In this document: positions 1 to 64,000 of the stretch, piece by piece | How the letters are laid out: each line of letters opens with the position of its first letter | How positions within the stretch are numbered: the first letter of the stretch is position 1 | Notes under the pieces: generated by a model | The model's database searches: none | What the model saw: only the letters and a program-made list of their open reading frames with translations | Told to the model about the DNA's origin: nothing | NCBI RefSeq assembly: GCF_000504205.1 | Contig: NZ_AZAJ01000001.1 | Location: 2,888,879 to 2,952,878, forward strand | Reading direction: 5' to 3' | DNA from: Methanolobus tindarius DSM 2278 | Lineage (GTDB): Archaea; Halobacteriota; Methanosarcinia; Methanosarcinales; Methanosarcinaceae | Length of the DNA: 64,000 nucleotides | Made by a program: the position numbers and the translations under genes

Positions 1-931
1 TAAGCTCTCCCTGTACCCTTTCATTTAACATTTGGGAAAATCCGAAAATAGAATTAAGAGGTGTACGAAGTTCGTGGCTCATATTTGCAAGGAACTCGGA
101 TTTTGTCTGGTTGGCAGCTTCAGCATCCAGTTTTGCCTGTAGTAAAATATCTTCTGAATTTTTTCTTTCGGTTATATCCCTGCTGACACCAAGTACTCCT
201 ATGAGCTTTCCGTTGGTATCATACATAGGACTTTTGATAGTTTCCAGATATTCTTCCTGTCCGTCATATGCATAAATGACTTTTTCTTCAAATATTACAG
301 GTCCACCAGCTTCTATTGCTTCTTTGTCCTTTTTAAAAAAATAGTCAGCTTTTTCTTTATCAACAAAATCATAATCGCTCTTTCCCACAATCTCAGATTC
401 CCTTGAACCATAAAGACGCTCAAACTTGGTATTACAGGCAAGGAAAAAGCCTTCTGTATCTTTTAACCATATAAGGTCAGGAATAGTATCTACAAGTGTA
501 CGCAATTGACTTTCACTGGTCATTAAAGCGGAATTCGCGCTTTTAAGTTCGGTTATATCAATAGTAGTTGCCATAACCCTTTCAATACCATTAATTTTAA
601 CCTTGCTTAAACGAATATTTTCCCAGAATAAATCTCCGTTTGCTTTTATGTTAAGCCATTCAAATTCCTGTGGACCTTCAGTCGCAGCTTTGTGTATCAA
701 ATCCAGCGCTTCATTAAATGAATAAGGTGGTTCCATCCAGAATTCATTTGCTTTTAATTCATCAAGGGTTGAAAAACCATACATTTTAAGAGTTGTTGGA
801 TTTGCATCAATAATTTCCCCGGTTTCCTTGTCATGTATCAGTATTGAGATTGGCGAATCTACAAAAAAGGCTTTGTAGAGCTCTTCATTGTTTTGAATTT
901 CGGAAATTTTTGAAGTTTCTTTGTCTCTCAT
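1..931 (-). CDS. Multi-PAS sensor histidine kinase, 3' end outside the window
   Basis: Only the N-terminal 310 or so residues are present; the ATP-binding half lies beyond position 1. The visible part is two PAS domains (about residues 10-125 and 140-255, the second with the signature [11 protein letters not shown]) and the start of a HisKA domain with the phospho-acceptor motif [11 protein letters not shown] (His286). No membrane segment is seen, so it should be a cytoplasmic sensor. Start ATG is at 929-931, 31 bases after the stop of the upstream kinase on the same strand, so the two are probably co-transcribed. Both PAS domains closely resemble PAS2 and PAS3 of that neighbour, which points to duplication. 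The signal sensed is unknown. Confidence 0.9.
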
Positions 932-961
932 GGTAATTCCCAATTGTTCCTGTAAGTGAAT

Positions 962-3900
962 TTAAATTGGAATCGTAAACATGAACTTACTACCTTTCCC
1001 AACATCACTTTTAACACTAATCTCTCCGGAATGCATCTCGACATAATACTTAACAATTGCAAGTCCAAGTCCCGTTCCTCCATGTGTACGGTTATTTGAT
1101 GAACTGACTTGCTTAAACGGATCAAAAATGGCGCTTTGTTGTTCCGGGGCAATACCAATACCATTATCAGAAACAGATGTCTGGATTTTGTTATTTACAA
1201 CTTTTGAATCCACCCACACTTTTCCGTATTCAGGCGTAAACTTAATGGCATTACTCAGGAGGTTGTACAAAATTTGTTTGATTTTAGTCTTATCTGCATT
1301 AACTTCAGTATTCCTTAATTCAATATTGGTTTTAAAATCGATATGTTTCTCTTTAATCAGAGGTTCCATTAAAACTGTTATTTCTTCAAGGACTTCAGGC
1401 ATGTTCATTGGTTCTGGGTAGAATTCCATGTTACCTGATTCTATTTTTGAAACATCGAGTATATCATTAATAAGTTTTAGCAGGTGAGTACCACTGTTCA
1501 ATATATTGGATACATAGTGGCTTTGTTTTTCATTCAGATCCCCAAAGATCTTATCATTCAGCACCTGGGAAAAACCAATAACAGAGTTAAGTGGTGTACG
1601 AAGCTCATGGCTCATATTGGCAATGAACTCTGACTTGATCTGGTCTGATTCTTCGGCCAGGGCTTTAGCTCTAAATAAAGCCATTTCAGTTTCTTTACGC
1701 TCAGTAATATCCCTGCACACTGAGAAAATTAGTATTTCTCCGTTTATGTTTTCCATACTGGAACTGATTTCCACATCAACAAAGTCACCATCTTTTCGAC
1801 GGATTGTTGTCTCTATGTATTGAGGTCTTTCTTCATAATTCTTGAAGAAATAAATCATTTCTTTACGTGTCCATTTTGCGTCCAGTTCCCATACATGCAT
1901 CTCCAGAAGTTCATCCGGAGTGTATCCAGACATCTCAACATACTTTTTATTAGCTTCCAGTATTTTTCCATTATTATCCAGAATGACTATACTGTCATTG
2001 GAATTTTCAATAAGCAAACGCCTTTTGTTAACTTCTTCTACAATTCTCATTTCTGCTTCTTTTCTCTCTGTAATATCCTGAATCATTCCAACAATTACAT
2101 TTCTTTCAGCAAAATATTCAGCAGCAGAATGGATGTAACGAACTTCAGCATCGGTCTTCCTTTTGATTTTAAACTCAATATCATAAGGAAGATTTTTGTG
2201 AATAAGATTTGTCATGGCTTCATCAAGTATTGGATGATATTCTGGTAGTGGCATTTCCCGTATCTCTTCAACAGTATATTTCCTATTCTCATCAAGCCCG
2301 TATATTTTTCTTGCTTCCTCTGAAGCATCAACTTCCCGTGTATTCAAATCAATTTCCCAGCTTCCTACATTGCCAACACTTTGTGCAGTACGCAGCTGTA
2401 TTCCTTTTCGTAGTAACTCCATCTCTGAGATCTTGCGTTCAGTAATATCGGTCAAAAACAGAGTAAGTCCAATGACATTTCCCTCTTCATCTTCAAGAGG
2501 ACTGTAGACATTCTCGTACCACTTTCTTTCAAATAATGAGTTACCGTACTCTTCAATAGTGGTGAAGGCTTCACCTGCAAGAACTCTGTCGTAATTTTGT
2601 TTTGCTTTTTCAATGTCAGAAGAGTTTTTGATGTAATCAAGCATGCAAGTTCCGATTTCAATATCAGAATCATATATCTTTTTCATCGTCATTTGATGGT
2701 TCTTATTGAATGCAATGTATCGGTAATCTTTATCAAGAGCAAAAATAACAACACCTTTGGGGCTTTCTATGACCTCCTGCAGGATCTTATGTGCCTGTCT
2801 GGATTTCTGTTCGGCTTGTTTAAGTGTCTCCTCATACATTTTTCTCTCAGATACATCTCTTCCAACACAAAAAATCAATTTCTCATTATCAATGATTGCT
2901 CCATTAGCACTGACTTCAACATCGAGAAAAGTACCATCTTTTCGTTGCTGAAGCGTTTCGAAAGTCATGCCTGATTCATCAATATTCTTTAAAATATCAT
3001 TTATTTCATCATGAGTCAACTTGTGTTCCCAGTCACGTACATTCAACCGGAGAAATTCTTCCATTGAATAGCCGAGCATACTTGCATATCTATTATTTGC
3101 TTCAACAACATCGCCGGCTAAATTGAGAACAATTATACCATCATTTGACTGCTCTACAAGTATACGTCTTCTGATATTTTCTTCTACATACCTGGCTTCA
3201 GCTTTCTTCTTCTCAGTTATATCAGCATGAGTTCCATACATGACAAGTGGCTTACCCTTTTCATCCCACTTGATTACTTTACCGCGGTCAAGCACCCATA
3301 TCCATTTTCCATTCTTGTGCTGCATTCGTACTTCATTTTCATAGTACTCCAGCTCACCTGCAAAATGTTTATCAAGAAGCATTTCAGCTTTTTCCACATC
3401 TTCCAGATATGTCAGTTTTCTCCATGTTTCCACATTGGTTGGAATTAACTCGTCAAGTGTATAACCTACTATCTCTGCCCAGCGTTTATTGAATATAGTT
3501 TCACCTGTCTGGATATTCCATTCCCATGTTCCAACATCTGTACCTTCAATGATATTTCCAAGGCGTTCACGCTCTTCTAATAGCTCTTTTTCAGTTTGTT
3601 TTCTTTCTGAAATATCCCTTCCAATACCCATTACGCCTACAATCTTCCCGTTGGAATCATGCATCGGAGTTTTAACGGTTTCCAGATATTCTGTGTGCCC
3701 ATCTCCAGCAAAGGTGACTATTTCTTCATTAACCAGGGGTCTGTCAGATTCCAATGCTTCCATGTCCTTTTGTCTGAAAAAATCTGCAAGCTCTTTAGCA
3801 TGGAAGTCATAATCGGTTTTTCCAATGATGTCTGATATAGGGGCATTAAACAATAGTTCCATTTTATTATTACACGTGACAAATACACCATTAAGGTCTT

Positions 3901-4750
3901 TGAGCCATACAATATCAGGAATAGTGTCTATAAATGTGTGCAGTTGTCTTTCACTATTTCTTAGCGCAATTTCTGTGTTTTTATGTCCAGTTATGTTGAT
4001 GGCTGCTGACATTACTCTCTGGATTCCATTGACCATAACAGGACTTAATCGCACATGTAGCCAGGTTAATTCTCCATCTTTCTTTTTGTGAATCCACTCA
4101 AACTCCTGTGGACCTTCCAGAAGAGCTTTATGTATTAATTTTTGCGCATCATCTAATGAATACGGTGGTTCATACCAGACACCATTTGCCTTTAATTCCT
4201 CAAATGACGAATATCCGAATTCATTATAAGCTGCCGGATTTGCGTCAATTATCTCACCAGTGTCCTTATCGTGTATCATTGCAGAAATTGGTATTTCAGT
4301 GAAAAGATTCCTGTATTGTTCTTCACTTTTTTGAAGTTTCTCTTCATATGCTTCTTCATATTCTTTAGTTCCTGTAATATCACGAATAATGGAACAAAGA
4401 AGAGTCTTTTCTTCGATGCTGGTTGGGAATGTATTTATTTCAACATCTCGTATTTCACCACTGGAAATCCGGTGTTTAAAAAAAAAGTGATTTTGTACCT
4501 CATCCATTGCTTTTTGAACTACTGCTGAGATTTCTTTCTCAGGCAGTGAATTTAGCCGGGAAATTTTCTTATTGATGAGTTCCTCAAAGTTCCAGCCATA
4601 AAATTCACAGGCAGCATGGTTTGCATCAACAATATCAAGGGTATCGGGGTCTACAAGTAGCATAATGACATGGGCGTTGTCAAACAATGTCCTGTACCCT
4701 GGTTCTTTATGTTTTGTACTAAAATTCTTGTTTTTGCATTTATCGCTCAT
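962..4750 (-). CDS. Soluble sensor histidine kinase with about eight PAS domains
   Basis: This 1262-residue protein has no signal peptide or membrane helix. I count eight PAS units, starting near residues 18, 140, 265, 395, 525, 655, 785 and 905, each followed by the usual DITERK-like linker. A HisKA domain follows with [11 protein letters not shown] (His1048), and then a HATPase domain with N-box NAIKFTP, DNGIGI and GGTGLGLA. It should autophosphorylate in response to several ligands or redox cues. No receiver domain is fused and no response regulator lies nearby. The start ATG at 4748-4750 has GGAT about 9 bases upstream, and an inverted repeat lies just before it (4768-4795). Function beyond signalling cannot be read from sequence. 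Confidence 0.95.
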   Translation of the reverse strand: MSDKCKNKNFSTKHKEPGYRTLFDNAHVIMLLVDPDTLDIVDANHAACEFYGWNFEELINKKISRLNSLPEKEISAVVQKAMDEVQNHFFFKHRISSGEIRDVEINTFPTSIEEKTLLCSIIRDITGTKEYEEAYEEKLQKSEEQYRNLFTEIPISAMIHDKDTGEIIDANPAAYNEFGYSSFEELKANGVWYEPPYSLDDAQKLIHKALLEGPQEFEWIHKKKDGELTWLHVRLSPVMVNGIQRVMSAAINITGHKNTEIALRNSERQLHTFIDTIPDIVWLKDLNGVFVTCNNKMELLFNAPISDIIGKTDYDFHAKELADFFRQKDMEALESDRPLVNEEIVTFAGDGHTEYLETVKTPMHDSNGKIVGVMGIGRDISERKQTEKELLEERERLGNIIEGTDVGTWEWNIQTGETIFNKRWAEIVGYTLDELIPTNVETWRKLTYLEDVEKAEMLLDKHFAGELEYYENEVRMQHKNGKWIWVLDRGKVIKWDEKGKPLVMYGTHADITEKKKAEARYVEENIRRRILVEQSNDGIIVLNLAGDVVEANNRYASMLGYSMEEFLRLNVRDWEHKLTHDEINDILKNIDESGMTFETLQQRKDGTFLDVEVSANGAIIDNEKLIFCVGRDVSERKMYEETLKQAEQKSRQAHKILQEVIESPKGVVIFALDKDYRYIAFNKNHQMTMKKIYDSDIEIGTCMLDYIKNSSDIEKAKQNYDRVLAGEAFTTIEEYGNSLFERKWYENVYSPLEDEEGNVIGLTLFLTDITERKISEMELLRKGIQLRTAQSVGNVGSWEIDLNTREVDASEEARKIYGLDENRKYTVEEIREMPLPEYHPILDEAMTNLIHKNLPYDIEFKIKRKTDAEVRYIHSAAEYFAERNVIVGMIQDITERKEAEMRIVEEVNKRRLLIENSNDSIVILDNNGKILEANKKYVEMSGYTPDELLEMHVWELDAKWTRKEMIYFFKNYEERPQYIETTIRRKDGDFVDVEISSSMENINGEILIFSVCRDITERKETEMALFRAKALAEESDQIKSEFIANMSHELRTPLNSVIGFSQVLNDKIFGDLNEKQSHYVSNILNSGTHLLKLINDILDVSKIESGNMEFYPEPMNMPEVLEEITVLMEPLIKEKHIDFKTNIELRNTEVNADKTKIKQILYNLLSNAIKFTPEYGKVWVDSKVVNNKIQTSVSDNGIGIAPEQQSAIFDPFKQVSSSNNRTHGGTGLGLAIVKYYVEMHSGEISVKSDVGKGSKFMFTIPI

Positions 4751-4767
4751 GCTAATATCCAGATTAA

Positions 4768-4795
4768 TACTGAAAGTGAAATCGTTCTTTCAGTA
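4768..4795. promoter_or_regulatory. 9-bp inverted repeat upstream of the multi-PAS kinase
   Basis: TACTGAAAG at 4768-4776 is repeated as its exact reverse complement CTTTCAGTA at 4787-4795 with a 10-base spacer. It ends 18 bases before the start codon of the minus-strand kinase. It could be an operator or an RNA hairpin in the 5' leader; the sequence does not decide between these. Confidence 0.45.
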
Positions 4796-4894
4796 TATGC
4801 AAAGAAGCTAATTATGATTTTATATTTATATGAGCAATTATTATATATTATTGTTTTTATTATCATTAGTTAAAAGTAGGATAAGTACGATAAT

Positions 4895-5788
4895 CTAAAA
4901 AGCCAGATTCTCAGCAGGTTCTACATGAACAAGGACTTCTTCAATTCCACTGAAGTTCTCTTTGATTTGATGTTGAACAACATGTGCAATAGTATGTGAG
5001 TTATACGTTGTCATTTCAGGGTCAACCTGTACATGCAGATCAACAAAAATATTTCCATCGGGTCCTCTGCTTCTGATTTTGTGACAACTTTGCACTCCTT
5101 CGACTTCACATACAAGAGAATGAATATCTTCGGAATCAATACATGACTCATCGCATAGAATTGAAATACTGTTTGTGAGTATTTCAAACCCTGCATGCAG
5201 GATGAGAATTGCAACAACTACCGAAATAACAGGATCCAGTGCCGCATATCCGGCTTTTATGAAAAAAAGACCAAGTAGTACTGAAAGTGAAACATAAATA
5301 TCGCTTTTAGTATGGGCTGCATCTGCCAGCAGAACTTCACTATTTAAGGCTTCTCCATTTTTACGTTCATAGGTCGTTACTGCCAGATTCACTATCATTG
5401 TACATATCATCACAAGATAACTTATTGAGGTAACTTCAGGCAAATTTCCGCTTCCAAATCTTTGAAAAGCGGAATGAACAATTTCAAATGCGACTATTGC
5501 AAGAAGCACTGCAATAGAAACAGAAGCAAGTGTCTCAAATTTTCGATGTCCGTAAGGATGCTCTTTATCAGGTGGTCTGGCAGCAATCTGGATTCCTATC
5601 AAACCAATGATATTGGAAATACCATCAAAAAGGGAATGGTAACCATCGGATTGCATACTGAGCACATTTGTCATCATGCCATAGGCTATTTTTGCAACAG
5701 CTACAACGATGTTTAAAAAAAGGACATATAACATGACCTTTTTTATTTTTTCCGATCTTCTGATGTTAGTATGCACACTAATGAGCAT
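4895..5788 (-). CDS. Cation diffusion facilitator (CDF) family metal transporter
   Basis: A 297-residue membrane protein of typical CDF length. It shows about six membrane helices, the first metal site in SDGYHSLFDG, the conserved loop HPYGHRKFE, and the second site HTKSD in helix 5, followed by a C-terminal cytoplasmic ferredoxin-like domain. CDF proteins export divalent cations (Zn, Fe, Mn, Co or Ni) in exchange for protons; the substrate cannot be fixed here. It is transcribed toward the kinase pair but separated from it by 144 bases of very AT-rich sequence. A nickel/peptide-type importer starts divergently at 6139, which may mean shared metal homeostasis (inference). Confidence 0.93.
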   Translation of the reverse strand: MLISVHTNIRRSEKIKKVMLYVLFLNIVVAVAKIAYGMMTNVLSMQSDGYHSLFDGISNIIGLIGIQIAARPPDKEHPYGHRKFETLASVSIAVLLAIVAFEIVHSAFQRFGSGNLPEVTSISYLVMICTMIVNLAVTTYERKNGEALNSEVLLADAAHTKSDIYVSLSVLLGLFFIKAGYAALDPVISVVVAILILHAGFEILTNSISILCDESCIDSEDIHSLVCEVEGVQSCHKIRSRGPDGNIFVDLHVQVDPEMTTYNSHTIAHVVQHQIKENFSGIEEVLVHVEPAENLAF

Positions 5789-6138
5789 TTATCAATACAA
5801 TATAAATTTTATCATAAATATCGCTAATAAGATAAGGAATGACAACAATCATTAAAAATAAGCAAACAATCTTATCCGTACTACTTATTCTATCCATAGC
5901 CATTGATTTTAGTCTTCTTTGAATCTAACAATACAATTCTGCAAGCTTTTTTTATTCATAATATGTATATTCAAAATATTACTTAATCTAATTAGTACTA
6001 ATTACTTATTTTTGGATATTTTACATAACATTATTCTTTCTACTTTTTATTTTTAATGATAACATATCAAAGCATAAATTATATATGCATTAGTTCCATT
6101 CTTTGGAAAACACGCTAAAAATATGAATCAGTGACAAC
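5789..6138. promoter_or_regulatory. Divergent intergenic region with perfect 16-bp palindrome and TATA box
   Basis: This 350-base AT-rich gap lies between the CDF transporter and the ABC importer. TAATTAGTACTAATTA at 5989-6004 is a perfect palindrome. A TATA-like element AAATTATATATG lies at 6076-6087, placing transcription start near 6110 for the importer. TTCCA at 6094-6098 and TGGAA at 6104-6108 form a second short inverted repeat across the expected start. No small gene was recognised. Confidence 0.5.
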
Positions 6139-7089
6139 ATGAAAAAGTTTTTAATAAACAGGTCATTTCAGTTGCTAATCGTAATATTAGGAGCAACTTT
6201 CCTCACATTTGCAATAACATTCATAGCCCCAAGTGATCCTGCTGAAATGATGTACTCTTCAAGGGATATTGTTCCTACAGAGGAAATGCTGGAGCAGACA
6301 AGAGATGAAATGGGTCTCAATGATCCGTTTTTAGTACAATATGGAAGATGGTTAACTGACATAGCCAGAGGAGACCTGGGATATTCTTACAGCCTTAAAA
6401 CAGATGTATCTGAAATATTATCCCAGAAAATGGGAAAAACAGTCTGTCTGGCATGTGTTGCTATTGTTATCCTGTTTGTTGTGTCTTTTATCCTTGGTGT
6501 TATAGCGGCCATATACAAGAATCGGTTGATTGATCACTTAATCAAGATTTTATCAATTCTCAGTATATCAATTCCAAGTTTCTGGTTAGGTCTTATACTG
6601 ATATATCAGTTCGTTGTGCAGTTGCATCTTTTCAAAATAACAGACTGCAACCAGCCAAGTAGTGTAGTGTTGCCAGCTCTTACACTGGCTATACCTCTTA
6701 TCGGAAGATACACCATGCAAATAAGGGCGGAGGTACTGGATGAACTGGGCAGCAATTATGTATTAGGTGCAAGGACCAGGGGAGTAAAAGAATCAAGGAT
6801 CATATTTTCTCATGTTATTCCGAACACACTTGTCAACATAATAACTTTGTTTGGTATGACAATAGCTTTCCTTCTTGGTGGAACTGCAATTGTAGAAATA
6901 ATATTTTCATGGCCGGGTCTGGGTTCCATGGCCCTTGAAGCGATAAATCACAGGGATTACGTTTTGCTTCAGGCATACGTTCTGCTTATGGCTCTCATTT
7001 ATGTCGGAATGAATTTTATTGTGGACATTGTGACACAGATAATTGATCCGAGGGTCAACATATTCGGAGGTGGCAGCCGTCATGAGTAA
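6139..7089 (+). CDS. ABC importer permease, NikB/DppB type
   Basis: A 316-residue permease with about six membrane helices. The N-terminal helix and the extracellular loop containing IAPSDPAEMMYSS are typical of the peptide/nickel family, and the cytoplasmic EAA loop reads GARTRGVKESRIIFSHVIPN, which contacts the ATPase. It pairs with the next gene to form the channel. It is the first gene of a five-gene operon in the order permease, permease, binding protein, ATPase, ATPase. Substrate could be nickel, a metallophore complex or an oligopeptide; sequence alone does not decide. The ATG has only a weak GTGA ribosome site. Confidence 0.93.
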   Translation: MKKFLINRSFQLLIVILGATFLTFAITFIAPSDPAEMMYSSRDIVPTEEMLEQTRDEMGLNDPFLVQYGRWLTDIARGDLGYSYSLKTDVSEILSQKMGKTVCLACVAIVILFVVSFILGVIAAIYKNRLIDHLIKILSILSISIPSFWLGLILIYQFVVQLHLFKITDCNQPSSVVLPALTLAIPLIGRYTMQIRAEVLDELGSNYVLGARTRGVKESRIIFSHVIPNTLVNIITLFGMTIAFLLGGTAIVEIIFSWPGLGSMALEAINHRDYVLLQAYVLLMALIYVGMNFIVDIVTQIIDPRVNIFGGGSRHE

Positions 7090-7888
7090 GTATGCAACCT
7101 TGATAATAATGGCCATGCTGGCAGCAGGCATCGTGCTTGTGGCACTGATAGCACCTTATATTGCTCCCAATGACCCTTATGAAACAGATTTCAAAAATGT
7201 ACTAACCGAACCTGGAGATAAGTACCCCCTGGGCACCGATCAGGTTGGAAGGTGCATTCTTTCCAGGATCCTGTATGGTGCCAATGTTTCACTCAGCATC
7301 ACATTTGCACTTTTGAGCCTTGTTTTTGTAAGTGGTGTAACCCTCGGTATGGTGGCAGGAATGAAAGGCGGGATCGTAGATGATGCCATAATGAGACTTG
7401 CAGATATTGTACTGGCTTTTCCCGATATCGTACTGGCAATTGCAATTGTTGGAGTTTTAGGTAGCAATATAATCAATATGATAATTGGCCTGTCTCTTGT
7501 CTGGTGGACTAAATATGCACGACTTACCAGGGTATCTGTCATGAAGGTCAAAGGAAGCACCTATGTAAGTGCAGCAAGAATGGCCGGTGCAGGCAACATT
7601 AAATTGATCACACATTACATTTTGCCTAATATTGCCACCGCCCTGATAGTCCAGTTCGTATTGGATATCAGCGGTATGATGCTTGCAATTTCCAGCATGT
7701 CGTTCTTAGGTCTGGGTGTTCAGCCACCTATGCCAGAATGGGGGAATATGCTCAATGAAGGACGAACCTATTTCCAGACTGCACCATGGCTGCTAACATA
7801 TCCGGGACTTGCTATTTTCATAACAGTAACTGTGTTCAACCTGCTTGGTGACAGTGCAAGAGAAATTTTGAGTAAGGAGCAGAACTGA
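7082..7888 (+). CDS. ABC importer permease, NikC/DppC type
   Basis: The second channel subunit, 268 residues from the ATG at 7082. I chose this over an upstream in-frame codon at 7043 because GGAGGTGG lies 10 bases before 7082 inside the end of the previous gene, giving an 8-base gene overlap typical of translational coupling. It has an N-terminal helix, the loop IAPNDPYETDFKN, and the EAA loop AARMAGAGNIKLITHYILPN. C-terminal SSMSFLGLGVQPP is a hallmark of the DppC/NikC family. Works with the neighbouring permease, lipoprotein and two ATPases. Confidence 0.93.
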   Translation: MSKYATLIIMAMLAAGIVLVALIAPYIAPNDPYETDFKNVLTEPGDKYPLGTDQVGRCILSRILYGANVSLSITFALLSLVFVSGVTLGMVAGMKGGIVDDAIMRLADIVLAFPDIVLAIAIVGVLGSNIINMIIGLSLVWWTKYARLTRVSVMKVKGSTYVSAARMAGAGNIKLITHYILPNIATALIVQFVLDISGMMLAISSMSFLGLGVQPPMPEWGNMLNEGRTYFQTAPWLLTYPGLAIFITVTVFNLLGDSAREILSKEQN

Positions 7889-7941
7889 TGTTTTTCATTA
7901 TTTAATTTTCATTATTTATACAGAATATTCAGGAGAGTAAA

Positions 7942-9495
7942 ATGAAGAAGTATTTGTTAGTAATGCTGGCTTTAATATGTGTGAGCATTTCAGGGTGTGT
8001 TTCAGAAGATAGCACTTCAATGCAATTGAGTGATGTGGCCAGTGAAGAGAATGTGCTGAATATGGCAATCTTCTGGTTAGACAGTAATGTTGACCCGATA
8101 AACGGATGGAATGGCTGGACTTTAACAAGATGCGGTATCGGCGAGAACCTCATCCAGATAGATGAAAACATGGATTTCAAACCTTCTGTTGCGGATAGTT
8201 ATGAGGTTGTTGATGAATACACTACCAAATTCCACATAAGAGAAGGAGTCACATTCCACAACGGAAAAGAAGTGGATGCAGAAGCCTGCAAGGTATCTAT
8301 TGAAAGAGCCCTTGAAGAGTCAGACAGGCTTGATGTAAAGTTCCCGGTTGAAAATATAACTGCTGAGGGACAAAACCTTACAATAGTAACAAGTGAACCC
8401 TGTGGTACTATACTTAATAAACTTGCAGACACGGTTTTCATCATAGTGGATGCTTCTGTTGCAGATGAAGATGATTTCAAGTATAAGCCAATCTGCACAG
8501 GTGCATTCAAGATAGAGGAGTTTGATGCTGACACAGGCATGGTGCTGAGCAGGCATGAAGAACACTGGTCAGGAATAACCAACGTTGACACTGTAAATGT
8601 CAAGTATATACAGGATGCAAGTACACGTACAATGGCACTGCAGGCTAACGAAATAGACATTGCAACCCAGCTTAGCAAGCATGACCTTGAATTATTTGAG
8701 GATGATGAGGACTTCGTTGTCCAGAAAGGACCGAACCTCAGGGTATTTTTACTGAGACTTAATTTTGAAAAACCGTACATGCAAGAGCCGGCTTTCAGGC
8801 AGGCTTTAAGTTATGGTATGGATAAGGAAACATATGCAGTTGAGCTTGTAGGAGGAACAGCTGCAAAAGGACCTTTTAATGAACTGTTACCATTCGGTTA
8901 TTCAGGTGAGGATTATTACCAGTATAATCCTGATAAGGCGAACGAGCTGCTGGACGAACTCGGATATCTGGATACAGATGGTGACGGGATCAGGGAATGT
9001 AATGGGGAGAACATTGTCCTCAAATATATTTCCAGGACAAACCACGGTGCTGATGCAAATAATATAGGAATTGCAATGCAGCAGCAGTACAAAGAAATAG
9101 GCATTGGAATGGAAGTTTCCCAGATGGAAAATTATATTGATCTTGCAAAAAGTGGAGATTTCGATATGCTCTGGGAAAGATGGACATCTGCACCGACCGG
9201 TGATTGCCAGTATTTCATTGAGTCAGGATACGTTACAGATGCCGCAGGAAATTATGGAAAATACAGCAATGCTACGCTTGATACCATCAATGAGGAACTG
9301 GATTCGACATTGAACAAGGATGACAGGGATGAATTGGGACATGAAGCCACTGAACTGATGATGGAGGATGTGGCTTCCCTTTTTGTCTACTACCAGGAAG
9401 GCAATGTTGTAACCAACAAAAATGTCGAAGGTGTGGAACGTTTCATTTCTGAAATCTACTACATTGATGACAGGGTAATGCTGGTTAAGGCATAA
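7942..9495 (+). CDS. ABC importer substrate-binding lipoprotein, SBP family 5 (NikA/DppA type)
   Basis: The 517-residue protein starts with a lipoprotein signal (MKKYLLVMLALICVSISGC), so it should be anchored outside the membrane through Cys19. The body is a family-5 extracellular binding protein: FHIREGVTFHNGKEV, then ALSYGMDKETY, then NPDKANELLDELGY. It captures the substrate and hands it to the two permeases. Family members bind nickel, metallophores or peptides, and I see no residue pattern that settles which. The ribosome site is AGGAGAG. A stem-loop with a T tract directly follows the stop codon, so it may be expressed above the ATPases. Confidence 0.92.
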   Translation: MKKYLLVMLALICVSISGCVSEDSTSMQLSDVASEENVLNMAIFWLDSNVDPINGWNGWTLTRCGIGENLIQIDENMDFKPSVADSYEVVDEYTTKFHIREGVTFHNGKEVDAEACKVSIERALEESDRLDVKFPVENITAEGQNLTIVTSEPCGTILNKLADTVFIIVDASVADEDDFKYKPICTGAFKIEEFDADTGMVLSRHEEHWSGITNVDTVNVKYIQDASTRTMALQANEIDIATQLSKHDLELFEDDEDFVVQKGPNLRVFLLRLNFEKPYMQEPAFRQALSYGMDKETYAVELVGGTAAKGPFNELLPFGYSGEDYYQYNPDKANELLDELGYLDTDGDGIRECNGENIVLKYISRTNHGADANNIGIAMQQQYKEIGIGMEVSQMENYIDLAKSGDFDMLWERWTSAPTGDCQYFIESGYVTDAAGNYGKYSNATLDTINEELDSTLNKDDRDELGHEATELMMEDVASLFVYYQEGNVVTNKNVEGVERFISEIYYIDDRVMLVKA

Positions 9496-9507
9496 AATTC
9501 AGGAAAT

Positions 9508-9536
9508 GGGAAGGATAATCCTTTCCTTTTCTTTTC
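9508..9536 (+). terminator. Stem-loop with T tract inside the ABC importer operon
   Basis: GGGAAGGA (9508-9515) pairs with TCCTTTCC (9519-9526) around a three-base loop, with one G-U pair, followed by a T-rich run to 9535. It sits between the binding-protein and ATPase genes and could reduce read-through or protect the upstream mRNA end. Confidence 0.5.
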
Positions 9537-9554
9537 ATTAAAGGAGTGGTGAAG

Positions 9555-10340
9555 ATGCCTAAAATTCTTGAGGTCAACGACTTAACTGTGAGCTATGGCG
9601 GACAAAAGATACTGAAGAATGTAAATGTAGATCTTGAACAGGGAGAGATCCTTGGTATTGTAGGAGAAAGCGGAAGCGGAAAATCCACGTTAATAAAAGC
9701 CATACTGGATATTTTACCATCCAGCGGAGCTATTGAAAATGGGAATATAATACTGTGTGAAAAGTGCATTAACAAACTGCGAAAAGAGGAATTGCGCAAT
9801 CTCCGGGGTAATGATATTGCCATGATATTCCAGAATCCGGGAACATATCTCAATCCTATTAAGAAAATATCTACCCAGTTTGCAGAAACCATAATGAGTC
9901 ATAAGGATATTAGCCGAAGCGAGGCTAATGAATTAATAAGATCAACTATTTTGAAGATGGATTTGTCTGATCCTGAAAGAGTGATGAACAGTTATCCCTT
10001 CGAACTGAGCGGAGGTATGTTGCAAAGAGTCTACATTGCAATGGCTATGGCACTCCAGCCAAAGATAATACTGGCAGACGAACCCACAAGCGCCCTTGAT
10101 GTTTCAGTTAGCAGGGTGATAGTTGAGGAAATGATGAAACTCAGGAATACTGAGGGCACCAGTTTCATAGTTGTTACTCATGATATCGGCATAGCAGCTC
10201 ATCTTGCTGACCGGATTGTTGTTATGAAAAACGGGGAAATCGTAGAGATGGGAAAACCTGAAGAAATCGTGGCTAATCCCAAAGCAGACTATACAAAGTT
10301 GTTAATTGGAGCAATACCTTCTGTGCGAGGTTTAAACTAA
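9555..10340 (+). CDS. ABC importer ATPase, NikD/DppD type
   Basis: ATP-binding subunit of 261 residues counted from ATG 9555. Two upstream GTG codons (9546, 9549) are in frame, but AAGGAG at 9541-9546 is correctly spaced only for 9555. Walker A GESGSGKST, Q-loop region AMIFQNPG, signature LSGGM, Walker B IILADEPTSALD and the switch histidine in VVTHD are all present, so the enzyme should be active. It powers import with its partner encoded next, whose ATG overlaps this stop codon (TAATG). The oligopeptide-transporter C-terminal extension is short. Confidence 0.93.
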   Translation: MPKILEVNDLTVSYGGQKILKNVNVDLEQGEILGIVGESGSGKSTLIKAILDILPSSGAIENGNIILCEKCINKLRKEELRNLRGNDIAMIFQNPGTYLNPIKKISTQFAETIMSHKDISRSEANELIRSTILKMDLSDPERVMNSYPFELSGGMLQRVYIAMAMALQPKIILADEPTSALDVSVSRVIVEEMMKLRNTEGTSFIVVTHDIGIAAHLADRIVVMKNGEIVEMGKPEEIVANPKADYTKLLIGAIPSVRGLN

Positions 10341-11125
10341 TGAAAATACTGGAAACAAAGGACCTCTGCAAGATCTATGGGGACGATGCAGGCAATGAAT
10401 TGCATGCATTAAAAAATGTGAATATACATGCATCTAAAGGAGAAATTGTGGGTATTGTAGGTGAAAGTGGTTGTGGAAAGAGCACCTTTGCAAATATCAT
10501 TGCATGTATTACCAAAAGCACATCAGGGAAGATTCTGTTCAACAATGAGGACATAACTCACCTGAATTATAAAGAACGCAGGGATTATTACAAAAGTTTC
10601 CAGATGGTTTTTCAGAGTCCTCTTGATACTTTCAGTCCGAAAATGAAAGTTGAACGTTACATGATAGAGCCCAGCCTTAACTTCAAACTTATGGACAAAA
10701 AAAGTGCTAAAGAATATGCTAAAGAGTTGCTTGCTACTGTCGGGTTGAGTGAGGGATACATGAAAAAATATCCTTCGGAATTAAGTGGAGGAGAACTTCA
10801 AAGAGTAGTTATTGCACGTGCCATCGGACTCAAACCTGAACTTATGATTTTTGATGAATGTACTTCCGCTCTTGATGTTTCCATTCAGCAAAAAATTATC
10901 AATTTGATTATTGAATTGCAGAAGGAAAAAGGATTCACAATTATGTTCATAACACATAATCTGGTGCTGGCGGAAAACATATGTGACCGGATTTATGTGA
11001 TGAAAAGCGGGGAAGTTGTGGATGTGCTGAATAAAGGTGATTTCCGCAATGCTTCCCATCCTTACACAAAAAACCTGATAGATTCCATATTTACAATTGA
11101 AAAACTTAAGGAAAAGGCATCATAA
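10340..11125 (+). CDS. ABC importer ATPase, NikE/DppF type
   Basis: The second ATP-binding subunit, 261 residues. Walker A is GESGCGKST, the signature is LSGGELQR, and Walker B reads LMIFDECTSALD, with Cys where most family members have Pro; the catalytic Glu is kept. The switch His lies in FITHN. Start ATG overlaps the stop of the partner ATPase by one base, implying coupled translation and a heterodimeric motor. A run of eight T at 11139-11146 downstream is a plausible archaeal terminator for the operon. Confidence 0.93.
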   Translation: MKILETKDLCKIYGDDAGNELHALKNVNIHASKGEIVGIVGESGCGKSTFANIIACITKSTSGKILFNNEDITHLNYKERRDYYKSFQMVFQSPLDTFSPKMKVERYMIEPSLNFKLMDKKSAKEYAKELLATVGLSEGYMKKYPSELSGGELQRVVIARAIGLKPELMIFDECTSALDVSIQQKIINLIIELQKEKGFTIMFITHNLVLAENICDRIYVMKSGEVVDVLNKGDFRNASHPYTKNLIDSIFTIEKLKEKAS

Positions 11126-11244
11126 ACTATTGATCAATTTTTTTTAAGAATTTGCCGGTGAAATTCAAATTATGAATTTTTGAAATTTTTGAGCTGCTGC
11201 CATCTCAAAACAAAAAACAAAAAAATGTAAAAGGGGATAATATT

Positions 11245-12540
11245 TTGGAAAATGAAAGGTTGACAGTAAAAGATTATCTTGCCGTGGCAATACCATTTAT
11301 AATCTCTACCATCACACAGCCACTTCTCAGTGCAGTTGATACTGCAGTTGTGGGACATTTATCAAACGTAGGATATATAGCAGGAATTACCCTGGGAGCT
11401 GTCATATTCAACACCATGTACTGGCTATTCGGGTTTTTCAGGGTCAATACCACCGGTTTTGCTGCCCAGTCCACTACAAAAAAAGACAATAGCATTGTCC
11501 TCATAAGACCCATGGTCATAGCAGTCAGCATTGGTTTACTATTCATCCTTTTAAGAGAGCAAATATTTGATATGGCAATGAATGTGCTTTCATCCGATAA
11601 CGGAGCGGAAGCATATGCAAGAATGTACTTTGATATACTGATATTCGGAGCACCACTGGTTCTGGTAAATTATATCATACTGGGCTTTTTGATGGGGAAA
11701 AGCAAAATAAAAGAGACACTTGCAATGCAGGTGACAGGCAATGTGCTCAATATAGTTCTTGATGTTATTTTTGTAATGGTCTTCAAACTGGATATCCAGG
11801 GTGTGGCAATAGCAACTCTGATATCAATATTTGTGTCAACACTCATCGGAATTCACTTTATAACGAAATACGGCTCATTCGAGAAGATAGATCTTGCAAC
11901 TATATTTGAAAGAAATGGTTTTATTCAGATGCTGTCAAACAATGTTGACCTGATTATCAGGACTGCATGCCTGCTGATACAGATAAATGTTTTCACTTCC
12001 AGAAGTGCATCACTGGGAATTGTCATCCTTTCTGCTAATGGAATTCTGTTGCAGATCCAGGGAATCATGGCATACATGTTCGATGGAATTGCAAATGCAT
12101 CCAGTATCTACTGCGGAAAAGCCAGGGGAACTAAAAATTTCACTCTGCTGGATTCAGCTATTGATATTACAAATAAATCCACAGCAGGGCTGATCGTAGT
12201 ATTAACAACAATCTATTTTGTGTTCAGGGATTACGTTATACCTGCTTTCACCAATGTGAATGAAGTCATTGCTGTAGCCAGTGATTATAGTCTCTGGCTG
12301 ACTTTATATCCCTTGTTTGGTGGTTTTGCCCTAACTTATTATGGCATCTTTTCAGGAATGACCCTGACCAAATATATCAGGAACTCCACTATAATGGCTT
12401 TGATAGTTTTCCTGACGGTATTCACATTAACTCTGGATTACGGCAACAATGGACTATGGGTTGCATTTTTGTCATTCTGCATTGGGAGGACTGTGTTTTT
12501 AGTTATTAATACGAAGAAGTGTTATGAGTTAGATGAGTGA
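11245..12540 (+). CDS. MATE family efflux protein (DinF-like)
   Basis: A 431-residue protein with about twelve membrane helices in two homologous halves, of DinF-like type. N-terminal helix 1 carries AIPFIISTITQPLLSAVDTA, typical of the DinF branch. MATE proteins export organic cations or drugs using proton or sodium gradients. The start is a TTG at 11245 preceded by GGGGAT at about 8 bases; the only near ATG is out of frame and stops at once. It follows the ABC operon by 119 bases containing a T run, so it is probably a separate transcript. Substrate unknown. Confidence 0.9.
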   Translation: MENERLTVKDYLAVAIPFIISTITQPLLSAVDTAVVGHLSNVGYIAGITLGAVIFNTMYWLFGFFRVNTTGFAAQSTTKKDNSIVLIRPMVIAVSIGLLFILLREQIFDMAMNVLSSDNGAEAYARMYFDILIFGAPLVLVNYIILGFLMGKSKIKETLAMQVTGNVLNIVLDVIFVMVFKLDIQGVAIATLISIFVSTLIGIHFITKYGSFEKIDLATIFERNGFIQMLSNNVDLIIRTACLLIQINVFTSRSASLGIVILSANGILLQIQGIMAYMFDGIANASSIYCGKARGTKNFTLLDSAIDITNKSTAGLIVVLTTIYFVFRDYVIPAFTNVNEVIAVASDYSLWLTLYPLFGGFALTYYGIFSGMTLTKYIRNSTIMALIVFLTVFTLTLDYGNNGLWVAFLSFCIGRTVFLVINTKKCYELDE

Positions 12541-12638
12541 GATGTTGGCTTAAGTTTAATTGGATTAATTTGAATGATTTGAACAATTCAGGGGGACTAA
12601 CTTTTATAACAAGCCATCAAGAAAAACAATGATTACTA

Positions 12639-13949
12639 ATGACAGAAAGCAAATCAATGGGACTATGGTCAGCTACATCAATTGGTGTTGGGGCCATGGT
12701 AGGTGCGGGAATATTCTCAATATTCGGAACAGCAACCCAGATATCCGGTAATGCAGTCTATATATCATTCATAATTGCCGGAGCAATTGCTTTGTTAAGT
12801 ACTTATTCCTACGCAAAACTGGGAGTCAGATATCCATCAGCAGGCGGTCCGGTTGAATTTCTGATTCATGGTTTTGGTGACAGGATACTCACCGGAGCTT
12901 TGAATCTGTTATTGTGGACAGGATACATTTTCGGACTGGCATTATATGCAAAAGGATTTGCTCTTTATGCCCTGACTTTAGTTCCAGTTGCTTCGACAGG
13001 CCTATGGACAAATATTTTTGCCACATCAATAATAGTCATTTTCACAGCCGTCAATTTTATCGGTGCAAAGGCTGTTGGAAAGTCAGAACTTTTTATAGTA
13101 TCAATTAAAGTAGGTATACTTCTGCTTTTTGCAGTTTCCGGCCTCTTCTTCATAGAACCTTCCAATCTTTCAATTTCAGAATTCCCATCAACCTCAAATA
13201 TCCTTTTTGGAGCTGGCATAGTATTTCTGGCATATCAGGGATTCGGGCTTATAACCAATGCAGCAGAAGACATGGTTGACCCTAAAAAGACACTTCCACG
13301 GGCATTGTATCTCAGTGTGATCATTGTGATTTGTATCTATGTGCTTGTGAGCATCACAGTTATCGGAAATCTGTCAATTTCCACAATATCAACAGCTAAA
13401 GATTACGCTCTGGCTGCTGCTGCACAACCTTTCCTGGGAAATTCAGGATTTACAATTATGGCAATTGCGGCTCTATTTTCAACATCATCAGCCATTAATG
13501 CATCTCTGTATGGTGGTGCCAACGTGAGTTATCTTATTGCAAAAGAAGGTGAATTGCCTGCTTTTTTTGAAAGGAAGGTATGGAACAGAAGTACAGAAGG
13601 GCTTTTCATCACATCAGGTCTTGTAATTCTATGTATCAATCTTCTGAACCTGGAAGGAATAAGCATGATTGCAAGTGCATCTTTGCTTGTAATATATGTT
13701 GCAGTAAATGCTTCTCATCTGAGACTGGTAGCTGAAACCGGCGCAAAACGCTATCTTATATGGGCATCTCTTCTTAGCAGCATAGTTTTTTTTGTGATAC
13801 TGGTGTATTATGAAATATTAAATTCAATAACAACACTGGTGGTTTTTGCTTTTGTCCTTGCACTATGCTTTATAGTCGAATGGGCTTACAGGAACTATTC
13901 AAGCAGAATACTAAAAACAAGAACCAATGGCGGTAAAACTTATGAGTGA
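12639..13949 (+). CDS. APC superfamily amino-acid permease
   Basis: A 436-residue permease with about twelve membrane helices. The substrate-binding unwound helix 1 has the family motif GAMVGAGIF, and AYQGFGLITNAAEDM corresponds to helix 6. Such proteins import or exchange amino acids or amines, usually with protons. A TATA-like CTTTTATAAC at about 12600-12609 puts transcription start close to the ATG, and no ribosome site precedes it, so the mRNA may be nearly leaderless (inference). The next gene is a close paralogue overlapping its end, so the two are a tandem duplication in one transcript. Confidence 0.92.
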   Translation: MTESKSMGLWSATSIGVGAMVGAGIFSIFGTATQISGNAVYISFIIAGAIALLSTYSYAKLGVRYPSAGGPVEFLIHGFGDRILTGALNLLLWTGYIFGLALYAKGFALYALTLVPVASTGLWTNIFATSIIVIFTAVNFIGAKAVGKSELFIVSIKVGILLLFAVSGLFFIEPSNLSISEFPSTSNILFGAGIVFLAYQGFGLITNAAEDMVDPKKTLPRALYLSVIIVICIYVLVSITVIGNLSISTISTAKDYALAAAAQPFLGNSGFTIMAIAALFSTSSAINASLYGGANVSYLIAKEGELPAFFERKVWNRSTEGLFITSGLVILCINLLNLEGISMIASASLLVIYVAVNASHLRLVAETGAKRYLIWASLLSSIVFFVILVYYEILNSITTLVVFAFVLALCFIVEWAYRNYSSRILKTRTNGGKTYE

Positions 13950-15246
13950 TGATTCGTCAGCAAAAAGTATAGGACTACTTTCAGCCGTTTCAATAGGTGT
14001 TGGTGGAATGGTTGGCGGAGGAATCTTCGCAGTTCTCGGACTTGCCGTTAAACTTGGCGAAGGAGGAACACCTATTGCTTTTATGCTTGCAGGTCTGGTG
14101 GCACTAATAACATCTTACTCTTATGCAAAACTCTCAGTCCGCTATCCATCGGAGGGTGGAACAGTTGAGTTTCTTAACCAGGCATTTGGTTCAGGTATGA
14201 TAACCGGAGGACTGAATGTACTGCTCTGGCTGAGTTATGTTGTTATGCTATCACTTTACGCTTATGCATTTGGCAGCTATGGTTCGACATTTTTCCCGGA
14301 TTCCATGCAGTCAATTTCACGACATGTTCTTATTAGCGGAATTGTGATATTGATGACAGCAATCAATGTTATTGGTTCTAAAGTTGTAGGTAAATCAGAA
14401 GAATGGATTGTAGCATTTAAGGTTGCAATTCTTGCAATATTCATAGGTGGAGGACTCTGGAGTATAAGGGCACAACCTGTCCAGGTAACTTTAGGTTCAA
14501 ACCCGCTTCAACTTGTAGCAGGCGGCATGATAATTTTTCTGGCATACGAAGGATTCGAACTAATAGCCAATACTGCAAATGATATCAAAAACCCTGAAAA
14601 AACTCTACCCCATGCTTACTATTCTGCTGTTCTATTTGTCATCCTGCTCTATGTCCTGATAGCATATGTGACAGTTTCAAGTGTTTCCACCGATACCATT
14701 GTTCAGGCACAGGATTATGCTCTTGCAGTTGCTGCCAAACCTTTCCTTGGAAGTTTTGGCTTCAACCTGATTGCGGTTGCAGCTCTTTTATCTACAACTT
14801 CTGCAATCAATGCCACATTATATGGTGCTTCACGGGTAAGCTATATTATTGCAAAAGATGGTGAACTGCCGGAAGTATTAGAGAAAAAAATATGGAATCG
14901 TCCTGTTGAAGGGTTACTGTTGACTTCAGCTATGACTCTGTTTGTGGCTAATCTCTTTGACCTTTCCAGCATTTCAATAATGGGCAGTGCAGGTTTCCTT
15001 TTGATATTCGGTGCAGTGAACGCTGCAAACGTTCGTCTTCATAAAAGAACCAAAGCTAAAAAATGGATATCAATTACCGGTATAGTTGCATGTGTCATAG
15101 CTTTACTTACACTTATCTGGTATGTGCTTACAAACTCTCCTGCTGATATCTATGTATTAATAGTCATGGTATTCCTTGCATTTGCAATTGAATATGCTTA
15201 CAGAAAATATACAGGCAGGAAAATAAAGAAGATTCATTTCTTCTGA
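13942..15246 (+). CDS. APC superfamily amino-acid permease, tandem paralogue
   Basis: From ATG 13942 the protein has 434 residues. This start is preferred over ATG 13927 because it aligns with the N-terminus of the upstream paralogue (both have a short polar tail then G-L-x-S-A) and has GGCGGT about 8 bases before it. It overlaps the upstream gene by 8 bases. Helix 1 motif GGMVGGGIF and helix 6 region AYEGFELIANTANDIKNP are family features. Shared sequence along the whole length shows gene duplication; differences in the binding helix (GAG versus GGG, QGFG versus EGFE) suggest a changed substrate. Confidence 0.92.
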   Translation: MSDDSSAKSIGLLSAVSIGVGGMVGGGIFAVLGLAVKLGEGGTPIAFMLAGLVALITSYSYAKLSVRYPSEGGTVEFLNQAFGSGMITGGLNVLLWLSYVVMLSLYAYAFGSYGSTFFPDSMQSISRHVLISGIVILMTAINVIGSKVVGKSEEWIVAFKVAILAIFIGGGLWSIRAQPVQVTLGSNPLQLVAGGMIIFLAYEGFELIANTANDIKNPEKTLPHAYYSAVLFVILLYVLIAYVTVSSVSTDTIVQAQDYALAVAAKPFLGSFGFNLIAVAALLSTTSAINATLYGASRVSYIIAKDGELPEVLEKKIWNRPVEGLLLTSAMTLFVANLFDLSSISIMGSAGFLLIFGAVNAANVRLHKRTKAKKWISITGIVACVIALLTLIWYVLTNSPADIYVLIVMVFLAFAIEYAYRKYTGRKIKKIHFF

Positions 15247-15297
15247 ACAGGAAAAATTTAGTAATTACTGGATTTAGATGTTTAAATAATTAAATAT

Positions 15298-17196
15298 TTA
15301 AAAATTGAGACCTTCAACTTTTGATTCAACAGGTATGACGAATTCAAAAGTGCTGCCTTTTCCGGGTTGACTCTTAACCCAGATTTTTCCTTTATGCATT
15401 TCCACATACTTTTTAACAATTGTAAGGCCAAGTCCGGTTCCACCCTGTTCTCTGATGTTATACTTGCTAAGTTGTTTGAATGGTTCAAAAAGCCGGTCAG
15501 TATTCTCACTGGAGATTCCAATTCCATTATCCTTAACACTGGTATGGATCATATCACCGACCTGTTTGATATTAATGCTTACTGTTCCTCCCTGTTCAGT
15601 GAACTTGATGGCATTTCCTATCAGGTTGTAAAGTATTTGCTTGAATTTAGTTCTGTCTGCATTCATTGTAAGGTCAGGCTCAACACTGACTTTGATTTTT
15701 ATGTTCTTTCTTTCAGCAATAGGTATTATTGTGGCTCTTACTTCTTCAACCACATCGCCGACACAGAACGGACAACAACAAATTTCCATTTTCCCTGCTT
15801 CCATCTTCGAGAAATCAAGAATTGAATTTATAAGTCCCAGCAGGTGTTTTCCACTATTGGAAATGTGCTCAACATACTCTGATTGTTTATCATTCAGCTC
15901 ACCTACTATTTCATGTGTAAGAATTTCAGAGAAGCCGATAATTGAGTTAAGAGGAGTTCTCAGTTCATGGCTCATGGTTGCCAGAAACTCGCTTTTACTT
16001 GTGCTTGCATCTTCTGCCATTTGTTTTGCATTAATCAGGGCTTCTTCTGCATTTTTCCTCTCAGTAATATCCCTGCACACACAGAAAATTAATTTTTCTT
16101 TTCCAAAGATTGCACCATTTCCACTTACTTCTACATCAATAAGAGTTCCATCCTTACATCTTTGTCTTGTTTCATGAGTTACGCCAACTTCATCTGCAAG
16201 ACTTATCATTTCTATTAACTGCTCGCGGGTGTATTCGGTATCCCAGTCCCACATATAAAGAGAGGTGATCTCTTCTTCCGTGTATCCCAGCATGCTGGCA
16301 AATTTCTTGTTCGCCTCAAACACTTTTCCATTGTGGTCAATAATAACAATCCCATCTGCAGACTGTTCAATAAGGATGCGTCTTTTCATGGCTTCCATTT
16401 CAAGACCTTTTTCAGCGAGTTTGCGATCACTTATATCCTGAAGAGAACCGGTTACTTTCACAACCTTGCCGTCAAAAATCTTAGGGTGTCCGGTGGTTCG
16501 CACCCATTTATGATTGCCTTTTGCACTAATAAGTTCAAGTTCAAGGTCGTAAGGTCTTCCTCTCTCAATAACATTTTTGATTGCTTCTTCAATGATTTCC
16601 CTTGAGCCTGGCGGGTAAAATGTAAATCCGAAATCAGTGTCAGTTGGGATTTCAGGATCAAGTTCGTGTATTTTTGCAACTTCAGGTGTCCATTTGCCTT
16701 TTCCTGATTCGACTTCAAATTCCCAGCCACCTATTTTTGCAATCTGGCACACATCATTCAGGAGTTCTTCGCTTTCTATAAGTTTATTCTTTGTTTTTGT
16801 TATGTCAATATGGTGCAAGAGAACGCCAGTAGGTGTTTCACTGGAAAGCGGATGAACTTTTAACAGGAACCATCCTATATTGCCATTGTACTTGTAGGAA
16901 TATTCAGTCTTAAAAGAACTTTTCTTACCACAGATGACTTTTTTAATCCCTGCTTCTATGATTTTTGTCTTTTCCTTACTGTTAATGTTAGGATTTTCAC
17001 TACAAAATGCAAAAAAATCAGAACCTTCTTTGCATTGGCCGTCGGGTTCATGTTTCTCAGAAAAGTGCTTCCAGGCTTTATTAGTAAAAAATACTTTTCC
17101 ATCCGGCGAAAGTATGATTACCCCGTCATCCCAGAGGTCTATTGATTTTGTATCGAAAACAAAATTTGATTTTTTATCATTTTTTGCAGGCATCAT
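15298..17196 (-). CDS. Soluble PAS sensor histidine kinase (three PAS domains)
   Basis: About 632 residues without membrane segments. PAS domains start near residues 20, 145 and 265, the second with the PAS-3 fold signature GGWEFEVESGKGKW. HisKA has [11 protein letters not shown] (His410 from this start), and the ATPase domain carries NAIKFTE, DNGIGI and GGTGLGL. The N-terminus reads TTG-ATG-ATG; I use the first ATG (17196), though a GGTG just upstream gives little discrimination. A TATA-like GTTTATATTC at 17237-17246 suggests its own promoter, although it follows another kinase by only about 115 bases. No response regulator is nearby. Confidence 0.93.
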   Translation of the reverse strand: MMPAKNDKKSNFVFDTKSIDLWDDGVIILSPDGKVFFTNKAWKHFSEKHEPDGQCKEGSDFFAFCSENPNINSKEKTKIIEAGIKKVICGKKSSFKTEYSYKYNGNIGWFLLKVHPLSSETPTGVLLHHIDITKTKNKLIESEELLNDVCQIAKIGGWEFEVESGKGKWTPEVAKIHELDPEIPTDTDFGFTFYPPGSREIIEEAIKNVIERGRPYDLELELISAKGNHKWVRTTGHPKIFDGKVVKVTGSLQDISDRKLAEKGLEMEAMKRRILIEQSADGIVIIDHNGKVFEANKKFASMLGYTEEEITSLYMWDWDTEYTREQLIEMISLADEVGVTHETRQRCKDGTLIDVEVSGNGAIFGKEKLIFCVCRDITERKNAEEALINAKQMAEDASTSKSEFLATMSHELRTPLNSIIGFSEILTHEIVGELNDKQSEYVEHISNSGKHLLGLINSILDFSKMEAGKMEICCCPFCVGDVVEEVRATIIPIAERKNIKIKVSVEPDLTMNADRTKFKQILYNLIGNAIKFTEQGGTVSINIKQVGDMIHTSVKDNGIGISSENTDRLFEPFKQLSKYNIREQGGTGLGLTIVKKYVEMHKGKIWVKSQPGKGSTFEFVIPVESKVEGLNF

Positions 17197-17236
17197 CAAG
17201 GCACCATTTAATTATGCCTTTTTTATAGAACTAATT

Positions 17237-17246
17237 GTTTATATTC
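17237..17246 (-). promoter_or_regulatory. TATA-like element before the three-PAS kinase
   Basis: On the minus strand the element reads GAATATAAAC, about 40 bases before the ATG at 17196. Transcription would start near 17215, leaving a short leader. Evidence is consensus match and spacing only. Confidence 0.35.
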
Positions 17247-17314
17247 TTTGTTAAAAAGTTCATCAAAATAGCAACAAAATCAAAATATTACGGAATAGGC
17301 CATTAATTAATATT

Positions 17315-20300
17315 TTAAGCATCAACATTTATGTTTTCATATTCCGGCTCTTTTGGTATTGTGAAAGTAAAACTGCTTCCATCGCCCGGTTTGCTTTGGA
17401 CACTTATACGACCTCCATGCATTTCTATGAATTTTTTAGTAATGGCCAGACCGAGGCCTGTTCCTTCAAGTTCATGATTCATGTACGGCTTTATCTGCTT
17501 AAAAGGCTGGAAAAGCTTATCCATATCAGCTGTGGAAATACCAATTCCTGTGTCCTGTATACTAATACTTATTAATCTGTCATCTGTACTGGCTTTTATT
17601 GTTACTTTTCCTTTTTCAGGAGTGAACTTAATTGCATTGCTTGCGAGGTTGTAGATTATTTCCTGTAATTTAGTCCTGTCAGCAATTATCGTTTCAGGCA
17701 GTGAAGTTAATTCAAGATCCAGATCCACACTCTTTTTAATTGCCAGAGGTGTTAATGACATCTTTACTTCATTGATGGAGTCTAAAAGATAGAATTGTTC
17801 GTAGTTGAGTTCCATTCTGCCAGCTTCTATCTTTGAAAGATCCAGAATATCATTAATCACATTCAGAAGATGCTTCCCACTTTTAGAAATATAGTCAATA
17901 TACTCAGCCTGTGCCTCGTTTATTTTTCCAAAATCCTCTCCCTTCAGAATTTCTGAAAAACCAATTATGGAGTTCAGAGGTGTTCTTAGTTCATGGCTCA
18001 TTGTTGCCAGAAATTCATTTTTGGTCAGACTTGCCTCCTCAGCAGTTATCTTTGCTTTCAAAAGCTCATCAGCATATCTTTTCTTTTCTGTTATATCCCT
18101 GCAGACACAAAACACAAGTTTTTTCCCACTGTATGCCATGAGATTTGAATTTATTTCGATATTAAGGATAGTTCCATCTTTACATTTCTGTTTTGTCTCA
18201 AATAGTACTCCCCTGAAATCAGAACAATGGATCATTTCCAGCAGTTGCTGCCGATTAAAATTAGCATCCCAGTCCCACACATACATTTTCTGGATTTCTT
18301 CGACGGTATATCCCAGCATTTCAGCAAAAGCACGATTTGTCTCAAAGACACTTCCATCCCCTTCCAGAATAACCATTCCATCCCTTGATTCTTCCATGAG
18401 AAGACGACGCCAGTGTATTTCCTCAGAAAGTGCATTCTCAGATTTCAGACGCTCAGAAATATCTTTAACAATGGCATAATTGTATTCTTTGCCATCATAA
18501 ACCATATGATTGACAGTAACCTCAACAGGGAGAAGCGTTTTTTCCTTTGTCAGAGACAAGGATTGGAAAGTAAAACTCTTTCTTTCTTTTACCAGTTTCC
18601 AGCTCTCTTCCCATTTTTCAGGTGTCAAATCAGGAGATATATCCGTTACTGACATGTTTAATAGTTCTTCTTTAGAATAACCAAGTAGGCTACAGGCAGA
18701 TTTATTGACAAAGAAGAATTCTCCATTTGATCTTGTCCAGAAAACGGCATCACTGAAATTCTCAAGTGAGAAACAGGCAAGTTTCAATCCTTTTTCAGCT
18801 TTCTTACGTTCGGTCAGGTCTCTTACAAATGTGCAATCGTATTCTTTGCCTTCATAATTCATATAGTTGGAAATGACCTCTACCGGACATATTTTTCCGG
18901 ATTTTGTAGGAATGGTGGTTTCAATGAGTAATGTTTTTTCATTACACAGTTTTTCCCAGTGCTCATCCCACATTTCCTGTGTAATGCTTTTATCAAAGTC
19001 AAATATTGACATTGATAGCAGTTCTTCCCTGGGATATCCTACCAGATTGGATACACCTTTGTTGATGAAAAATACGTTCCCATTCTTTTCCAGCCACGCC
19101 ACGGCATCGCTGGAATTTTCAAGGGAATGACTCGCTTTCTTCAATTCATCTTCTGCATTTTTTCTCTGGGTTATATTCCTGCCAACACCCAGTACGCCTA
19201 TCAATTGTCCATTTTCATCATGAACCGGACTTTTGATGGTTTCCAGCCATACTCTGTGGCCGTCGTCGGCATATACGACTTCTTCTTCAAATACAATAGG
19301 ATTTCCTGCATTTATCGCTTTTCTATCCATCTCGACAAAAAAATCTGCAACTTTTTTGTCTACGAAATCATAGTCTGCTTTTCCAATGATTTCTTCTTCT
19401 TCAGCACCATAGAGATGTTCGAATTCGGCATTGCAGGCAAGGTATTTACTATTTACATCTTTCAGCCATACAAGGTCAGGTATCGTGTCCAGTAATGTGC
19501 GCAATTGCCCTCTGCTTTCAAGCAGGTCTTTTTCTCTTTTCTTGCTTTCTGTCAGGTCTCTTACAAAAGCACAATCGTATTCTTTTCCTTTGTAATCCAT
19601 GTAAGCAGATGTGATATCAACAGGACACATCTTGCCGGATTTGGTTTTCAATGAAGTTTCAATATGGAAAGTTTTCTTATTCTTTATTTTTTTCCAATGC
19701 TTACTCCATGTGTACTGTTTAAAGAATGGATTTATATCGCATACAGATTTTGAAAGAAGTTCTTCTTCTGAATACCCAAGCAGTTCACATGAGGCTTTAT
19801 TGACATAAAAGATACGGCCAGTTTTTTCCATCCGGAATACTGCATCACTTGAATTTTCCAGTGAAAAACTTGCCAGTTTTAATTCTTCTTCATCTTTTTT
19901 GCGTTCTGTAATGTCTCTGCATATGCACAGAACCAGTTTCTTTTCAGAAAAATAGATAAAATCAGATGCAATCTCAACATCTATATGTGTGCCATCTTTT
20001 CTGTATTGGCGTGTTTCAAAAGGTCCTCCTTTAAAGTCATCTGTAATAAGAAGTGTCACTAATTCCTCTTTTGAATATCCTTCTGCCCAGTCCCATATAT
20101 GCAATGTTTTCATTTCTTCCAGAGTGTAACCAAGCATTTTAGCAAAAGCAGGATTTGCTTTGAAAACTTTTCCTTCCAAATCCAGGATTACAATTCCGTC
20201 TCTTGACTCTTCCATCAGGCTGCGACGCCAGTTCACTTCATCTGCCAAAGCCCTTTGGGCTTTTTTGCGTTTGCTTATGTTTCGAATCACTGCACAGTTG

Positions 20301-21091
20301 TATTCATTTCCATAATAAACCAGATAATTTGCCGTAATTTCCACAGGGTAAATTTTTCCGCTGCAGCAGCGGTGAGTAGATTCAAAAGTAACATGCATGT
20401 TCTTTTTAAGGTATTTCCAGTGTTCATTCCATAAATCCTCGGAATAATTAATATCAAAATCCTTGATATTCATACTGAGTAATTCTTCCTCTGAATACTC
20501 AAGAAGCTCAGATGCAGCTTTATTCGCATAAAGCAAATCACCGAATTCATTTACCCACAGAACAACATCGGCATTGTTTTCAAGTGAGAATGAGGATAGT
20601 ATTATCTTCTCTTCGGCTTTTTTTTGCTCGGTTACATCCCTTACCACTACATAGTGGATATCATTTTTATCAACAAGCGGAGCACTTCTGTATATTTTAA
20701 CATCACGAATGTCACCGTTTGCAAGCATGTGTTTTGAAAAAAAGTAATTTTTATCTTCGGCAATCTTGCATTCAATGGGAAGGTCGTTTCCTGCTATTTT
20801 ACTTAATTCCATTATATGAACGTCTATGTCCTGGATACCCATAGCTTTTAGTTCTTCCTGGCTACACCCATAAAATTCAGAAGCAGCTTTGTTGGCATCC
20901 AGTATTTTACAGTTGTTTTGATCAATTAACAGTACCACAGCTTTTTCATTTTGAAATAGATCTTTATATGTTTCTTCATTTTTAAGAAAATAGTCAATCA
21001 GTGTTTCTTCATTGCACAGGAATGACAAATCGTATCCTGAATGCTCCAAATGATGAACTTTTTTTTCCATAGAATCATCTACCCCGTTCAA
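17315..21091 (-). CDS. Soluble sensor histidine kinase with about eight PAS domains
   Basis: A 1258-residue cytoplasmic protein. PAS units begin near residues 45, 165, 290, 410, 535, 655, 780 and 905. Four of them (second, fourth, sixth, seventh) share a LENxxDAVxW-type opening and GKxYxxxxVRD-type end, and the third and eighth share MEESRDGxVIL, so the sensor grew by internal duplication. HisKA has [11 protein letters not shown] (His1033); the ATPase part has NAIKFTP, DTGIGI and EGTGLGLA. An insertion sequence sits 146 bases upstream of the start and may have separated it from its original promoter or from the kinase at 22340-24928. Signal unknown. Confidence 0.94.
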   Translation of the reverse strand: MNGVDDSMEKKVHHLEHSGYDLSFLCNEETLIDYFLKNEETYKDLFQNEKAVVLLIDQNNCKILDANKAASEFYGCSQEELKAMGIQDIDVHIMELSKIAGNDLPIECKIAEDKNYFFSKHMLANGDIRDVKIYRSAPLVDKNDIHYVVVRDVTEQKKAEEKIILSSFSLENNADVVLWVNEFGDLLYANKAASELLEYSEEELLSMNIKDFDINYSEDLWNEHWKYLKKNMHVTFESTHRCCSGKIYPVEITANYLVYYGNEYNCAVIRNISKRKKAQRALADEVNWRRSLMEESRDGIVILDLEGKVFKANPAFAKMLGYTLEEMKTLHIWDWAEGYSKEELVTLLITDDFKGGPFETRQYRKDGTHIDVEIASDFIYFSEKKLVLCICRDITERKKDEEELKLASFSLENSSDAVFRMEKTGRIFYVNKASCELLGYSEEELLSKSVCDINPFFKQYTWSKHWKKIKNKKTFHIETSLKTKSGKMCPVDITSAYMDYKGKEYDCAFVRDLTESKKREKDLLESRGQLRTLLDTIPDLVWLKDVNSKYLACNAEFEHLYGAEEEEIIGKADYDFVDKKVADFFVEMDRKAINAGNPIVFEEEVVYADDGHRVWLETIKSPVHDENGQLIGVLGVGRNITQRKNAEDELKKASHSLENSSDAVAWLEKNGNVFFINKGVSNLVGYPREELLSMSIFDFDKSITQEMWDEHWEKLCNEKTLLIETTIPTKSGKICPVEVISNYMNYEGKEYDCTFVRDLTERKKAEKGLKLACFSLENFSDAVFWTRSNGEFFFVNKSACSLLGYSKEELLNMSVTDISPDLTPEKWEESWKLVKERKSFTFQSLSLTKEKTLLPVEVTVNHMVYDGKEYNYAIVKDISERLKSENALSEEIHWRRLLMEESRDGMVILEGDGSVFETNRAFAEMLGYTVEEIQKMYVWDWDANFNRQQLLEMIHCSDFRGVLFETKQKCKDGTILNIEINSNLMAYSGKKLVFCVCRDITEKKRYADELLKAKITAEEASLTKNEFLATMSHELRTPLNSIIGFSEILKGEDFGKINEAQAEYIDYISKSGKHLLNVINDILDLSKIEAGRMELNYEQFYLLDSINEVKMSLTPLAIKKSVDLDLELTSLPETIIADRTKLQEIIYNLASNAIKFTPEKGKVTIKASTDDRLISISIQDTGIGISTADMDKLFQPFKQIKPYMNHELEGTGLGLAITKKFIEMHGGRISVQSKPGDGSSFTFTIPKEPEYENINVDA

Positions 21092-21229
21092 AAGTCAGAT
21101 GTGTCACTGCAAAGAAACCCGGCATATTAGACCAGATAAAATGCCAGAAGATAAGTTCATTTGAAATCCTGATACTTTCAAAAGCAAACCCTATCTTTTG
21201 CTGACGCAATCAACCCTGTAAATATTACT

Positions 21230-21237
21230 ATTAAACC
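21230..21237. repeat. Target-site duplication, left copy
   Basis: ATTAAACC directly abuts the left end of the insertion sequence and is repeated exactly at 22239-22246 directly after its right end. Confidence 0.9.
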
Positions 21238-21254
21238 GGCTCTGTAGAAAACCT
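21238..21254 (+). repeat. Left terminal inverted repeat of the insertion sequence
   Basis: GGCTCTGTAGAAAACCT; matches the right end (GGCTCTGTAGAAATCCT on the other strand) in 16 of 17 positions. Confidence 0.9.
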
Positions 21255-21345
21255 ACTTCGGATTTTATTTTAGCATACTAATTTAAAAATAATAAATCCC
21301 CTGAGTATTACTTACCACAGAAAACACAAAGGGGATGATTGTGTT

Positions 21346-22251
21346 TTGTCTAATAAGTACTTAAAGTTTGTTGATACAGCGTTAGCTGTATCAGGAAACT
21401 CACACCTGCAAATTTATAGTTGTAAATATTCTAAAAGAAAGTATACTCAACACCAGCTATTGACACTAGTTTTGTTGAAAGAGTATCTTGATGAGGATTA
21501 TCGAGATATCGTTGAAATTGTAGAATTAATGGATAAAGTCAAAGAAAGAATTGGACTTAAACAAGTTCCACATTTCACTACACTCCACAAATTCATTCAG
21601 AGATTAAAATCTATTTATTTCAATGGATTATTGCATCAAACATTGAAACTGTTTTATTCACATGGTGAACAAATAGAGATTACTGCTGTTGATTCAAGTG
21701 GATTTACAAGTGGCCATTGTAGCTACTATTATTCCTGGAGAACAGGAAAGAAACGAAGATCTTTCCTGAAAACAAGTATCTCAGTTGATACTGGAAAGTT
21801 CATTATTACTGGTTTCAAGATATCAGGCAAGCCTGTTCATGATGCAAAGCATGCAATGGCATTGCTGAAGCAATGCCATAAGAATCGTAAATCCAAGTAC
21901 TATGTCATGGACAAAGGGTACGATTCTGAAGAAATACATTCATTAACAAGAGAACAACTTGAATCCATAGCCATGATTCCTTTGAGACAAAGAAAGAGGA
22001 AGAGAATAAAAGGAGTGTACCGCAGAAAAATGGTATGGGAATTTGATAAAGATTTGTATCATAACAGAAATCTGGTTGAAACAATGTTCTCTGTCCTGAA
22101 AAGGAAATATGGTGAGGAAATTAGGGCAAAAAAGTATTGGAATCAACTGAAAGAAGTAAAATTCAAACTATTAGTGCATAACCTTGACAGATATGTCATG
22201 GTTATACTTATTGTCAAAATAAGGATTTCTACAGAGCCATTAAACCTCTAA
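21346..22251 (+). CDS. IS5-family DDE transposase
   Basis: A 301-residue transposase that cuts and joins the element's ends. The catalytic triad is visible as D116 in AVDSSGF, D189 in YVMDKGYDS and E245 in [15 protein letters not shown], the last fitting the Y-(2)-R-(3)-E-(6)-K pattern of IS5/IS4 enzymes (here [15 protein letters not shown]). Start is a TTG at 21346 with AGGGGAT about 11 bases upstream; the nearby ATG at 21335 is in another frame that stops quickly. The stop codon lies 13 bases beyond the right terminal repeat, so the last few residues are encoded by the target duplication and host DNA. Confidence 0.93.
22222..22238 (+). repeat. Right terminal inverted repeat of the insertion sequence
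   Basis: Reverse complement reads GGCTCTGTAGAAATCCT, with the outer 13 bases identical to the left end. Confidence 0.9.
22239..22246. repeat. Target-site duplication, right copy
   Basis: ATTAAACC, identical to 21230-21237. Confidence 0.9.
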
Positions 22252-22339
22252 TATTTATAGATGAAGGATTTGATTCGACAAATTTCACTCAATTTTCAGT
22301 GTATGGAAAAAGTAATATAAAAAATTTAAATTAAAGATT

Positions 22340-24928
22340 TTACAATGATTTATTCAGTGTGATCCAGAAAACACTTCCCTTTCCTTCCGGATTATTTTCC
22401 ACACCATATGTTCCGCCATGCAGTTCTATTATGCGCTTTACAATAGCAAGCCCCAGTCCTGTACCTTTAATTCCTCTTTTATCGGCACGCTGGAACCGAT
22501 TAAACAATAATATTTTATCGGAATCCGGAATTCCTGCACCACGATCGGTAACAGCCACCTTCCACATATTTCCTACATCACTGAAAGTAATATCTATGAT
22601 ACTGTTTAATGGACTATACTTAATGGCGTTGGATAACAGATTAGCAAATACTTCCTCAATAACAGGATTTGCCCTTGCAGGGCAGCAAGTTTGTCCATAG
22701 ACGTTTACAGTCTGTTTGTTATTTTCGCTTTGATCCCTGAATCCATCGATGACCATTTTAAACACAGGTACCAGGTCAATGACTTCAAAGTCTATATCTT
22801 CCTGTTTCTGAAGTTTTGCAAGAGTTGTGGCAGTTTCAAGCAGCTCTATGAGCCTGTCATTATTGCTTTTCACTTTCAGTGCCAGCATTCTTGCCTGCTC
22901 GTCTTTAATTGTATCAAGCAGTTCTTCTGTGTAGCCTTTGATAACACTTGCAGGCGTGAGCAGGTCATGGCGTATGATATCTGTGAAGAGGTCTTTGAGG
23001 TCATTTGACTTTTTGAGTTCGCCTGCATACCTTTTAAGCCTGTCTTCTGCTTTTTTCCTTTCAGTTATGTTCCTGGCAACAGAAAGGATCGCCTGCTCGC
23101 CTTTATATTCAATAAGCCTGGAATTAAGTTCCAGTGGGAGTGTGGTTTCATCTTTAAGTATAAAAGTAATTTCAAAAATCACACTTTTTTCCTTGATAAT
23201 ACGTTCAGTATAACTGTCCATCAATTGTTTCATTTCAGGCTTTACAATGTCAACAGGAGACATTTCAAGCATTTGTTCTTTTGTAAAACCTGTTGAGGAT
23301 ACCATTGCTCTGTTTACATCTACAAAATTACCATACGGTTTGCAAATATATATAAGGTCATCTACATTGTTGAGTATTGTCTTAAGGTTCTTTTCGGATT
23401 CAACCAGCATTGCTTCTATTCTTCTGTTCTCTGTAATGTCCTCTCCTGAACTGATTACGCCTATACGCTTTCCATTCTCATCTTCAACCGGGACATCATG
23501 CCAGAATATCAGTCTTTCTTCACCGTCTTTTGTTAAAAGGTAATTTTCAAAATACTTAGGAGGGTCCAGCTCGTGGTTGATTACCTTGATAAAATTACTT
23601 CTGGTAATTTCCCTGACACTATCCGGCAGGAAACAATCAAACCAGTTCTTTCCTACTATCTCGTCTTTGTCATATCCGAGAACTTCAGCTCCTTTGTTAT
23701 TAACAAAAATGACATTAAGATCAGTATTCACAATTCCTATGATGGAACCTGCAACATCAAGATAATTGTACAGCTTATCCCTTTCTCTTTTGAGAAGGTC
23801 TTCAGTTCTTTTCCTGTCACTTATGTCTCTGATAATGAGAAGTTCTGCCTTCTCAGCTTCGTAATCGATAATTGAACCATTAATCTCAACAGGAATATTT
23901 CCATTGTCTCTGGTTGCAATGTTAATGTCAAAGATTTCTTTTTCTGCAACCTTACTGGTACACAATTTGAGCCATTCGGATGCTCCCTGCTCATCATTTG
24001 CAGGACTGAACTTCATGTAGCTCTGGTTGATTATTTCATCATGGTCATAACCAGTGAGTTCAGAAATCATGGAATTAGCAAATTTAATGATCCCATTCTG
24101 TATGATGAGGATACCATCGTTTCCTTTTTCAACAATGGTTGAGTATTTCTTTTCAGATTCATGCAGTCCCTGAACTGCGTTTTTTGTTTCAGATATATCT
24201 TTGCCCACACAAATGAATAGCTCTTCTTTCTCACTATCCAATGGCTTGCAGGTTATGCTCATGGGTACTCGTTCTCCACTTTTGCAAAGGTGCTCACATT
24301 CAAATGTAAAATGTCCGTTCTCAACCGTTTTTTCTATTATAGGTGGAACATCTTTACTTACGGAACATTGGGCCATAAGTCCGGATATATTCATTTGATG
24401 AAGTTCATCTGATGTATATCCGGTACATTCTTGAAAAATGGTGTTAAAATCTACGATGTTAGTTTCAGAATTAATAACAAAAATATAATCATCAAGTTTG
24501 TTGTAACAATCCCTCATTTCTCTTTCAAGGTTCTTCAGTTCCATTATTTCATTCCTGTTTTCAAAAGCAAGTGTTACAAATCTTGTGAGTACACCAAGTT
24601 GTTCTTCATATTCTTCAATCCTGCTTTTGTTATCTTTTACATCAGGAAGAAGTCCTTTTAATTTGAATTCTATAAAACCCTCACTTTTTCCATTAATGAC
24701 AATTTCATTAATAAGTGACATGTCATGATCAGTACAATCCGGATGCTGACACTCTTTTCCAAACATCCCTATTTTTATGGAAACCAGTTCTGATTCATCA
24801 AAAAAAGTTATAACTTTGTCTGCAAGTAAACTCAGAGATTTTTCTACTGATGGCTCTTTTAACAATATTCTAAAGACATCTGTTATATTATTTATAATCT
24901 CAACATCTTTTTTTGAGTATCCATTCAT
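22340..24928 (-). CDS. Soluble sensor histidine kinase with N-terminal sensory region and four PAS domains
   Basis: 862 residues, no membrane segment. Residues 1-125 form a GAF-like or helical region containing KECQHPDCTDHD, a possible metal or redox motif. PAS domains begin near 140, 262, 385 and 510. The phospho-acceptor domain differs from its neighbours: IIRHDLLTPASVIKGY (His654) rather than [11 protein letters not shown], a variant seen in many archaeal kinases. The ATPase region shows NAIKYSP, DRGAGIP and GTGLGLAI. Ribosome site GGGAGATGA is directly upstream of the ATG and a TATA element is at 24979-24988. Before the insertion sequence arrived, its 3' end was only about 240 bases from the next kinase. 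Confidence 0.93.
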   Translation of the reverse strand: MNGYSKKDVEIINNITDVFRILLKEPSVEKSLSLLADKVITFFDESELVSIKIGMFGKECQHPDCTDHDMSLINEIVINGKSEGFIEFKLKGLLPDVKDNKSRIEEYEEQLGVLTRFVTLAFENRNEIMELKNLEREMRDCYNKLDDYIFVINSETNIVDFNTIFQECTGYTSDELHQMNISGLMAQCSVSKDVPPIIEKTVENGHFTFECEHLCKSGERVPMSITCKPLDSEKEELFICVGKDISETKNAVQGLHESEKKYSTIVEKGNDGILIIQNGIIKFANSMISELTGYDHDEIINQSYMKFSPANDEQGASEWLKLCTSKVAEKEIFDINIATRDNGNIPVEINGSIIDYEAEKAELLIIRDISDRKRTEDLLKRERDKLYNYLDVAGSIIGIVNTDLNVIFVNNKGAEVLGYDKDEIVGKNWFDCFLPDSVREITRSNFIKVINHELDPPKYFENYLLTKDGEERLIFWHDVPVEDENGKRIGVISSGEDITENRRIEAMLVESEKNLKTILNNVDDLIYICKPYGNFVDVNRAMVSSTGFTKEQMLEMSPVDIVKPEMKQLMDSYTERIIKEKSVIFEITFILKDETTLPLELNSRLIEYKGEQAILSVARNITERKKAEDRLKRYAGELKKSNDLKDLFTDIIRHDLLTPASVIKGYTEELLDTIKDEQARMLALKVKSNNDRLIELLETATTLAKLQKQEDIDFEVIDLVPVFKMVIDGFRDQSENNKQTVNVYGQTCCPARANPVIEEVFANLLSNAIKYSPLNSIIDITFSDVGNMWKVAVTDRGAGIPDSDKILLFNRFQRADKRGIKGTGLGLAIVKRIIELHGGTYGVENNPEGKGSVFWITLNKSL

Positions 24929-24978
24929 CTCCCATTTTCCCCATGAGCAAATAAATGGCAGGTGCTTTCGCTAAATGC

Positions 24979-24988
24979 GTTATATAGC
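24979..24988 (-). promoter_or_regulatory. TATA-like promoter of the four-PAS kinase
   Basis: GCTATATAAC on the minus strand lies about 55 bases before the ATG at 24928, predicting a leader of roughly 25-30 bases. The rest of the 249-base gap to 25178 is AT-rich with no gene seen. Confidence 0.45.
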
Positions 24989-25177
24989 AATCTCCACACT
25001 AACCTATTCATTCTATGCTTCTTTAATTTATAAATATATCTACTTAAAGGATTTTTATAAATATGTCTAAATTTATTTGAAACTTATTATGGTTGATGAG
25101 ATAAATAAACAAGTTTGGCACAAAAACTTAATACTCTTACGTATGCATTAAAAACTTATAGCCTTTTCAGCTTAATT

Positions 25178-26467
25178 TTAATTATACAGGTATTCCCCTA
25201 CAAAATCTGTGTCAGCGGATGAAGCAGATTCTATTATCTCAAGGAAATCAGCATTGTTAATATTAGTTGATTCCACAAATTCTATGTTTGCCTGTTGCAG
25301 TGCTTCTACACCAATTGTCTCATATAATGTGTATGTTAGTGAGAATGCTTTCTTGTATCCATAATCCACATGCTCTTCATTATCACTATTGAGGGTTTGT
25401 GGTGTGTTCCAGTCGGAAAGCGGGAAGTCATGTTCATCGTGGAGATCTTCGTATTTTTGAAGGAAGCGGTCACGTCTTGATTCTGCGGCGTCAGGTTCCA
25501 TCTCACTGAGAACTATGTATGTGTACAGGTCTGCATAACCTTCATCCATCCACAACTGGTCAAAGTTGCAGGCACGTGTCCAGTAGTGTGAAAGTTCATG
25601 AACAAGTATTCCATGATTGGATGTGTAAAGAAGCCAGATTCCGTTTCTCCCCTGATTATAGCCCCCATAACCACCGGTTTCTGTCAGGTTTGCCTGTGTT
25701 ATTGTAATATTATACTCGGGAGGATATGCAAAACCCCATTTTTCTTCAAGAAGCTCAAGGCTTTCAATGCTAGTCCGCATGATATCCTGTGCCCACTGCT
25801 CTTCGCCTTCCCAGTATCTGACCTCAATGTCCACATCACGTTCTGTAAGGTGGGCTGTATCTTTTAATGTAAGGCGAGGTGAGGCTCTTACAGAGTTGAC
25901 AGTACATGCTTTTTCCCAGTTTTGCCCCTTTTCAAAAATGTAGACACTGGAATACAATTTATCTTCTACTCTGTAATCATCCCTGCTAAGCTGGGTTTCA
26001 AAGTCATCCGGTACTTCCAGGGTTACTTCAACATTGTCACCGTATTCATTTAATGAGAACACAGCTGTATTCTGGTTTACTTCAATTTCGTAAACAACCT
26101 GGAATGTGTAACTTTCCTCATACCATACCTTGTTGTTGAAATAAAAGACGTAATATCCTTCTGCTGATTTACTGAATGCCATGCTGTTCTCATCATCAAA
26201 AACCTCAATGTTGAGTGCTCCATCAGGAAGGTAGGAATTGTAGCTGGAGTAAAATCCTCTCCAGTATTTAGTATCAGGATTGTTGTTGTTAAATGTGATC
26301 TCTTTTGATACTTTTACCATTCCCTCTTCAGGAATAAGTTCATAATTTGAGCTTATATCGGTGATGATATCACCGCTTGCTGCTGAACTTATTGTTATGG
26401 TACACAGGAGCACCAGAAGAACTGTTGTTCCTGTGAGTATCTGACGTTTTTTAGAAGATCTCATCAC
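25178..26467 (-). CDS. Secreted gluzincin metallopeptidase, M1-like
   Basis: 429 residues with a clear signal peptide (basic n-region SSKKRQ, hydrophobic stretch, cleavage near ISSAA around residue 30), so it acts outside the cell. The zinc site is HELSH at 290-294, with the third ligand probably E309 in LWMDEGYADLY. That gives HExxH-x14-E, four residues shorter than the classical M1 spacing of 18. Upstream TETGGYGG may take the role of the M1 GAMEN substrate loop. Residues 35-200 look like a beta-rich N-terminal domain. There is no anchor at the C-terminus. It probably cleaves peptides for nutrition or surface turnover (inference). Confidence 0.85.
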   Translation of the reverse strand: MMRSSKKRQILTGTTVLLVLLCTITISSAASGDIITDISSNYELIPEEGMVKVSKEITFNNNNPDTKYWRGFYSSYNSYLPDGALNIEVFDDENSMAFSKSAEGYYVFYFNNKVWYEESYTFQVVYEIEVNQNTAVFSLNEYGDNVEVTLEVPDDFETQLSRDDYRVEDKLYSSVYIFEKGQNWEKACTVNSVRASPRLTLKDTAHLTERDVDIEVRYWEGEEQWAQDIMRTSIESLELLEEKWGFAYPPEYNITITQANLTETGGYGGYNQGRNGIWLLYTSNHGILVHELSHYWTRACNFDQLWMDEGYADLYTYIVLSEMEPDAAESRRDRFLQKYEDLHDEHDFPLSDWNTPQTLNSDNEEHVDYGYKKAFSLTYTLYETIGVEALQQANIEFVESTNINNADFLEIIESASSADTDFVGEYLYN

Positions 26468-26730
26468 TATCTAAGTGCAAGACTGAATGTACACGGTTTA
26501 AACCGTTATGACATTAAAAATTGATTTGTGTACATGAAAATAGAATGTTTGTGCATAGAATTAAAATAATTCAGTCAAAATTATAAATTTATGTGCAGAT
26601 CTCGATGTATGTATGTAGATATACACGCATCAATCTGTGATTATGGGGTCGGTTCCTGTTAGCGTGTGGCATAATAGCAAACCATTTAAAGATGTACTCC
26701 TATGAGAGGATATTTTGCGGAGATATTTCC
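26468..26730. promoter_or_regulatory. Divergent promoter region with nested palindromes
   Basis: Between the secreted peptidase (minus) and the CoA ligase (plus). ACGGTTTAAACCGT at 26493-26506 is a perfect 14-base palindrome. It sits inside a wider inverted repeat, ATGTACAC at 26487-26494 and GTGTACAT at 26528-26535. These lie only 20-70 bases from the peptidase start and look like operators. The remaining bases to 26730 are AT-rich with no recognised RNA gene. Confidence 0.5.
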
Positions 26731-28032
26731 ATGAGATACTGGCAGCCAAAATACGAAACTATGAAAAAGGACGAACTTGCCGAACTACAACTAAAACGCT
26801 TAAAAAAGACGGCTGCGGCAGTCTATAATAACGTTCCTTTCTACAAAGATAAGTTCAGGCAGCTTGGCATAACTCCTGATGATATAAAGTCACTTGATGA
26901 CATCAGCAAATTACCAACAACAAGAAAAACTGATCTCAGGGATAATTATCCATTCAATCTTTTTGCAGTGCCAAAAGAGGACATAGTACGAATTCATGCA
27001 TCCTCAGGTACAAGTGGCAAACCAACAGTTGTTGGTTATACTAAGAATGATATCGAGAACTGGTCAGATCTCATGGCAAGGAACCTCACAATGGCAGGTC
27101 TTGACAGCAGTGATGTTTTTCAGAATGCAGTTAATTACGGGCTTTTTACAGGCGGTCTTGGTTTCCATTATGGTGCTGAAAGAATGGGCGCCATGACAGT
27201 GCCAAGTGGTACGGGAAATACAGCCAGGCAACTTGAGATGATGATTGACTTCGGTGTTACAGCTGTTCACTGTACTCCTTCTTATGCACTTTATCTTGCA
27301 GAAACAGCAAAGGACATGGATATTGTAGACAAACTTTCCTTAAAAGTAGGTTGTTTTGGCGCAGAACCATGGTCATCCAATACGAGAAAACAGCTTGAAA
27401 ATGCTCTTAATATCAAAGCATATGATTCATATGGCCTTTCAGAACTCATGGGGCCAGGTGTTGCTTTTGAGTGCGAGGAGCAGGACGGTCTTCACATATG
27501 GAGTGACCATTTCTATGTTGAAGTTCTTGACGAGAATGATGAGCAGGTTGCAGAAGGTGAGAAAGGAGAACTTGTACTCACATCCCTGACCAAAGAAGCT
27601 CTTCCGATAATAAGATACAGGACCGGTGACATTACACGTCTTCTTGAGAGTGAATGCTCATGTGGTCGTACAACACCACGTATTTCAAGGCTTCTTGGAA
27701 GGGCAGATGATATGCTCATTGTAAGAGGTATCAACGTGTTCCCATCACAGATTGAGGATGTCATTGTGGATATTCCTGAAGTCACAGAACATTTCCAGGT
27801 TATTCTTGACAGGAATGCCAAGATGCTTGATGAAATTACTGTCAGGGTAGAGCTTGAGGAGAATGCATTCACAGGTGAACTTAAAGACCTTGCAGCTGTT
27901 CGCAGGCATGTAGAGAACGAACTCAAGAGTGTGCTCAATATCAGGACAAATGTGGATCTTGTTGAGAAAGGTTCTATCCCAAGAACAGCAGGAAAGTCAC
28001 AGAAAGTTGTCGACAGAAGAAGCATCCTATAA
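26731..28032 (+). CDS. Phenylacetate-CoA ligase family enzyme (PaaK-like)
   Basis: An adenylate-forming ligase of 433 residues that converts an aryl or acyl acid, ATP and CoA to the acyl-CoA. Visible motifs are the P-loop ASSGTSGKPTVVGYT, AYDSYGLSELMGPG, CSCGRTTPRISRLLGRADDM and the C-terminal GKSQKVVDRR. I chose ATG 26731 over ATG 26692 because GCGGAGAT lies about 8 bases before it and MRYWQPKYETM is the usual family beginning. In methanogens such enzymes can feed phenylacetate or indoleacetate into amino-acid synthesis through 2-oxoacid oxidoreductases, which fits the oxidoreductase at 39665-42396; the true acid is unknown. Confidence 0.9.
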   Translation: MRYWQPKYETMKKDELAELQLKRLKKTAAAVYNNVPFYKDKFRQLGITPDDIKSLDDISKLPTTRKTDLRDNYPFNLFAVPKEDIVRIHASSGTSGKPTVVGYTKNDIENWSDLMARNLTMAGLDSSDVFQNAVNYGLFTGGLGFHYGAERMGAMTVPSGTGNTARQLEMMIDFGVTAVHCTPSYALYLAETAKDMDIVDKLSLKVGCFGAEPWSSNTRKQLENALNIKAYDSYGLSELMGPGVAFECEEQDGLHIWSDHFYVEVLDENDEQVAEGEKGELVLTSLTKEALPIIRYRTGDITRLLESECSCGRTTPRISRLLGRADDMLIVRGINVFPSQIEDVIVDIPEVTEHFQVILDRNAKMLDEITVRVELEENAFTGELKDLAAVRRHVENELKSVLNIRTNVDLVEKGSIPRTAGKSQKVVDRRSIL

Positions 28033-28073
28033 TTGCTTTTAATAAATATTAATATCAAATCTCAGGTGAAAGA

Positions 28074-28922
28074 ATGCCACATGTTATGGAACTTCTTGGA
28101 AAAGCCAGAGTCGTTGTAGAGAATGAAAAGGTTGTAGAGGTTGGTGAACCTTTAATCGGCTGGTGTCCTATTTTTGACAAAGCCCGAGGTATAACTGAAA
28201 TCACAAAGGAAGAGATCAGGAAAAATATGGAATTCCGCATAAAGGATTTCGGTCTCTTTACAAACAAACGTCAGCTTGACATGGATATTTTCGTAGGTTT
28301 TGGCGCATCAGAAACAATGATGACAGGACTTACCAGTGGTCTGCTGGATACAACTGTTACCGCATGTGATGGTGCAGGAACAGTAATTTCCAATAATCCA
28401 AATCTTGTTCAGGGAATCGGAGCACGTATCTCCGGTCTTGTTGAAACAGAACCTATTGATGAGACTATTAACGGAATAAATGAACGTGGTGGAATTGTCC
28501 TTGACCCTTCAACTGCCAGAATCGACCCTGTTGCAGGAGTCAGAAAAGCAGCACAACTTGGCTACAGGAAAATAGCTGTTACCGTTGTTTTCCCGGAAAC
28601 TGCCAGACAGTTGCGTGATCTTGAAAAAGAACTTGACATTGAGCTTGTGATTATAGGTGCACATGTAACGGGTATTAACAAACAGGCAGCACAGGGCCTG
28701 ATTGATTCAACTGATATCCTGACAAGTTGTGCCTCAAAGCATGTACGGGAACTTGTACAGCCATTGGTTCAGGTTGGCAGTGCTGTTCCTCTTTTTGGAC
28801 TTACAAAACGTGGAAAGGACTTGCTTCTTGAAAGGGCAAAGGAAGTCGATTCTCCTCTGTTTGTCAGTTCATCAAAACTTCCATCATTACCTGAAACAAA
28901 ACAACCAAGAGAACTGGTTTGA
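28074..28922 (+). CDS. Methanogenesis marker protein 8 (DUF2099)
   Basis: 282 residues matching what I recall of methanogenesis marker 8, a family found essentially only in methanogens and of unknown role. Recognisable segments are HVMELLGKARVVVENEKVVE, GWCPIFDKARGI, FGASETMMTGL and DGAGTVISNNPNLVQGIGAR. It follows the CoA ligase by 41 bases on the same strand and could be co-transcribed. A strong stem-loop overlaps its stop codon. The family assignment is the best single pointer to a methanogenic host. Confidence 0.85.
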   Translation: MPHVMELLGKARVVVENEKVVEVGEPLIGWCPIFDKARGITEITKEEIRKNMEFRIKDFGLFTNKRQLDMDIFVGFGASETMMTGLTSGLLDTTVTACDGAGTVISNNPNLVQGIGARISGLVETEPIDETINGINERGGIVLDPSTARIDPVAGVRKAAQLGYRKIAVTVVFPETARQLRDLEKELDIELVIIGAHVTGINKQAAQGLIDSTDILTSCASKHVRELVQPLVQVGSAVPLFGLTKRGKDLLLERAKEVDSPLFVSSSKLPSLPETKQPRELV

Positions 28923-28942
28923 TAAACCAGCTTTCTTTTTTA
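28914..28942 (+). terminator. Hairpin and T tract ending the marker-8 transcript
   Basis: CTGGTTT (28914-28920) pairs perfectly with AAACCAG (28924-28930) around GAT, followed by CTTTCTTTTTT. The stem overlaps the stop codon. Confidence 0.65.
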
Positions 28943-28995
28943 TTGGTATTATTGTTTTTAGCCGATTAACACGTAACTTCAACTAAATTTGAATT

Positions 28996-29412
28996 CTATT
29001 TTTCAGGAATCTGAAGTTTATTCTTCTTCCTGTACGTCATCCCATTGAATATCGCAACGGTATCTCCCTGGTCATCTGTAATGTTTACAACGTAGGTTGA
29101 TATTTTCGGGTTGATGGATGTTTCCTTTGCTTCTGCATAAAGAGTGCCTTCTACTGCGGCTTTGACAAAGGATATGTCGGCATTGATAGCAACAGCAACA
29201 GTCCCATAGGAATTTGAAGCAGCAGCAAATGCCATATCTGCAAGTGTAAATATTGCTCCGCCGTGCACAGTGCCCAGGATATTGTGATGTCTTTTTTCTA
29301 TCCTCATTTCGGCTTTAGCATAGCCTTCTGAGACTTCAGTTATTTTCATGCCGGAATTTGATGCGAAACATTCCTGAGAAAAATATCTTTGGATATCATT
29401 CATGTTTTCCAT
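28996..29412 (-). CDS. PaaI-like hot-dog fold acyl-CoA thioesterase
   Basis: 138 residues from ATG 29412, preferred over an upstream GTG at 29439 because GAGGG lies about 6 bases before it. The hot-dog helix reads HGGAIFTLADMAFAAASNS, with the catalytic-type Asp in LADMAF, and the preceding strand contains NILGTVHGG, both typical of PaaI-type thioesterases that hydrolyse aryl or medium-chain acyl-CoA. Its position beside a phenylacetate-CoA-ligase-like gene suggests CoA recycling or removal of misloaded CoA esters (inference). Confidence 0.88.
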   Translation of the reverse strand: MENMNDIQRYFSQECFASNSGMKITEVSEGYAKAEMRIEKRHHNILGTVHGGAIFTLADMAFAAASNSYGTVAVAINADISFVKAAVEGTLYAEAKETSINPKISTYVVNITDDQGDTVAIFNGMTYRKKNKLQIPEK

Positions 29413-29536
29413 AAAAACCCTCATTGAGTGATGTCCCACTCAGTTTGTTTTCTTCATACTTATATTAGTTGTTAATTGGTCGGTTAATTGTTTGCAGATA
29501 ATATCTGAGATGATTAATCATGATAAATAAGGGTTA

Positions 29537-29547
29537 GCTATATATAC
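29537..29547 (+). promoter_or_regulatory. TATA box of the micro-protein gene
   Basis: GCTATATATAC lies about 30-40 bases before the ATG at 29577, so transcription should begin within about 10 bases of the start codon, giving a leaderless or nearly leaderless mRNA. Confidence 0.55.
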
Positions 29548-29576
29548 AAATAAGATATAGTCTATCATGATAAAAC

Positions 29577-29690
29577 ATGACAGAATATTACGTTAATCAC
29601 AGCCCATACAGTTTTGGAACATTCTTCCTTTCACTGATGATCGCTCTCATAACCTATTACTCATTCCTCAGCTACCACGGTGTAGTTTGA
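29577..29690 (+). CDS. 37-residue membrane micro-protein, unrecognised
   Basis: A complete short frame from ATG 29577 to TGA 29690. The product starts MTEYYVNHSPYSFGTFF and continues with a single hydrophobic helix (residues about 15-31) ending in SYHGVV. It has a well placed TATA box, and a large hairpin and a T7 run follow it, so it looks like a compact independent transcript of about 250 bases. Codon choice resembles that of neighbours. I do not recognise a family. It could be a small subunit or regulator of a membrane complex, or the frame could be incidental to a non-coding RNA. Confidence 0.5.
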   Translation: MTEYYVNHSPYSFGTFFLSLMIALITYYSFLSYHGVV

Positions 29691-30169
29691 TTTGTACCAC
29701 AAAGAAGGATTGGGTCTATTTGGGGACTAGTGTAGAAAAGAGCATAAATGGATGATACGATCCATTTGCTCTTTTCCCTTCATATGTCATCAATCTACAA
29801 CAACATTTGTTAGTTGTTTTTTTATTGTGCCTGGTTCTTGTTTCTATCATTTTCATCATTTTCTTATGTCTTTCCTTTATTCAAAGTTCAGAATACATAG
29901 TTATATTTAAGTTTTAACAAACATTTAGCATTTAATTAATATATATCTTCAATTTCTTAGTATGTGGCGTTTTAATATGGATATATATTTTTGACAATAT
30001 AAAACACTGCTAATTTTTGGGCTGTTTTGCAAAATATTTATATTGCACTGAGTAATTGCTTTACTTTACAGGACAAAAAAATTGCTACTTACGGACCGGT
30101 TAAAAGGCAGACAATTTATTTGTTTACCATGGGCTGTTTGAAGTGACAATTAGAGTAGGGGTAATAGGT
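29691..30169. other. Intergenic region with strong hairpin and leader of the next kinase
   Basis: Apart from the hairpin at 29735-29776 and a T7 run at 29817-29823, this 480-base stretch is AT-rich. A TATA-like AAATATTTATATTG at about 30032-30045 probably drives the kinase at 30170. I see no other gene. Confidence 0.45.
29735..29776 (+). ncRNA. Long stem-loop downstream of the micro-protein
   Basis: The arm GAAAAGAGCA-T-AAATGGAT (29735-29753) pairs with ATCCATTTGCTCTTTTC (29760-29776) over 17 pairs with one bulged T and a six-base loop. With the T7 run at 29817 this may be the 3' structure of a small mRNA or a stable small RNA. Confidence 0.5.
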
Positions 30170-31822
30170 GTGTTAGGTAATGATAAAGTAGATGATATTG
30201 CTGATTTGGACTCAATGGATATACCCGACTCGGTAAAACGGGAATTATTTCAAAAAACAGCTCTTCTTTCAGGATTGCTTCGTTCCGTTCCTGATCTTGT
30301 TTTTTTTAAGGATACAGATGGTATTTTTCTTTCATGCAATGAAATGTTTTCCAGATATGTAGGTAAACCTGCAAGCGAGATTATAGGAAAGACGAGCCAT
30401 GATATTTTTGACAGAAGCAGAGCTGACTTTTTCCGCTCTAACGATAAACGAGTGCTTGAATCCGGCCATTCTTATAAAAGTGTGGAATGGATAGACCGTG
30501 CCGATGGAAAAAGAATTCTTCTTGAAACGTTTAAAACCCCACTTTTTACTGAGGAACATGAACTCATAGGTGTTGTTGGTGTCGGTCGTGATATAACTGA
30601 GCGTAAGCGTGCCGAGATTGAGTTAAAAGACAAGAAGAATGAACTGTTCCAGATAGTAAATGGAAGTCCTATTCCGGCATTTGTGATTAACAAAGATCAT
30701 GATATTATATACTGGAACAAAGCCTGTGAGAATACAACAGGCATAAAATCCAAAGACATAATTGGAACCAGAAATTCCTGGATGCCTTTCTATGATAGTA
30801 AAAGACCGGTACTTGCAGATCTTATTGTTGATAATTGTCTTAATGACATAGAAAAGGTATATGGTGATAAAAAGCTGCAACCTTCTTTTGTTGAAGGTGG
30901 TTACCAGGCAGAAGATTATTTTGACGTAATTGGCAGATGGATTCTTTTTACTGCTGCTCCTATAAGGGATCATAACAATGAGATCATAGGAGCAATCGAA
31001 ACACTTCAGGATATCAGTTTGTCCAAACAGGCTGAACAGGCAATGCTGGAAGCTAAAATGCTGGCGGAGAATACTTCACGCACAAAGAGCGAGTTTCTCT
31101 GCAATATGAATCATGAACTTAGAACTCCCTTAAACCTTATTCTGGGGTATGCAGATCTTCTTCTGGCAGAAGAAACCGGAACTCTGAATGAAGAACAGAG
31201 ACATTTCTCTGAGATTATCAAATTCGCAGGGTCCAGATTCCTGGACCTGGTTGATTCTTTGATATACATTGCTGAGATAGAAGAAGGAAAAATGGAACTT
31301 GATGTTGATTTATTTTCAGTCCCAAATCTTATGTCTGATGTAAAGAGGATGCTAAGTTCTCAAGCACTCAAAAAAGGTGTAAGTCTGGAGTTTGATATTC
31401 ATCCTTCTGTAACAGTTGTATATGCTGATAAGTCCAAGATAAAAACAATTTTGCACCATCTGATCAGTAATGGGATAAAATTCACACCATCCGGTGGAAC
31501 TGTTCTTGTAATTATCAGACAGAACCAGAATAATGAACTTAAGCTGATTGTAAAAGATGATGGAATAGGTATATCAGAAGAAGATCAGAAGAGACTGTAC
31601 AATGCTTTCGTTCAGCTTGACTGGTCGCTTAACCGTAAATTTGAGGGTTCCGGGCTTGGTCTGAGTATTGTCAAGAAATTTGTGGAAGCACAGGGAGGCA
31701 CAATCAGTCTTAAAAGCAAACCCGGTGAAGGAAGCACATTTGAAGTACTCTTGCCACTGTCTTCCTCAGAAAACTCCGGTGTACTTGGAGACATGTGCAA
31801 TAGTACGGAATATCTTGAATAG
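30170..31822 (+). CDS. Soluble two-PAS sensor histidine kinase
   Basis: About 550 residues. PAS1 (about 35-150) carries VPDLVFFKDTDGIFLSCN, the same module seen in three other kinases here. PAS2 (about 165-290) has FVINKDHDIIYWNKACE and a long insert containing SWMPFYDSKRPVLADLIVDN, a subtype I associate with multi-PAS archaeal and delta-proteobacterial sensors. HisKA reads [11 protein letters not shown] (His315), with Asn in place of the usual Ser; ATPase motifs NGIKFTP, DDGIGIS and GSGLGLSI are intact. I chose GTG 30170 because AGGGGT lies about 10 bases upstream; GTG 30143 is in frame but lacks a ribosome site. Confidence 0.9.
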   Translation: MLGNDKVDDIADLDSMDIPDSVKRELFQKTALLSGLLRSVPDLVFFKDTDGIFLSCNEMFSRYVGKPASEIIGKTSHDIFDRSRADFFRSNDKRVLESGHSYKSVEWIDRADGKRILLETFKTPLFTEEHELIGVVGVGRDITERKRAEIELKDKKNELFQIVNGSPIPAFVINKDHDIIYWNKACENTTGIKSKDIIGTRNSWMPFYDSKRPVLADLIVDNCLNDIEKVYGDKKLQPSFVEGGYQAEDYFDVIGRWILFTAAPIRDHNNEIIGAIETLQDISLSKQAEQAMLEAKMLAENTSRTKSEFLCNMNHELRTPLNLILGYADLLLAEETGTLNEEQRHFSEIIKFAGSRFLDLVDSLIYIAEIEEGKMELDVDLFSVPNLMSDVKRMLSSQALKKGVSLEFDIHPSVTVVYADKSKIKTILHHLISNGIKFTPSGGTVLVIIRQNQNNELKLIVKDDGIGISEEDQKRLYNAFVQLDWSLNRKFEGSGLGLSIVKKFVEAQGGTISLKSKPGEGSTFEVLLPLSSSENSGVLGDMCNSTEYLE

Positions 31823-31832
31823 ATGTAAATTT

Positions 31833-32234
31833 TCAGAGGATTTCATCATCCTCTATTTCCACATCAAGCACTTCCAGCTTAATCTCTTCCCCGTTTCCAT
31901 TAAAGCACTTCCAGTTATCCGGTCCGAAAGGGTGACCAACTATTATATGGTGGTTTCCGGTTTTGCTGAACAGCCGGAGATCAGCCTTTGAAGGTCTTAT
32001 AATGGAACTGGGATGGCTGTGTACAGAGCCAACAGCGGAGATATTTGGCATCATAAAGAGTTTAAGAACTGCATTGATTTCACTGGACTCAGTTCCTGGA
32101 AGTATAAGTACATCCGTAATAATGCCATCTTTTGTTTCCAGAAGCCCGGCAAATTCATTTGGAAAAGTTGATTTGCTAACCTCCATGATAAAGTCCAGAG
32201 TTTCTCTGGCAATTCCCTTTATTGTTTCGCTCAT
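31833..32234 (-). CDS. JAMM/MPN-domain metalloprotease-like protein
   Basis: 133 residues comprising almost only a JAMM domain. The zinc and catalytic residues are visible: E27 in NEFAGLL, then HSHP at 72-75 followed by S82 and D85 (HSHP-x6-S-x2-D). Archaeal single-domain JAMM proteins remove ubiquitin-like SAMP modifiers or act in sulfur-carrier processing; which of these applies is not visible. It is convergent with the kinase ending at 31822, ten bases away. Confidence 0.9.
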   Translation of the reverse strand: MSETIKGIARETLDFIMEVSKSTFPNEFAGLLETKDGIITDVLILPGTESSEINAVLKLFMMPNISAVGSVHSHPSSIIRPSKADLRLFSKTGNHHIIVGHPFGPDNWKCFNGNGEEIKLEVLDVEIEDDEIL

Positions 32235-32342
32235 CTGTTAATTCTACACATGGAGAACATATAAATTTTTTCAAAACACTATTATTATGAGAGGATCATG
32301 AGAGATTGAAGACAAGCTAAAAATGATTTCAGGTGTTGGCAA

Positions 32343-33572
32343 ATGGATGAGAAACCAAAAGTAATACTTTGCAGGGAAGGAGATAATACTCTGGGCGAAC
32401 GGTCACTTGAATTACACGAGAACGCCGGTGGAGTTATCGGTACATGCGGAAAAGTTCCTCTTAATAATATTGAAGACCTGAGCCTTGCGTATACTCCCGG
32501 AGTAGCTGAACCATGCAGAAAAATAGCAAAAAAACAGGATGATGTCTATAAATACACAATGAAACGTAATTCTGTGGCAGTTATCAGCGATGGATCGGCG
32601 GTTTTAGGTCTTGGTAATATTGGTGCACATGCAGCGCTTCCGGTAATGGAAGGAAAAGCATTGATATTCAGGGAACTTGCCGGGATAGATGCAGTCCCAA
32701 TTTGTATTGATACTACAGATACTGAAGAAATCATAAAAACAATCAAAAATATCGCACCTGCATTTGGTGGTATAAATCTGGAAGACATAAGTGCTCCAAG
32801 ATGTTTCACTATTGAGGAAAGGTTGCGAAAAGAACTGCCTATTCCTGTATTCCATGATGACCAGCATGGAACCGCTGTTGTTGTAATTGCCGGTCTTCTG
32901 AATGCCCTGAAAATCACAGGTAAAAAGATGAGTAAGATAAAAGTGGTTGTTTCAGGAGCTGGTGCTGCAGGAAAAGCAATAGCATTAAAGCTTATACTTG
33001 CAGGTGCAAATCCCGAAAAATTACTTATTTGTGACAGTCACGGAATTATTCATAAAGGTCGAAAGGAAGGCATGAATCCTGAGAAAGAAGACCTTGCGGA
33101 AGTAACCAATAAGCACGTTATCAAAGGTACACTTGCAGATGCAATGCAGGATGCTGATGTATTTATTGGTGTTTCCGCACCGGGTATTGTTAGTGGGGAA
33201 ATGGTTGCATCCATGGCTTCAGATCCAATTGTCTTTGCCATGGCAAATCCCGTCCCTGAAATAATGCCGTCTGAAGCTAAAATGGAAGGTGTGAGGATTG
33301 TTGCCACCGGACGTTCGGATTGTCCGAACCAGATTAACAATTGTCTTGGTTTTCCGGGTCTTTTCCGTGGAGCCCTTGATGTCTGTGCCATTGACATTAC
33401 ACCTGAAATGGAAATGGCTGCTGTGTATGCACTTGCCGATATTGTAAAGGATGAAGAGCTGGACGAGAACTATATAATCCCGGGTCCGCTTGACAAAAAA
33501 GTTGTGAAAACAATTGCAAAAGCAGTTTCAAACGAAGCTATCAGGAATGGTGTTGCAAGAAGTTTCTATTAA
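32343..33572 (+). CDS. Malic enzyme, NAD(P)-dependent decarboxylating malate dehydrogenase
   Basis: 409 residues, the length of short prokaryotic malic enzymes. It oxidatively decarboxylates malate to pyruvate. Motifs: SLAYTPGVAEPC, then VAVISDGSAVLGLGNIGAHA, metal-site region FHDDQHGTA, Rossmann motif GAGAAGKA, and CPNQINNCLGFPGLFRGALD. The ribosome site AGGTG is 8-12 bases before the ATG. Its last 45 bases overlap, in antisense, the end of the kinase on the other strand. In a methanogen it could generate pyruvate or reducing power for biosynthesis. Confidence 0.95.
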   Translation: MDEKPKVILCREGDNTLGERSLELHENAGGVIGTCGKVPLNNIEDLSLAYTPGVAEPCRKIAKKQDDVYKYTMKRNSVAVISDGSAVLGLGNIGAHAALPVMEGKALIFRELAGIDAVPICIDTTDTEEIIKTIKNIAPAFGGINLEDISAPRCFTIEERLRKELPIPVFHDDQHGTAVVVIAGLLNALKITGKKMSKIKVVVSGAGAAGKAIALKLILAGANPEKLLICDSHGIIHKGRKEGMNPEKEDLAEVTNKHVIKGTLADAMQDADVFIGVSAPGIVSGEMVASMASDPIVFAMANPVPEIMPSEAKMEGVRIVATGRSDCPNQINNCLGFPGLFRGALDVCAIDITPEMEMAAVYALADIVKDEELDENYIIPGPLDKKVVKTIAKAVSNEAIRNGVARSFY

Positions 33573-35336
33573 GCATTCGTTTTTCGGATCAACAGGAAGA
33601 AAAATATGCACACTTGTACCTTTCCCTTCTGTTGACTCGACCCATATCCTGCCATTATGTGCGTCAACCACTTTTTTAGCTATATGCAGTCCAATTCCGT
33701 TTCCTCCATATCTGCGGGTGGAAGAACCATCAATTTGATAAAACGGATCGAATATTTTCTTTAATTCAGAAGGCGGAATTCCAATTCCAGTATCGCTTAC
33801 TTCAATATGAATTCCATCATCAATCTCACAGGCAAGGATTTCAACATTGCCGTTTTCAGGTGTGAATTTTAGAGCATTATCTATCAATTTATACATTAGT
33901 TGCGGAAGGAAATAGACGTCACCATTTATTATAGGAAGATTTTCTGTTACCTTTTTCTGCAAATTTATTTTTCTTTTTGTTGCTTCGAACTCATGGTGAC
34001 TGACTGCATTATCTATAACATTCTCCATTTGTATAGGATCGAATTGGTAACATGTTTTACCGGCAAGCACACTTGCCATATAAAGCAATGAATCGATAAG
34101 ATTTCCAAGTTTTTTGGAACTGTTAAATATAGCATCAACTGACTTTTTTTGTTTTTGGTTTAAATTCCCAATTTGATTATCAATGAGTATTTCGCTGTAT
34201 CCGCGGATAGAATTAAGTGGAGTTTTGAGTTCGTGACTGAGATTAGATATGAATTCATATTTCATTATCTCCATGGATTTTAGTTCCTCATAGGCTCTTA
34301 TCAGTTTCCTGTTGCGCTCATTCAGTTTATCCTGAGCCTCCTGCTGTCCAATGGCACTGCCAATAATGTTAGCCACCGCACCAAGAACCGTAACGTCTTC
34401 TATACTCCATTTTCCTGTGTCTTTGACATTATCAAGACCAATAAACCCGTTCACTTTCCCGCTTACATAAACAGGAAGCACAAGCAGTGAAGTTATATCC
34501 TGCATCTCCAGGATCTCTTTCTCTGCAGAGGCTTCAGGAGGCATTTTTGCTACTTCTTTAACATGAATTATTTCATTTCTTCCGATTTTATCCATCCACC
34601 AGGGAAACATGTCCTGTGGCAGATCCTGAAGATTATCTTTCTGGGCTTCAACTCCTTCCTCATTCCATTCGTGTGTATTGCTCATGGTTAAATTTTCATC
34701 GTCAAAACGGAACAGGTAAGCGCGGCTTGCTCCGCATACATTGCATGTTTTTCCAAGAGATTCGACAATAACTTCATCCAGATTATCAGGTGCAACAAGG
34801 GCGGAGGAAATAAAAGATATTACTTTTTCTATCTCCAGTTTTCTATGTAAAAGCAGGCCTGATTCGTTTTCATCAATATCAACGCAGAAATTCTCTTTGT
34901 TTTCAAAAGAGAAACTGCGATCTTCAACATACCATGCAAATAGCTCCTTCTTGGAATTACCGGTTCTTGCATCAACTTTTTTGCATCGAATATCTTTTTC
35001 GATATTTAGTTTTGTATTCCATTTGCAGGTAAATATCTGGTCATTCTCTATTTCAGGAATGCTATTTTCTGAATTATTGTTGTCATTGTGGGAATTGCAG
35101 CAAAAAACATTATCCATGGATAATCCATATATTTCTTCTATGGCAAATCCTGTAATTCTGGTAAATGCAGGGTTACAGTAGTGAATGTATCTCTGCATGT
35201 CTGTAAGTAAAACTCCCAGTGGAAGCTCTTTGTACAGGGTAAGTTTATCCGGACTAATAATAGACTGGTACTGTTCACATTTTCCAGCATCAAACGAAGA
35301 TTCAGTTACTGTTGAGTTGTTCTCCTTGCAATGCAT
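33528..35336 (-). CDS. Soluble PAS-GAF sensor histidine kinase
   Basis: 602 residues. One PAS domain (about 30-110, ELPLGVLLTDMQRYIHYCN), a Cys-containing linker, then a GAF domain (about 165-335) with SRAYLFRF, NTHEWNEEGVEAQ and GFIGLDN, and a short coiled coil. HisKA has LSHELKTPLNS (His368), and the ATPase part has NALKFTP, DTGIGIP and YGGNGIGLHI. The GAF and ATPase regions closely match the kinase at 53312-56077, so the two form a subfamily distinct from the PAS-only kinases. The 3' end overlaps the malic enzyme gene by 45 bases. Confidence 0.93.
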   Translation of the reverse strand: MHCKENNSTVTESSFDAGKCEQYQSIISPDKLTLYKELPLGVLLTDMQRYIHYCNPAFTRITGFAIEEIYGLSMDNVFCCNSHNDNNNSENSIPEIENDQIFTCKWNTKLNIEKDIRCKKVDARTGNSKKELFAWYVEDRSFSFENKENFCVDIDENESGLLLHRKLEIEKVISFISSALVAPDNLDEVIVESLGKTCNVCGASRAYLFRFDDENLTMSNTHEWNEEGVEAQKDNLQDLPQDMFPWWMDKIGRNEIIHVKEVAKMPPEASAEKEILEMQDITSLLVLPVYVSGKVNGFIGLDNVKDTGKWSIEDVTVLGAVANIIGSAIGQQEAQDKLNERNRKLIRAYEELKSMEIMKYEFISNLSHELKTPLNSIRGYSEILIDNQIGNLNQKQKKSVDAIFNSSKKLGNLIDSLLYMASVLAGKTCYQFDPIQMENVIDNAVSHHEFEATKRKINLQKKVTENLPIINGDVYFLPQLMYKLIDNALKFTPENGNVEILACEIDDGIHIEVSDTGIGIPPSELKKIFDPFYQIDGSSTRRYGGNGIGLHIAKKVVDAHNGRIWVESTEGKGTSVHIFLPVDPKNECLIETSCNTIPDSFV

Positions 35337-35474
35337 TTCTCCTCACACTTAAAATATTGCACTATTCAGGAAGATTCCATCTATTTCCATATTTTATATA
35401 ATACAATCATATATTAATATTTGCAATATATTATTGCATGTAAATATAAGAGCAGTTCAAGAGCAGATTTTGAC

Positions 35475-36902
35475 TCAATTCAGTAGGAGATAGATTATTC
35501 CTGAGACAGCAGCTCCTGCAAATGTAGCAACAAAATTAACACCGCTGTTTGAAAGCATACCACGTTTCTGGAGTGTTGCACCAAGAATACTGTCAATATT
35601 AGTTCCAAGGAAACCACCGGCTGTTGTAATAGCTATTGCCATACCGGCATCTTCCACCCTTCCAAAAATAACAGGTAGAAGACCAATTACCATGGAACCA
35701 AGAAGTGCTGCTATTTCACCAAGTATGGTAACTGCTCCGTCAACACCGGCATTAGTTGGTTTCAGTGTGGTTATCATTATTGGCTGGGAATGGGCGGTTG
35801 TTCCAACCTCACTTGCAAGTGTATCCCCGGTTGCAGTAGCCACAGTGCCCAGGTAAGCGAAAATTATCAGGTCTGCATATTGTGGATATATTCCGTAACA
35901 TATGGCAAGAACCAGAGCTGCCGTACTGTTGCTGAAAACATTCTCATAGCTCCTGACACCGCCTTTGGACTGTGCAAGTCCAATAGATTCCTTGTACCTG
36001 TACTTGTATTTGGTAAAAGCTCCTCCAAGTATGAAGAATGTGAGCAACAGGACGAACCAGAAAAGTTCGCTGAATACTATTATAAGAACTCCAAGAAGGG
36101 TAGCACTAAAAAGAGCTGAAAGATCAGCTATTTTTGTCTTGTATGCAAGATAACCTAGAATCATGGAAAAAACAAGTGCAAAGAACATCTGCTGCGGTGG
36201 CACTGAGTAGCCAAAAGAACTGAACAGCCACATTGACATTCCTGAACCAAGTGGTACAGAAAGGTTATTATCGATGTTAGATGGAATTGATTCAAAAAGT
36301 GCTCCTGTTACCGAACCAATTACCGCAAGGAAAAAGAGCATGTTAAGGTCTATAGTAATATCCTGCCAGTGCATAAGCCAGAGTCCGGCTAAATAAGCTG
36401 TCAATATGCCTGTACCCAAGAGTACGATACTGGAAGGAAGTAAGCAGCATTCTGCTTCCTCTGCATCCGATTTACAACGCAGGAGTTGAAGTTGCTTGCG
36501 ATGTCTGATGAAGTTTGCTGAACTTGTTCCAAAAGTGGATATTGCAATTGCACCTGCTATTACGTACAACGGAAGCCTGTAAGGCGTAAATTCCAGTAAT
36601 GCACTTATCAGCATCAGGATGAATACGGATATCGCAAGGTTCTTTGCGCTTTTAAGTCCCTCGTTTATTTTGTCCGTAAGCATACCCCTTGCACCAGGAA
36701 GCGGTTTTTTATACAAATAGCGATTAAGGGACCAGTCTTCAGGAAGAAATGTCAGTGCGAGTATCATTAAAAAACTAAGTATCAAAAGGATCTCAGGACC
36801 GATAAAAGGAAACAGAAGTATAAGGAAACCAAAAGCAGCATGAAGTAGTTGCCTTCTGTATTCATGTTCCATGTTCTCAAATATATTAGGAATGCCTGTC
36901 AT
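35475..36902 (-). CDS. DUF92 membrane protein with N-terminal dolichol/phytol-kinase-like half
   Basis: 475 residues, about twelve membrane helices. The C-terminal part, from about residue 200, is DUF92: SKGGVRSYENVFSNSTAA, ATATGDTLASEVGTT, PTNAGVDGAVTILGE and GGFLGTNIDSILGA. Plant VTE6 of this family phosphorylates phytyl phosphate. The N-terminal 190 residues (EYRRQLLHAAFGFLILL, TFGTSSANFIR) resemble the CTP-dependent dolichol/phytol kinase family, but the usual GD is GT here. It may act in salvage of isoprenoid alcohols for archaeal lipids (inference). Start ATG 36902; an internal ATG at 36872 (MEHEYRRQ) is also possible. Confidence 0.8.
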   Translation of the reverse strand: MTGIPNIFENMEHEYRRQLLHAAFGFLILLFPFIGPEILLILSFLMILALTFLPEDWSLNRYLYKKPLPGARGMLTDKINEGLKSAKNLAISVFILMLISALLEFTPYRLPLYVIAGAIAISTFGTSSANFIRHRKQLQLLRCKSDAEEAECCLLPSSIVLLGTGILTAYLAGLWLMHWQDITIDLNMLFFLAVIGSVTGALFESIPSNIDNNLSVPLGSGMSMWLFSSFGYSVPPQQMFFALVFSMILGYLAYKTKIADLSALFSATLLGVLIIVFSELFWFVLLLTFFILGGAFTKYKYRYKESIGLAQSKGGVRSYENVFSNSTAALVLAICYGIYPQYADLIIFAYLGTVATATGDTLASEVGTTAHSQPIMITTLKPTNAGVDGAVTILGEIAALLGSMVIGLLPVIFGRVEDAGMAIAITTAGGFLGTNIDSILGATLQKRGMLSNSGVNFVATFAGAAVSGIIYLLLN

Positions 36903-37255
36903 ATCGATCGATGCTTTTTACATAATGATTTTTGATTTGCTTTTTATTTCAGATAAATTTTAAGCTATATATTGATAATGATTATTCCATTATTATAATA
37001 TTAATATATTTTCCTGTTTTTCAATGGATTTGTCGTCTTTATTTGAAAAAACCAATTACAAGAGTATCATGTCATGGTATTACATGACATGTTTTAAACG
37101 AATATATTAAAATAATAGTAACCCTTAAACTCACAGACCTATCTGGAGAATACCGGGAAGCAGATTCCCTTTTTGAGATAAAAAACCGCATTTTGCATTG
37201 CAATCTGTGAAGTTTCTCTTTTTGTATTCATATGGCCATTTAGGAAGGTGTTTCT
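36903..37255. promoter_or_regulatory. Regulatory region of the acyl-CoA/2-oxoacid oxidoreductase operon
   Basis: CATGTCATG (37068-37076) and CATGACATG (37083-37091) form a perfect 9-base inverted repeat with a 6-base spacer, an operator-like site. A TATA element AATATATTAA follows at 37101-37110. About 45 bases into the predicted leader is GGGAA-GCAGA-TTCCC-TTTTT (37155-37174), which looks like an intrinsic terminator or attenuator. The plus-strand XRE-cupin gene starts at 37256. Confidence 0.55.
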
Positions 37256-37810
37256 ATGCAGGAAAAGATCAAAGAAATTGCAGCCCGTGTAAGGGAATTA
37301 CGTGATATTTCCGATATTTCCGTTGAGGAAATGGCCGGAAAACTGGCATTGTCTGTTGACACTTATTCTAATTATGAAGCCGGGGAAGAGGATATACCTG
37401 CAAGCATTCTGCTTGAGATCGCCCAGATTCTCAATGTAGATATGTCAGTATTGCTTACAGGTGAAGTTCCAAGAATGCATGTTTTCTCAGTTACCCGTAA
37501 AGATAAGGGTGTAAGTGCAGAGCGCCGCAAAGATTACAAGTACCAGAACATTGCTGCAAATTTCGCTCATAAGAAAGCTGAGCCTTTTGTTGTAAGAGTT
37601 GACCCAAAACCCGAAGGTACAGCAATTTCAACTAACAGTCATCCTGGTCAGGAATTTGATTATGTCCTGGAAGGAACCCTGAAAGTGGTTATCCATAACA
37701 ACGAGATTGTTCTTGAAGAAGGAGATTCCATATTCTTTGATTCCAGCTATGAACACGGAATGCAGGCACTCGGTGGCAAACCTGCAAAGTTTCTGGCTGT
37801 GATATTGTAA
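37256..37810 (+). CDS. XRE-family transcriptional regulator with C-terminal cupin domain
   Basis: 184 residues: an HTH-XRE domain (about 10-65, [22 protein letters not shown]) and a cupin domain (about 100-184, with [33 protein letters not shown]). The cupin probably binds a small effector such as an acid or acyl-CoA. It has a strong GGAAGGTG ribosome site and is 57 bases before the acyl-CoA synthetase on the same strand, so it most likely controls this operon, perhaps through the palindrome at 37068-37091. It is paralogous to the regulator at 50206-50781. Confidence 0.93.
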
Positions 37811-37867
37811 TTTAGTTTTAATTGATGCTTTAATTTATGTTTTAACTTATGCTTATTCGGAGGTAGT

Positions 37868-39541
37868 ATGACTTCATTACTTGAAAAATATGTTTCCCGT
37901 GTGGAATTCGAGTCCTATGAGGACTTCAAAGCGAACTTCAAAATCAACATCCCTGATAACTTTAACTTTGCCTATGATGTTGTGGATGTTTACGCAGAAG
38001 AACAGCCTGACAAAAAGGCTCTCATCTGGTGTGATGATAATGGTGAAGAAAAGATATTCACTTTCAGGGACCTTCAGTATTACAGTAATAAAACTGCAAA
38101 TATGCTCAAAAGCCTTGGTGTAAGAAAAGGCGACAACGTTATGCTCATGCTCAAGAGTCGCTATGAGTTCTGGTTCTGCATACTTGCACTTCACAGGATA
38201 GGCGCCACTGCAGTGCCTGCCACACACATGCTCACAAAGAAGGATGTTGTCTACAGGGTAGAGCGTGCAATTATCAATACAGTAATATGTGCACCTGATG
38301 AAGGAGTACTTGATTATGTAGATGAGGCTTATGCTGAGGTAAGCAGCATATTGAAAAACCGCCTTGTAATCGGCCTTGAAAGAGAAGGATGGCTCGGTTT
38401 TACCGACGAAATGGAAAAAGCATCCGAGGACTTTGAGCGTCCAACAGGAGAGGAAGCAACATTTAATGATGATGTCCTGTTGAACTATTTCTCTTCAGGA
38501 ACCACCGGTTTCCCGAAGATGGTACAGCACAGTTTTACCTATCCTCTAGCACACATTATAACCGCAAAATACTGGCAGAATGTGACCGATGAAGGTCTCC
38601 ATTATACTGTTGCTGATTCCGGCTGGGCAAAATGTGTCTGGGGTAAGATATACGGTCAGTGGATAGCAGGCAGTGCTGTCTTTGTCTATGACTATGAGAA
38701 ATTCAGTGCTGATAAAATGCTTGAGAATGCTATCAAATACGGTGTTACAACTTTCTGTGCTCCGCCAACTATCTACAGGTTCCTTATCAGGGAAGACCTT
38801 AGCAACTACGACTTTAGTTGCCTGAAGTATTGTGTCACAGCAGGTGAACCACTGAACCCTGAAGTTTACGAGCAGTTCTACAAGATAACAGGTATGAAGC
38901 TCATGGAGGGATTCGGACAGACCGAAACAGTTGTTTCAGTTGCAACTTATCCGTGGCTTGAGCCAAAACCTGGTTCAATGGGTAAACCATCACCGGAATA
39001 TGACATTATGCTCCTGAATGGTGAAGGCAAACCATGTGAAGCAGGTGAAGAAGGCGAGATCTGCATTGACACAAGCTTCGGAAACCCACCTGGAATCTTT
39101 ACCGGATACCGCTCAGACGAGACACTTACGTCAAGGGTCTGGCATGACGGTTATTACCACACAGGTGACATGGCATGGAAGGATGAGGATGGCTACTACT
39201 GGTTCGTCGGACGTGCTGATGACATCATAAAGACATCAGGTTACCGTGTTGGTCCTTTCGAAGTTGAAAGTGCACTTATTGAACATCCTGCTGTACTTGA
39301 ATGTGCAATTACAGGTGTCCCTGACCCTGTAAGAGGTCAGGTCATCAAGGCAACCATAGTTCTTACAAAGGACTATACAGCCGGCGATGAGCTTAAGAAA
39401 GAACTTCAGGACCATGTAAAGAAGGTCACAGCGCCTTACAAGTATCCACGTGTTGTGGAATTTGTACCTGAACTTCCAAAGACCATCAGTGGAAAGATAA
39501 GGCGTGTTGAGATTCGTGACCATGATAAGGAAGGTCAGTAA
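37868..39541 (+). CDS. Medium/branched-chain acyl-CoA synthetase (AMP-forming)
   Basis: 557 residues of the MACS branch of the acetyl-CoA synthetase superfamily. It makes acyl-CoA from an organic acid, ATP and CoA. Motifs: [16 protein letters not shown] (adenylate binding), [39 protein letters not shown] kept here as YHTGDMAW and [13 protein letters not shown], and the catalytic lysine in [12 protein letters not shown] characterised Methanosarcina acetivorans relative prefers 2-methylbutyrate (from memory), which fits the downstream 2-oxoacid oxidoreductase. GGAGGT lies 5 bases before the ATG. C-terminal T-rich DNA follows, but the next gene is only 123 bases away. Confidence 0.93.
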
Positions 39542-39664
39542 CTTTCCTTTTCATTCATTTTTTGTTTAAGTTCCGGACCATAAAGTAAATAGGCAGTTAA
39601 TGTCTTTAGGGAATATTCCTTATCCGGGATATTATTTTTATTCATTCAAATGAGGCTTTGAATT

Positions 39665-39898
39665 ATGTCAGGCAAAAAAGAACCATACCCGGTTATCAAT
39701 ATCATAGAGTGTAAAGCCTGCGGACGTTGTATTGTAGCATGTCCCAAAGGTGTCCTGAAAATGAGTGACGATCTCAACGAGAGAGGATACCACTATGTAG
39801 AATATGCAGGCGAGGGCTGTACAGGTTGTTCTAACTGTTATTATACCTGTCCTGAGCCGCTTGCCATAGAGATACACATTCCGCTTAAGGACGATTGA
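39665..39898 (+). CDS. 2x[4Fe-4S] ferredoxin, delta subunit of 2-oxoacid oxidoreductase
   Basis: 77 residues. Two [4Fe-4S] motifs are present: C16, C19, C22, C26 in [12 protein letters not shown] and C52, C55, C58, C62 in [12 protein letters not shown]. It passes electrons between the catalytic subunit and external ferredoxin. The gene is 15 bases before the alpha subunit and belongs to the same transcript. The spacing between the two clusters is longer than in standalone ferredoxins, as usual for KorD/VorD-type subunits. Confidence 0.92.
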
Positions 39899-39913
39899 AC
39901 TTAAGGTGAGAAA

Positions 39914-40972
39914 ATGGCAACACAATTAGTAAAAGGTAACACAGCAGCTGTTATAGGAGCACTATACGCTGGCTGTGACTGTTATTTCGGTTATCCTATT
40001 ACCCCTGCAAGTGAGATTTTGCAGGAAGCTTCCAAGTATTTCCCAATGCTTGGAAGGAAATTCGTACAGGCAGAATCAGAAGAAGCTGCCATTAATATGG
40101 TCTACGGAGCAGCATCCACAGGTCACAGGGTCATGACTGCATCATCAGGACCTGGTATCAGTCTGAAACAGGAAGGTGTTTCCTATATGGCAGGAGCTGA
40201 ACTTCCGTGTGTAATAGTCGACATTATGAGAGCAGGTCCTGGACTTGGAAACATTGGTCCTGAGCAGGGAGACTATAGTCAGGTAGTCAAAGGCGGAGGA
40301 CATGGTAATTACAAGAACATAGTACTTGCTCCAAACTCTGTGCAGGAAATGTGCGATTTTGTTATCAAAGGATTTGAGCTTGCTTTCAAATACCGCAATC
40401 CAGTAGTAGTACTGGCTGATGGGGTTCTTGGACAGATGGTCGAGTCCCTGCAGTTCCCGGAAGTTTCAGTAAAACCTGAAATTGATACTGAATGGGCTGT
40501 AAGTGGCACAGCAGAAACCAGAGAGAACCTTGTTACATCTATTTTCCTCGACTTCAACCAGCTTGAAGAATTCAACTATGAGATTCAGGAGAAATACGCA
40601 ACCATTGAAGAGCAGGAAGTTGATTTTGAAGATTACATGACAAAGGATGCAAATATCATTTTGGTTTCATACGGCATCAGCAGTCGTATATGTAAATCCG
40701 CTGTTGACCAGGCAAGAAAGGAAGGCATCAAGGTCGGTCTTTTCAGGCCAAAGACACTTTTCCCGTTCCCAAAAGAAGAATTGAAAGCAATTGCAGATTC
40801 AAGGGAATGTACATTTGTCTCAGTTGAGATGAGTAACGGACAGATGCTTGAGGATATTAAGCTGGCAATTGAATGCAGCAGACCAACTGATCTTGTGTAT
40901 CGTATGGGTGGAAATCTGATTACAATGGATCAGGTTCTTGACAGTATCAGAAAGATCGCAGAGGAGGAGTAA
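39914..40972 (+). CDS. 2-oxoacid:ferredoxin oxidoreductase, alpha subunit (Kor/Vor type)
   Basis: 352 residues. Motifs: [15 protein letters not shown] at the N-terminus, [33 protein letters not shown] and [12 protein letters not shown], typical of the alpha subunit of 2-oxoisovalerate or 2-oxoglutarate enzymes. The complex interconverts a 2-oxoacid plus CoA with acyl-CoA, CO2 and reduced ferredoxin. It lies between the ferredoxin and beta-gamma genes with an AAGGTGA ribosome site. Branched-chain (Vor-like) specificity is suggested by the neighbouring acyl-CoA synthetase and is inference. Confidence 0.93.
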
Positions 40973-40974
40973 AA

Positions 40975-42396
40975 ATGGCAGAAAAAGTCATTAAGAGTGC
41001 TGGTCTGTACTCAGAATACACCCGTAAGGGTGGTGCAGCTCCGACTGCAACTCACTATTGTCCGGGATGCGGACATGGTGTTATTCACAAGCTCATCGGC
41101 GAAGCTATGTATGATCTGGAAATTCAGGACCGCAGTGTTATGATAAGTCCTGTAGGTTGTGCTGTTTTTGCTTACTACTACTTTGACTGTGGAAACATCC
41201 AGGTAGCGCACGGACGTGCTCCTGCTGTTGGAACCGGAGTATCAAGGGCACAGGACGATTCCGTGGTTATTGCTTACCAGGGAGATGGTGACCTCGCATC
41301 AATCGGTCTGAACGAGACAATGCAGGCAGCCAACCGTGGTGAGAAAATGGCAGTTTTCTTTGTCAATAACACAGTTTACGGTATGACAGGTGGCCAGATG
41401 GCACCTACCACTCTTATTGGAGAGAAAACAGTAACGTGTCCCGATGGAAGAGATCCAAGGTTTGCAGGTTATCCACTACACATGTGTGAGCTTCTTGATA
41501 ATCTGAAGGCTCCTGTATTTATAGAAAGGGTTTCAGTTTCTGATATTTCACACATTAGAAAAGCTCGCAAGGCTATTCGTAAAGCTCTTGAAATCCAGCG
41601 TGACGGCAAAGGATATGCATTTGTGGAGATTCTTTCAACCTGTCCGACAAACCTCAGGCAAAACTCCGAGCAGAGTACTGCTTTTGTGAATGAGGAAATG
41701 GAGAAGGAATTCCCACTTGGTAATTTCAGAGACCTTACGGATGAGACAGAACCACTGCTCAGAGGTGACAGTGCATTTGATAAAAAGTCAATTGATGACC
41801 TTTTCAATCTTGAAACTGAATCATCACCTGACGCCAAACTTGACCCTTCATTCCCCGAAGTCCAGATAAAAGCAGCAGGATTTGGCGGACAGGGTGTCCT
41901 GAGTATGGGATTGACCCTTGCACACGCAGGTTGTGATGCTCAGCGCTTTGTTTCATGGTACCCATCATACGGACCTGAGCAGCGCGGTGGAACATCCAAT
42001 TGTTCAGTGGTGGTTTCAGGTGAATCCATAGGTTCCCCGGTAGTCTACACGCCTGATGTACTTGTGGCAATGAACCGTCCTTCACTGGAAAAGTTCGCTG
42101 CAGATGTAAGGGAAGGCGGATACATTCTTTACGATTCAACAATCGGAGAATGCGACATTCCTGAAGGTGTACAAGGCATAGCTGTTCCTGCGGTAAAAAT
42201 TGCAGGTGATGCCGGTTCAGAGAAGGCTGCAAACACTGTAATGCTGGGAGTTATCATGGCTCTTGGAATTACAGGACTTGATGAGGAACATTTCAAGTCA
42301 GCACTTGCAGAGACCTTTGCCAAAAAGCCAAAGCTTATTCCGCTGAATCATGCTGTTCTTGAAGCCGCTGCCACCTGGGCAAAAGAAAATATCTGA
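40975..42396 (+). CDS. 2-oxoacid:ferredoxin oxidoreductase, fused beta and gamma subunits
   Basis: 473 residues. Residues 1-285 are the thiamine-diphosphate beta subunit: HYCPGCGHG (29-35), and [19 protein letters not shown] (103-121) with the metal-binding Asp and NN. From about residue 295 comes the gamma domain, with [14 protein letters not shown] and [15 protein letters not shown]. In most archaea these are separate genes, so this is a fusion. The ATG is two bases after the alpha stop, and its GGAGGAG ribosome site lies within the end of the alpha gene, ensuring equal synthesis. A perfect hairpin terminator follows. Confidence 0.94.
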
Positions 42397-42424
42397 GTCT
42401 TTTCGTTTAGTTAAAACAAAATAA

Positions 42425-42459
42425 AACAGGCAATTTTCGCCTGTTAGTTCTCTTTTTTT
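42425..42459 (+). terminator. Hairpin terminator of the oxidoreductase operon
   Basis: AACAGGC (42425-42431) pairs perfectly with GCCTGTT (42439-42445) over a seven-base loop; a T7 run follows at 42453-42459. Confidence 0.7.
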
Positions 42460-42512
42460 GAAGATAAGTTTTAATAGCTGAAAGCCCCCTTTTATTATGG
42501 GAGAGGATAAAA

Positions 42513-42905
42513 ATGGCTGAAAGTAACATTTTAGAAGCAAATGATTCCAATTGGGCAGAACTTATTGAAAATCAGGAAAAGCCAATGGTTGTTATGTTCT
42601 ACCTTCCAACCTGCGTTCATTGCAAGGAAATAGAACCATACTTTAAGGATTACTCAATTGAATTCCATGAGTCCTGCACTTTTGTAAAGATGAACGGAAT
42701 TGACAGTCCAATGACTGCCAGGAAATACGGTGTGCGTGGAACACCAACTTTTAAGTTCTTCTGCAAAGGGAATGCAATAAAAGAAGAAGTTGGCCTTGTC
42801 TATCCTTCAATTCTCAGGAAATCCATAGAGGACTTAATAAAACACGGTGACGAATGCGTACTGCACACATCCCCGATGCCGGATGAAGTTTCTCCTTATG
42901 AGTGA
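42513..42905 (+). CDS. Thioredoxin-like protein
   Basis: 130 residues with a thioredoxin fold. The redox motif is C34-V-H-C37 in YLPTCVHCKEIEPYF and the cis-proline is P78 in RGTPTFKFF. CVHC differs from the classical CGPC, so the redox potential may be altered. It has no signal peptide and should work in the cytoplasm as a disulfide reductase. The GGGAGAGGAT ribosome site is strong. It follows the oxidoreductase operon after a terminator, so it is a separate transcript. Confidence 0.92.
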   Translation: MAESNILEANDSNWAELIENQEKPMVVMFYLPTCVHCKEIEPYFKDYSIEFHESCTFVKMNGIDSPMTARKYGVRGTPTFKFFCKGNAIKEEVGLVYPSILRKSIEDLIKHGDECVLHTSPMPDEVSPYE

Positions 42906-42922
42906 AAATTTAATATTCACTC
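42900..42922. terminator. Bidirectional terminator between thioredoxin and phosphoglycerate mutase
   Basis: GAGTGAA (42900-42906) pairs with TTCACTC (42916-42922) around nine bases; a T-rich run follows on the plus strand. The convergent genes end on each side. Confidence 0.55.
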
Positions 42923-43588
42923 TTATTCTTCTTTTGTAAACTTACCGTTTTCGAACTGATAATATACTGGCTTACCTGTTGCAAGTTCCAGTTTAGGTAT
43001 GTCTTCGTCACTAATGTTTTCAATATATTTTATCACAGAGCGCAGGCTGTTTCCATGTGCAGCAACGAGCACATTTTTTTCATTTTCAAGTTGTGGGATA
43101 ATTGCTTCTTTGAAGTAAGGAATTGTGCGCTCATAGGTATCCTTAAGACTTTCCCCTCCGGGTGGCTGGATATCGTAGCTGCGTCTCCAGATGAAGACCT
43201 GCTCCTCTCCAAACTTACCCCTTGCTTCCTGTTTATTCTGTCCCTGAAGCTCCCCATAGAATCTTTCATTCAGGGCATCGTTTGAAAAAACAGGTATTTC
43301 ATTTTCTTCAAATCTTGATGGATGGTGTGACCATTCATCTCTTTTTTTGCTCTCATGCAGAAAAACGCCGGATTTCTTCTGCTTTGCAAGTATAAGGAAA
43401 AGTGTTTCCTGAGCTCTTATAAGCTTGGAGGTGAATGCAACGTCTATCTCCATATTCTCAAGTTCTGTGGCACAGTCCATTGCTTCCCTGATTCCCTTTT
43501 CACTAAGTGGTACATCGACCCATCCCGTGAACCTGTTCTCAAGGTTCCACCTGGATTGTCCGTGTCTTACCAGTATCAGATAATTCAT
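42923..43588 (-). CDS. gpmA: 2,3-bisphosphoglycerate-dependent phosphoglycerate mutase
   Basis: 221 residues, glycolysis/gluconeogenesis enzyme interconverting 3- and 2-phosphoglycerate. Catalytic RHG is at residues 8-10 (LVRHGQSRWNLENRFTGW), the acid residue is in ALNERFYGELQGQNK, and the second histidine is in AAHGNSLR. Most archaea use the cofactor-independent enzyme, but Methanosarcina relatives do carry the dependent one. It is somewhat shorter than the usual 230-250 residues. It faces the thioredoxin gene across a shared hairpin. Confidence 0.93.
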   Translation of the reverse strand: MNYLILVRHGQSRWNLENRFTGWVDVPLSEKGIREAMDCATELENMEIDVAFTSKLIRAQETLFLILAKQKKSGVFLHESKKRDEWSHHPSRFEENEIPVFSNDALNERFYGELQGQNKQEARGKFGEEQVFIWRRSYDIQPPGGESLKDTYERTIPYFKEAIIPQLENEKNVLVAAHGNSLRSVIKYIENISDEDIPKLELATGKPVYYQFENGKFTKEE

Positions 43589-43912
43589 TTTATCATTCCC
43601 GTTTATTCCCTTAAACCTAATAGTATTTTGCAGGTTATATATTAAAACTTTAAGGTTCTAAGCGGTGTGTTGGAAATATTAACTGGATATTATTTGTTTG
43701 AAGATTGACTCAAGAATATCTAATATGTTAGAAGCCAACAACATTGATGAGGAAAGTATCAAGCAGTGGTTATTGAATTTGACTTCAAAGTAATCAAGAG
43801 GATATGGATTTATGGGGAGGAGGACACTCAAGAGAATGAAGGACAGGATTTTGACTAGTGGGAAGTAAAATAGAAAAAGTATTTGATACAGGATTAAGTA
43901 AATAACAATAGA
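43589..43912. other. Intergenic patch with probable gene remnant
   Basis: This AT-rich stretch of 324 bases has two overlapping short frames that read like protein but lack normal starts. One ends with IDEESIKQWLLNLTSK and stops at about 43793. The other, 43751-43858, contains QAVVIEFDFKVIKRIWIYGE and ends GQDFD. They overlap in different frames, as expected of a frameshifted, decayed gene. I do not recognise the parent family. No promoter or RNA gene was seen. Confidence 0.35.
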
Positions 43913-44341
43913 ATGGAAAAAAGTCCATATAGTTTCTCAATTAAACGAATAATATCAAGTGATTATACTGCAGGTATTTTTATTGCTTTTCCCTTCACCT
44001 TTTGGATAATGTTCTTGATCTTTCAAGACAATTTCTTTGAAATAATTGCTATTTTGATGACTTCTATCGGAATACCTGTTTTTATTTGGAGAATTCACTT
44101 TTTCAAAACATTATATAGCTATGGTGTTGAAATCACTGGCATCATCACTTTTACCACATATACTGGACGTGGTGACAGAATCATATATGAATATACTTTT
44201 GATAATCGGAAATATTCATCAGGAAATGCTGTAGCACCAATATTAACTAAGGATAAAAATTACAACATCGGTGATGAAGTGCTACTATTAGTCGATCCGA
44301 AAAATCCCAAAAGAGCAGTTATAAAGGAACTATACTTCTAA
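43913..44341 (+). CDS. Small membrane protein, DUF3592-like
   Basis: 142 residues. Two membrane helices (about 18-38 and 42-62) are followed by a small beta domain with EYTFDNRKYSSGNA and GDEVLLLVDPKNPKRAVIKELYF, which resembles DUF3592. Function unknown; such proteins often occur beside toxin-immunity genes. No ribosome site precedes the ATG. It is visibly more AT-rich than the flanking metabolic genes and is followed 28 bases later by a frameshifted immunity-like gene, so the pair may be transferred DNA. Confidence 0.6.
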   Translation: MEKSPYSFSIKRIISSDYTAGIFIAFPFTFWIMFLIFQDNFFEIIAILMTSIGIPVFIWRIHFFKTLYSYGVEITGIITFTTYTGRGDRIIYEYTFDNRKYSSGNAVAPILTKDKNYNIGDEVLLLVDPKNPKRAVIKELYF

Positions 44342-44369
44342 AGGTTGGAAATGTGGACGGTGGACTAAG

Positions 44370-44863
44370 ATGGACAAATTAACTATTGATGACTGGGGGT
44401 TGATGCCAAAAAAGAAAGCTACCAGTTGTTGAAAGAAAAATACAGATATCCAGCTAACTTTCCAGAAATTTTGCTAGAAAAAGCAATTGATCTCAACAAA
44501 GCATATTCAGAGGGATATTATAAGTTAGCTTGGAAAAACGATGATGCTATTGAAGTAATTAACTTCTTTGTAGAACATGGATTTGTGATTATAGGTGGAT
44601 ATGCATACATATTGAAAAATGATGAGTTTGAATTTTTGGGTGATAATTGGACTTTTAAGCCTGCAAACGAAGATGAAAAAATTATAAGTCGTAATGGTGT
44701 TCGGTATGTAACTTATGACTTTAATTATAATAATTGTTTTGAAAAAGAACAAATACTAGAAGATAGTGTCAAAAAAGCGAAAGATTACATTAAATTTTAT
44801 GTTTCACGAAATGGTGAATACAATAGCTATTTTTCAGTTGTTTTCAAATTTTTGGAGATTTGA
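44370..44863 (+). pseudogene. Imm40-like immunity protein gene with a frameshift at a G tract
   Basis: The long frame starts without a good signal at TTG 44426 and gives 145 residues. An ATG at 44370 with GGTGG about 8 bases before it opens MDKLTIDDWG, then leaves frame at GGGGG (44395-44399). One extra G would join it smoothly to VDAKKESYQLLKEKYRYPA. The body has KLAWKNDDAIEVINFFVEHG, GGYAYILKNDEFEFLGDNW and a C-terminal helix, resembling immunity protein family 40 of polymorphic toxin systems (moderate confidence, from memory). It may be a pseudogene, a phase-variable gene or a sequence error. No toxin gene is adjacent. Confidence 0.55.
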
Positions 44864-44996
44864 TGTTTAATGATATAGATTTTTGATCAGGAAATATTGT
44901 TTGGAATAATGCTTTCAATTCAAAACTCGATTTTTCGGACAAAGCATGTCCTAAGGTAACGTTGATAAATCTTCCCAAACATCTATTCATCCAGTT

Positions 44997-45905
44997 ATGA
45001 GCTCAGAGGACACAATTCAGTTTACGGATTTTATGCCGATGGTCCGGCCACCACAGAAAGATGACAACAGTGACAGTTTTTGTTTTGCTTTCAAAAACCG
45101 TGAGTTATTGCTGGTTGGTGATGAAGGAAACTACAGGTTACCTTTGATGAAAGAGATGGAGAAACTGGATTTTTCAGGAATAAGGACTCAATACCTTGGT
45201 GAACTCAGGGACATTTCATGTTATTCAATGGAACTCAACGCTTCAATAAACTCAGATGAATCAGTGTCCGGTGATCCTTTCAAACCAGAATCAACTGCTG
45301 CCGATGTCTGTAAGCTCAGTAAAAACACCTGTTTTGTGGGACTCAGGGAACTTAATGGCATTCTTGAAGAAACACTAACCGCACTTGCGGGAAAGGCTGT
45401 CCACATCATGGAATGGGACAAAAACACTCTTTATTGTGGCAGATGTGGCAGTGAAACTTCACTTAAAGAAGCTGAAAGAGCAAAAATGTGTCCTGAATGC
45501 GGCTTCACATCATTTCCTAAAATTTCTCCTGCAATAATTGTCATGATCGAGAAAGAGGACAAACTCTTGCTGGCACGTTCTCCTCATTTCCCTAAAGGAA
45601 GATACAGTATCATTGCAGGATTTGTAGAACCAGGTGAATCAATAGAGCAGGCTGTTGTAAGGGAAGTAATGGAAGAAGTAGGCATCAATATCAAGAACGT
45701 CAAATACTTTGGAAGCCAGCCATGGCCTTTCCCGGATTCGCTTATGATAGGGTTCACTGCTGAACATGCAGAAGGTGACATTCAGATAGATGGTGTCGAG
45801 ATAGAAGATGCCGGTTGGTATACCAAAGATGAGATTCCAAATATTCCGGGAACTCATAGTATATCAGGACAACTTATACAGCATTTCATCAGCAGGCACT
45901 CCTGA
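44997..45905 (+). CDS. nudC: NADH pyrophosphatase, Nudix family
   Basis: 302 residues. The zinc ribbon uses C147, C150, C165 and C168 (YCGRCG, MCPECG). The Nudix box is complete at 208-230 (GFVEPGESIEQAV then REVMEEVGI), and the NudC-specific SQPWPFP is at 240-246. It hydrolyses NADH to NMNH and AMP and may remove NAD caps from RNA. The N-terminal domain is the usual divergent one. It is a stand-alone gene ending in a T-rich tract. Confidence 0.95.
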   Translation: MSSEDTIQFTDFMPMVRPPQKDDNSDSFCFAFKNRELLLVGDEGNYRLPLMKEMEKLDFSGIRTQYLGELRDISCYSMELNASINSDESVSGDPFKPESTAADVCKLSKNTCFVGLRELNGILEETLTALAGKAVHIMEWDKNTLYCGRCGSETSLKEAERAKMCPECGFTSFPKISPAIIVMIEKEDKLLLARSPHFPKGRYSIIAGFVEPGESIEQAVVREVMEEVGINIKNVKYFGSQPWPFPDSLMIGFTAEHAEGDIQIDGVEIEDAGWYTKDEIPNIPGTHSISGQLIQHFISRHS

Positions 45906-46046
45906 TAGCTTTATTTTAACTTTTCTTCTATTTTTTGTTTGGTATTTGTTATATTTAAATGCACAAGATTTATACAGTCGCACAGCAAATAATACTCAGG
46001 ACTTTATTTTTCAAACTTAATAGAAAAACACGAGGACGGCGTTAGG

Positions 46047-48020
46047 ATGTCATTTAACAGACAAATCTGTATCATTTTGATATTAGTAGCCAGTTTGACA
46101 TTTGTGCAAACATGCGCAGCATTAACATATTCAGGTGGCGGTGAGTGGAACTATTCAGAAGAAATCATTATTAAAGAGAGCTCAGGAAGCAGCCTGACAA
46201 ATTATCAGGTACCAATAGTCCTGAATAGCTCCAATTTTGATTTTTCACTTGCACAGTCAGAGGGACAGGACATACGTTTTACATCCGGTGACTCACAGCT
46301 TAAGCACTGGATAGAAGAGTGGGACGCAAAAAGAGAGAAGGCAACCATTTGGGTGAAAGTTCCTTCTATTCCGGCAGGAAGCAACACCAAAATTACAATG
46401 TATTATGGTAATCCAAAAGCAAGTGATGTCCAGAGCGGACCCGGAACCTTTGTATTTTTTGATACTTTCAGTGGTACCAGTGTCTTTGCAAACTGGGACT
46501 CCTTCACAACAGGTGGCGGGGAACAGGATGTTTCCAATGGAGTGTGTAAGCTCATAGTTCCTAAGTTCCATCCTGAGGATGTTTCCAGTATTAAATCAGA
46601 AGATGATTTTTCAATAAACTCCATGTTTGTGGTTAAAAGATCAAGAACAACTACCGGAGAAGATATTAGAGGTCCTGTTATAACACAGGGATTTGTTGAC
46701 CCCCAGAAAGAGACAAAGAACCAGATACTGGCTGTATCAGAACTTGAAAATGAAACAGAGGTTAGCTGGACTATTAAAAATGATAAGGAAGATGTACGCT
46801 ATTATCCTTCAGACCTGGCTGACATTGGGGAAACCGAAGGTGACTGGTACACTATAGGTGTTGCCTGGTATATGGAAGATGAGCTTGGAAGTATAGCATG
46901 GTACAAGGATGGTGTCAGGGACACTAAAATGGATATTGTCTCAACTGAAGAGTATAATTATGTCCCTGTTGGAGACATGAAAGTTTACATCTCTGCAAAT
47001 TCATATTCTGACGCTTCAGACAATACAGGTTATGCATCCATTGACTATGCATATGTGCGTAATTTCGTTCCTGATGAACCTGTTGTTACACTGGAGAGTT
47101 CAATGCAGGAAAGTACTGAAGAAACTATCATCGAAACTCCTGCCAGAATTAACATAACACCTTCAAGTGGTATAATGACTGCAATCCGTATTTTCAATAC
47201 AACTGGTTATGACGAGGATGCCATCGTTGAGTTGAAAGAAAGCGGATTGAACACTATTATGGTCCTGACAAATAAGGACAATATCTGGAACCTTGAGAGA
47301 TTTGTCAAGACAGCACATGACAATGATATGCAGGTCTACGCAATGATCTTTAATGACCCGAACAGCGATACCAATGAGGACAACTCCATTTATGTTAACG
47401 CTGTCCTGGAAGAAGTAGTCGACTACAACAGCAAATCACTTTCAGCTTTTGATGGAGTGGATATTGCTCTTGATCCATGTACCAAAGATATTGATAGTGC
47501 CTGTGCTCTGAACCTGCTTCTGCTTGAGAATGCCAGGGAAACTGCAGGTGATGAACTTGCAATTGCTGTTGACATTCCTGCATCTTATACACTGTCTGAC
47601 ATTTCAGAAGTATCAGAAACAGCAGACCTTATTATCCTCCAGACCTACGAGTTGGGGGAAACAAACCCTGATACAAAGTCAGATATTATTGATTCTGTGG
47701 CTTCCAGAATGGGTGAAATAAGAGCATCTGAAGGGAAAGCTCTCATCGGCATTTCAGTAAATGAGAATTTCTTAACAGATACTGATGTGCAGAGTCTTTT
47801 TTCGGAAATAGAGGACTATTATGCAGACGACAGTGCTTTCATGGGAACATCTATTGCTGTTTATGAGGACTACGAGGCTTATGCCAGTGTTTCAGCACCT
47901 GTAGAAGATGATAGCGAAAGCAGTAGTACTCCCGGTTTTACGGGACTCTCAGCAATAGCTGGAATTGCCGGGGTAATAGCAATTTCCTTAATTCAAAAAA
48001 GAAGATCAAAAGAAAAGTGA
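46047..48020 (+). CDS. Secreted, PGF-CTERM-anchored surface protein with DUF2341 domain
   Basis: 657 residues. A signal peptide (to about residue 26, TCA-A) leads to a DUF2341-like domain (about 30-130, SLTNYQVPIVLN, IPAGSNTKITMYYGNP) and a LamG-like beta domain (about 135-350). From about 365 comes a likely TIM-barrel domain (GLNTIMVLTNKDN, VYAMIFNDPNSD, AFDGVDIALDP, LIILQTYE). The C-terminus is TPGFTGLSAIAGIAGV, a hydrophobic stretch, then RRSK, fitting archaeosortase processing. It should be displayed on the S-layer, perhaps acting on or binding a polysaccharide. The DPC and DNDM strands hint at a glycosidase-like fold; the activity is unproven. Confidence 0.8.
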   Translation: MSFNRQICIILILVASLTFVQTCAALTYSGGGEWNYSEEIIIKESSGSSLTNYQVPIVLNSSNFDFSLAQSEGQDIRFTSGDSQLKHWIEEWDAKREKATIWVKVPSIPAGSNTKITMYYGNPKASDVQSGPGTFVFFDTFSGTSVFANWDSFTTGGGEQDVSNGVCKLIVPKFHPEDVSSIKSEDDFSINSMFVVKRSRTTTGEDIRGPVITQGFVDPQKETKNQILAVSELENETEVSWTIKNDKEDVRYYPSDLADIGETEGDWYTIGVAWYMEDELGSIAWYKDGVRDTKMDIVSTEEYNYVPVGDMKVYISANSYSDASDNTGYASIDYAYVRNFVPDEPVVTLESSMQESTEETIIETPARINITPSSGIMTAIRIFNTTGYDEDAIVELKESGLNTIMVLTNKDNIWNLERFVKTAHDNDMQVYAMIFNDPNSDTNEDNSIYVNAVLEEVVDYNSKSLSAFDGVDIALDPCTKDIDSACALNLLLLENARETAGDELAIAVDIPASYTLSDISEVSETADLIILQTYELGETNPDTKSDIIDSVASRMGEIRASEGKALIGISVNENFLTDTDVQSLFSEIEDYYADDSAFMGTSIAVYEDYEAYASVSAPVEDDSESSSTPGFTGLSAIAGIAGVIAISLIQKRRSKEK

Positions 48021-48047
48021 TGTGATAACACATCATTTTCCTTTTTT
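48018..48047 (+). terminator. Terminator of the surface-protein gene
   Basis: TGATGTG (48018-48024) pairs with CACATCA (48029-48035) over a four-base loop, then TTTTCCTTTTTT. The stem includes the stop codon. Confidence 0.65.
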
Positions 48048-48083
48048 ATTTTGTTCTTAATTTTATGTATTCAGATTCTTCGT

Positions 48084-49727
48084 TCACTGCTCTTTCTTCT
48101 CTAGAAGCTCAACAGCTAAATCCCTGAGTTTGAACTTCTGTATCTTTCCGCTTGCAGTGAGTGGATAATCTTCCACGAAGAATACATGCTTTGGAACCTT
48201 ATAGCGTGCAATTCTTGCAAGACCAAAGTCCCTGACATCCTCTTCTGTAATATCAGAATCCTCAGCTTTGACAATAAAAGCACCGACTATTTCACCGTAT
48301 TTTTCATCTGGTATGCCCACAACCTGTGCATTTTTAACACCAGGCATGGTGAAAAGGAATTCTTCGATTTCTCTTGGGTAGATATTCTCTCCACCGCGGA
48401 TTATCATATCCTTTATACGACCTGTAATCTTGTAGTAACCATCTTCATCAACAGTTGCAAGGTCACCACTGTGGAGCCATCCATCCTTATCAATGGCAAT
48501 TTCTGTCATTTCAGACATTTTGTAATATCCTTTCATGACATTGTAACCACGGCAGCAAATCTCTCCCTGCTCGTTGGGTCCGACGATCTCACCGGTTTCA
48601 GGGTCAACAATCTTAACCTCTATTTCAGGCATGGATGTTCCCACTGTACTGACACGGCGGTCAATTGTGTCATCGGTACTTGTCTGTGTGAACACAGGTG
48701 ATGCTTCTGTAAGTCCGTAAGCGATTGTGATATCCTTACAGTGCATTTCATTAATGACACGTTTCATGGCCTCAATTGGACATGGTGAACCTGCCATGAT
48801 ACCGGTTCTCAGTGATGTAAGATCAAACATCTTAAACATCGGGTGGCTGAACTCCGCAATGAACATTGTCGGGACACCATAAAGGGCTGTACATTTTTCT
48901 TTCTGAACAGCAGCCAGTACCATAAGTGGGTCAAAGAGTTCAAGCATAACAAGTGTACCACCATGAGTCAGTGTTGCAAGTACACCAAGTACTATTCCGA
49001 AACAATGGAACAATGGTACGGGAAGGCAAAGCCTGTCTTCTGCCGTGAATTTCTGTCTTTCACCGATGTAGTAACCGTTATTGAGAATATTGTAGTTTGT
49101 CAGCATTACACCCTTTGGGAAACCTGTTGTACCGGAGGTGTACTGCATGTTGATGACGTCATCTTTGTCAAGTGTATTAAGGATCTCACTGATTGCTTCA
49201 TCACTGCCATGCTGACCAAGGAGGAACAGTTCTCTGGTGCTGTACATTCCACGGTGCTTTTCCTGACCAATGAAAATAACATTTTTCAGGTGTGGGAATT
49301 TCTCACTCCTGAGATTTCCACGGCCTTGTGTCTTAAGTTCAGGAACAAGCTCGTAGATGGTCTCGATGTAACTAACATCCCTGAAACCATCAATAATAGC
49401 AATAGCTTTCAGGTCTGCCTGTTTCATCACATACTCGACTTCATGTATTTTATATGCGGTGTTTACAGTGACCAGAATAACTCCTAACTTTGCAGTGGCA
49501 AACAGGAAAGTGAGCCAGTCAGGTACATTTGTAGCCCATATTCCAACATGGTCCCCTTTTTCTATACCAAGTTCAAGCAGGCCTTTAGCCAGCATGTTGA
49601 CTCGTTCATCAAATTCTTTATAGGTAAACCTCAGATCCCTGTCAGGATAAATGACAAATTCCCTGTCAGGATCGTTTCTGACAGTTTTCTCGAAAAAGCC
49701 ACCTATCGTATCATTTGTAAAAGGCAT
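48084..49727 (-). CDS. FadD-like acyl-CoA synthetase (AMP-forming)
   Basis: 547 residues. Motifs: [18 protein letters not shown] (P-loop), [46 protein letters not shown] and the catalytic lysine in [11 protein letters not shown]. It activates a medium or long acid to its CoA ester. It is the last gene of a three-gene set with a hot-dog thioesterase and an XRE-cupin regulator on the same strand. The substrate may be a fatty or branched acid. It is only distantly related to the ligase at 37868. TGGAGAT precedes the ATG by about 6 bases. Confidence 0.93.
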
Positions 49728-49745
49728 GGTTAAATCTCCAGAATC

Positions 49746-49778
49746 TATTTACAACTTACTTACAACTTATTTACAACT
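49746..49778 (-). repeat. Three tandem 11-bp units at the thioesterase stop codon
   Basis: On the plus strand TATTTACAACT, TACTTACAACT and TATTTACAACT follow one another without gap. The thioesterase stop codon lies in the second and third units. Probably replication slippage at the gene end. Confidence 0.6.
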
Positions 49779-50183
49779 GTTATCTTCATCCTGCAGGTGC
49801 TCTTCAAGTTTTTTTCTGATATCATTCGGAATTGGCACGGACTTTTTGTTCAAAAAGTCATAATGCACAATTGTTGACCTGCCGATAGCGCCCTTTGTTC
49901 CGTTTTGCCATGCTTCCTGCACAACTACAAAGGAAGAGTTTCCTATCCTTGACACGTAGCTGATAATTTCAACATCGTGTCCGTAGAACATTTCTCCTAC
50001 ATAATCATACTCTGTCCTTGCCATGATAAGTTTCCAGTTCTCATAGCTCAGGTCCAGGTCAGGTGTGAACAGCCTGAAAACCGGGTTTCTGGCCTGCTCG
50101 AACCATATGGCAATGGCAATATTGTTGGCGTGTTTTAGTCCGTCTATGTCGCCGAATCGTGGAGTAACAGTTGTTTTGAACAT
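49767..50183 (-). CDS. Hot-dog fold acyl-CoA thioesterase, 4-hydroxybenzoyl-CoA thioesterase/YbgC type
   Basis: 138 residues. N-terminal TVTPRFGDIDGLKHANNIA carries the catalytic Asp (RFGDID) of this family, and YVSRIGNSSF and RSTIVHYDF form the sheet. It hydrolyses acyl-CoA to acid and CoA, the reverse outcome of the ligase encoded next, so together they could form a controlled CoA-ester cycle. It sits 22 bases after the XRE-cupin gene and 39 bases before the ligase. The C-terminal codons are part of an 11-base tandem repeat. Confidence 0.88.
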   Translation of the reverse strand: MFKTTVTPRFGDIDGLKHANNIAIAIWFEQARNPVFRLFTPDLDLSYENWKLIMARTEYDYVGEMFYGHDVEIISYVSRIGNSSFVVVQEAWQNGTKGAIGRSTIVHYDFLNKKSVPIPNDIRKKLEEHLQDEDNSCK

Positions 50184-50205
50184 TTTTATCTACTTCTGAT
50201 CTTGA

Positions 50206-50781
50206 TTAATAGGGTGCATATACGACTGCCAGAATCTTTGCGTCCTCGGTTCCGACTGCATGCACATGGTGTGATACAACGGAATCATAGTAAATGCTGT
50301 CACCGGTTGAAAGGGTGAAACTGTCCTTTCCATAAATAATCTCTATCTGACCGCTAAGCACGTAAATGAATTCCTCTCCCTCGTGGGATGATGGATTAAT
50401 TTCACCTGATCTTGGGTGAACATCTATGATGAATGGCTCCATGTGTCTGTCAGCTTTATCCTTAGCCAGTGAGAAAAAGTCAAGTGTGCTGCTTTCACAT
50501 GTGTCACAATTGCCTGAAAATCTTACAATGTTATCTGATTCACCACTTTTGACAACAACGGGTTCGTTATGGGGTGCATCGTCAAGGAATGTCCCAAGAC
50601 GGACTCCCAGGGCTCTTGCAATCTGCATGAGTGGAGTAAGTGAGGGAACAAGTGCCCCGTCTTCAAGTTTGTTTATCAGGTCAACGCTTGTATTACTGCT
50701 ATTTGCCAGATCTTCCACAGACATGTTCTGCATTTCACGTATCTGACGTATTTTACCACCTAGTATATTCTTGTCTGCCAT
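50206..50781 (-). CDS. XRE-family regulator with C-terminal cupin domain (second copy)
   Basis: 191 residues: HTH-XRE (about 10-65, [20 protein letters not shown]) and cupin (about 110-191, [37 protein letters not shown]). The linker has CDTCES, a possible metal or redox site missing from the paralogue at 37256. It leads an operon with thioesterase and acyl-CoA ligase. Ribosome site AGAGGAC precedes the ATG. Both cupin regulators head acyl-CoA units, suggesting an acyl-CoA or carboxylic acid effector (inference). Confidence 0.93.
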
Positions 50782-50955
50782 CGTACTGTCCTCTTGTTTT
50801 TATCGCGAAAACGTGTTCATAGGCTTATGGTATGCTCAGTTAAAAAAGTATTGATTTATCATGAACATTTAAGATGACACTCGTTTTTCAGATTAAGTCG
50901 GATGTAAATCAATGGAGATTCAGGAAGAAAAAAGAAGAAATGTGTCCTATTAATA

Positions 50956-51252
50956 TCACAGATCACCGGATATCATTGCTTTATGGTATGCAACAGCAAG
51001 CATATTATTAACAAGCTCTGTAGCTTCTTTTTCCGAATCAACCATTCTTATTGTTACCTGAGAATTCCTGAAAAAATTAAGTTCTTTTTCACCAATTCGC
51101 AGTGCTACCATCCCAAGTTCTTCTGAACACTTACCATTGAGGTATTTTGATATCAAAACCAGATCAGGTGTCTCATCAAGGTGTGCTATGATCCTTAGTT
51201 TCCATGGGTCGGCAATGCATGGAAGAACCTTCTCTATACTTTTTACCCTCAT
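50956..51252 (-). CDS. Hypothetical protein of 98 residues
   Basis: No family recognised. It has MRVKSIEKVLPCIADPWKLR at the N-terminus, LRIGEKELNFFRNSQVTIRM in the middle and a C-terminal helix KEATELVNNMLAVAYHKAM. There is no signal peptide or membrane segment. A strong GGGGGAT ribosome site about 6 bases before the ATG supports it as real. It stands alone between the cupin regulator (same strand) and the divergent hydantoinase-type gene. Confidence 0.75.
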   Translation of the reverse strand: MRVKSIEKVLPCIADPWKLRIIAHLDETPDLVLISKYLNGKCSEELGMVALRIGEKELNFFRNSQVTIRMVDSEKEATELVNNMLAVAYHKAMISGDL

Positions 51253-51373
51253 CTTAATCCCCCTTTTTTAATTGCAGCAGGTATTTAAAAATGTTTTGAA
51301 ACACATACTCTTAAATATCCATGTGACAATCTACTAGTAGGATTTCAATTTATTTTAAAACAGGTGATAAGAG

Positions 51374-53308
51374 ATGCATTTCGGTCTTGGGATAGATGCC
51401 GGTGGAACATATACGGATGCAGTACTTATAAGAGGCTCAGACGGTGCGATAGTTGATTCAAAAAAGGCTTTTACAACTTATCCTGACCTTCAGGAAGGCA
51501 TAAAGAATGTGCTGGATTCTCTGGATCAAGAACTACTGAAGAATGTCAATCTTGTATCTGTTTCCACAACCCTTTCCACAAATTCACTCCTTGAAGGAAC
51601 CGGGACTTCAGTTGCTCTTCTAATAATAGGTGAAAAGCCAGCACAGACAGAATTCCCTGCTGAATTTGTAATATGTGTAGAGGGAGGACATGATACCCGG
51701 GGTGATGAAGCCTGTGAATTAGATGTGGCTGCAGTTGAGAGTTTTGTCCGGAGCACAAGGACAAAGGTATCTGCTTATGCAGTGTCAGGTTATTTTGGTG
51801 CACGCAATCCGGAGCATGAGATTCAGGTCAAAGAGTTAATCACAAAAATGACCGGGATGCCAGTAGTTTGCGGTCATGAACTGTCACAGGAACTTGGTGC
51901 TTATGAAAGGGCTGTTACTGCTGTCCTTAATGCACAACTCATGCCTATAACCTACCAGTTTGTAAATTCAGTTGTAAAAGATGTCCGTGGTCGCGGAATT
52001 GATGCACGTCTTCTGATGCTCAAGTGTGACGGCTCTGTCTATAATATAGAGGATGCACTGGAAAAACCCATAGAAACTATATTCTCAGGCCCTGCTGCCA
52101 GTCTTCTGGGTGCATCATACCTGTCAAAAATGGAAACCTGTGCTGTTATAGATATTGGAGGAACCAGCACAGATGTTTCAATGCTTCGTGATGGAGTTCC
52201 TGAGATTAGCAGTTCCGGCGCTGTTGTGGGTGGCTGGAAAACCCGGGTAAGGGCCATGAAAATGGAAACATCAGCCACAGGAGGAGATAGTCACATATGG
52301 GTTCAGGATACGCAAATTCATGTTGGACCCCGGAGAGTTTTGCCTTTATGTGTTGCGTCAACAATGTATCATGATTTCCTTAACAAGCTTAAAAGATGCA
52401 GGGTTGTACCAAGAAACCATATGGATGAGAATCTCCAGCCAACTAAATTCTTTGTCAGGACAGCCTATGAGGCTTTTGATCTTACCGGTGATGAAAGCGA
52501 AGTTCTCTCTATAATAGGTAGTGAACCGGTTTCAGTTACCGATATAAGTTCAGACCTGCGGAAGAATATTCCAAATGGAGTGCTGGATTCTCTTATACGA
52601 AAAAGGCTTGTGCAGGGAATAGGTTTTACTCCCACAGATGCTCTGCATGTTCTGGATATCTATACAAAGTGGGATGCGCAGGCTTCGGAAGTTGGTGCTG
52701 CAAATCTTTCACGTTATACTACGAAAGGAAAATATGATTTCTGCACACAGGTCAAAGAACATGTGGCAAAGAACATGGCAGCAGATCTCATGTCTTATAT
52801 CCTGCCACATCATCCCGCCGGGATGATTGCAGACTTGCTTAACGATAAATATCCTGCAAAATTCAAAGTGGAAATACCTGTTGTTTTGCTGGGTGGTCCT
52901 TCCAGGGCTTATGACAGTGAACTTAGCTCTATGATTGATGCTGAAGTCATTGTTCCTGAATTTTCAGATGTTGGAAATGCAGTCGGAGCACTTGCAGGCA
53001 AAGGTGTCAAAAGAGTTGAGATTATGATAACTCCAGCATCACTTGAAAATCCTGATGAGGATTTCCTTGTGTTCTCTCCGGTTGGCAGAGGGAGATTTAA
53101 GAATTATGGGGATGCAGTGGAATTTGCAACAAGTACCGGTAAAGAACTTGTTCTTGATTATGAAATGCGTTGTGGTATCTTAAAACAGGATACTAAAATC
53201 ACAGTCTCAAAGAAAACAGTTTCGCCGGACAACTGGTCACATCCGCCACTGGAGACCAGGGTAGTAGTAGTGGGGATTGGAAATCCAATGATGATACTGA
53301 AGGACTGA
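51374..53308 (+). CDS. Hydantoinase/oxoprolinase-family (HyuA-like) protein
   Basis: 644 residues of the ASKHA ATPase superfamily. Motifs: GLGIDAGGTYTDAVLI (phosphate 1), STTLSTNSLLEG, ELGAYERAVTAVLNAQL, FSGPAASLLGASYL and AVIDIGGTSTDVSMLRDG (phosphate 2). Family members hydrolyse hydantoins or 5-oxoproline with ATP, usually with a HyuB partner, but none is present, as in other methanogens. So the substrate is uncertain. Ribosome site AGGTGAT precedes the ATG by about 6 bases. It ends four bases from a convergent kinase gene. Confidence 0.9.
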   Translation: MHFGLGIDAGGTYTDAVLIRGSDGAIVDSKKAFTTYPDLQEGIKNVLDSLDQELLKNVNLVSVSTTLSTNSLLEGTGTSVALLIIGEKPAQTEFPAEFVICVEGGHDTRGDEACELDVAAVESFVRSTRTKVSAYAVSGYFGARNPEHEIQVKELITKMTGMPVVCGHELSQELGAYERAVTAVLNAQLMPITYQFVNSVVKDVRGRGIDARLLMLKCDGSVYNIEDALEKPIETIFSGPAASLLGASYLSKMETCAVIDIGGTSTDVSMLRDGVPEISSSGAVVGGWKTRVRAMKMETSATGGDSHIWVQDTQIHVGPRRVLPLCVASTMYHDFLNKLKRCRVVPRNHMDENLQPTKFFVRTAYEAFDLTGDESEVLSIIGSEPVSVTDISSDLRKNIPNGVLDSLIRKRLVQGIGFTPTDALHVLDIYTKWDAQASEVGAANLSRYTTKGKYDFCTQVKEHVAKNMAADLMSYILPHHPAGMIADLLNDKYPAKFKVEIPVVLLGGPSRAYDSELSSMIDAEVIVPEFSDVGNAVGALAGKGVKRVEIMITPASLENPDEDFLVFSPVGRGRFKNYGDAVEFATSTGKELVLDYEMRCGILKQDTKITVSKKTVSPDNWSHPPLETRVVVVGIGNPMMILKD

Positions 53309-53311
53309 GAA

Positions 53312-56077
53312 TCAACAGTTCAATTCAGGAAGGATGACATGGACTTTAGTTCCAACACCTTCCGCACTTTCCAGCCAGAGTTTTCCACCGTGGTCTTCTG
53401 TAACCCTTTTGCAGATATTCAGGCCAATTCCTGCACCACCATATCTGCGTGCCAGTGAACCGTCAAGCTGGTAGAAACTATCAAATGTTTTCATTATTTT
53501 AGTTTCAGGTATTCCGATTCCAGTATCTTCAATGATGATGTGTATTTCACCATCTTCCTGTGTGCCGGATAATGAAATTCTGCCACCTGATGGTGTGAAT
53601 TTAAATGCATTATCTATAAGGTGGATGAACACCTCACTCAGGTAATTTTGATCACCGCTTATAAACGGAAATGAGTCTGGAATTGTATTTTCTACAGTGA
53701 GATTCTTATCCGTATTTTCCATTGAAATTATGGAAAGGGCTTTTTCTATTATTTGCGATAAACGCAATCTTGAATACTCATATTGATAATTCTTCGCTTC
53801 CAGTGAACTCATGAAAAGCAATGATTCTATCAGACGCTTTAACTGGCCGGAATTGCTGTTTACAACTCTCATAGCTCGCTTCTGTTCCTTATTCAAGGGA
53901 CCAAGGGTTTCATCACCAACAAGCTCACCAAACCCGAGAATAGAGATAAGAGGAGTTTTCAGTTCATGGCTCATTGTTGCCAGGAAATTACTCTTCATTT
54001 CATCAAGGGAATGAAGTTCATCGTTTGCCTTTCTGAGTTCCTCATTGATGTCTTCCAGTTTACTGTTGTACTTTTTAAGTTCATCCTCTGAATTCTTGAG
54101 TAAAATCATACCCCCCATCATCTGGGTAATGAGTGAAAGTTGTCTGGCATCATTCTTTGTATAGTCATCTTCCTTGTTGGCTACTGCCAGAAATCCCACA
54201 ACCTCATTTTCATAGAGGATAGGTGCTGCAAGATAGGACCATATATTCATTTTCCTGAATATATCCGGACACCTTTCAACCTCAATTTCATTCGGCTCAT
54301 TCATTACAAGTGGCCTTTTATTTTTCAGTAATTCTGCCCATCTGTGACAACTTTCAAGCCCTGATATCAGATCATTCTCTGTGAATCCATGCATCTTAAG
54401 AATATTTGCAGGTTGTGCAATAACGGATGACAGTTTTTTGTTATCATCAAAGAAACCAAGAACTCCGGCTTCACTACCGGTAAGCTTCATTCCTTCATTA
54501 AGTGCAAAAGTACGGATATCAGATATGGAAAATCCATTCATATAGCTTAATTCATGTAGTGTTTCAAGACATGACTCGTCAACAAGTAAAGCACTTTGAG
54601 CTTTTTTGAGTTCAGTCAGATCATTTATTATGAAAACAGTGTTGTCGTTAGTTTTTGCAAAATAGATAACAACATTCCTGTCAGTTCCATCACGGCATCT
54701 GATGACCCATTCTCCACTGACACCTGATTCTTTCTCTTTTGAGGTTAAATTCCATTTTTCTCTTACTTTCCTTCGATATTGAGGATCCGGGTAAACTGCA
54801 TCCCACCACTTACTGATTGTTGGTATGTCATCAATTGTGTAACCTATCATTTCAGTGAGCTTATGGTTTGCATAATTGATTTCTCCAAGAGAATTCATAA
54901 TGGCTATGGGAAGAGGTGAATTGTCAATTATTTTCCTGAAATTCTCTTCGCTTTCCTTTATAGCACGTTCTGCCTGTTTTATTTCGCTTATATCATGGGC
55001 CATTTCCAGACGTGCATTTCTACCATCTGTCCACTTTATTATTCTATCCATTATAATATAGTCTCTTACAGTAATCGGATTCTGATATTCCCATTTGTAC
55101 GCCTGATTTTTATTTTTGAGTATAATGGAATTAGTGCAGAAATCACATGGTTCCTTGAAACCCTGAAGTACCTGATAACATTTCTGACCAACAGGATTCT
55201 CTCCTATTATCTGACTCAGGAATTTATTAACATATAAGATCTCATATGTATAAGGATCCGAAACATAAACAGGTTCCTCAATGCTGTCAAAAATTGATAA
55301 TAATTGCCGTCTTTCAAGGTTTAAGTCCTCTGCTATGGAATTTTTCTTAAATGCCATGGCAAGTATATTGGAATATGTATTGAGCACCTCAATATCCTGT
55401 TTTGTCCATTCATTTGTTTCTCTTACATTATCAAAACCTATGAAACCGGCAATTTCATTTTCAATAAAGAATGGAAGTGCTATAAGTGATTTAATATCCT
55501 GGCTTAAAAGCAGTTCTTTTTCAGATATGGCTTCCGGGGGAAGTTCATCAACATTTTTAATGTGAATTGCTCCTTCCTGTGTAAGTTTCTCAAGCCACCA
55601 ATGGTACTCATGACCTGACAAGTTCTGAAGCATCTCTTTTTGCGGTTCAACACCCTTTGCACACCATTCATGTGTGTTGTTAACAGTGTCTTTATTATCT
55701 ATGACTCTGAATACATATGCACGATCAGCAGTGCAGAGTTCACCAAGCATGCCAAGCGACTCTTCTATCTTTTCATCCAGGTTGTCTGCAAAGGAAAGTG
55801 ATGAAGATATTTTTGACAATGTGCTTTCTATCTGATACTTAATCACAAGCCTGTCGTGAGAATCCTTGTTTTTTTGTACCTCTGCTTCAAGGTCTTTTTT
55901 CAAAGACGTTACTTTCAGATTGTGGACTATAACACAACAGATAAGTGTTGCCAGAAAAATTATCCAGATAAGTTTTTGTTCGCCTTCTAAAATATAAACG
56001 TGGAACAGGACAAATCCCAAAAGCACCAGAAAAGATACTATCATTAACAATAATTTATTTTTGGATTTGTTTTTCAT
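53312..56077 (-). CDS. Membrane-associated GAF-PAS-PAS-GAF sensor histidine kinase
   Basis: 921 residues from ATG 56077. Codons at 56110 (TTG) and 56086 (GTG) are in frame, but GTGATCAGG directly before 56077 fits the ribosome site best. Two membrane helices lie near residues 8-30 and 35-52, followed by GAF1 (about 75-250, NTHEWCAKGVEPQ), PAS1 (about 265-375, containing KCYQVLQGFKEPCDFCTN), PAS2 (about 385-500) and GAF2 (about 540-680, with FSISDIRTFALNEG). HisKA has MSHELKTPLIS (His704) and the ATPase has NAFKFTP, DTGIGIP and YGGAGIGLNI. GAF1 and the kinase core match the gene at 33528-35336. Confidence 0.92.
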   Translation of the reverse strand: MKNKSKNKLLLMIVSFLVLLGFVLFHVYILEGEQKLIWIIFLATLICCVIVHNLKVTSLKKDLEAEVQKNKDSHDRLVIKYQIESTLSKISSSLSFADNLDEKIEESLGMLGELCTADRAYVFRVIDNKDTVNNTHEWCAKGVEPQKEMLQNLSGHEYHWWLEKLTQEGAIHIKNVDELPPEAISEKELLLSQDIKSLIALPFFIENEIAGFIGFDNVRETNEWTKQDIEVLNTYSNILAMAFKKNSIAEDLNLERRQLLSIFDSIEEPVYVSDPYTYEILYVNKFLSQIIGENPVGQKCYQVLQGFKEPCDFCTNSIILKNKNQAYKWEYQNPITVRDYIIMDRIIKWTDGRNARLEMAHDISEIKQAERAIKESEENFRKIIDNSPLPIAIMNSLGEINYANHKLTEMIGYTIDDIPTISKWWDAVYPDPQYRRKVREKWNLTSKEKESGVSGEWVIRCRDGTDRNVVIYFAKTNDNTVFIINDLTELKKAQSALLVDESCLETLHELSYMNGFSISDIRTFALNEGMKLTGSEAGVLGFFDDNKKLSSVIAQPANILKMHGFTENDLISGLESCHRWAELLKNKRPLVMNEPNEIEVERCPDIFRKMNIWSYLAAPILYENEVVGFLAVANKEDDYTKNDARQLSLITQMMGGMILLKNSEDELKKYNSKLEDINEELRKANDELHSLDEMKSNFLATMSHELKTPLISILGFGELVGDETLGPLNKEQKRAMRVVNSNSGQLKRLIESLLFMSSLEAKNYQYEYSRLRLSQIIEKALSIISMENTDKNLTVENTIPDSFPFISGDQNYLSEVFIHLIDNAFKFTPSGGRISLSGTQEDGEIHIIIEDTGIGIPETKIMKTFDSFYQLDGSLARRYGGAGIGLNICKRVTEDHGGKLWLESAEGVGTKVHVILPELNC

Positions 56078-56416
56078 CCTGATCACAATTTTAATACTTT
56101 TTGAGGTCAAGCAGATTAGCCAGTATAGTGGAAATATGGTTGCTGCTATAACTTCCTAATGATTTTATAACATTTCTTGATTCTTTTAGTATATATATTT
56201 ATTTAATTATGGTGGATAAAAATATTTCATATTGTGCATTTACTGACAAGTCTTCATGAGTCTTGTTTTCTTAGATTTTTTTGTTCCATTAGTGACGCTA
56301 AGTTTATATACAAGCACAAATTCACACTATTATATATCTCAGAATGTATGTGGTTAAAATATGCCGAAACAATGATTGAAGAAAACTGTTATATCCGTAG
56401 GGAATGAACTACTTTT
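56078..56416. promoter_or_regulatory. Divergent region between kinase and sirtuin
   Basis: About 340 AT-rich bases. AGTTTATATAC at 56301-56311 is a TATA element for the sirtuin, with transcription start expected near 56335 and a leader of about 80 bases. No gene or RNA was recognised. Confidence 0.4.
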
Positions 56417-57148
56417 ATGCAGCAATTTCTTGACCTTCTGGAAACGTCAGAGAATTGTGTCTTTCTAAGTGGAGCTGGAATATCCACTTTTTCCGGAATT
56501 CCTGATTTCAGAGGCAGTAATGGTCTCTATGCAAAATATGATGCTAACAAGATATTTGACCTGGCATATTTCCACAAAAATCCTTCATACTTTTATACTC
56601 ATGCCAGGGAATTTATTTATGACCTTGATACCAAAGAGCCAAATCTTATACACAGAACCCTGGCTATAATGGAGAAAAAAGGATACTTAAGTTCTGTTAT
56701 CACCCAGAATATTGATTTGCTTCACCAGAAAGCAGGTTCAAAAAATGTAATAGAGATTCACGGCTCTCCTATAAATCACAGGTGTCTTTCATGTGGAGAG
56801 AACTACTCCTATGCAGACGTTTCTGTTCTTCTGGAAAAAGAAATCGTTCCACACTGTACCAGATGCAGTGGTCTTATTAAACCGGATATAACATTCTTTG
56901 GGGAAATGCTGGATGAGACTGCAATTACAAATGCACTGGAAGCAAGTTCAAAAGCAGATTTGTTTGTGGTTATTGGTTCATCACTTGTAGTCCAGCCGGC
57001 AGCAAGCCTCCCGCTTTATTCACTGAAAGGGGGAGGAAAACTTGTAATTGTTAATAACATGGCAACGCCACTTGACGAATATGCATACCTGAAATATGAT
57101 GAACTGGGTGACTTTTTCAATCACCTGTCATCTTACTTTAATGAGTGA
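56417..57148 (+). CDS. cobB: Sir2-family NAD-dependent protein deacylase
   Basis: 243 residues. NAD-binding GAGIS (19-23) and FRG, TQNID (96-100), catalytic H115 in EIHG, zinc cysteines C123, C126, C147 and C150, and GSSLVVQPA are all present, so the enzyme should be active. It removes acyl groups from protein lysines; the classic target in this setting is AMP-forming acyl-CoA synthetases, of which the window has three (inference). The 3' end overlaps the convergent small gene by 16 bases. Confidence 0.94.
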   Translation: MQQFLDLLETSENCVFLSGAGISTFSGIPDFRGSNGLYAKYDANKIFDLAYFHKNPSYFYTHAREFIYDLDTKEPNLIHRTLAIMEKKGYLSSVITQNIDLLHQKAGSKNVIEIHGSPINHRCLSCGENYSYADVSVLLEKEIVPHCTRCSGLIKPDITFFGEMLDETAITNALEASSKADLFVVIGSSLVVQPAASLPLYSLKGGGKLVIVNNMATPLDEYAYLKYDELGDFFNHLSSYFNE

Positions 57149-57387
57149 AAATATTCCCTGAGGCTCTTTTTATCATCTTCTGAAAGATGATGCCAGCGAA
57201 TTCCCTGTAAGGCTCCCTCAAGAGCATAGAGCTTGTTTATACAGGCTGTCTCATCGATGAGTAAAAGTCTCTCAAAGGCAGCTTTGCTTCCAAGTTTCTT
57301 AAGCTCAGCCGGGTCTGTTATCCCGGCCTGCATCAGGAGTTCTTCAAGCTTTCTGCCAATATTTGGAAGCTGTGATAGTTCTTCCAT
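57133..57387 (-). CDS. TfoX C-terminal domain (helix-hairpin-helix) protein
   Basis: 84 residues from ATG 57387. An upstream ATG at 57432 is in frame, but AAGGAA lies 8 bases before 57387 and MEELSQLPNIGRKLEELL is the usual beginning of this domain. LPNIGRKLEELLMQAGI is a helix-hairpin-helix, and ALEGALQGIRWHHL is the conserved C-terminal part. It may bind DNA or protein; role unknown in archaea. It follows the pirin-like gene by about 25 bases and is probably co-transcribed. Confidence 0.85.
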   Translation of the reverse strand: MEELSQLPNIGRKLEELLMQAGITDPAELKKLGSKAAFERLLLIDETACINKLYALEGALQGIRWHHLSEDDKKSLREYFHSLK

Positions 57388-57412
57388 TGTGAAATTCCTT
57401 CTAAATTTATAA

Positions 57413-58114
57413 TCAGTAACTTCCTGTTGCATCTACAAGAATAAAAGATGCATTAGAATTTGCTTTCAAAACGATGGTATCATTCTGGTTTATGCGTATC
57501 TGGTCATTCTTTGCAAGTTTTTCGCCGCAGGTTGTGATCTCTCCTTCAAGTACATAAATGAATACGTATCTTGAAATATCAGTAAGCATCTCTACAACTT
57601 TTCCGGAATCCAGTTTTGACATATATACAGTGGTATTTGCTCTGAGTTTTACTGCTCCCGGAAATCCCTGGCCTGCTATTGCTACGAGTTCATTCTTCTG
57701 GCTTTCCATATCAAAATTCTCCTGTCTGCATGCAGGTTTCATATTTTGCATAAGAGGGTCTATCCACAAACGTAAAAGATGCGTGTCCTTGCCGGACATG
57801 TTCATGTCTGTAAAAGTAGCTCCGCTTCCGCTTGAAAGCACCTGAACATCACCAGCTTTTAAGACTTCCTTATTACCGGTGCTGTCCTCATGGTTCAGTT
57901 CGCCATCAAGAATAACAGTAACGATTTCCTTATCGTTCAGTGACTCTGGTTTGTAAAACTTTCCAGCTTTTAAAATCTCATCATTGAATACCTTGAGGTC
58001 TCCAAAATGTGTGTTTTTCATATCCAGATAGTCTGAATATGAGAAAATCCAGTAACCATTTATTGTATCGTTTTCGACAAAATGTCTTTCATCTGCTCTA
58101 ACTACCTTTGTCAT
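57413..58114 (-). CDS. Pirin-like double-cupin protein without canonical metal ligands
   Basis: 233 residues with two cupin domains in the pirin/YhhW arrangement: DLKVFNDEILKAGKF, EIVTVILDGELNHEDSTGN and KAGDVQVLSSGSGATFTDMN in the first, and a second cupin with DISRYVFIYVLEGEI. Canonical pirins bind iron through HPH and a later HxE. Here the corresponding positions read KPE (55-57) and F-T-D (101-103), so the quercetinase-type metal site is lost. It may have a non-catalytic role or bind something else. Ribosome site GGAAG precedes the ATG. Confidence 0.87.
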   Translation of the reverse strand: MTKVVRADERHFVENDTINGYWIFSYSDYLDMKNTHFGDLKVFNDEILKAGKFYKPESLNDKEIVTVILDGELNHEDSTGNKEVLKAGDVQVLSSGSGATFTDMNMSGKDTHLLRLWIDPLMQNMKPACRQENFDMESQKNELVAIAGQGFPGAVKLRANTTVYMSKLDSGKVVEMLTDISRYVFIYVLEGEITTCGEKLAKNDQIRINQNDTIVLKANSNASFILVDATGSY

Positions 58115-58224
58115 GTTATCTTCCTGTTTTTTTCGGATAATTTGACATTGGTGTTTAAGTACTTGACTGTGAAGCGATATCTGAAAATCATAGAATTAAC
58201 TAGTATTGAAAATAAAAAAAGAAA

Positions 58225-58246
58225 AATAAGGTAATTACCGCTTATT
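58225..58246 (-). terminator. Terminator of the Hsp20 gene
   Basis: A near-palindromic stem (AATAAGGTAATTACCGCTTATT on the plus strand, one asymmetric base) overlaps the end of the gene. The minus-strand transcript then runs into a T-rich tract. Confidence 0.5.
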
Positions 58247-58748
58247 CTTCATCAGCGGCAAGTTCAAATGTGAGTTCAAGTACGCCGTTTTTGTAACTTG
58301 CTGCCATAGTTTCCGGGTCTACACCACATGGTAGATCAACGACTCTTGAATAACCTGTATCTTTGGTTATCACAGTTATTTCAACGTGGGAGCAATATGG
58401 ATAATATTCCACATGCTTTTCCTCAACGCCAAGGTCTGCAAGCACAACAAGCTTGTCATCGGTTTCAAAGATATCTATGAAGGGTTCCTGGTTGAAGATA
58501 TAGAAGTCACCTTCTCTTTCATCATCCTCGTAATCAGAATCTTCATATTCATGCTGTCCACTGAACCCGAATACAGTAGGCTTTTTACCTGGCTGCCCGA
58601 TGATAGTAAAACCACGTATCACAGTTTTTCCATCTTCTTCTGTGATGCTGTCTGAGAACATTTCCATAATGTGTTCTATCAGTTCATCGATGCTTGTTAT
58701 TCTGTCAGGCGCTTCGTCATCACCGGAGTAATGATCTTTGTCATTCAT
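58242..58748 (-). CDS. Hsp20/alpha-crystallin small heat-shock protein
   Basis: 168 residues from ATG 58748, chosen because GAGGTATAGG directly precedes it; longer readings extend without a ribosome site. The N-terminal half is acidic (EYEDSDYEDDEREGD) and carries a segment ITSIDELIEHIMEMF. The C-terminal alpha-crystallin fold shows EPFIDIFETDDKLVVLADL, then VDLPCGVDPETMAASYKNG and VLELTF. The long N-terminal region is like that of gas-vesicle-associated GvpH-type or archaeal divergent Hsp20 proteins. It should hold unfolded proteins. Confidence 0.85.
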   Translation of the reverse strand: MNDKDHYSGDDEAPDRITSIDELIEHIMEMFSDSITEEDGKTVIRGFTIIGQPGKKPTVFGFSGQHEYEDSDYEDDEREGDFYIFNQEPFIDIFETDDKLVVLADLGVEEKHVEYYPYCSHVEITVITKDTGYSRVVDLPCGVDPETMAASYKNGVLELTFELAADEE

Positions 58749-59006
58749 TCCTATACCTCTTTTTCTGAAACGGGGTTCATAACGGACTATTCGAAGGTAA
58801 CAATTATCTGTTTTTACTGCCTGATGCAACCTTAATTGTTTTAATTTATGCGAACAAGTTGTATATATATTCTGCGTTTCAAATTTGGCTGCCTTAAAAA
58901 TAATAGTATGTTCCATCTTCCTGTTTTGTTTTTTTTAGAGTCTTTTCCAATCAACTATTTATCTTTGTACCGAGATGTAAGAAACCAGAGATTAAAGAGG
59001 AATAAT

Positions 59007-60269
59007 ATGGTGTCAAAACAAGTTCCATTCACAAAGGAAGAGATTACAGGGTTAATCGAAAAGTATCCGACACCTTTTCATGTATATGATGAGAAGGCTA
59101 TCATAGAGAATGCCATGAAACTCAGAAAGGCATTCAGTATTGTCAATGGTTTTAAGGAATATTTCGCTGTGAAAGCACTTCCAAACCCATATATCATGAA
59201 GTTGCTTAAAAACGAAGGTTTCGGTTCAGACTGCAGTTCCCTGCCTGAACTTCTGCTTTCCGAAAAGGCCGGCATTGTAGGCGAAAATATCATGTTCAGT
59301 TCCAATGACACACCTGCAGAGGAATTCATCAAAGCCAGAGAACTTGGAGCTATAATTAATCTGGATGACCTGAGTCATATTGAGTTTCTGGAAGAGTCTG
59401 CCGGATTGCCTGAAATTGTCTGCTGCCGCTACAACCCCGGACCTTTGAAGGAAGGAAACGCTATTATCGGTAACCCTGAAGAAGCAAAGTATGGATTTAC
59501 AAGAGAGCAACTTTTCACCGGATATCGAATGATGAAGGAGAAAGGTGTAAAAAGATTCGGTCTGCACACAATGGTTGCATCCAATGAGCTTGATCCTGCT
59601 TATTTTATTGAGACTGCAAAAATCCTTTTTGAGCTTATTGCCGAGCTTTCAAAGGAGCTTGACATTAAGTTTGAGTTCGTAAACCTTGGCGGTGGAATAG
59701 GTATTCCTTACAGGCCGGAACAGGAACAGGTTCCATACGATGTAATTGCAAAAGGTGTTGCAGAAGCCTACGATGAAACAATCAGGGCAAATGGCCTTCA
59801 CCCACTGAAGATTTTCCTGGAATGTGGCAGGGTTATCACAGGACCATACGGTTATCTTGTTTCAAGTGTACGTCACATGAAGCATATTTACAAGGACTAC
59901 GTTGGTCTTGATGCATGTATGGCAAACCTCATGCGTCCGGCTCTATACGGAGCTTATCATCACATTACTGTTCTTGGAAAAGAGCATGAAGATCATGAGA
60001 TGCTCTACGATGTTACAGGTTCCCTCTGTGAAAACAATGACAAGTTTGCCATTGACAGGCTGTTACCTGAAGTAGAGAGAGGCGACATTCTCGTAATCCA
60101 TGATGCAGGAGCACACGGACATGCCATGGGCTTTAACTATAACGGTAAGCTCAGATCAGCAGAATTCCTGCTGAGACCTGATGGTAGCTTCGTGCAGATT
60201 AGAAGAGCTGAGACAATAGAAGATTATTTTGCAACCCTTGATTTTGAGGGTCTTGCAGGTTTTGAATGA
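59007..60269 (+). CDS. lysA: Diaminopimelate decarboxylase-type PLP enzyme
   Basis: 420 residues from ATG 59007, which follows AGAGGAAT; a longer reading to 58848 overlaps the Hsp20 promoter and has no family similarity. Fold-III PLP decarboxylase: K56 in YFAVKALPNP binds PLP, GGGIGIPYRPE binds phosphate, ECGRVITGPYG and GSLCENNDKFA complete the active site. It converts meso-diaminopimelate to lysine in the last step of lysine synthesis. The family is also used for other decarboxylations, so lysine is probable, not certain. A perfect hairpin ends the transcript. Confidence 0.9.
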   Translation: MVSKQVPFTKEEITGLIEKYPTPFHVYDEKAIIENAMKLRKAFSIVNGFKEYFAVKALPNPYIMKLLKNEGFGSDCSSLPELLLSEKAGIVGENIMFSSNDTPAEEFIKARELGAIINLDDLSHIEFLEESAGLPEIVCCRYNPGPLKEGNAIIGNPEEAKYGFTREQLFTGYRMMKEKGVKRFGLHTMVASNELDPAYFIETAKILFELIAELSKELDIKFEFVNLGGGIGIPYRPEQEQVPYDVIAKGVAEAYDETIRANGLHPLKIFLECGRVITGPYGYLVSSVRHMKHIYKDYVGLDACMANLMRPALYGAYHHITVLGKEHEDHEMLYDVTGSLCENNDKFAIDRLLPEVERGDILVIHDAGAHGHAMGFNYNGKLRSAEFLLRPDGSFVQIRRAETIEDYFATLDFEGLAGFE

Positions 60270-60292
60270 ACGCTTTAGCGTTCATCCTTTTA
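60267..60292 (+). terminator. Hairpin terminator of lysA
   Basis: TGAACGCT (60267-60274, including the stop codon) and AGCGTTCA (60277-60284) pair perfectly around two T, followed by TCCTTTT. Confidence 0.65.
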
Positions 60293-60350
60293 AATTTGTA
60301 GTATCTCATTGTCTCAGTGGAATACTTGCTTTTCCTAAAAACAAAAATTA

Positions 60351-60818
60351 TTAGTTAGATGTAATTTCGGTTACAGTTTCAAGCACTACTCCCTTTTCTT
60401 CATCAACTAAAAAATCCACGATTTTATTTCCTGATTCTATTTTTAATGCAGGAGCACATCCCGGTCCATCATAGTTTTCTGAAGTAGGGTGGCAGGAATA
60501 TGTTACACCTATGACAGTCCCACCTTCCATAATTAATTGCTTTGCACGATTGTCTTCAAGAGCAATTTTAGCTATATTAGATGTATTCGTTTTGAGCCAT
60601 TCTGGTTTTGATTTATTGTAAGGAGGCAGTAATTCAACTGTAGAATAATTTTTCTCTAAAATTTCTGTATCGTAATTTACAGATGAATTGTTATTATTAC
60701 TTGATGTACCTGATGTGAGTGAAGAATTGTCAATAAAATCTTTATCCACACATCCGGAAAAGCCATTGACTAATAACAAAACAACTACTATAATTATTTT
60801 TGATCTGATTTTTGTAAT
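60351..60818 (-). CDS. Small secreted lipoprotein, apparent ATT start
   Basis: No canonical start codon precedes the signal sequence. From ATT at 60816-60818 the protein has 155 residues: basic TKIRSK, hydrophobic IIIVVVLLLVN, and lipobox GFSGC. GGAGGGG at 60823-60829 is ideally spaced for that ATT. The only canonical in-frame start, TTG 60777-60779, would leave a nine-residue signal. An upstream in-frame stop lies at 60873-60875 with no ATG, GTG or TTG between. After an Asn/Ser-rich linker is a conserved-looking domain with TYSCHPTSENYDGPGCAPAL and FLVDEEKGVVLETV. I do not recognise its family. Confidence 0.65.
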   Translation of the reverse strand: MTKIRSKIIIVVVLLLVNGFSGCVDKDFIDNSSLTSGTSSNNNNSSVNYDTEILEKNYSTVELLPPYNKSKPEWLKTNTSNIAKIALEDNRAKQLIMEGGTVIGVTYSCHPTSENYDGPGCAPALKIESGNKIVDFLVDEEKGVVLETVTEITSN

Positions 60819-60985
60819 AAAACCCCTCCGTAATAAACGCTTAAAATTAAAGATTGTATATTCATATACTTTCTAAGTAAATAGACTTTATTGTCTAAAA
60901 ATTTTGGTGGTATTTTCTTCAGCTTTTCGTTATCATCAGGTGCTTACAATAATGCTATTAAGAGCCAGAATACTATCTCATAGTA

Positions 60986-61387
60986 GTGACAACTATGCAG
61001 ATCAAAACTGGCAAGAGGATAGAACTTATTGATATCACGGACAGGGTAAAAGAACAGTTGCATGAAAACGGTGTCCAGAATGGAATCTGTGTGATAAGTA
61101 CTAAGCACACAACAACCTCGGTTATTGTTAATGAGAATGAATCAGGTCTAGTATCAGACATACTCGAATTGCTGAAGATTCTTGTCCCTGCACATGCCGG
61201 TTATGCACATGACAGGATTGATAACAATGCTGATGCACACTTAAAAGCAGTGTTACTTGGAAGTAGTGAAACTCTTCCAATCATAGATGGCAATTTGCAT
61301 CTTGGAACCTGGCAGAGTATTTTCTTTGCGGAAATGGATGGTCCAAGGACAAGAGAAGTCACGGTTACTGTAATCAGCAGTGAATGA
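60986..61387 (+). CDS. YjbQ family (UPF0047) protein, secondary thiamine-phosphate synthase type
   Basis: 133 residues. Conserved motifs are HTTTSVIVNENESGL, HAGYAHDRIDNNADAHLK, and HLGTWQSIFFAEMDGPRTREV, covering the whole domain. Some family members have weak thiamine-phosphate synthase activity, but the true role is unclear. Start GTG 60986 or ATG 60995 (three residues later) are both possible; neither has a strong ribosome site. Confidence 0.9.
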   Translation: MTTMQIKTGKRIELIDITDRVKEQLHENGVQNGICVISTKHTTTSVIVNENESGLVSDILELLKILVPAHAGYAHDRIDNNADAHLKAVLLGSSETLPIIDGNLHLGTWQSIFFAEMDGPRTREVTVTVISSE

Positions 61388-61689
61388 TACAGCCACAATC
61401 TAAAAACAAAGTAAGCATCCGCCGAAAGCGGTGCGTTCCAATGCTGCTATACAGAATATAATTATAAATAATAGTGAATTAATGCTAATACTCCCATAGA
61501 AGGTTTGCAAAGAAAATATTCAAAGTTATCGTGCAGAATATTTTGTTTCATCTTTCTGGAAAATACCGGTTTCGCCGTACCCTTCGGGATGGGTCAAGTT
61601 AATCATGCCCCGGATAAATCATTTTCAGAATACAGTATGTTGTTGAAATAAAAAAATGAAAAAAGAAAGTAATTGATTTTTATATCTAA
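61388..61689. ncRNA. Possible structured RNA in the gap after yjbQ
   Basis: Within AT-rich DNA are two GC-richer patches. At about 61418-61432 CCGC-CGAAA-GCGG forms a small hairpin. At 61554-61630 an outer stem (TTCTGGAAAAT with ATTTTCAGAA) encloses an inner CCGG/CCGG stem (61566-61569, 61610-61613) and a further ACCC/GGGT helix. No known RNA family or coding frame was recognised. Confidence 0.35.
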
Positions 61690-61887
61690 TTACTCTGACT
61701 TTTCGTAGTCAACGTGTGCATAGAAACATCTTTTTGGAGTGCAGACTGCATCTGAGCTTTTGAGTGTCTTGAGAATCTTGCTTACTTCCTTGCTTTCAAG
61801 ACCGGTTGCTTCAGCGATCTCTCCTGGTCTCATCGGTTTATTTGCATCTTTAAGTGCATCGAGTACTTTCTGTTCATCATCTGCCAT
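61690..61887 (-). CDS. Small winged-helix DNA-binding protein
   Basis: 65 residues, essentially one winged-helix domain: KVLDALKDANKPMRPGEIAE, ATGLESKEVSKILKTLKSSD (recognition helix SKEVSKILKTL) and wing VCTPKRCFYAHVD. The two cysteines could bind metal or form a disulfide. It resembles small MarR/Lrp-type HTH proteins widespread in methanogens. AGGAG precedes the ATG. No target can be inferred. Confidence 0.85.
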   Translation of the reverse strand: MADDEQKVLDALKDANKPMRPGEIAEATGLESKEVSKILKTLKSSDAVCTPKRCFYAHVDYEKSE

Positions 61888-61997
61888 ATTTTATTCTCCT
61901 ACTATTATTTGACTATAAACGTGATTGTTAAATAAATAATTGATGCAATAGATTGCGTTTTCTGTTATTTATATTAGATTTGGTTAAAGCCGTTTGC

Positions 61998-62411
61998 TTA
62001 AAATGAATTCCTGAGCTGTTCGGCAAGTTCAGCAAGGTTGTCAGTGGATGGATGTAATTCCACGATTGTGTGCATATTACCTTCCCCGTCACCTGCACGT
62101 CTGGGGATTATGTGAACGTGCACATGCGGTACGGTTTGTCCGGCAATCTCTCCGTTGTTGATGCCAATATTCATGCCTTCAAGTCCAAGTGTCTCTGAAA
62201 CAGTTTTTGCTATCCTGTTCACAGAAGCAAACAATGTAGCAGCATCTTCCTCACTCATGTCAGTGAATTTCCCAAAATGCTTTTTCGGAAGCACAATAGT
62301 GTGTCCCTCTGCACAGGGATAGATATCCAGAAACGCATAAACATTCTCGTCTTCATAGACCTTATGTGAAGGAATAGCACCGGCAACAATCTTACAGAAT
62401 AGACAATCCAT
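61998..62411 (-). CDS. HIT family nucleotide hydrolase
   Basis: 137 residues from ATG 62411, preferred over a GTG at 62420 because GAGGGTGAT precedes it. Zinc-type CLFC at residues 3-6, the conserved EGHTIVLPKKH, and the histidine triad HVHVH (96-100) are present. It should hydrolyse adenylated nucleotides (Hint type, AMP-lysine or aminoacyl-AMP). It stands alone, with a short leader. Confidence 0.93.
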   Translation of the reverse strand: MDCLFCKIVAGAIPSHKVYEDENVYAFLDIYPCAEGHTIVLPKKHFGKFTDMSEEDAATLFASVNRIAKTVSETLGLEGMNIGINNGEIAGQTVPHVHVHIIPRRAGDGEGNMHTIVELHPSTDNLAELAEQLRNSF

Positions 62412-62513
62412 ATGTATCACCCTCTTTCTTTGAGGGTTTGGGTATTTAATTATTGTTGTTGGGAAGTATTACTTTAAGGAAAGTCAATCCATTTTAATTA
62501 ATAATATTAGGTT

Positions 62514-63971
62514 CTAGATTAAATCGCAATTAGCTTTGTAATTTACAATTCTTGCGGTAAAACCGGATGTAGGAAGTGACATTGACTTTGCAGAATTTAT
62601 GTTATATTCACATTTATCGCTCAGCTCATGATATGGGATAAAGTTAACAACAATTTTGTCAATAAATGATGAATCTGAAACATTAATTTCTTTTGAATTA
62701 CTTCCAACTATACCACAAACCCATCCTCCATATTCTTTATGTGGATTATCAATAATGAATGCCTCACAATTAACCTTAGAATTGATTATTTTAGTTTTAA
62801 GTAATGGCTTGAAAGGTTCATAAAACAAGTGTGTTTTCTGGAAATATTCAAAGAAATCAGTATACTTTTTCGTATCAAAAGGCATTTTTTTGAAAATGAA
62901 GCCAATATTAACCCTACCAACAATGACAGAATCTTCTTTTTTTGTTACTTTGCTTGGTTGACATCCTATGAAAAAAATACCATCTTTCCATTCATCAATA
63001 AAATAGGCAATTTCATGATGAGGGATTTTCTCACCACGAAGCTTCAAATCTTTATACCTATGATATTGGTCTTTGATTGCAGTAATAAAATTTAAAGGTC
63101 CATAACCAAACCAACTACAAGTTTCCTGATTAATACTAAAAGCGGACACACGATGATGATTTGCAAAAAATGTAGAATAATATCTTTTAATAACAGACTC
63201 GAGATTATCAATGTGTAAAGAGTCTTCATAATGTTGCAGATAAACTGTATTTTCATATTCTTCATGAATTATATTTGCATAGATTATACATTCTGAATTA
63301 ATGGATTTTGAACTTAAATAAGGAATCTTCTGACCACTTTCAATCAATATGTATTTGTTATTTTCTTCATTGAGAATCTCATTTGTATTTATAAATTCAT
63401 TTTCAATAATATCATTACTACTTTCCAGATTTATATGATGATTACTTGTTTCTTTTTTCGAAAAAGGATTTGGACCTAGAGGTGGTATGTCATTTATCTT
63501 TTTTTGATATAGTGCATGTACTAATGCTTTTAAATTATCTTCAAACTTTCTTTCTTCCAAAAAAGAGATATATTTTTTTCCTGCCAGATACTCAGGAATA
63601 GAATTATCTATATTTCCAGATTTTATTATTGGTATGTATTTAACTTTACGTAAATGCTTATGAATGTTCCCTGTTATGATGGAGTTTTCGTAGCCAACTC
63701 CTCCTTCCCTGTTGTTAGCTTTTTTTGTATAATTTGGTGTAAGAACGATGACCACATAATCGCAATTTCTAATGGATTCTTCCATAAAAAGATGCAAATC
63801 TTCTCCAGCTTGCAAATGCCATTCATCTAGCGTTACTTTGATACCATTAGATTGAAGTTTAGAAGCTAGATACATGACCCATTTTTTGTGTTCTTCATTG
63901 TCCCATGAATAACTAATAAAGCATGTAGGATTGTTTTCCTCATTAGTATCGCTTTTTAGGTTAACCATCAT
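62514..63971 (-). CDS. SEFIR-domain protein with uncharacterised C-terminal domain
   Basis: 485 residues, no signal peptide or membrane helix. Residues about 14-165 are a SEFIR (TIR-like) domain: TCFISYSWDNEEHKKWV, LDEWHLQAGEDLH, CDYVVIVLTPNYTKKA and GGVGYENSIITGNI, where E95 is a candidate catalytic glutamate. A polar linker leads to residues about 205-485, which I cannot assign (NHHRVSAFSINQETCSWFGY, GWVCGIVGS). Bacterial SEFIR proteins deplete NAD upon phage infection, so this could be a defence protein with a C-terminal sensor (inference). The gene is visibly AT-richer than its neighbours, suggesting transfer. No clear ribosome site; the ATG-ATG start is 29 bases from the window end, so a partner gene could lie outside. 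Confidence 0.82.
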   Translation of the reverse strand: MMVNLKSDTNEENNPTCFISYSWDNEEHKKWVMYLASKLQSNGIKVTLDEWHLQAGEDLHLFMEESIRNCDYVVIVLTPNYTKKANNREGGVGYENSIITGNIHKHLRKVKYIPIIKSGNIDNSIPEYLAGKKYISFLEERKFEDNLKALVHALYQKKINDIPPLGPNPFSKKETSNHHINLESSNDIIENEFINTNEILNEENNKYILIESGQKIPYLSSKSINSECIIYANIIHEEYENTVYLQHYEDSLHIDNLESVIKRYYSTFFANHHRVSAFSINQETCSWFGYGPLNFITAIKDQYHRYKDLKLRGEKIPHHEIAYFIDEWKDGIFFIGCQPSKVTKKEDSVIVGRVNIGFIFKKMPFDTKKYTDFFEYFQKTHLFYEPFKPLLKTKIINSKVNCEAFIIDNPHKEYGGWVCGIVGSNSKEINVSDSSFIDKIVVNFIPYHELSDKCEYNINSAKSMSLPTSGFTARIVNYKANCDLI

Positions 63972-64000
63972 TAAGTAATGTATTACATTTTTTGATATTA

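Follow-up and report, generated by a model that had tools for sequence, protein, structure and literature searches.

Organization of the locus

We analysed a stretch of 64,000 nucleotides (the window) from a genome that is a single contig of 3.15 Mb. The small unit reported here sits between a divergently oriented gene of the thioesterase family (4HBT; 28996-29439) and its downstream neighbour, a PAS/histidine kinase gene (30143-31822). An initial annotation had proposed a self-contained unit at 29537-29823, and we confirm that this small unit is real. Its TATA box (CTATATATA) is present on the plus strand at 29538-29546, and the proposed start codon is an ATG at 29577 with a predicted leader of about 8–12 nt. 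The 37-codon frame on the same strand (29577-29690, stop codon at 29688-29690) is complete. Directly after the stop codon lies the motif GUACCAC (29694-29700), followed by a putative short G-rich stem–loop (29712-29732; CUA...UAG, about three pairs) and a 17-bp hairpin with a 2-nt bulge (GAAAAGAGCAUAAAUGGAU/AUCCAUUUGCUCUUUUC; 29735-29776), all on the plus strand. The initial annotation had missed the GUACCAC motif, a pair of palindromes flanking the TATA box and a paralogue elsewhere in the genome, all of which are described below.

The expected transcript, deduced from where the TATA box lies and where conservation ends, is about 220 nt long and would extend from 29566 to 29786 on the plus strand. 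DNA similarity to the closest relatives stops no more than about 10 bases past the hairpin. This excludes the run of seven T residues from the conserved unit and gives an RNA of about 220 nt instead of the previously suggested length of about 255 bases; its 3′ end is probably near 29786, immediately past the hairpin. The T run itself exists, at 29817-29823, but it lies about 40 bases beyond the hairpin and past the similarity to relatives. It is not conserved, and we rejected it as the terminator. We also rejected the idea that the RNA is the leader of the next gene. That gene is a histidine kinase in the window, an opposite-strand gene in genome G022 and another gene in the frame-less clade described below, and the RNA is therefore not the leader of a fixed neighbour. 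In the published transcriptome of Methanolobus psychrophilus, leaders under 10 nt account for about 16% of transcripts, and 81.6% of primary transcripts have BRE/TATA elements predicted at about 19–22 nt from their start (PMC5378194).

A conserved one-helix membrane peptide

We searched 60 genomes, including that of the window, for the peptide. Matches (E = 1.1e-8 to 6e-20) occur in 18 genomes, all of them among the 27 Methanolobus genomes, and the frame, which we term type A, is intact and 37 residues long in all 18. Mismatch rates at codon positions 1, 2 and 3 are 0.22, 0.11 and 0.42; without the first six codons, which partly overlap the downstream palindrome, they are 0.24, 0.11 and 0.46. 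The median dN/dS is 0.14 for the 122 usable of 153 pairs, 31 having been dropped for lack of a usable dS. Across the type-A loci, the same-strand alternative frames contain 3–7 and 0–4 stops. The type-A frame is under purifying selection at the codon level, and both its occurrence in 18 of 27 genomes of the genus and its codon substitutions place the frame originally proposed beyond chance.

AlphaFold predicts one helix in the type-A peptide (residues 10–34, mean pLDDT 82), in agreement with the single membrane helix suggested before, and from the hydrophobicity of this helix we infer that the peptide is inserted into the membrane. The peptide combines a single predicted helix, a length below 50 residues and conservation. 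Met1, Glu3 and Tyr27 are invariant across 27 family members; Tyr28, Tyr33, His34 and Gly35 are additionally kept in 17 aligned type-A sequences, and lysine and arginine are nearly absent from the type-A peptides.

CydX, KdpF and AcrZ are small one-helix membrane proteins, and the Methanolobus peptide resembles them in size and in its single helix. Unlike them, the window peptide has no match in Pfam, NCBIfam or PHROGs, and the family profile has none among PDB sequences. A hit to Baculo_ODV-E27 (E = 0.036), obtained with only 1 of the 27 family members, and hits to three PHROGs families (E = 0.05–0.09, one member each) are taken as chance. The family is one of undescribed one-helix membrane peptides.

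Structure and conservation of the 3′ RNA

The motif following the stop codon reads TACCAC in 17 of the 18 type-A loci and TACCGC in the remaining one. In all 18, a hairpin core lies 41–53 nt after UACC(A/G)C, which itself is outside the stem. The long stem–loop noted initially proves to be far more stable than expected by chance: the window hairpin has a folding energy of −21.5 kcal/mol, with a z score of −6.8 relative to dinucleotide shuffles, none of which (0/200) is as good. Its type-A counterparts score z = −3.6 to −6.9 against mononucleotide shuffles (18/18 loci below the shuffles). The core, CAAAUGG/CCAUUUG, is nearly invariant, and the internal loop of the outer stem shifts sides between loci.

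A covariance model of motif and hairpin, run against 111 genomes of the family, recovers all 18 frame-bearing genomes and five genomes of the genus that have no frame (G021, G026, G016, G023 and G006; E = 3e-6 to 8e-4); a sixth, G011, is found at E = 0.10. Each genome has one such locus; the second matches listed represent this hairpin read from the opposite strand. Outside the genus, eight genomes give weak matches at E = 0.0135–0.42, which we take as background on inspection of one locus (L134).

In the alignment used for covariation (22 of 24 sequences; L131 and L127 (G006, below threshold) left out), 92.1% of cells are paired, compared with 24.8–49.2% when the structure is slid along the sequences. 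Two-sided changes occur in 7 of 12 pairs, and none of 500 shuffles reaches as high a value. Since the alignment was fitted to the model, this covariation leans in favour of the structure, and four of the nine main-stem pairs never vary and are therefore silent for or against it. The short G-rich stem–loop has two-sided changes at all three pairs in some sequences, with 81.5% of cells paired, and is assigned tentatively.

Rfam gives no match in the window at gathering scores; at E up to 1, a scan of three loci (L105, L124 and L043) returns only a weak sR17 match, elsewhere in L043. Two further pairings were considered by eye and discarded: a small UUUG-UACCA-CAAA hairpin, the outer pairs of which fail in several loci, and base pairing between GUACCAC and the G-rich loop, which proved inconsistent.

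Paralogues and the sister genus

A second place in the same genome (410946-411029) matches the promoter region upstream of the type-A gene, and the same promoter there precedes a paralogue of the peptide, type B (G000:C1:411015-411116; L043:4016-4120). In place of the GUACCAC element, this gene has an inverted repeat across its stop codon (CTCATGGCA...TGCCATGAG). In total, we found 29 paralogue copies at 19 loci, one to three per locus, with 33–39 residues in the complete ones; one locus belongs to G011 and the others to frame-bearing genomes, several of which have two or three copies close together. A DUF2119 gene lies about 2–5 kb from the paralogue locus in 17 of 18 frame-bearing genomes, judged by coordinates; in G007, the two are situated across two contig ends. 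The other flank is a thermosome gene, named by eye, in both loci listed. Among copies of length 34 (20 distinct sequences), the mismatch rates by codon position are 0.20/0.10/0.35, indicating that the paralogues are under codon-level constraint of their own. Two of the 29 copies were dropped, one cut by a contig end and one situated before a run of N.

A profile search of the 111 genomes places members at E ≤ 1e-8 also in six genomes of one other genus. In the five genomes fetched from this sister genus, the thioesterase and DUF2099 genes adjoin the peptide gene as they do in the window (5/5), which suggests that the position on the thioesterase side is probably ancestral. In Methanolobus, the thioesterase gene is no more than about 1 kb from the 37-codon gene in 17 of 18 frame-bearing genomes; in the 18th, G013, the two are on separate contigs. 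The GUACCAC element was not found in the sister-genus 3′ regions inspected. The sequence CCTCC, which resembles an anti-Shine–Dalgarno stretch, lies in the first 100 bases downstream of the stop codon in 17 of the 27 type-B copies, and it also occurs 3′ of several sister-genus copies.

The RNA persists without the frame

In the five frame-less genomes recovered by the covariance model, promoter, motif and hairpin are kept beside the thioesterase gene. The motif reads TACCAC in four of them and TACCAT in G006. G011 retains the same locus, the same kind of promoter and the hairpin; the frame is gone, and the GUACCAC element is absent from its usual place. A copy resembling the sister-genus peptide is found at another locus of G011 (L061:3939) behind the same kind of promoter, and is possibly a retained paralogue or a transfer. 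The family profile finds no member elsewhere in G006, G016, G021 or G023, and a match in G026 (E = 0.015), inside a 131-codon frame, is taken as chance. Neither frame nor RNA is present in 3 of the 27 genomes of the genus (G003, G012 and G020). Beside the thioesterase gene of G012 (L154), a long ATTT-type tandem repeat replaces the unit, and the next gene is histidine-kinase-like.

We compared the two subclades formed by the five frame-less genomes, leaving out G011. Mean identity between subclades is 0.92 for the RNA and 0.75 for the promoter, compared with 0.35 for the former frame, 0.60 for the 100 bases downstream and 0.49–0.54 for third codon positions of the thioesterase gene. The RNA could still be an mRNA in this clade, specifying a different, very short peptide. 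The frames left at the locus comprise 12 codons (MIEHRNDYRTHG) in G021 and G026, 5 in G016, 9 in G023 and 2 in G011; G006 has one of 36 codons that is unrelated in sequence. The presence of that frame in G006 and the identity of MIEHRNDYRTHG in G021 and G026, where the coding DNA differs by one synonymous base, speak for such a replacement. Nevertheless, we consider it highly unlikely, given frames that vary in length (12, 12, 5, 9 and 36 codons in G021, G026, G016, G023 and G006) and a stretch only 0.35 identical between the subclades.

The same comparison bears on another view of the locus, that of an ordinary small mRNA whose sole product is the peptide, with motif and hairpin serving as terminator or stabilizing 3′ end. 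The hairpin does close the conserved unit, and in several loci U-rich sequence comes after it. Also, judged by eye, the paralogues have a different terminal hairpin, one that includes the stop codon, and hairpins at the end are therefore common in the family. However, a plain mRNA accounts poorly for promoter, motif and hairpin persisting in five genomes without the frame, for an RNA identity of 0.92 where third codon positions of the neighbouring gene are at about 0.5, and for a UACC motif situated outside the stem, 41–53 nt before the core. We therefore regard this view as unlikely, if the most serious of the alternatives.

The comparisons instead point to an RNA function apart from coding, and the pattern indicates a second role for the 3′ RNA and its hairpin, one that outlasts the frame. 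If so, the hairpin and T run would be more than a terminator. The proposal of an independent membrane-peptide gene is well supported by comparison. A hairpin kept in relatives that lack the frame had been named as an outcome that would refute this proposal. This is what 5 of the 27 genomes of the genus show, yet it does not refute coding, since the frame evolves under codon-level selection in other genomes and has paralogues that lack this RNA. The opposite extreme, a noncoding small RNA in which the 37-codon frame arose by chance, would fit the one clade that conserves the RNA without the frame, but it is hard to reconcile with 18 intact frames of equal length, their third-position excess and a dN/dS of 0.14, or with paralogues and sister-genus copies that have the protein but not this RNA; we give it almost no weight.

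Evolutionary history of the unit

A FastTree phylogeny of 31 genomes was built from up to three proteins (DUF2099 is missing for 5 of the 31 genomes, and DUF2119 for G011 and four outgroup genomes). The five RNA-only genomes and G011 form one clade with support 1.0, and the group holding the frame-bearing genomes adjoins it with support 0.79; several nodes of the tree have support of 0.17–0.79. The outgroup genus carries the frame. Given this and the full support for the frame-less clade, the most parsimonious history is one in which the frame was lost and the RNA survived, and since the five RNA-only genomes share one ancestor, the loss was probably one event, not five. The frame is probably the older component, with the RNA element gained in Methanolobus and one clade then dropping the frame and keeping the RNA.

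A further alternative is a type I toxin–antitoxin-like arrangement, in which the hydrophobic peptide would be a toxin restrained by a structured or antisense RNA. A short hydrophobic peptide combined with a stable RNA hairpin resembles such a system, as do the two or three nearby paralogue copies of several genomes. Against it, 17 of 18 genomes have the gene in its usual position, no more than about 1 kb from the thioesterase gene, purifying selection acts on the protein, the type-A peptides have almost no lysine or arginine, and the RNA outlasts the peptide in one clade. We consider a toxin–antitoxin system very improbable.

A double palindrome at the promoter

The promoter of the unit is flanked by two palindromic sites. 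The upstream site, op1 (ATGATTAATCATGATAAAT; 29510-29528), is found at the window gene, the paralogues, the sister genus and the frame-less clade. The downstream site, op2 (TATCATG-N6-CATGACA; 29563-29582), identified by pattern matches and present in relatives and the sister genus, covers the expected transcription start and the start codon. The general design places ATGATTAATCATGAT or a near variant upstream of the TATA box; downstream of it lies TATCATG-N6-CATGA(C/T)A, again with near variants. A TATA-like element is at the same place in the other promoters inspected. The spacing between op1 and op2 is 55–57 bp in 43 of the 45 promoters that match both patterns (11 type A, 25 paralogues, 3 sister genus and 6 frame-less); 7 of the 18 type-A promoters and some others fall outside this count, as the strict pattern pair is unmatched there. 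The remaining two promoters scored 53 bp because the pattern matched four bases further in. The simplest inference is a repressor that would act from either side of the TATA box. The promoter is nearly palindromic and might be read either way. Of the 18 type-A loci, 15 have the sequence GTTCGTA, possibly a third regulatory site, at a distance of 13–17 bases (most often 14) ahead of op1; its counterpart in the window is GTTTGCA (29490-29496).

The exact op2 pattern occurs in this genome only at the type-A locus and the paralogue; twelve further places differ from it at one base. With one mismatch allowed, there are 12 forward and 8 reverse matches, compared with 3 and 1 for the reversed pattern, the sole control in these pattern-based regulon searches. 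In three genomes inspected, an op2-type palindrome directly follows a TATA-like element that precedes an acetyl-CoA synthetase gene (L104, a one-mismatch site at G000:C1:1365417-1365436; L207; L223). The gene was identified by a Pfam scan of the L207 protein and, at the other two loci, by its matching protein start; it is likely a further member of the regulon. In two genomes inspected, G005 and G006, the palindrome adjoins a gene for a regulator of the Lrp/AsnC family (L203:1501-1520 and L197:1501-1520), which is a candidate for the regulator of the unit. At L203, a DUF22 gene follows the Lrp/AsnC-family gene (Pfam scan of the L203 proteins only). A half operator (ATTATTAATC(A/G)TGATA(A/G)A) lies upstream of two genes named by eye, one for a winged-helix-like regulator (L099; G000:C1:3134741-3134758) and one for an HdrC-like iron–sulfur protein (L095; G000:C1:199940-199957).

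Discussion

The reading we favour, at a probability of about 0.68, is that of a regulated single-gene unit of Methanolobus that makes a dual-function RNA, encoding a membrane peptide and carrying a small RNA at its 3′ end. Comparison among genomes shows a selected frame, an RNA kept without the frame and a conserved double site; transcription, translation, repression, action in trans and a membrane partner are deduced. In the mechanism we propose, a DNA-binding protein recognizing TATCATG-N6-CATGATA would occupy both flanks of the TATA box as well as the start site and so repress the unit. This double palindrome would control the synthesis of an RNA of about 220 nt, the leader of which would be very short. 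Its 5′ part would be translated into the 37-residue one-helix membrane peptide, which probably serves a larger membrane protein as a small subunit or modulator. The 3′ part, comprising GUACCAC, the short G-rich stem–loop and the terminal hairpin, would be a small regulatory RNA that most likely works in trans by base pairing, either within the whole transcript or after release from its 3′ end. The folded hairpin is predicted to leave GUACCAC single-stranded, and this motif may pair with target RNAs.

A broader proposition, on which we are evenly divided, is that the loci represent an undescribed family of archaeal dual-function RNAs whose two functions have been split by evolution under a shared double-palindrome promoter: RNA only in one clade, RNA and peptide in the other, and peptide only in the paralogues and the sister genus.

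Among bacterial dual-function RNAs, SgrS/SgrT, Spot 42 and others combine a small protein and a base-pairing part on one transcript, and the frame of SgrS is absent in some species. In contrast to SgrS/SgrT and Spot 42, the Methanolobus unit has an archaeal TATA promoter, its frame is almost at the 5′ end and its RNA element is the 3′ end.

In the literature considered here, archaeal dual-function RNAs have been proposed on the basis of ribosome profiling of Methanosarcina mazei (PMC11456600). Judged by its description, the nearest published case is sRNA154 of that organism, which has a leaderless frame of 20 residues and is proposed to be dual-functional (PMC11456600); it acts on nitrogen-metabolism mRNAs (PMC5867862). 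As far as the portions of these reports used here describe it, sRNA154 is like the Methanolobus unit in being an archaeal intergenic small RNA from the same family of organisms, in having its start codon close to the 5′ end and, on the reading favoured here, in its regulatory part. The likeness is one of description only: the Methanolobus frame is longer, and those portions mention no membrane helix for sRNA154.

From the same genus, a report on M. psychrophilus R15, used here in part, describes cold-induced small RNAs with a "cold box", nine of them conserved, together with 195 intergenic start sites (PMC5378194). The units are alike in being small RNAs of one genus with a shared motif near their promoters, but unlike the nine conserved cold-box RNAs in the portion used, the 3′ element described here occupies one locus per genome. 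No description of our locus appears in the parts of the literature searched; the start-site list for M. psychrophilus (PMC5378194) may include the RNA-only form.

Natural RNA-only, peptide-only and combined variants coexist, and the two functions are therefore separable without first knowing either. The locus adds a membrane peptide family that is absent from the family libraries used, and its clear palindrome points to a small regulon. If the two functions have indeed been split as proposed, peptide and RNA would be two outputs of one regulon, answering to one signal.

Follow-up and report, generated by a model that had tools for sequence, protein, structure and literature searches.

SEFIR proteins act in defence by depleting NAD+ (PMC11084316, PMC12774641, PMC12322248). 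Reviews and defence surveys place SEFIR and TIR together as NADase-type domains (PMC12774641, PMC12322248), and within the STIR clan SEFIR forms the outgroup of the TIR domains (PMC13142454). The portal is the trigger both of Swarozyc, in which DUF4062 is a TIR-like NADase responding to the phage portal (PMC13174449), and of SpbK, a TIR NADase (PMC12847820). In pAgo systems, the effectors include TIR, Mrr-type, SEFIR and Schlafen/AlbA_2 domains (PMC2743648, PMC6299218).

In this study, we analyzed a SEFIR gene of the methanogen Methanolobus tindarius, whose product ends in a module of about 290 residues that is found in other archaea behind other N-terminal domains. SEFIR defence is known, and so are SEFIR genes in methanogens; what is new is the swappable C-terminal module.

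The window, i.e. the whole stretch of 64,000 nucleotides that was analyzed, corresponds to positions 2888879-2952878 of G000, a 3.15 Mb genome consisting of one contig. The gene and its parts are listed in Table 1. An earlier, sequence-only reading of this DNA had described an N-terminal SEFIR domain with a GGVGYE motif, an unrecognised C-terminal part and an AT-rich gene, and on these three points we agree with it. First, Pfam recognises the N-terminal domain both as SEFIR (PF08357, E 6.8e-15, residues 17-128, 56.1 bits against a cut-off of 23) and as TIR_2 (E 2.5e-21, residues 18-151, above cut-off). In a sequence search, the best PDB matches are 5y8e and 5y8f, the two solved prokaryotic SEFIR domains (E 2e-27, residues 15-136), and the predicted model of the protein, with a pLDDT of about 58-92 across residues 11-150, matches 5y8e in Foldseek (E 4.9e-10). 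The GGVGYE motif spans residues 90-95. In an alignment that takes in bacterial SEFIR proteins and one TIR homologue (A5), Glu95 is invariant in 8 of the 8 aligned SEFIR/TIR proteins, and its column aligns with the glutamate of the TIR protein, i.e. with the TIR catalytic position.

Second, the module, searched alone as the last 290 residues or so, belongs to no family in Pfam, PADLOC, PHROGs or NCBIfam, and has no match among PDB chains, PDB profile searches included. A model of it built from a two-sequence alignment reached a pLDDT of 43, with a best Foldseek match at E 8e-3 and a TM-score of about 0.2, and we set it aside. Third, the GC content of the gene is 29.8%, versus 38.6% for the window. 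The orthologue in a second genome of the genus (G022) has the same start, and an inverted repeat located just 5' of the start codon is kept in both; it is possibly a promoter or operator element.

Table 1. Position of the SEFIR-module gene, its parts and its flanking features (window numbering).
Feature	Position	Strand	Basis
Whole SEFIR-module gene	62514..63971	-	Complete ORF, 485 aa, ATG start; 80% identical orthologue in G022, same site
SEFIR domain, predicted effector of NADase type, residues ~15-155	63507..63929	-	Pfam, PDB 5y8e/5y8f, Foldseek of the model
Glu95 codon in GGVGYE, predicted catalytic glutamate	63687..63689	-	Position; invariant column in alignment A5
Linker, residues ~156-195	63387..63506	-	Low-confidence model stretch between SEFIR match and module
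C-terminal module, residues ~196-485, predicted sensor	62517..63386	-	Alignments A1, A2 and A4; genome searches; fusions; tree
WFGYGPLNF, most conserved module motif, residues 287-295	63087..63113	-	13-module alignment; G000 versus G022
Inverted repeat ATATTAG-TTTTT-CTAATAT, start	63995..64000, on to ~64013 past the window		G000 and upstream of the G022 orthologue (L005)
HIT-family gene downstream, conserved flank of the insertion	61998..62420	-	26 of 27 genus genomes

The sequence-only reading had proposed a SEFIR effector-type protein, probably antiviral, and had named a conserved housekeeping location as one of the observations that would speak against it. Such a location is not what we found. 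The gene is present in two of the 27 genus genomes (G000 and G022) and absent from the other 25, and the HIT gene that flanks it occurs in 26, of which 24 are without the SEFIR gene. The SEFIR gene is inserted singly between neighbours that are otherwise conserved. At the empty site, G005 and G020 have a histidine kinase immediately after the HIT gene, and G008 has the hypothetical gene and SfsA there. As the SEFIR gene alone is present or absent amid conserved neighbours, we consider its position a variable spot rather than a housekeeping one.

No defence-like gene adjoins it on either side. Partner genes had been suggested as a possibility past position 64000, which did not hold: of 35 kb fetched there, the first 20 kb were inspected for genes and contain no defence partner. 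They begin with a same-strand PAS histidine kinase (Pfam); a VWA-type protein and SfsA, both named by eye, come next. On the other side, the HIT gene matches the PADLOC ThsC2 model with 61.3 bits, though it is found genus-wide. A Thoeris-like partnership with a HIT-type ThsC was rejected because the HIT gene is conserved in the 24 genus genomes that have it without SEFIR; a genus-wide gene matching ThsC2 calls for caution in automatic defence annotation. Further away and outside the window (genome positions about 2957901-2961388), a radical-SAM gene (L002:7902-9281, minus strand) overlaps with its start the end of a thermolysin-like protease gene (L002:9278-11389, minus strand; names by eye). 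C-P-P-[AS]-P units are repeated in a tail of this protease, and one member of the pair might be an enzyme that modifies the other.

The sequence-only reading went too far on one further point, the novelty of a SEFIR protein in an archaeal methanogen as such. SEFIR domains are found in 17 of 238 Methanosarcinia genomes, and the window protein scores 232.7 bits against the PADLOC bSEFIR model (PDLC03957), the match covering positions 37-351 of the 412 in the model and the C-terminal part alone giving no match. In the open-licence literature, we found no description of an archaeal SEFIR protein or of the C-terminal module. Among the 17 genomes, the module is present in only three: G000, G022 and G042 (Methanococcoides alaskense), where the gene is interrupted by a stop. 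This broken relative (L007:7557-8480) has an additional N-terminal stretch of about 130 residues, absent from the window protein.

Genome searches using alignments A1, A2 and A4 detected the module, fragments counted, in 12 of 238 Methanosarcinia genomes, 12 of 195 haloarchaea genomes and 13 of 394 genomes sampled from the phylum. In bacteria, a search run without a positive control found it in none of the 547 genomes sampled (297 of Bacteroidota, 250 of Bacillota). Plasmids, phages and IMG/VR gave no match with the window or methanogen module as query; with a haloarchaeal module as query, two haloarchaeal plasmids were matched. A profile of the nine methanosarcinial modules alone still detects the haloarchaeal modules among 1258 ORFs (E about 2e-5 to 6e-21). 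Over 13 modules, W287, G289 and F295 of the WFGYGPLNF motif are invariant or nearly so.

Five types of N-terminal domain precede the module according to Pfam: SEFIR, TIR_2, DUF4062, Mrr_cat and SLFN_AlbA_2. TIR_2 is found in a Methanoperedens MAG and DUF4062 in the relative from G173, and G022 has, besides the 80% identical orthologue, a second module protein with an SLFN_AlbA_2 N-terminus. Several haloarchaeal module proteins have a short N-terminus that looks ribbon-helix-helix-like by eye, and one copy, in G079, is stand-alone, without any fused domain. On the maximum-likelihood tree of 17 modules, at least seven changes of N-terminal type are needed, the minimum possible being five. AlbA_2 requires three of them and TIR two, and these counts are the same on the well-supported branches alone. 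The AlbA_2 protein of G446 clusters with two TIR proteins, and both SEFIR modules are closest to the TIR module of Methanoperedens. With at least seven changes on the module tree, we conclude that the N-terminal domain has been replaced repeatedly while the module was retained.

The two parts of the protein diverge at different rates. Between G000 and G022, identity is 92% for the SEFIR domain and 74.5% for the module (Fisher p 4e-6). The dN values are respectively 0.034 and 0.131, an approximately 4-fold difference, and dN/dS is 0.11 for SEFIR and 0.31 for the module, versus 0.04-0.06 for three neighbour genes. Within the module, residues 271-330 are at least 90% identical, most other stretches being 53-77% identical. 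This pattern, taken from one genome pair and not indicative of positive selection, would fit a conserved scaffold with fast-changing surfaces; relaxed constraint on the module can also account for the contrast in rate.

We examined the genes around the relatives. The second copy of G022 has pVip together with VakA and a TPR protein, as well as HEC-01, in its vicinity; the copy of G051 is near GajA/GajB (Gabija) and pVip, and that of G300 near a CBASS cyclase, a 2TM effector and TGT. On a Halobacterium hubeiense plasmid, HamA/HamB (Hachiman) precede the module gene, and the stand-alone gene of G079 is near Abi_alpha and an integrase. PADLOC signals were weak or absent at the loci of G1102 and G454, and the G173 locus, judged by reading ORFs only, showed a weak defence signal or none. 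These observations concern the loci of relatives and come without a formal background rate, so that they are not an enrichment test. The two AlbA_2-module genes of the family, in G022 (L106) and G051 (L107), belong to different genera and have different further defence genes around them, but each has a viperin (pVip) gene at a distance of less than 7 kb. The stand-alone module gene of G079 lies, with the integrase and Abi_alpha, in an element (L108:10359-15555) that also has a run of small membrane and ATPase-like genes, recognised by eye, possibly what is left of a provirus or plasmid.

Broken or fragmentary module copies are found in M. alaskense, G043, G181, G183 and G520, and as a split gene in H. 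hubeiense; some of the fragments sit at contig ends. Two stretches of G026 (L020 and L022), identical over 3.18 kb, each contain a short fragment of the N-terminal end of the module next to a transposase-like gene; the fragment may have been copied along with an insertion element.

An alternative is a role outside antiviral defence, with the module as a regulatory domain that binds a ligand or protein and serves, for example, in the response to stress, in controlling mobile elements or in maintaining an element in the manner of a toxin. The ribbon-helix-helix-like (by eye) and AlbA_2 fusions do resemble nucleic-acid-binding regulators, and some module copies adjoin integrases or sit on plasmids. 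However, no recurrent antitoxin-like partner was seen at the loci examined, and neighbours such as viperin, Gabija, CBASS and Hachiman, together with frequent decay, fit defence better. We regard this regulatory role as unlikely.

We favour instead, with a probability of roughly 0.6, the view that the window gene encodes a single-gene, probably abortive, antiviral receptor, whose module senses infection and releases the SEFIR NADase. The module would recognise something that betrays infection, a viral protein or complex being the likeliest candidate, and this binding would cluster the N-terminal SEFIR domains. Once clustered, these would hydrolyse NAD+ via Glu95, and the loss of NAD+ would arrest or kill the infected cell prior to virus release. 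In the other archaeal fusions, the module would be a portable sensor joined to TIR or DUF4062, both NADase-type, to an Mrr-type nuclease or to AlbA_2.

The enzymatic step of this scheme could be dispensed with if the SEFIR domain were a non-catalytic adaptor or scaffold, as in animal IL-17 signalling, relaying the signal with no NAD+ hydrolysis. Animal SEFIR domains signal through assembly, which favours such an arrangement. The outgroup position of SEFIR relative to TIR in the STIR clan (PMC13142454) is also in its favour. On the other hand, Glu95 is invariant among archaeal and bacterial relatives, TIR and DUF4062, both of NADase type (PMC13174449), are joined to the same module, and a nearby downstream partner gene is absent. 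An adaptor function is in our opinion rather improbable.

Finally, as the effector set of the module overlaps the domains associated with pAgo and APAZ (PMC2743648, PMC6299218), and the total protein length is similar, we tested whether the module is a divergent APAZ and the protein a SEFIR-APAZ subunit that would handle guide and target nucleic acids together with a pAgo. In Foldseek, the predicted model aligns over its full length to TIR-APAZ chains of SPARTA, at E-values between 1.2e-5 and 5e-4, which might suggest so, but in these matches the TIR part alone is superposable (rmsd about 26 Å, TM-score 0.25). We consider this very unlikely, since hhalign gave the module a probability of 0.1% against a shallow APAZ profile, built from the SPARTA chains and a Rhizobium plasmid TIR-APAZ, versus 96.8% for a SEFIR/TIR positive control; the PDB profile search had no match although the PDB includes SPARTA chains; and the search for Piwi was negative in 11 of the 12 module genomes, G000 included, and among the neighbours of the window gene, divergent short pAgos being able to escape this search.

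The receptor reading can be extended to all module proteins. They would then form an undescribed family of modular immune receptors of archaea, restricted to Halobacteriota in our limited samples, with a sensor of about 290 residues and at least five kinds of N-terminal domain, each fusion being a one-gene abortive defence directed at archaeal viruses and all of them sensing a related viral feature. To this broader proposal we would give about even odds. To our knowledge, few antiviral effectors of methanogens and haloarchaea have been characterised, and no archaeal TIR-type protein has a known trigger. Should one viral feature set off all the fusions, a single screen for escape mutants would reveal what these archaea sense, and the module would be a marker for further archaeal defence genes.

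Among known systems, bSEFIR is a single gene with a SEFIR domain and a conserved glutamate, and the N-terminal half of the window protein drives the match to it, whereas the module matches neither bSEFIR nor any other PADLOC model. Of five bacterial SEFIR relatives that were fetched, four have a C-terminal SEFIR domain behind another domain and one an unrelated C-terminus; none has the module. Swarozyc is alike on paper, being a single gene with an NADase-type domain and a C-terminal sensor, and the G173 relative even combines DUF4062 with the module. However, the auxiliary domain of Swarozyc is an HTH/winged fold binding the portal (PMC13174449), and the window protein is SEFIR/TIR_2 by Pfam, without DUF4062. 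SpbK and other single-gene TIR NADase receptors likewise join a TIR-family NADase-type domain to a recognition part and are triggered by a phage protein (PMC12847820), but they are bacterial, and their C-terminal domain differs from the module. In SPARTA and other APAZ-effector systems, proteins of similar length share one C-terminal domain common to TIR, nuclease and other effectors; the window protein differs in having no Argonaute partner found and no sequence similarity to APAZ. If our proposal is true, the module family would be an archaeal counterpart to the effector swapping of bacterial receptors and of pAgo/APAZ systems.
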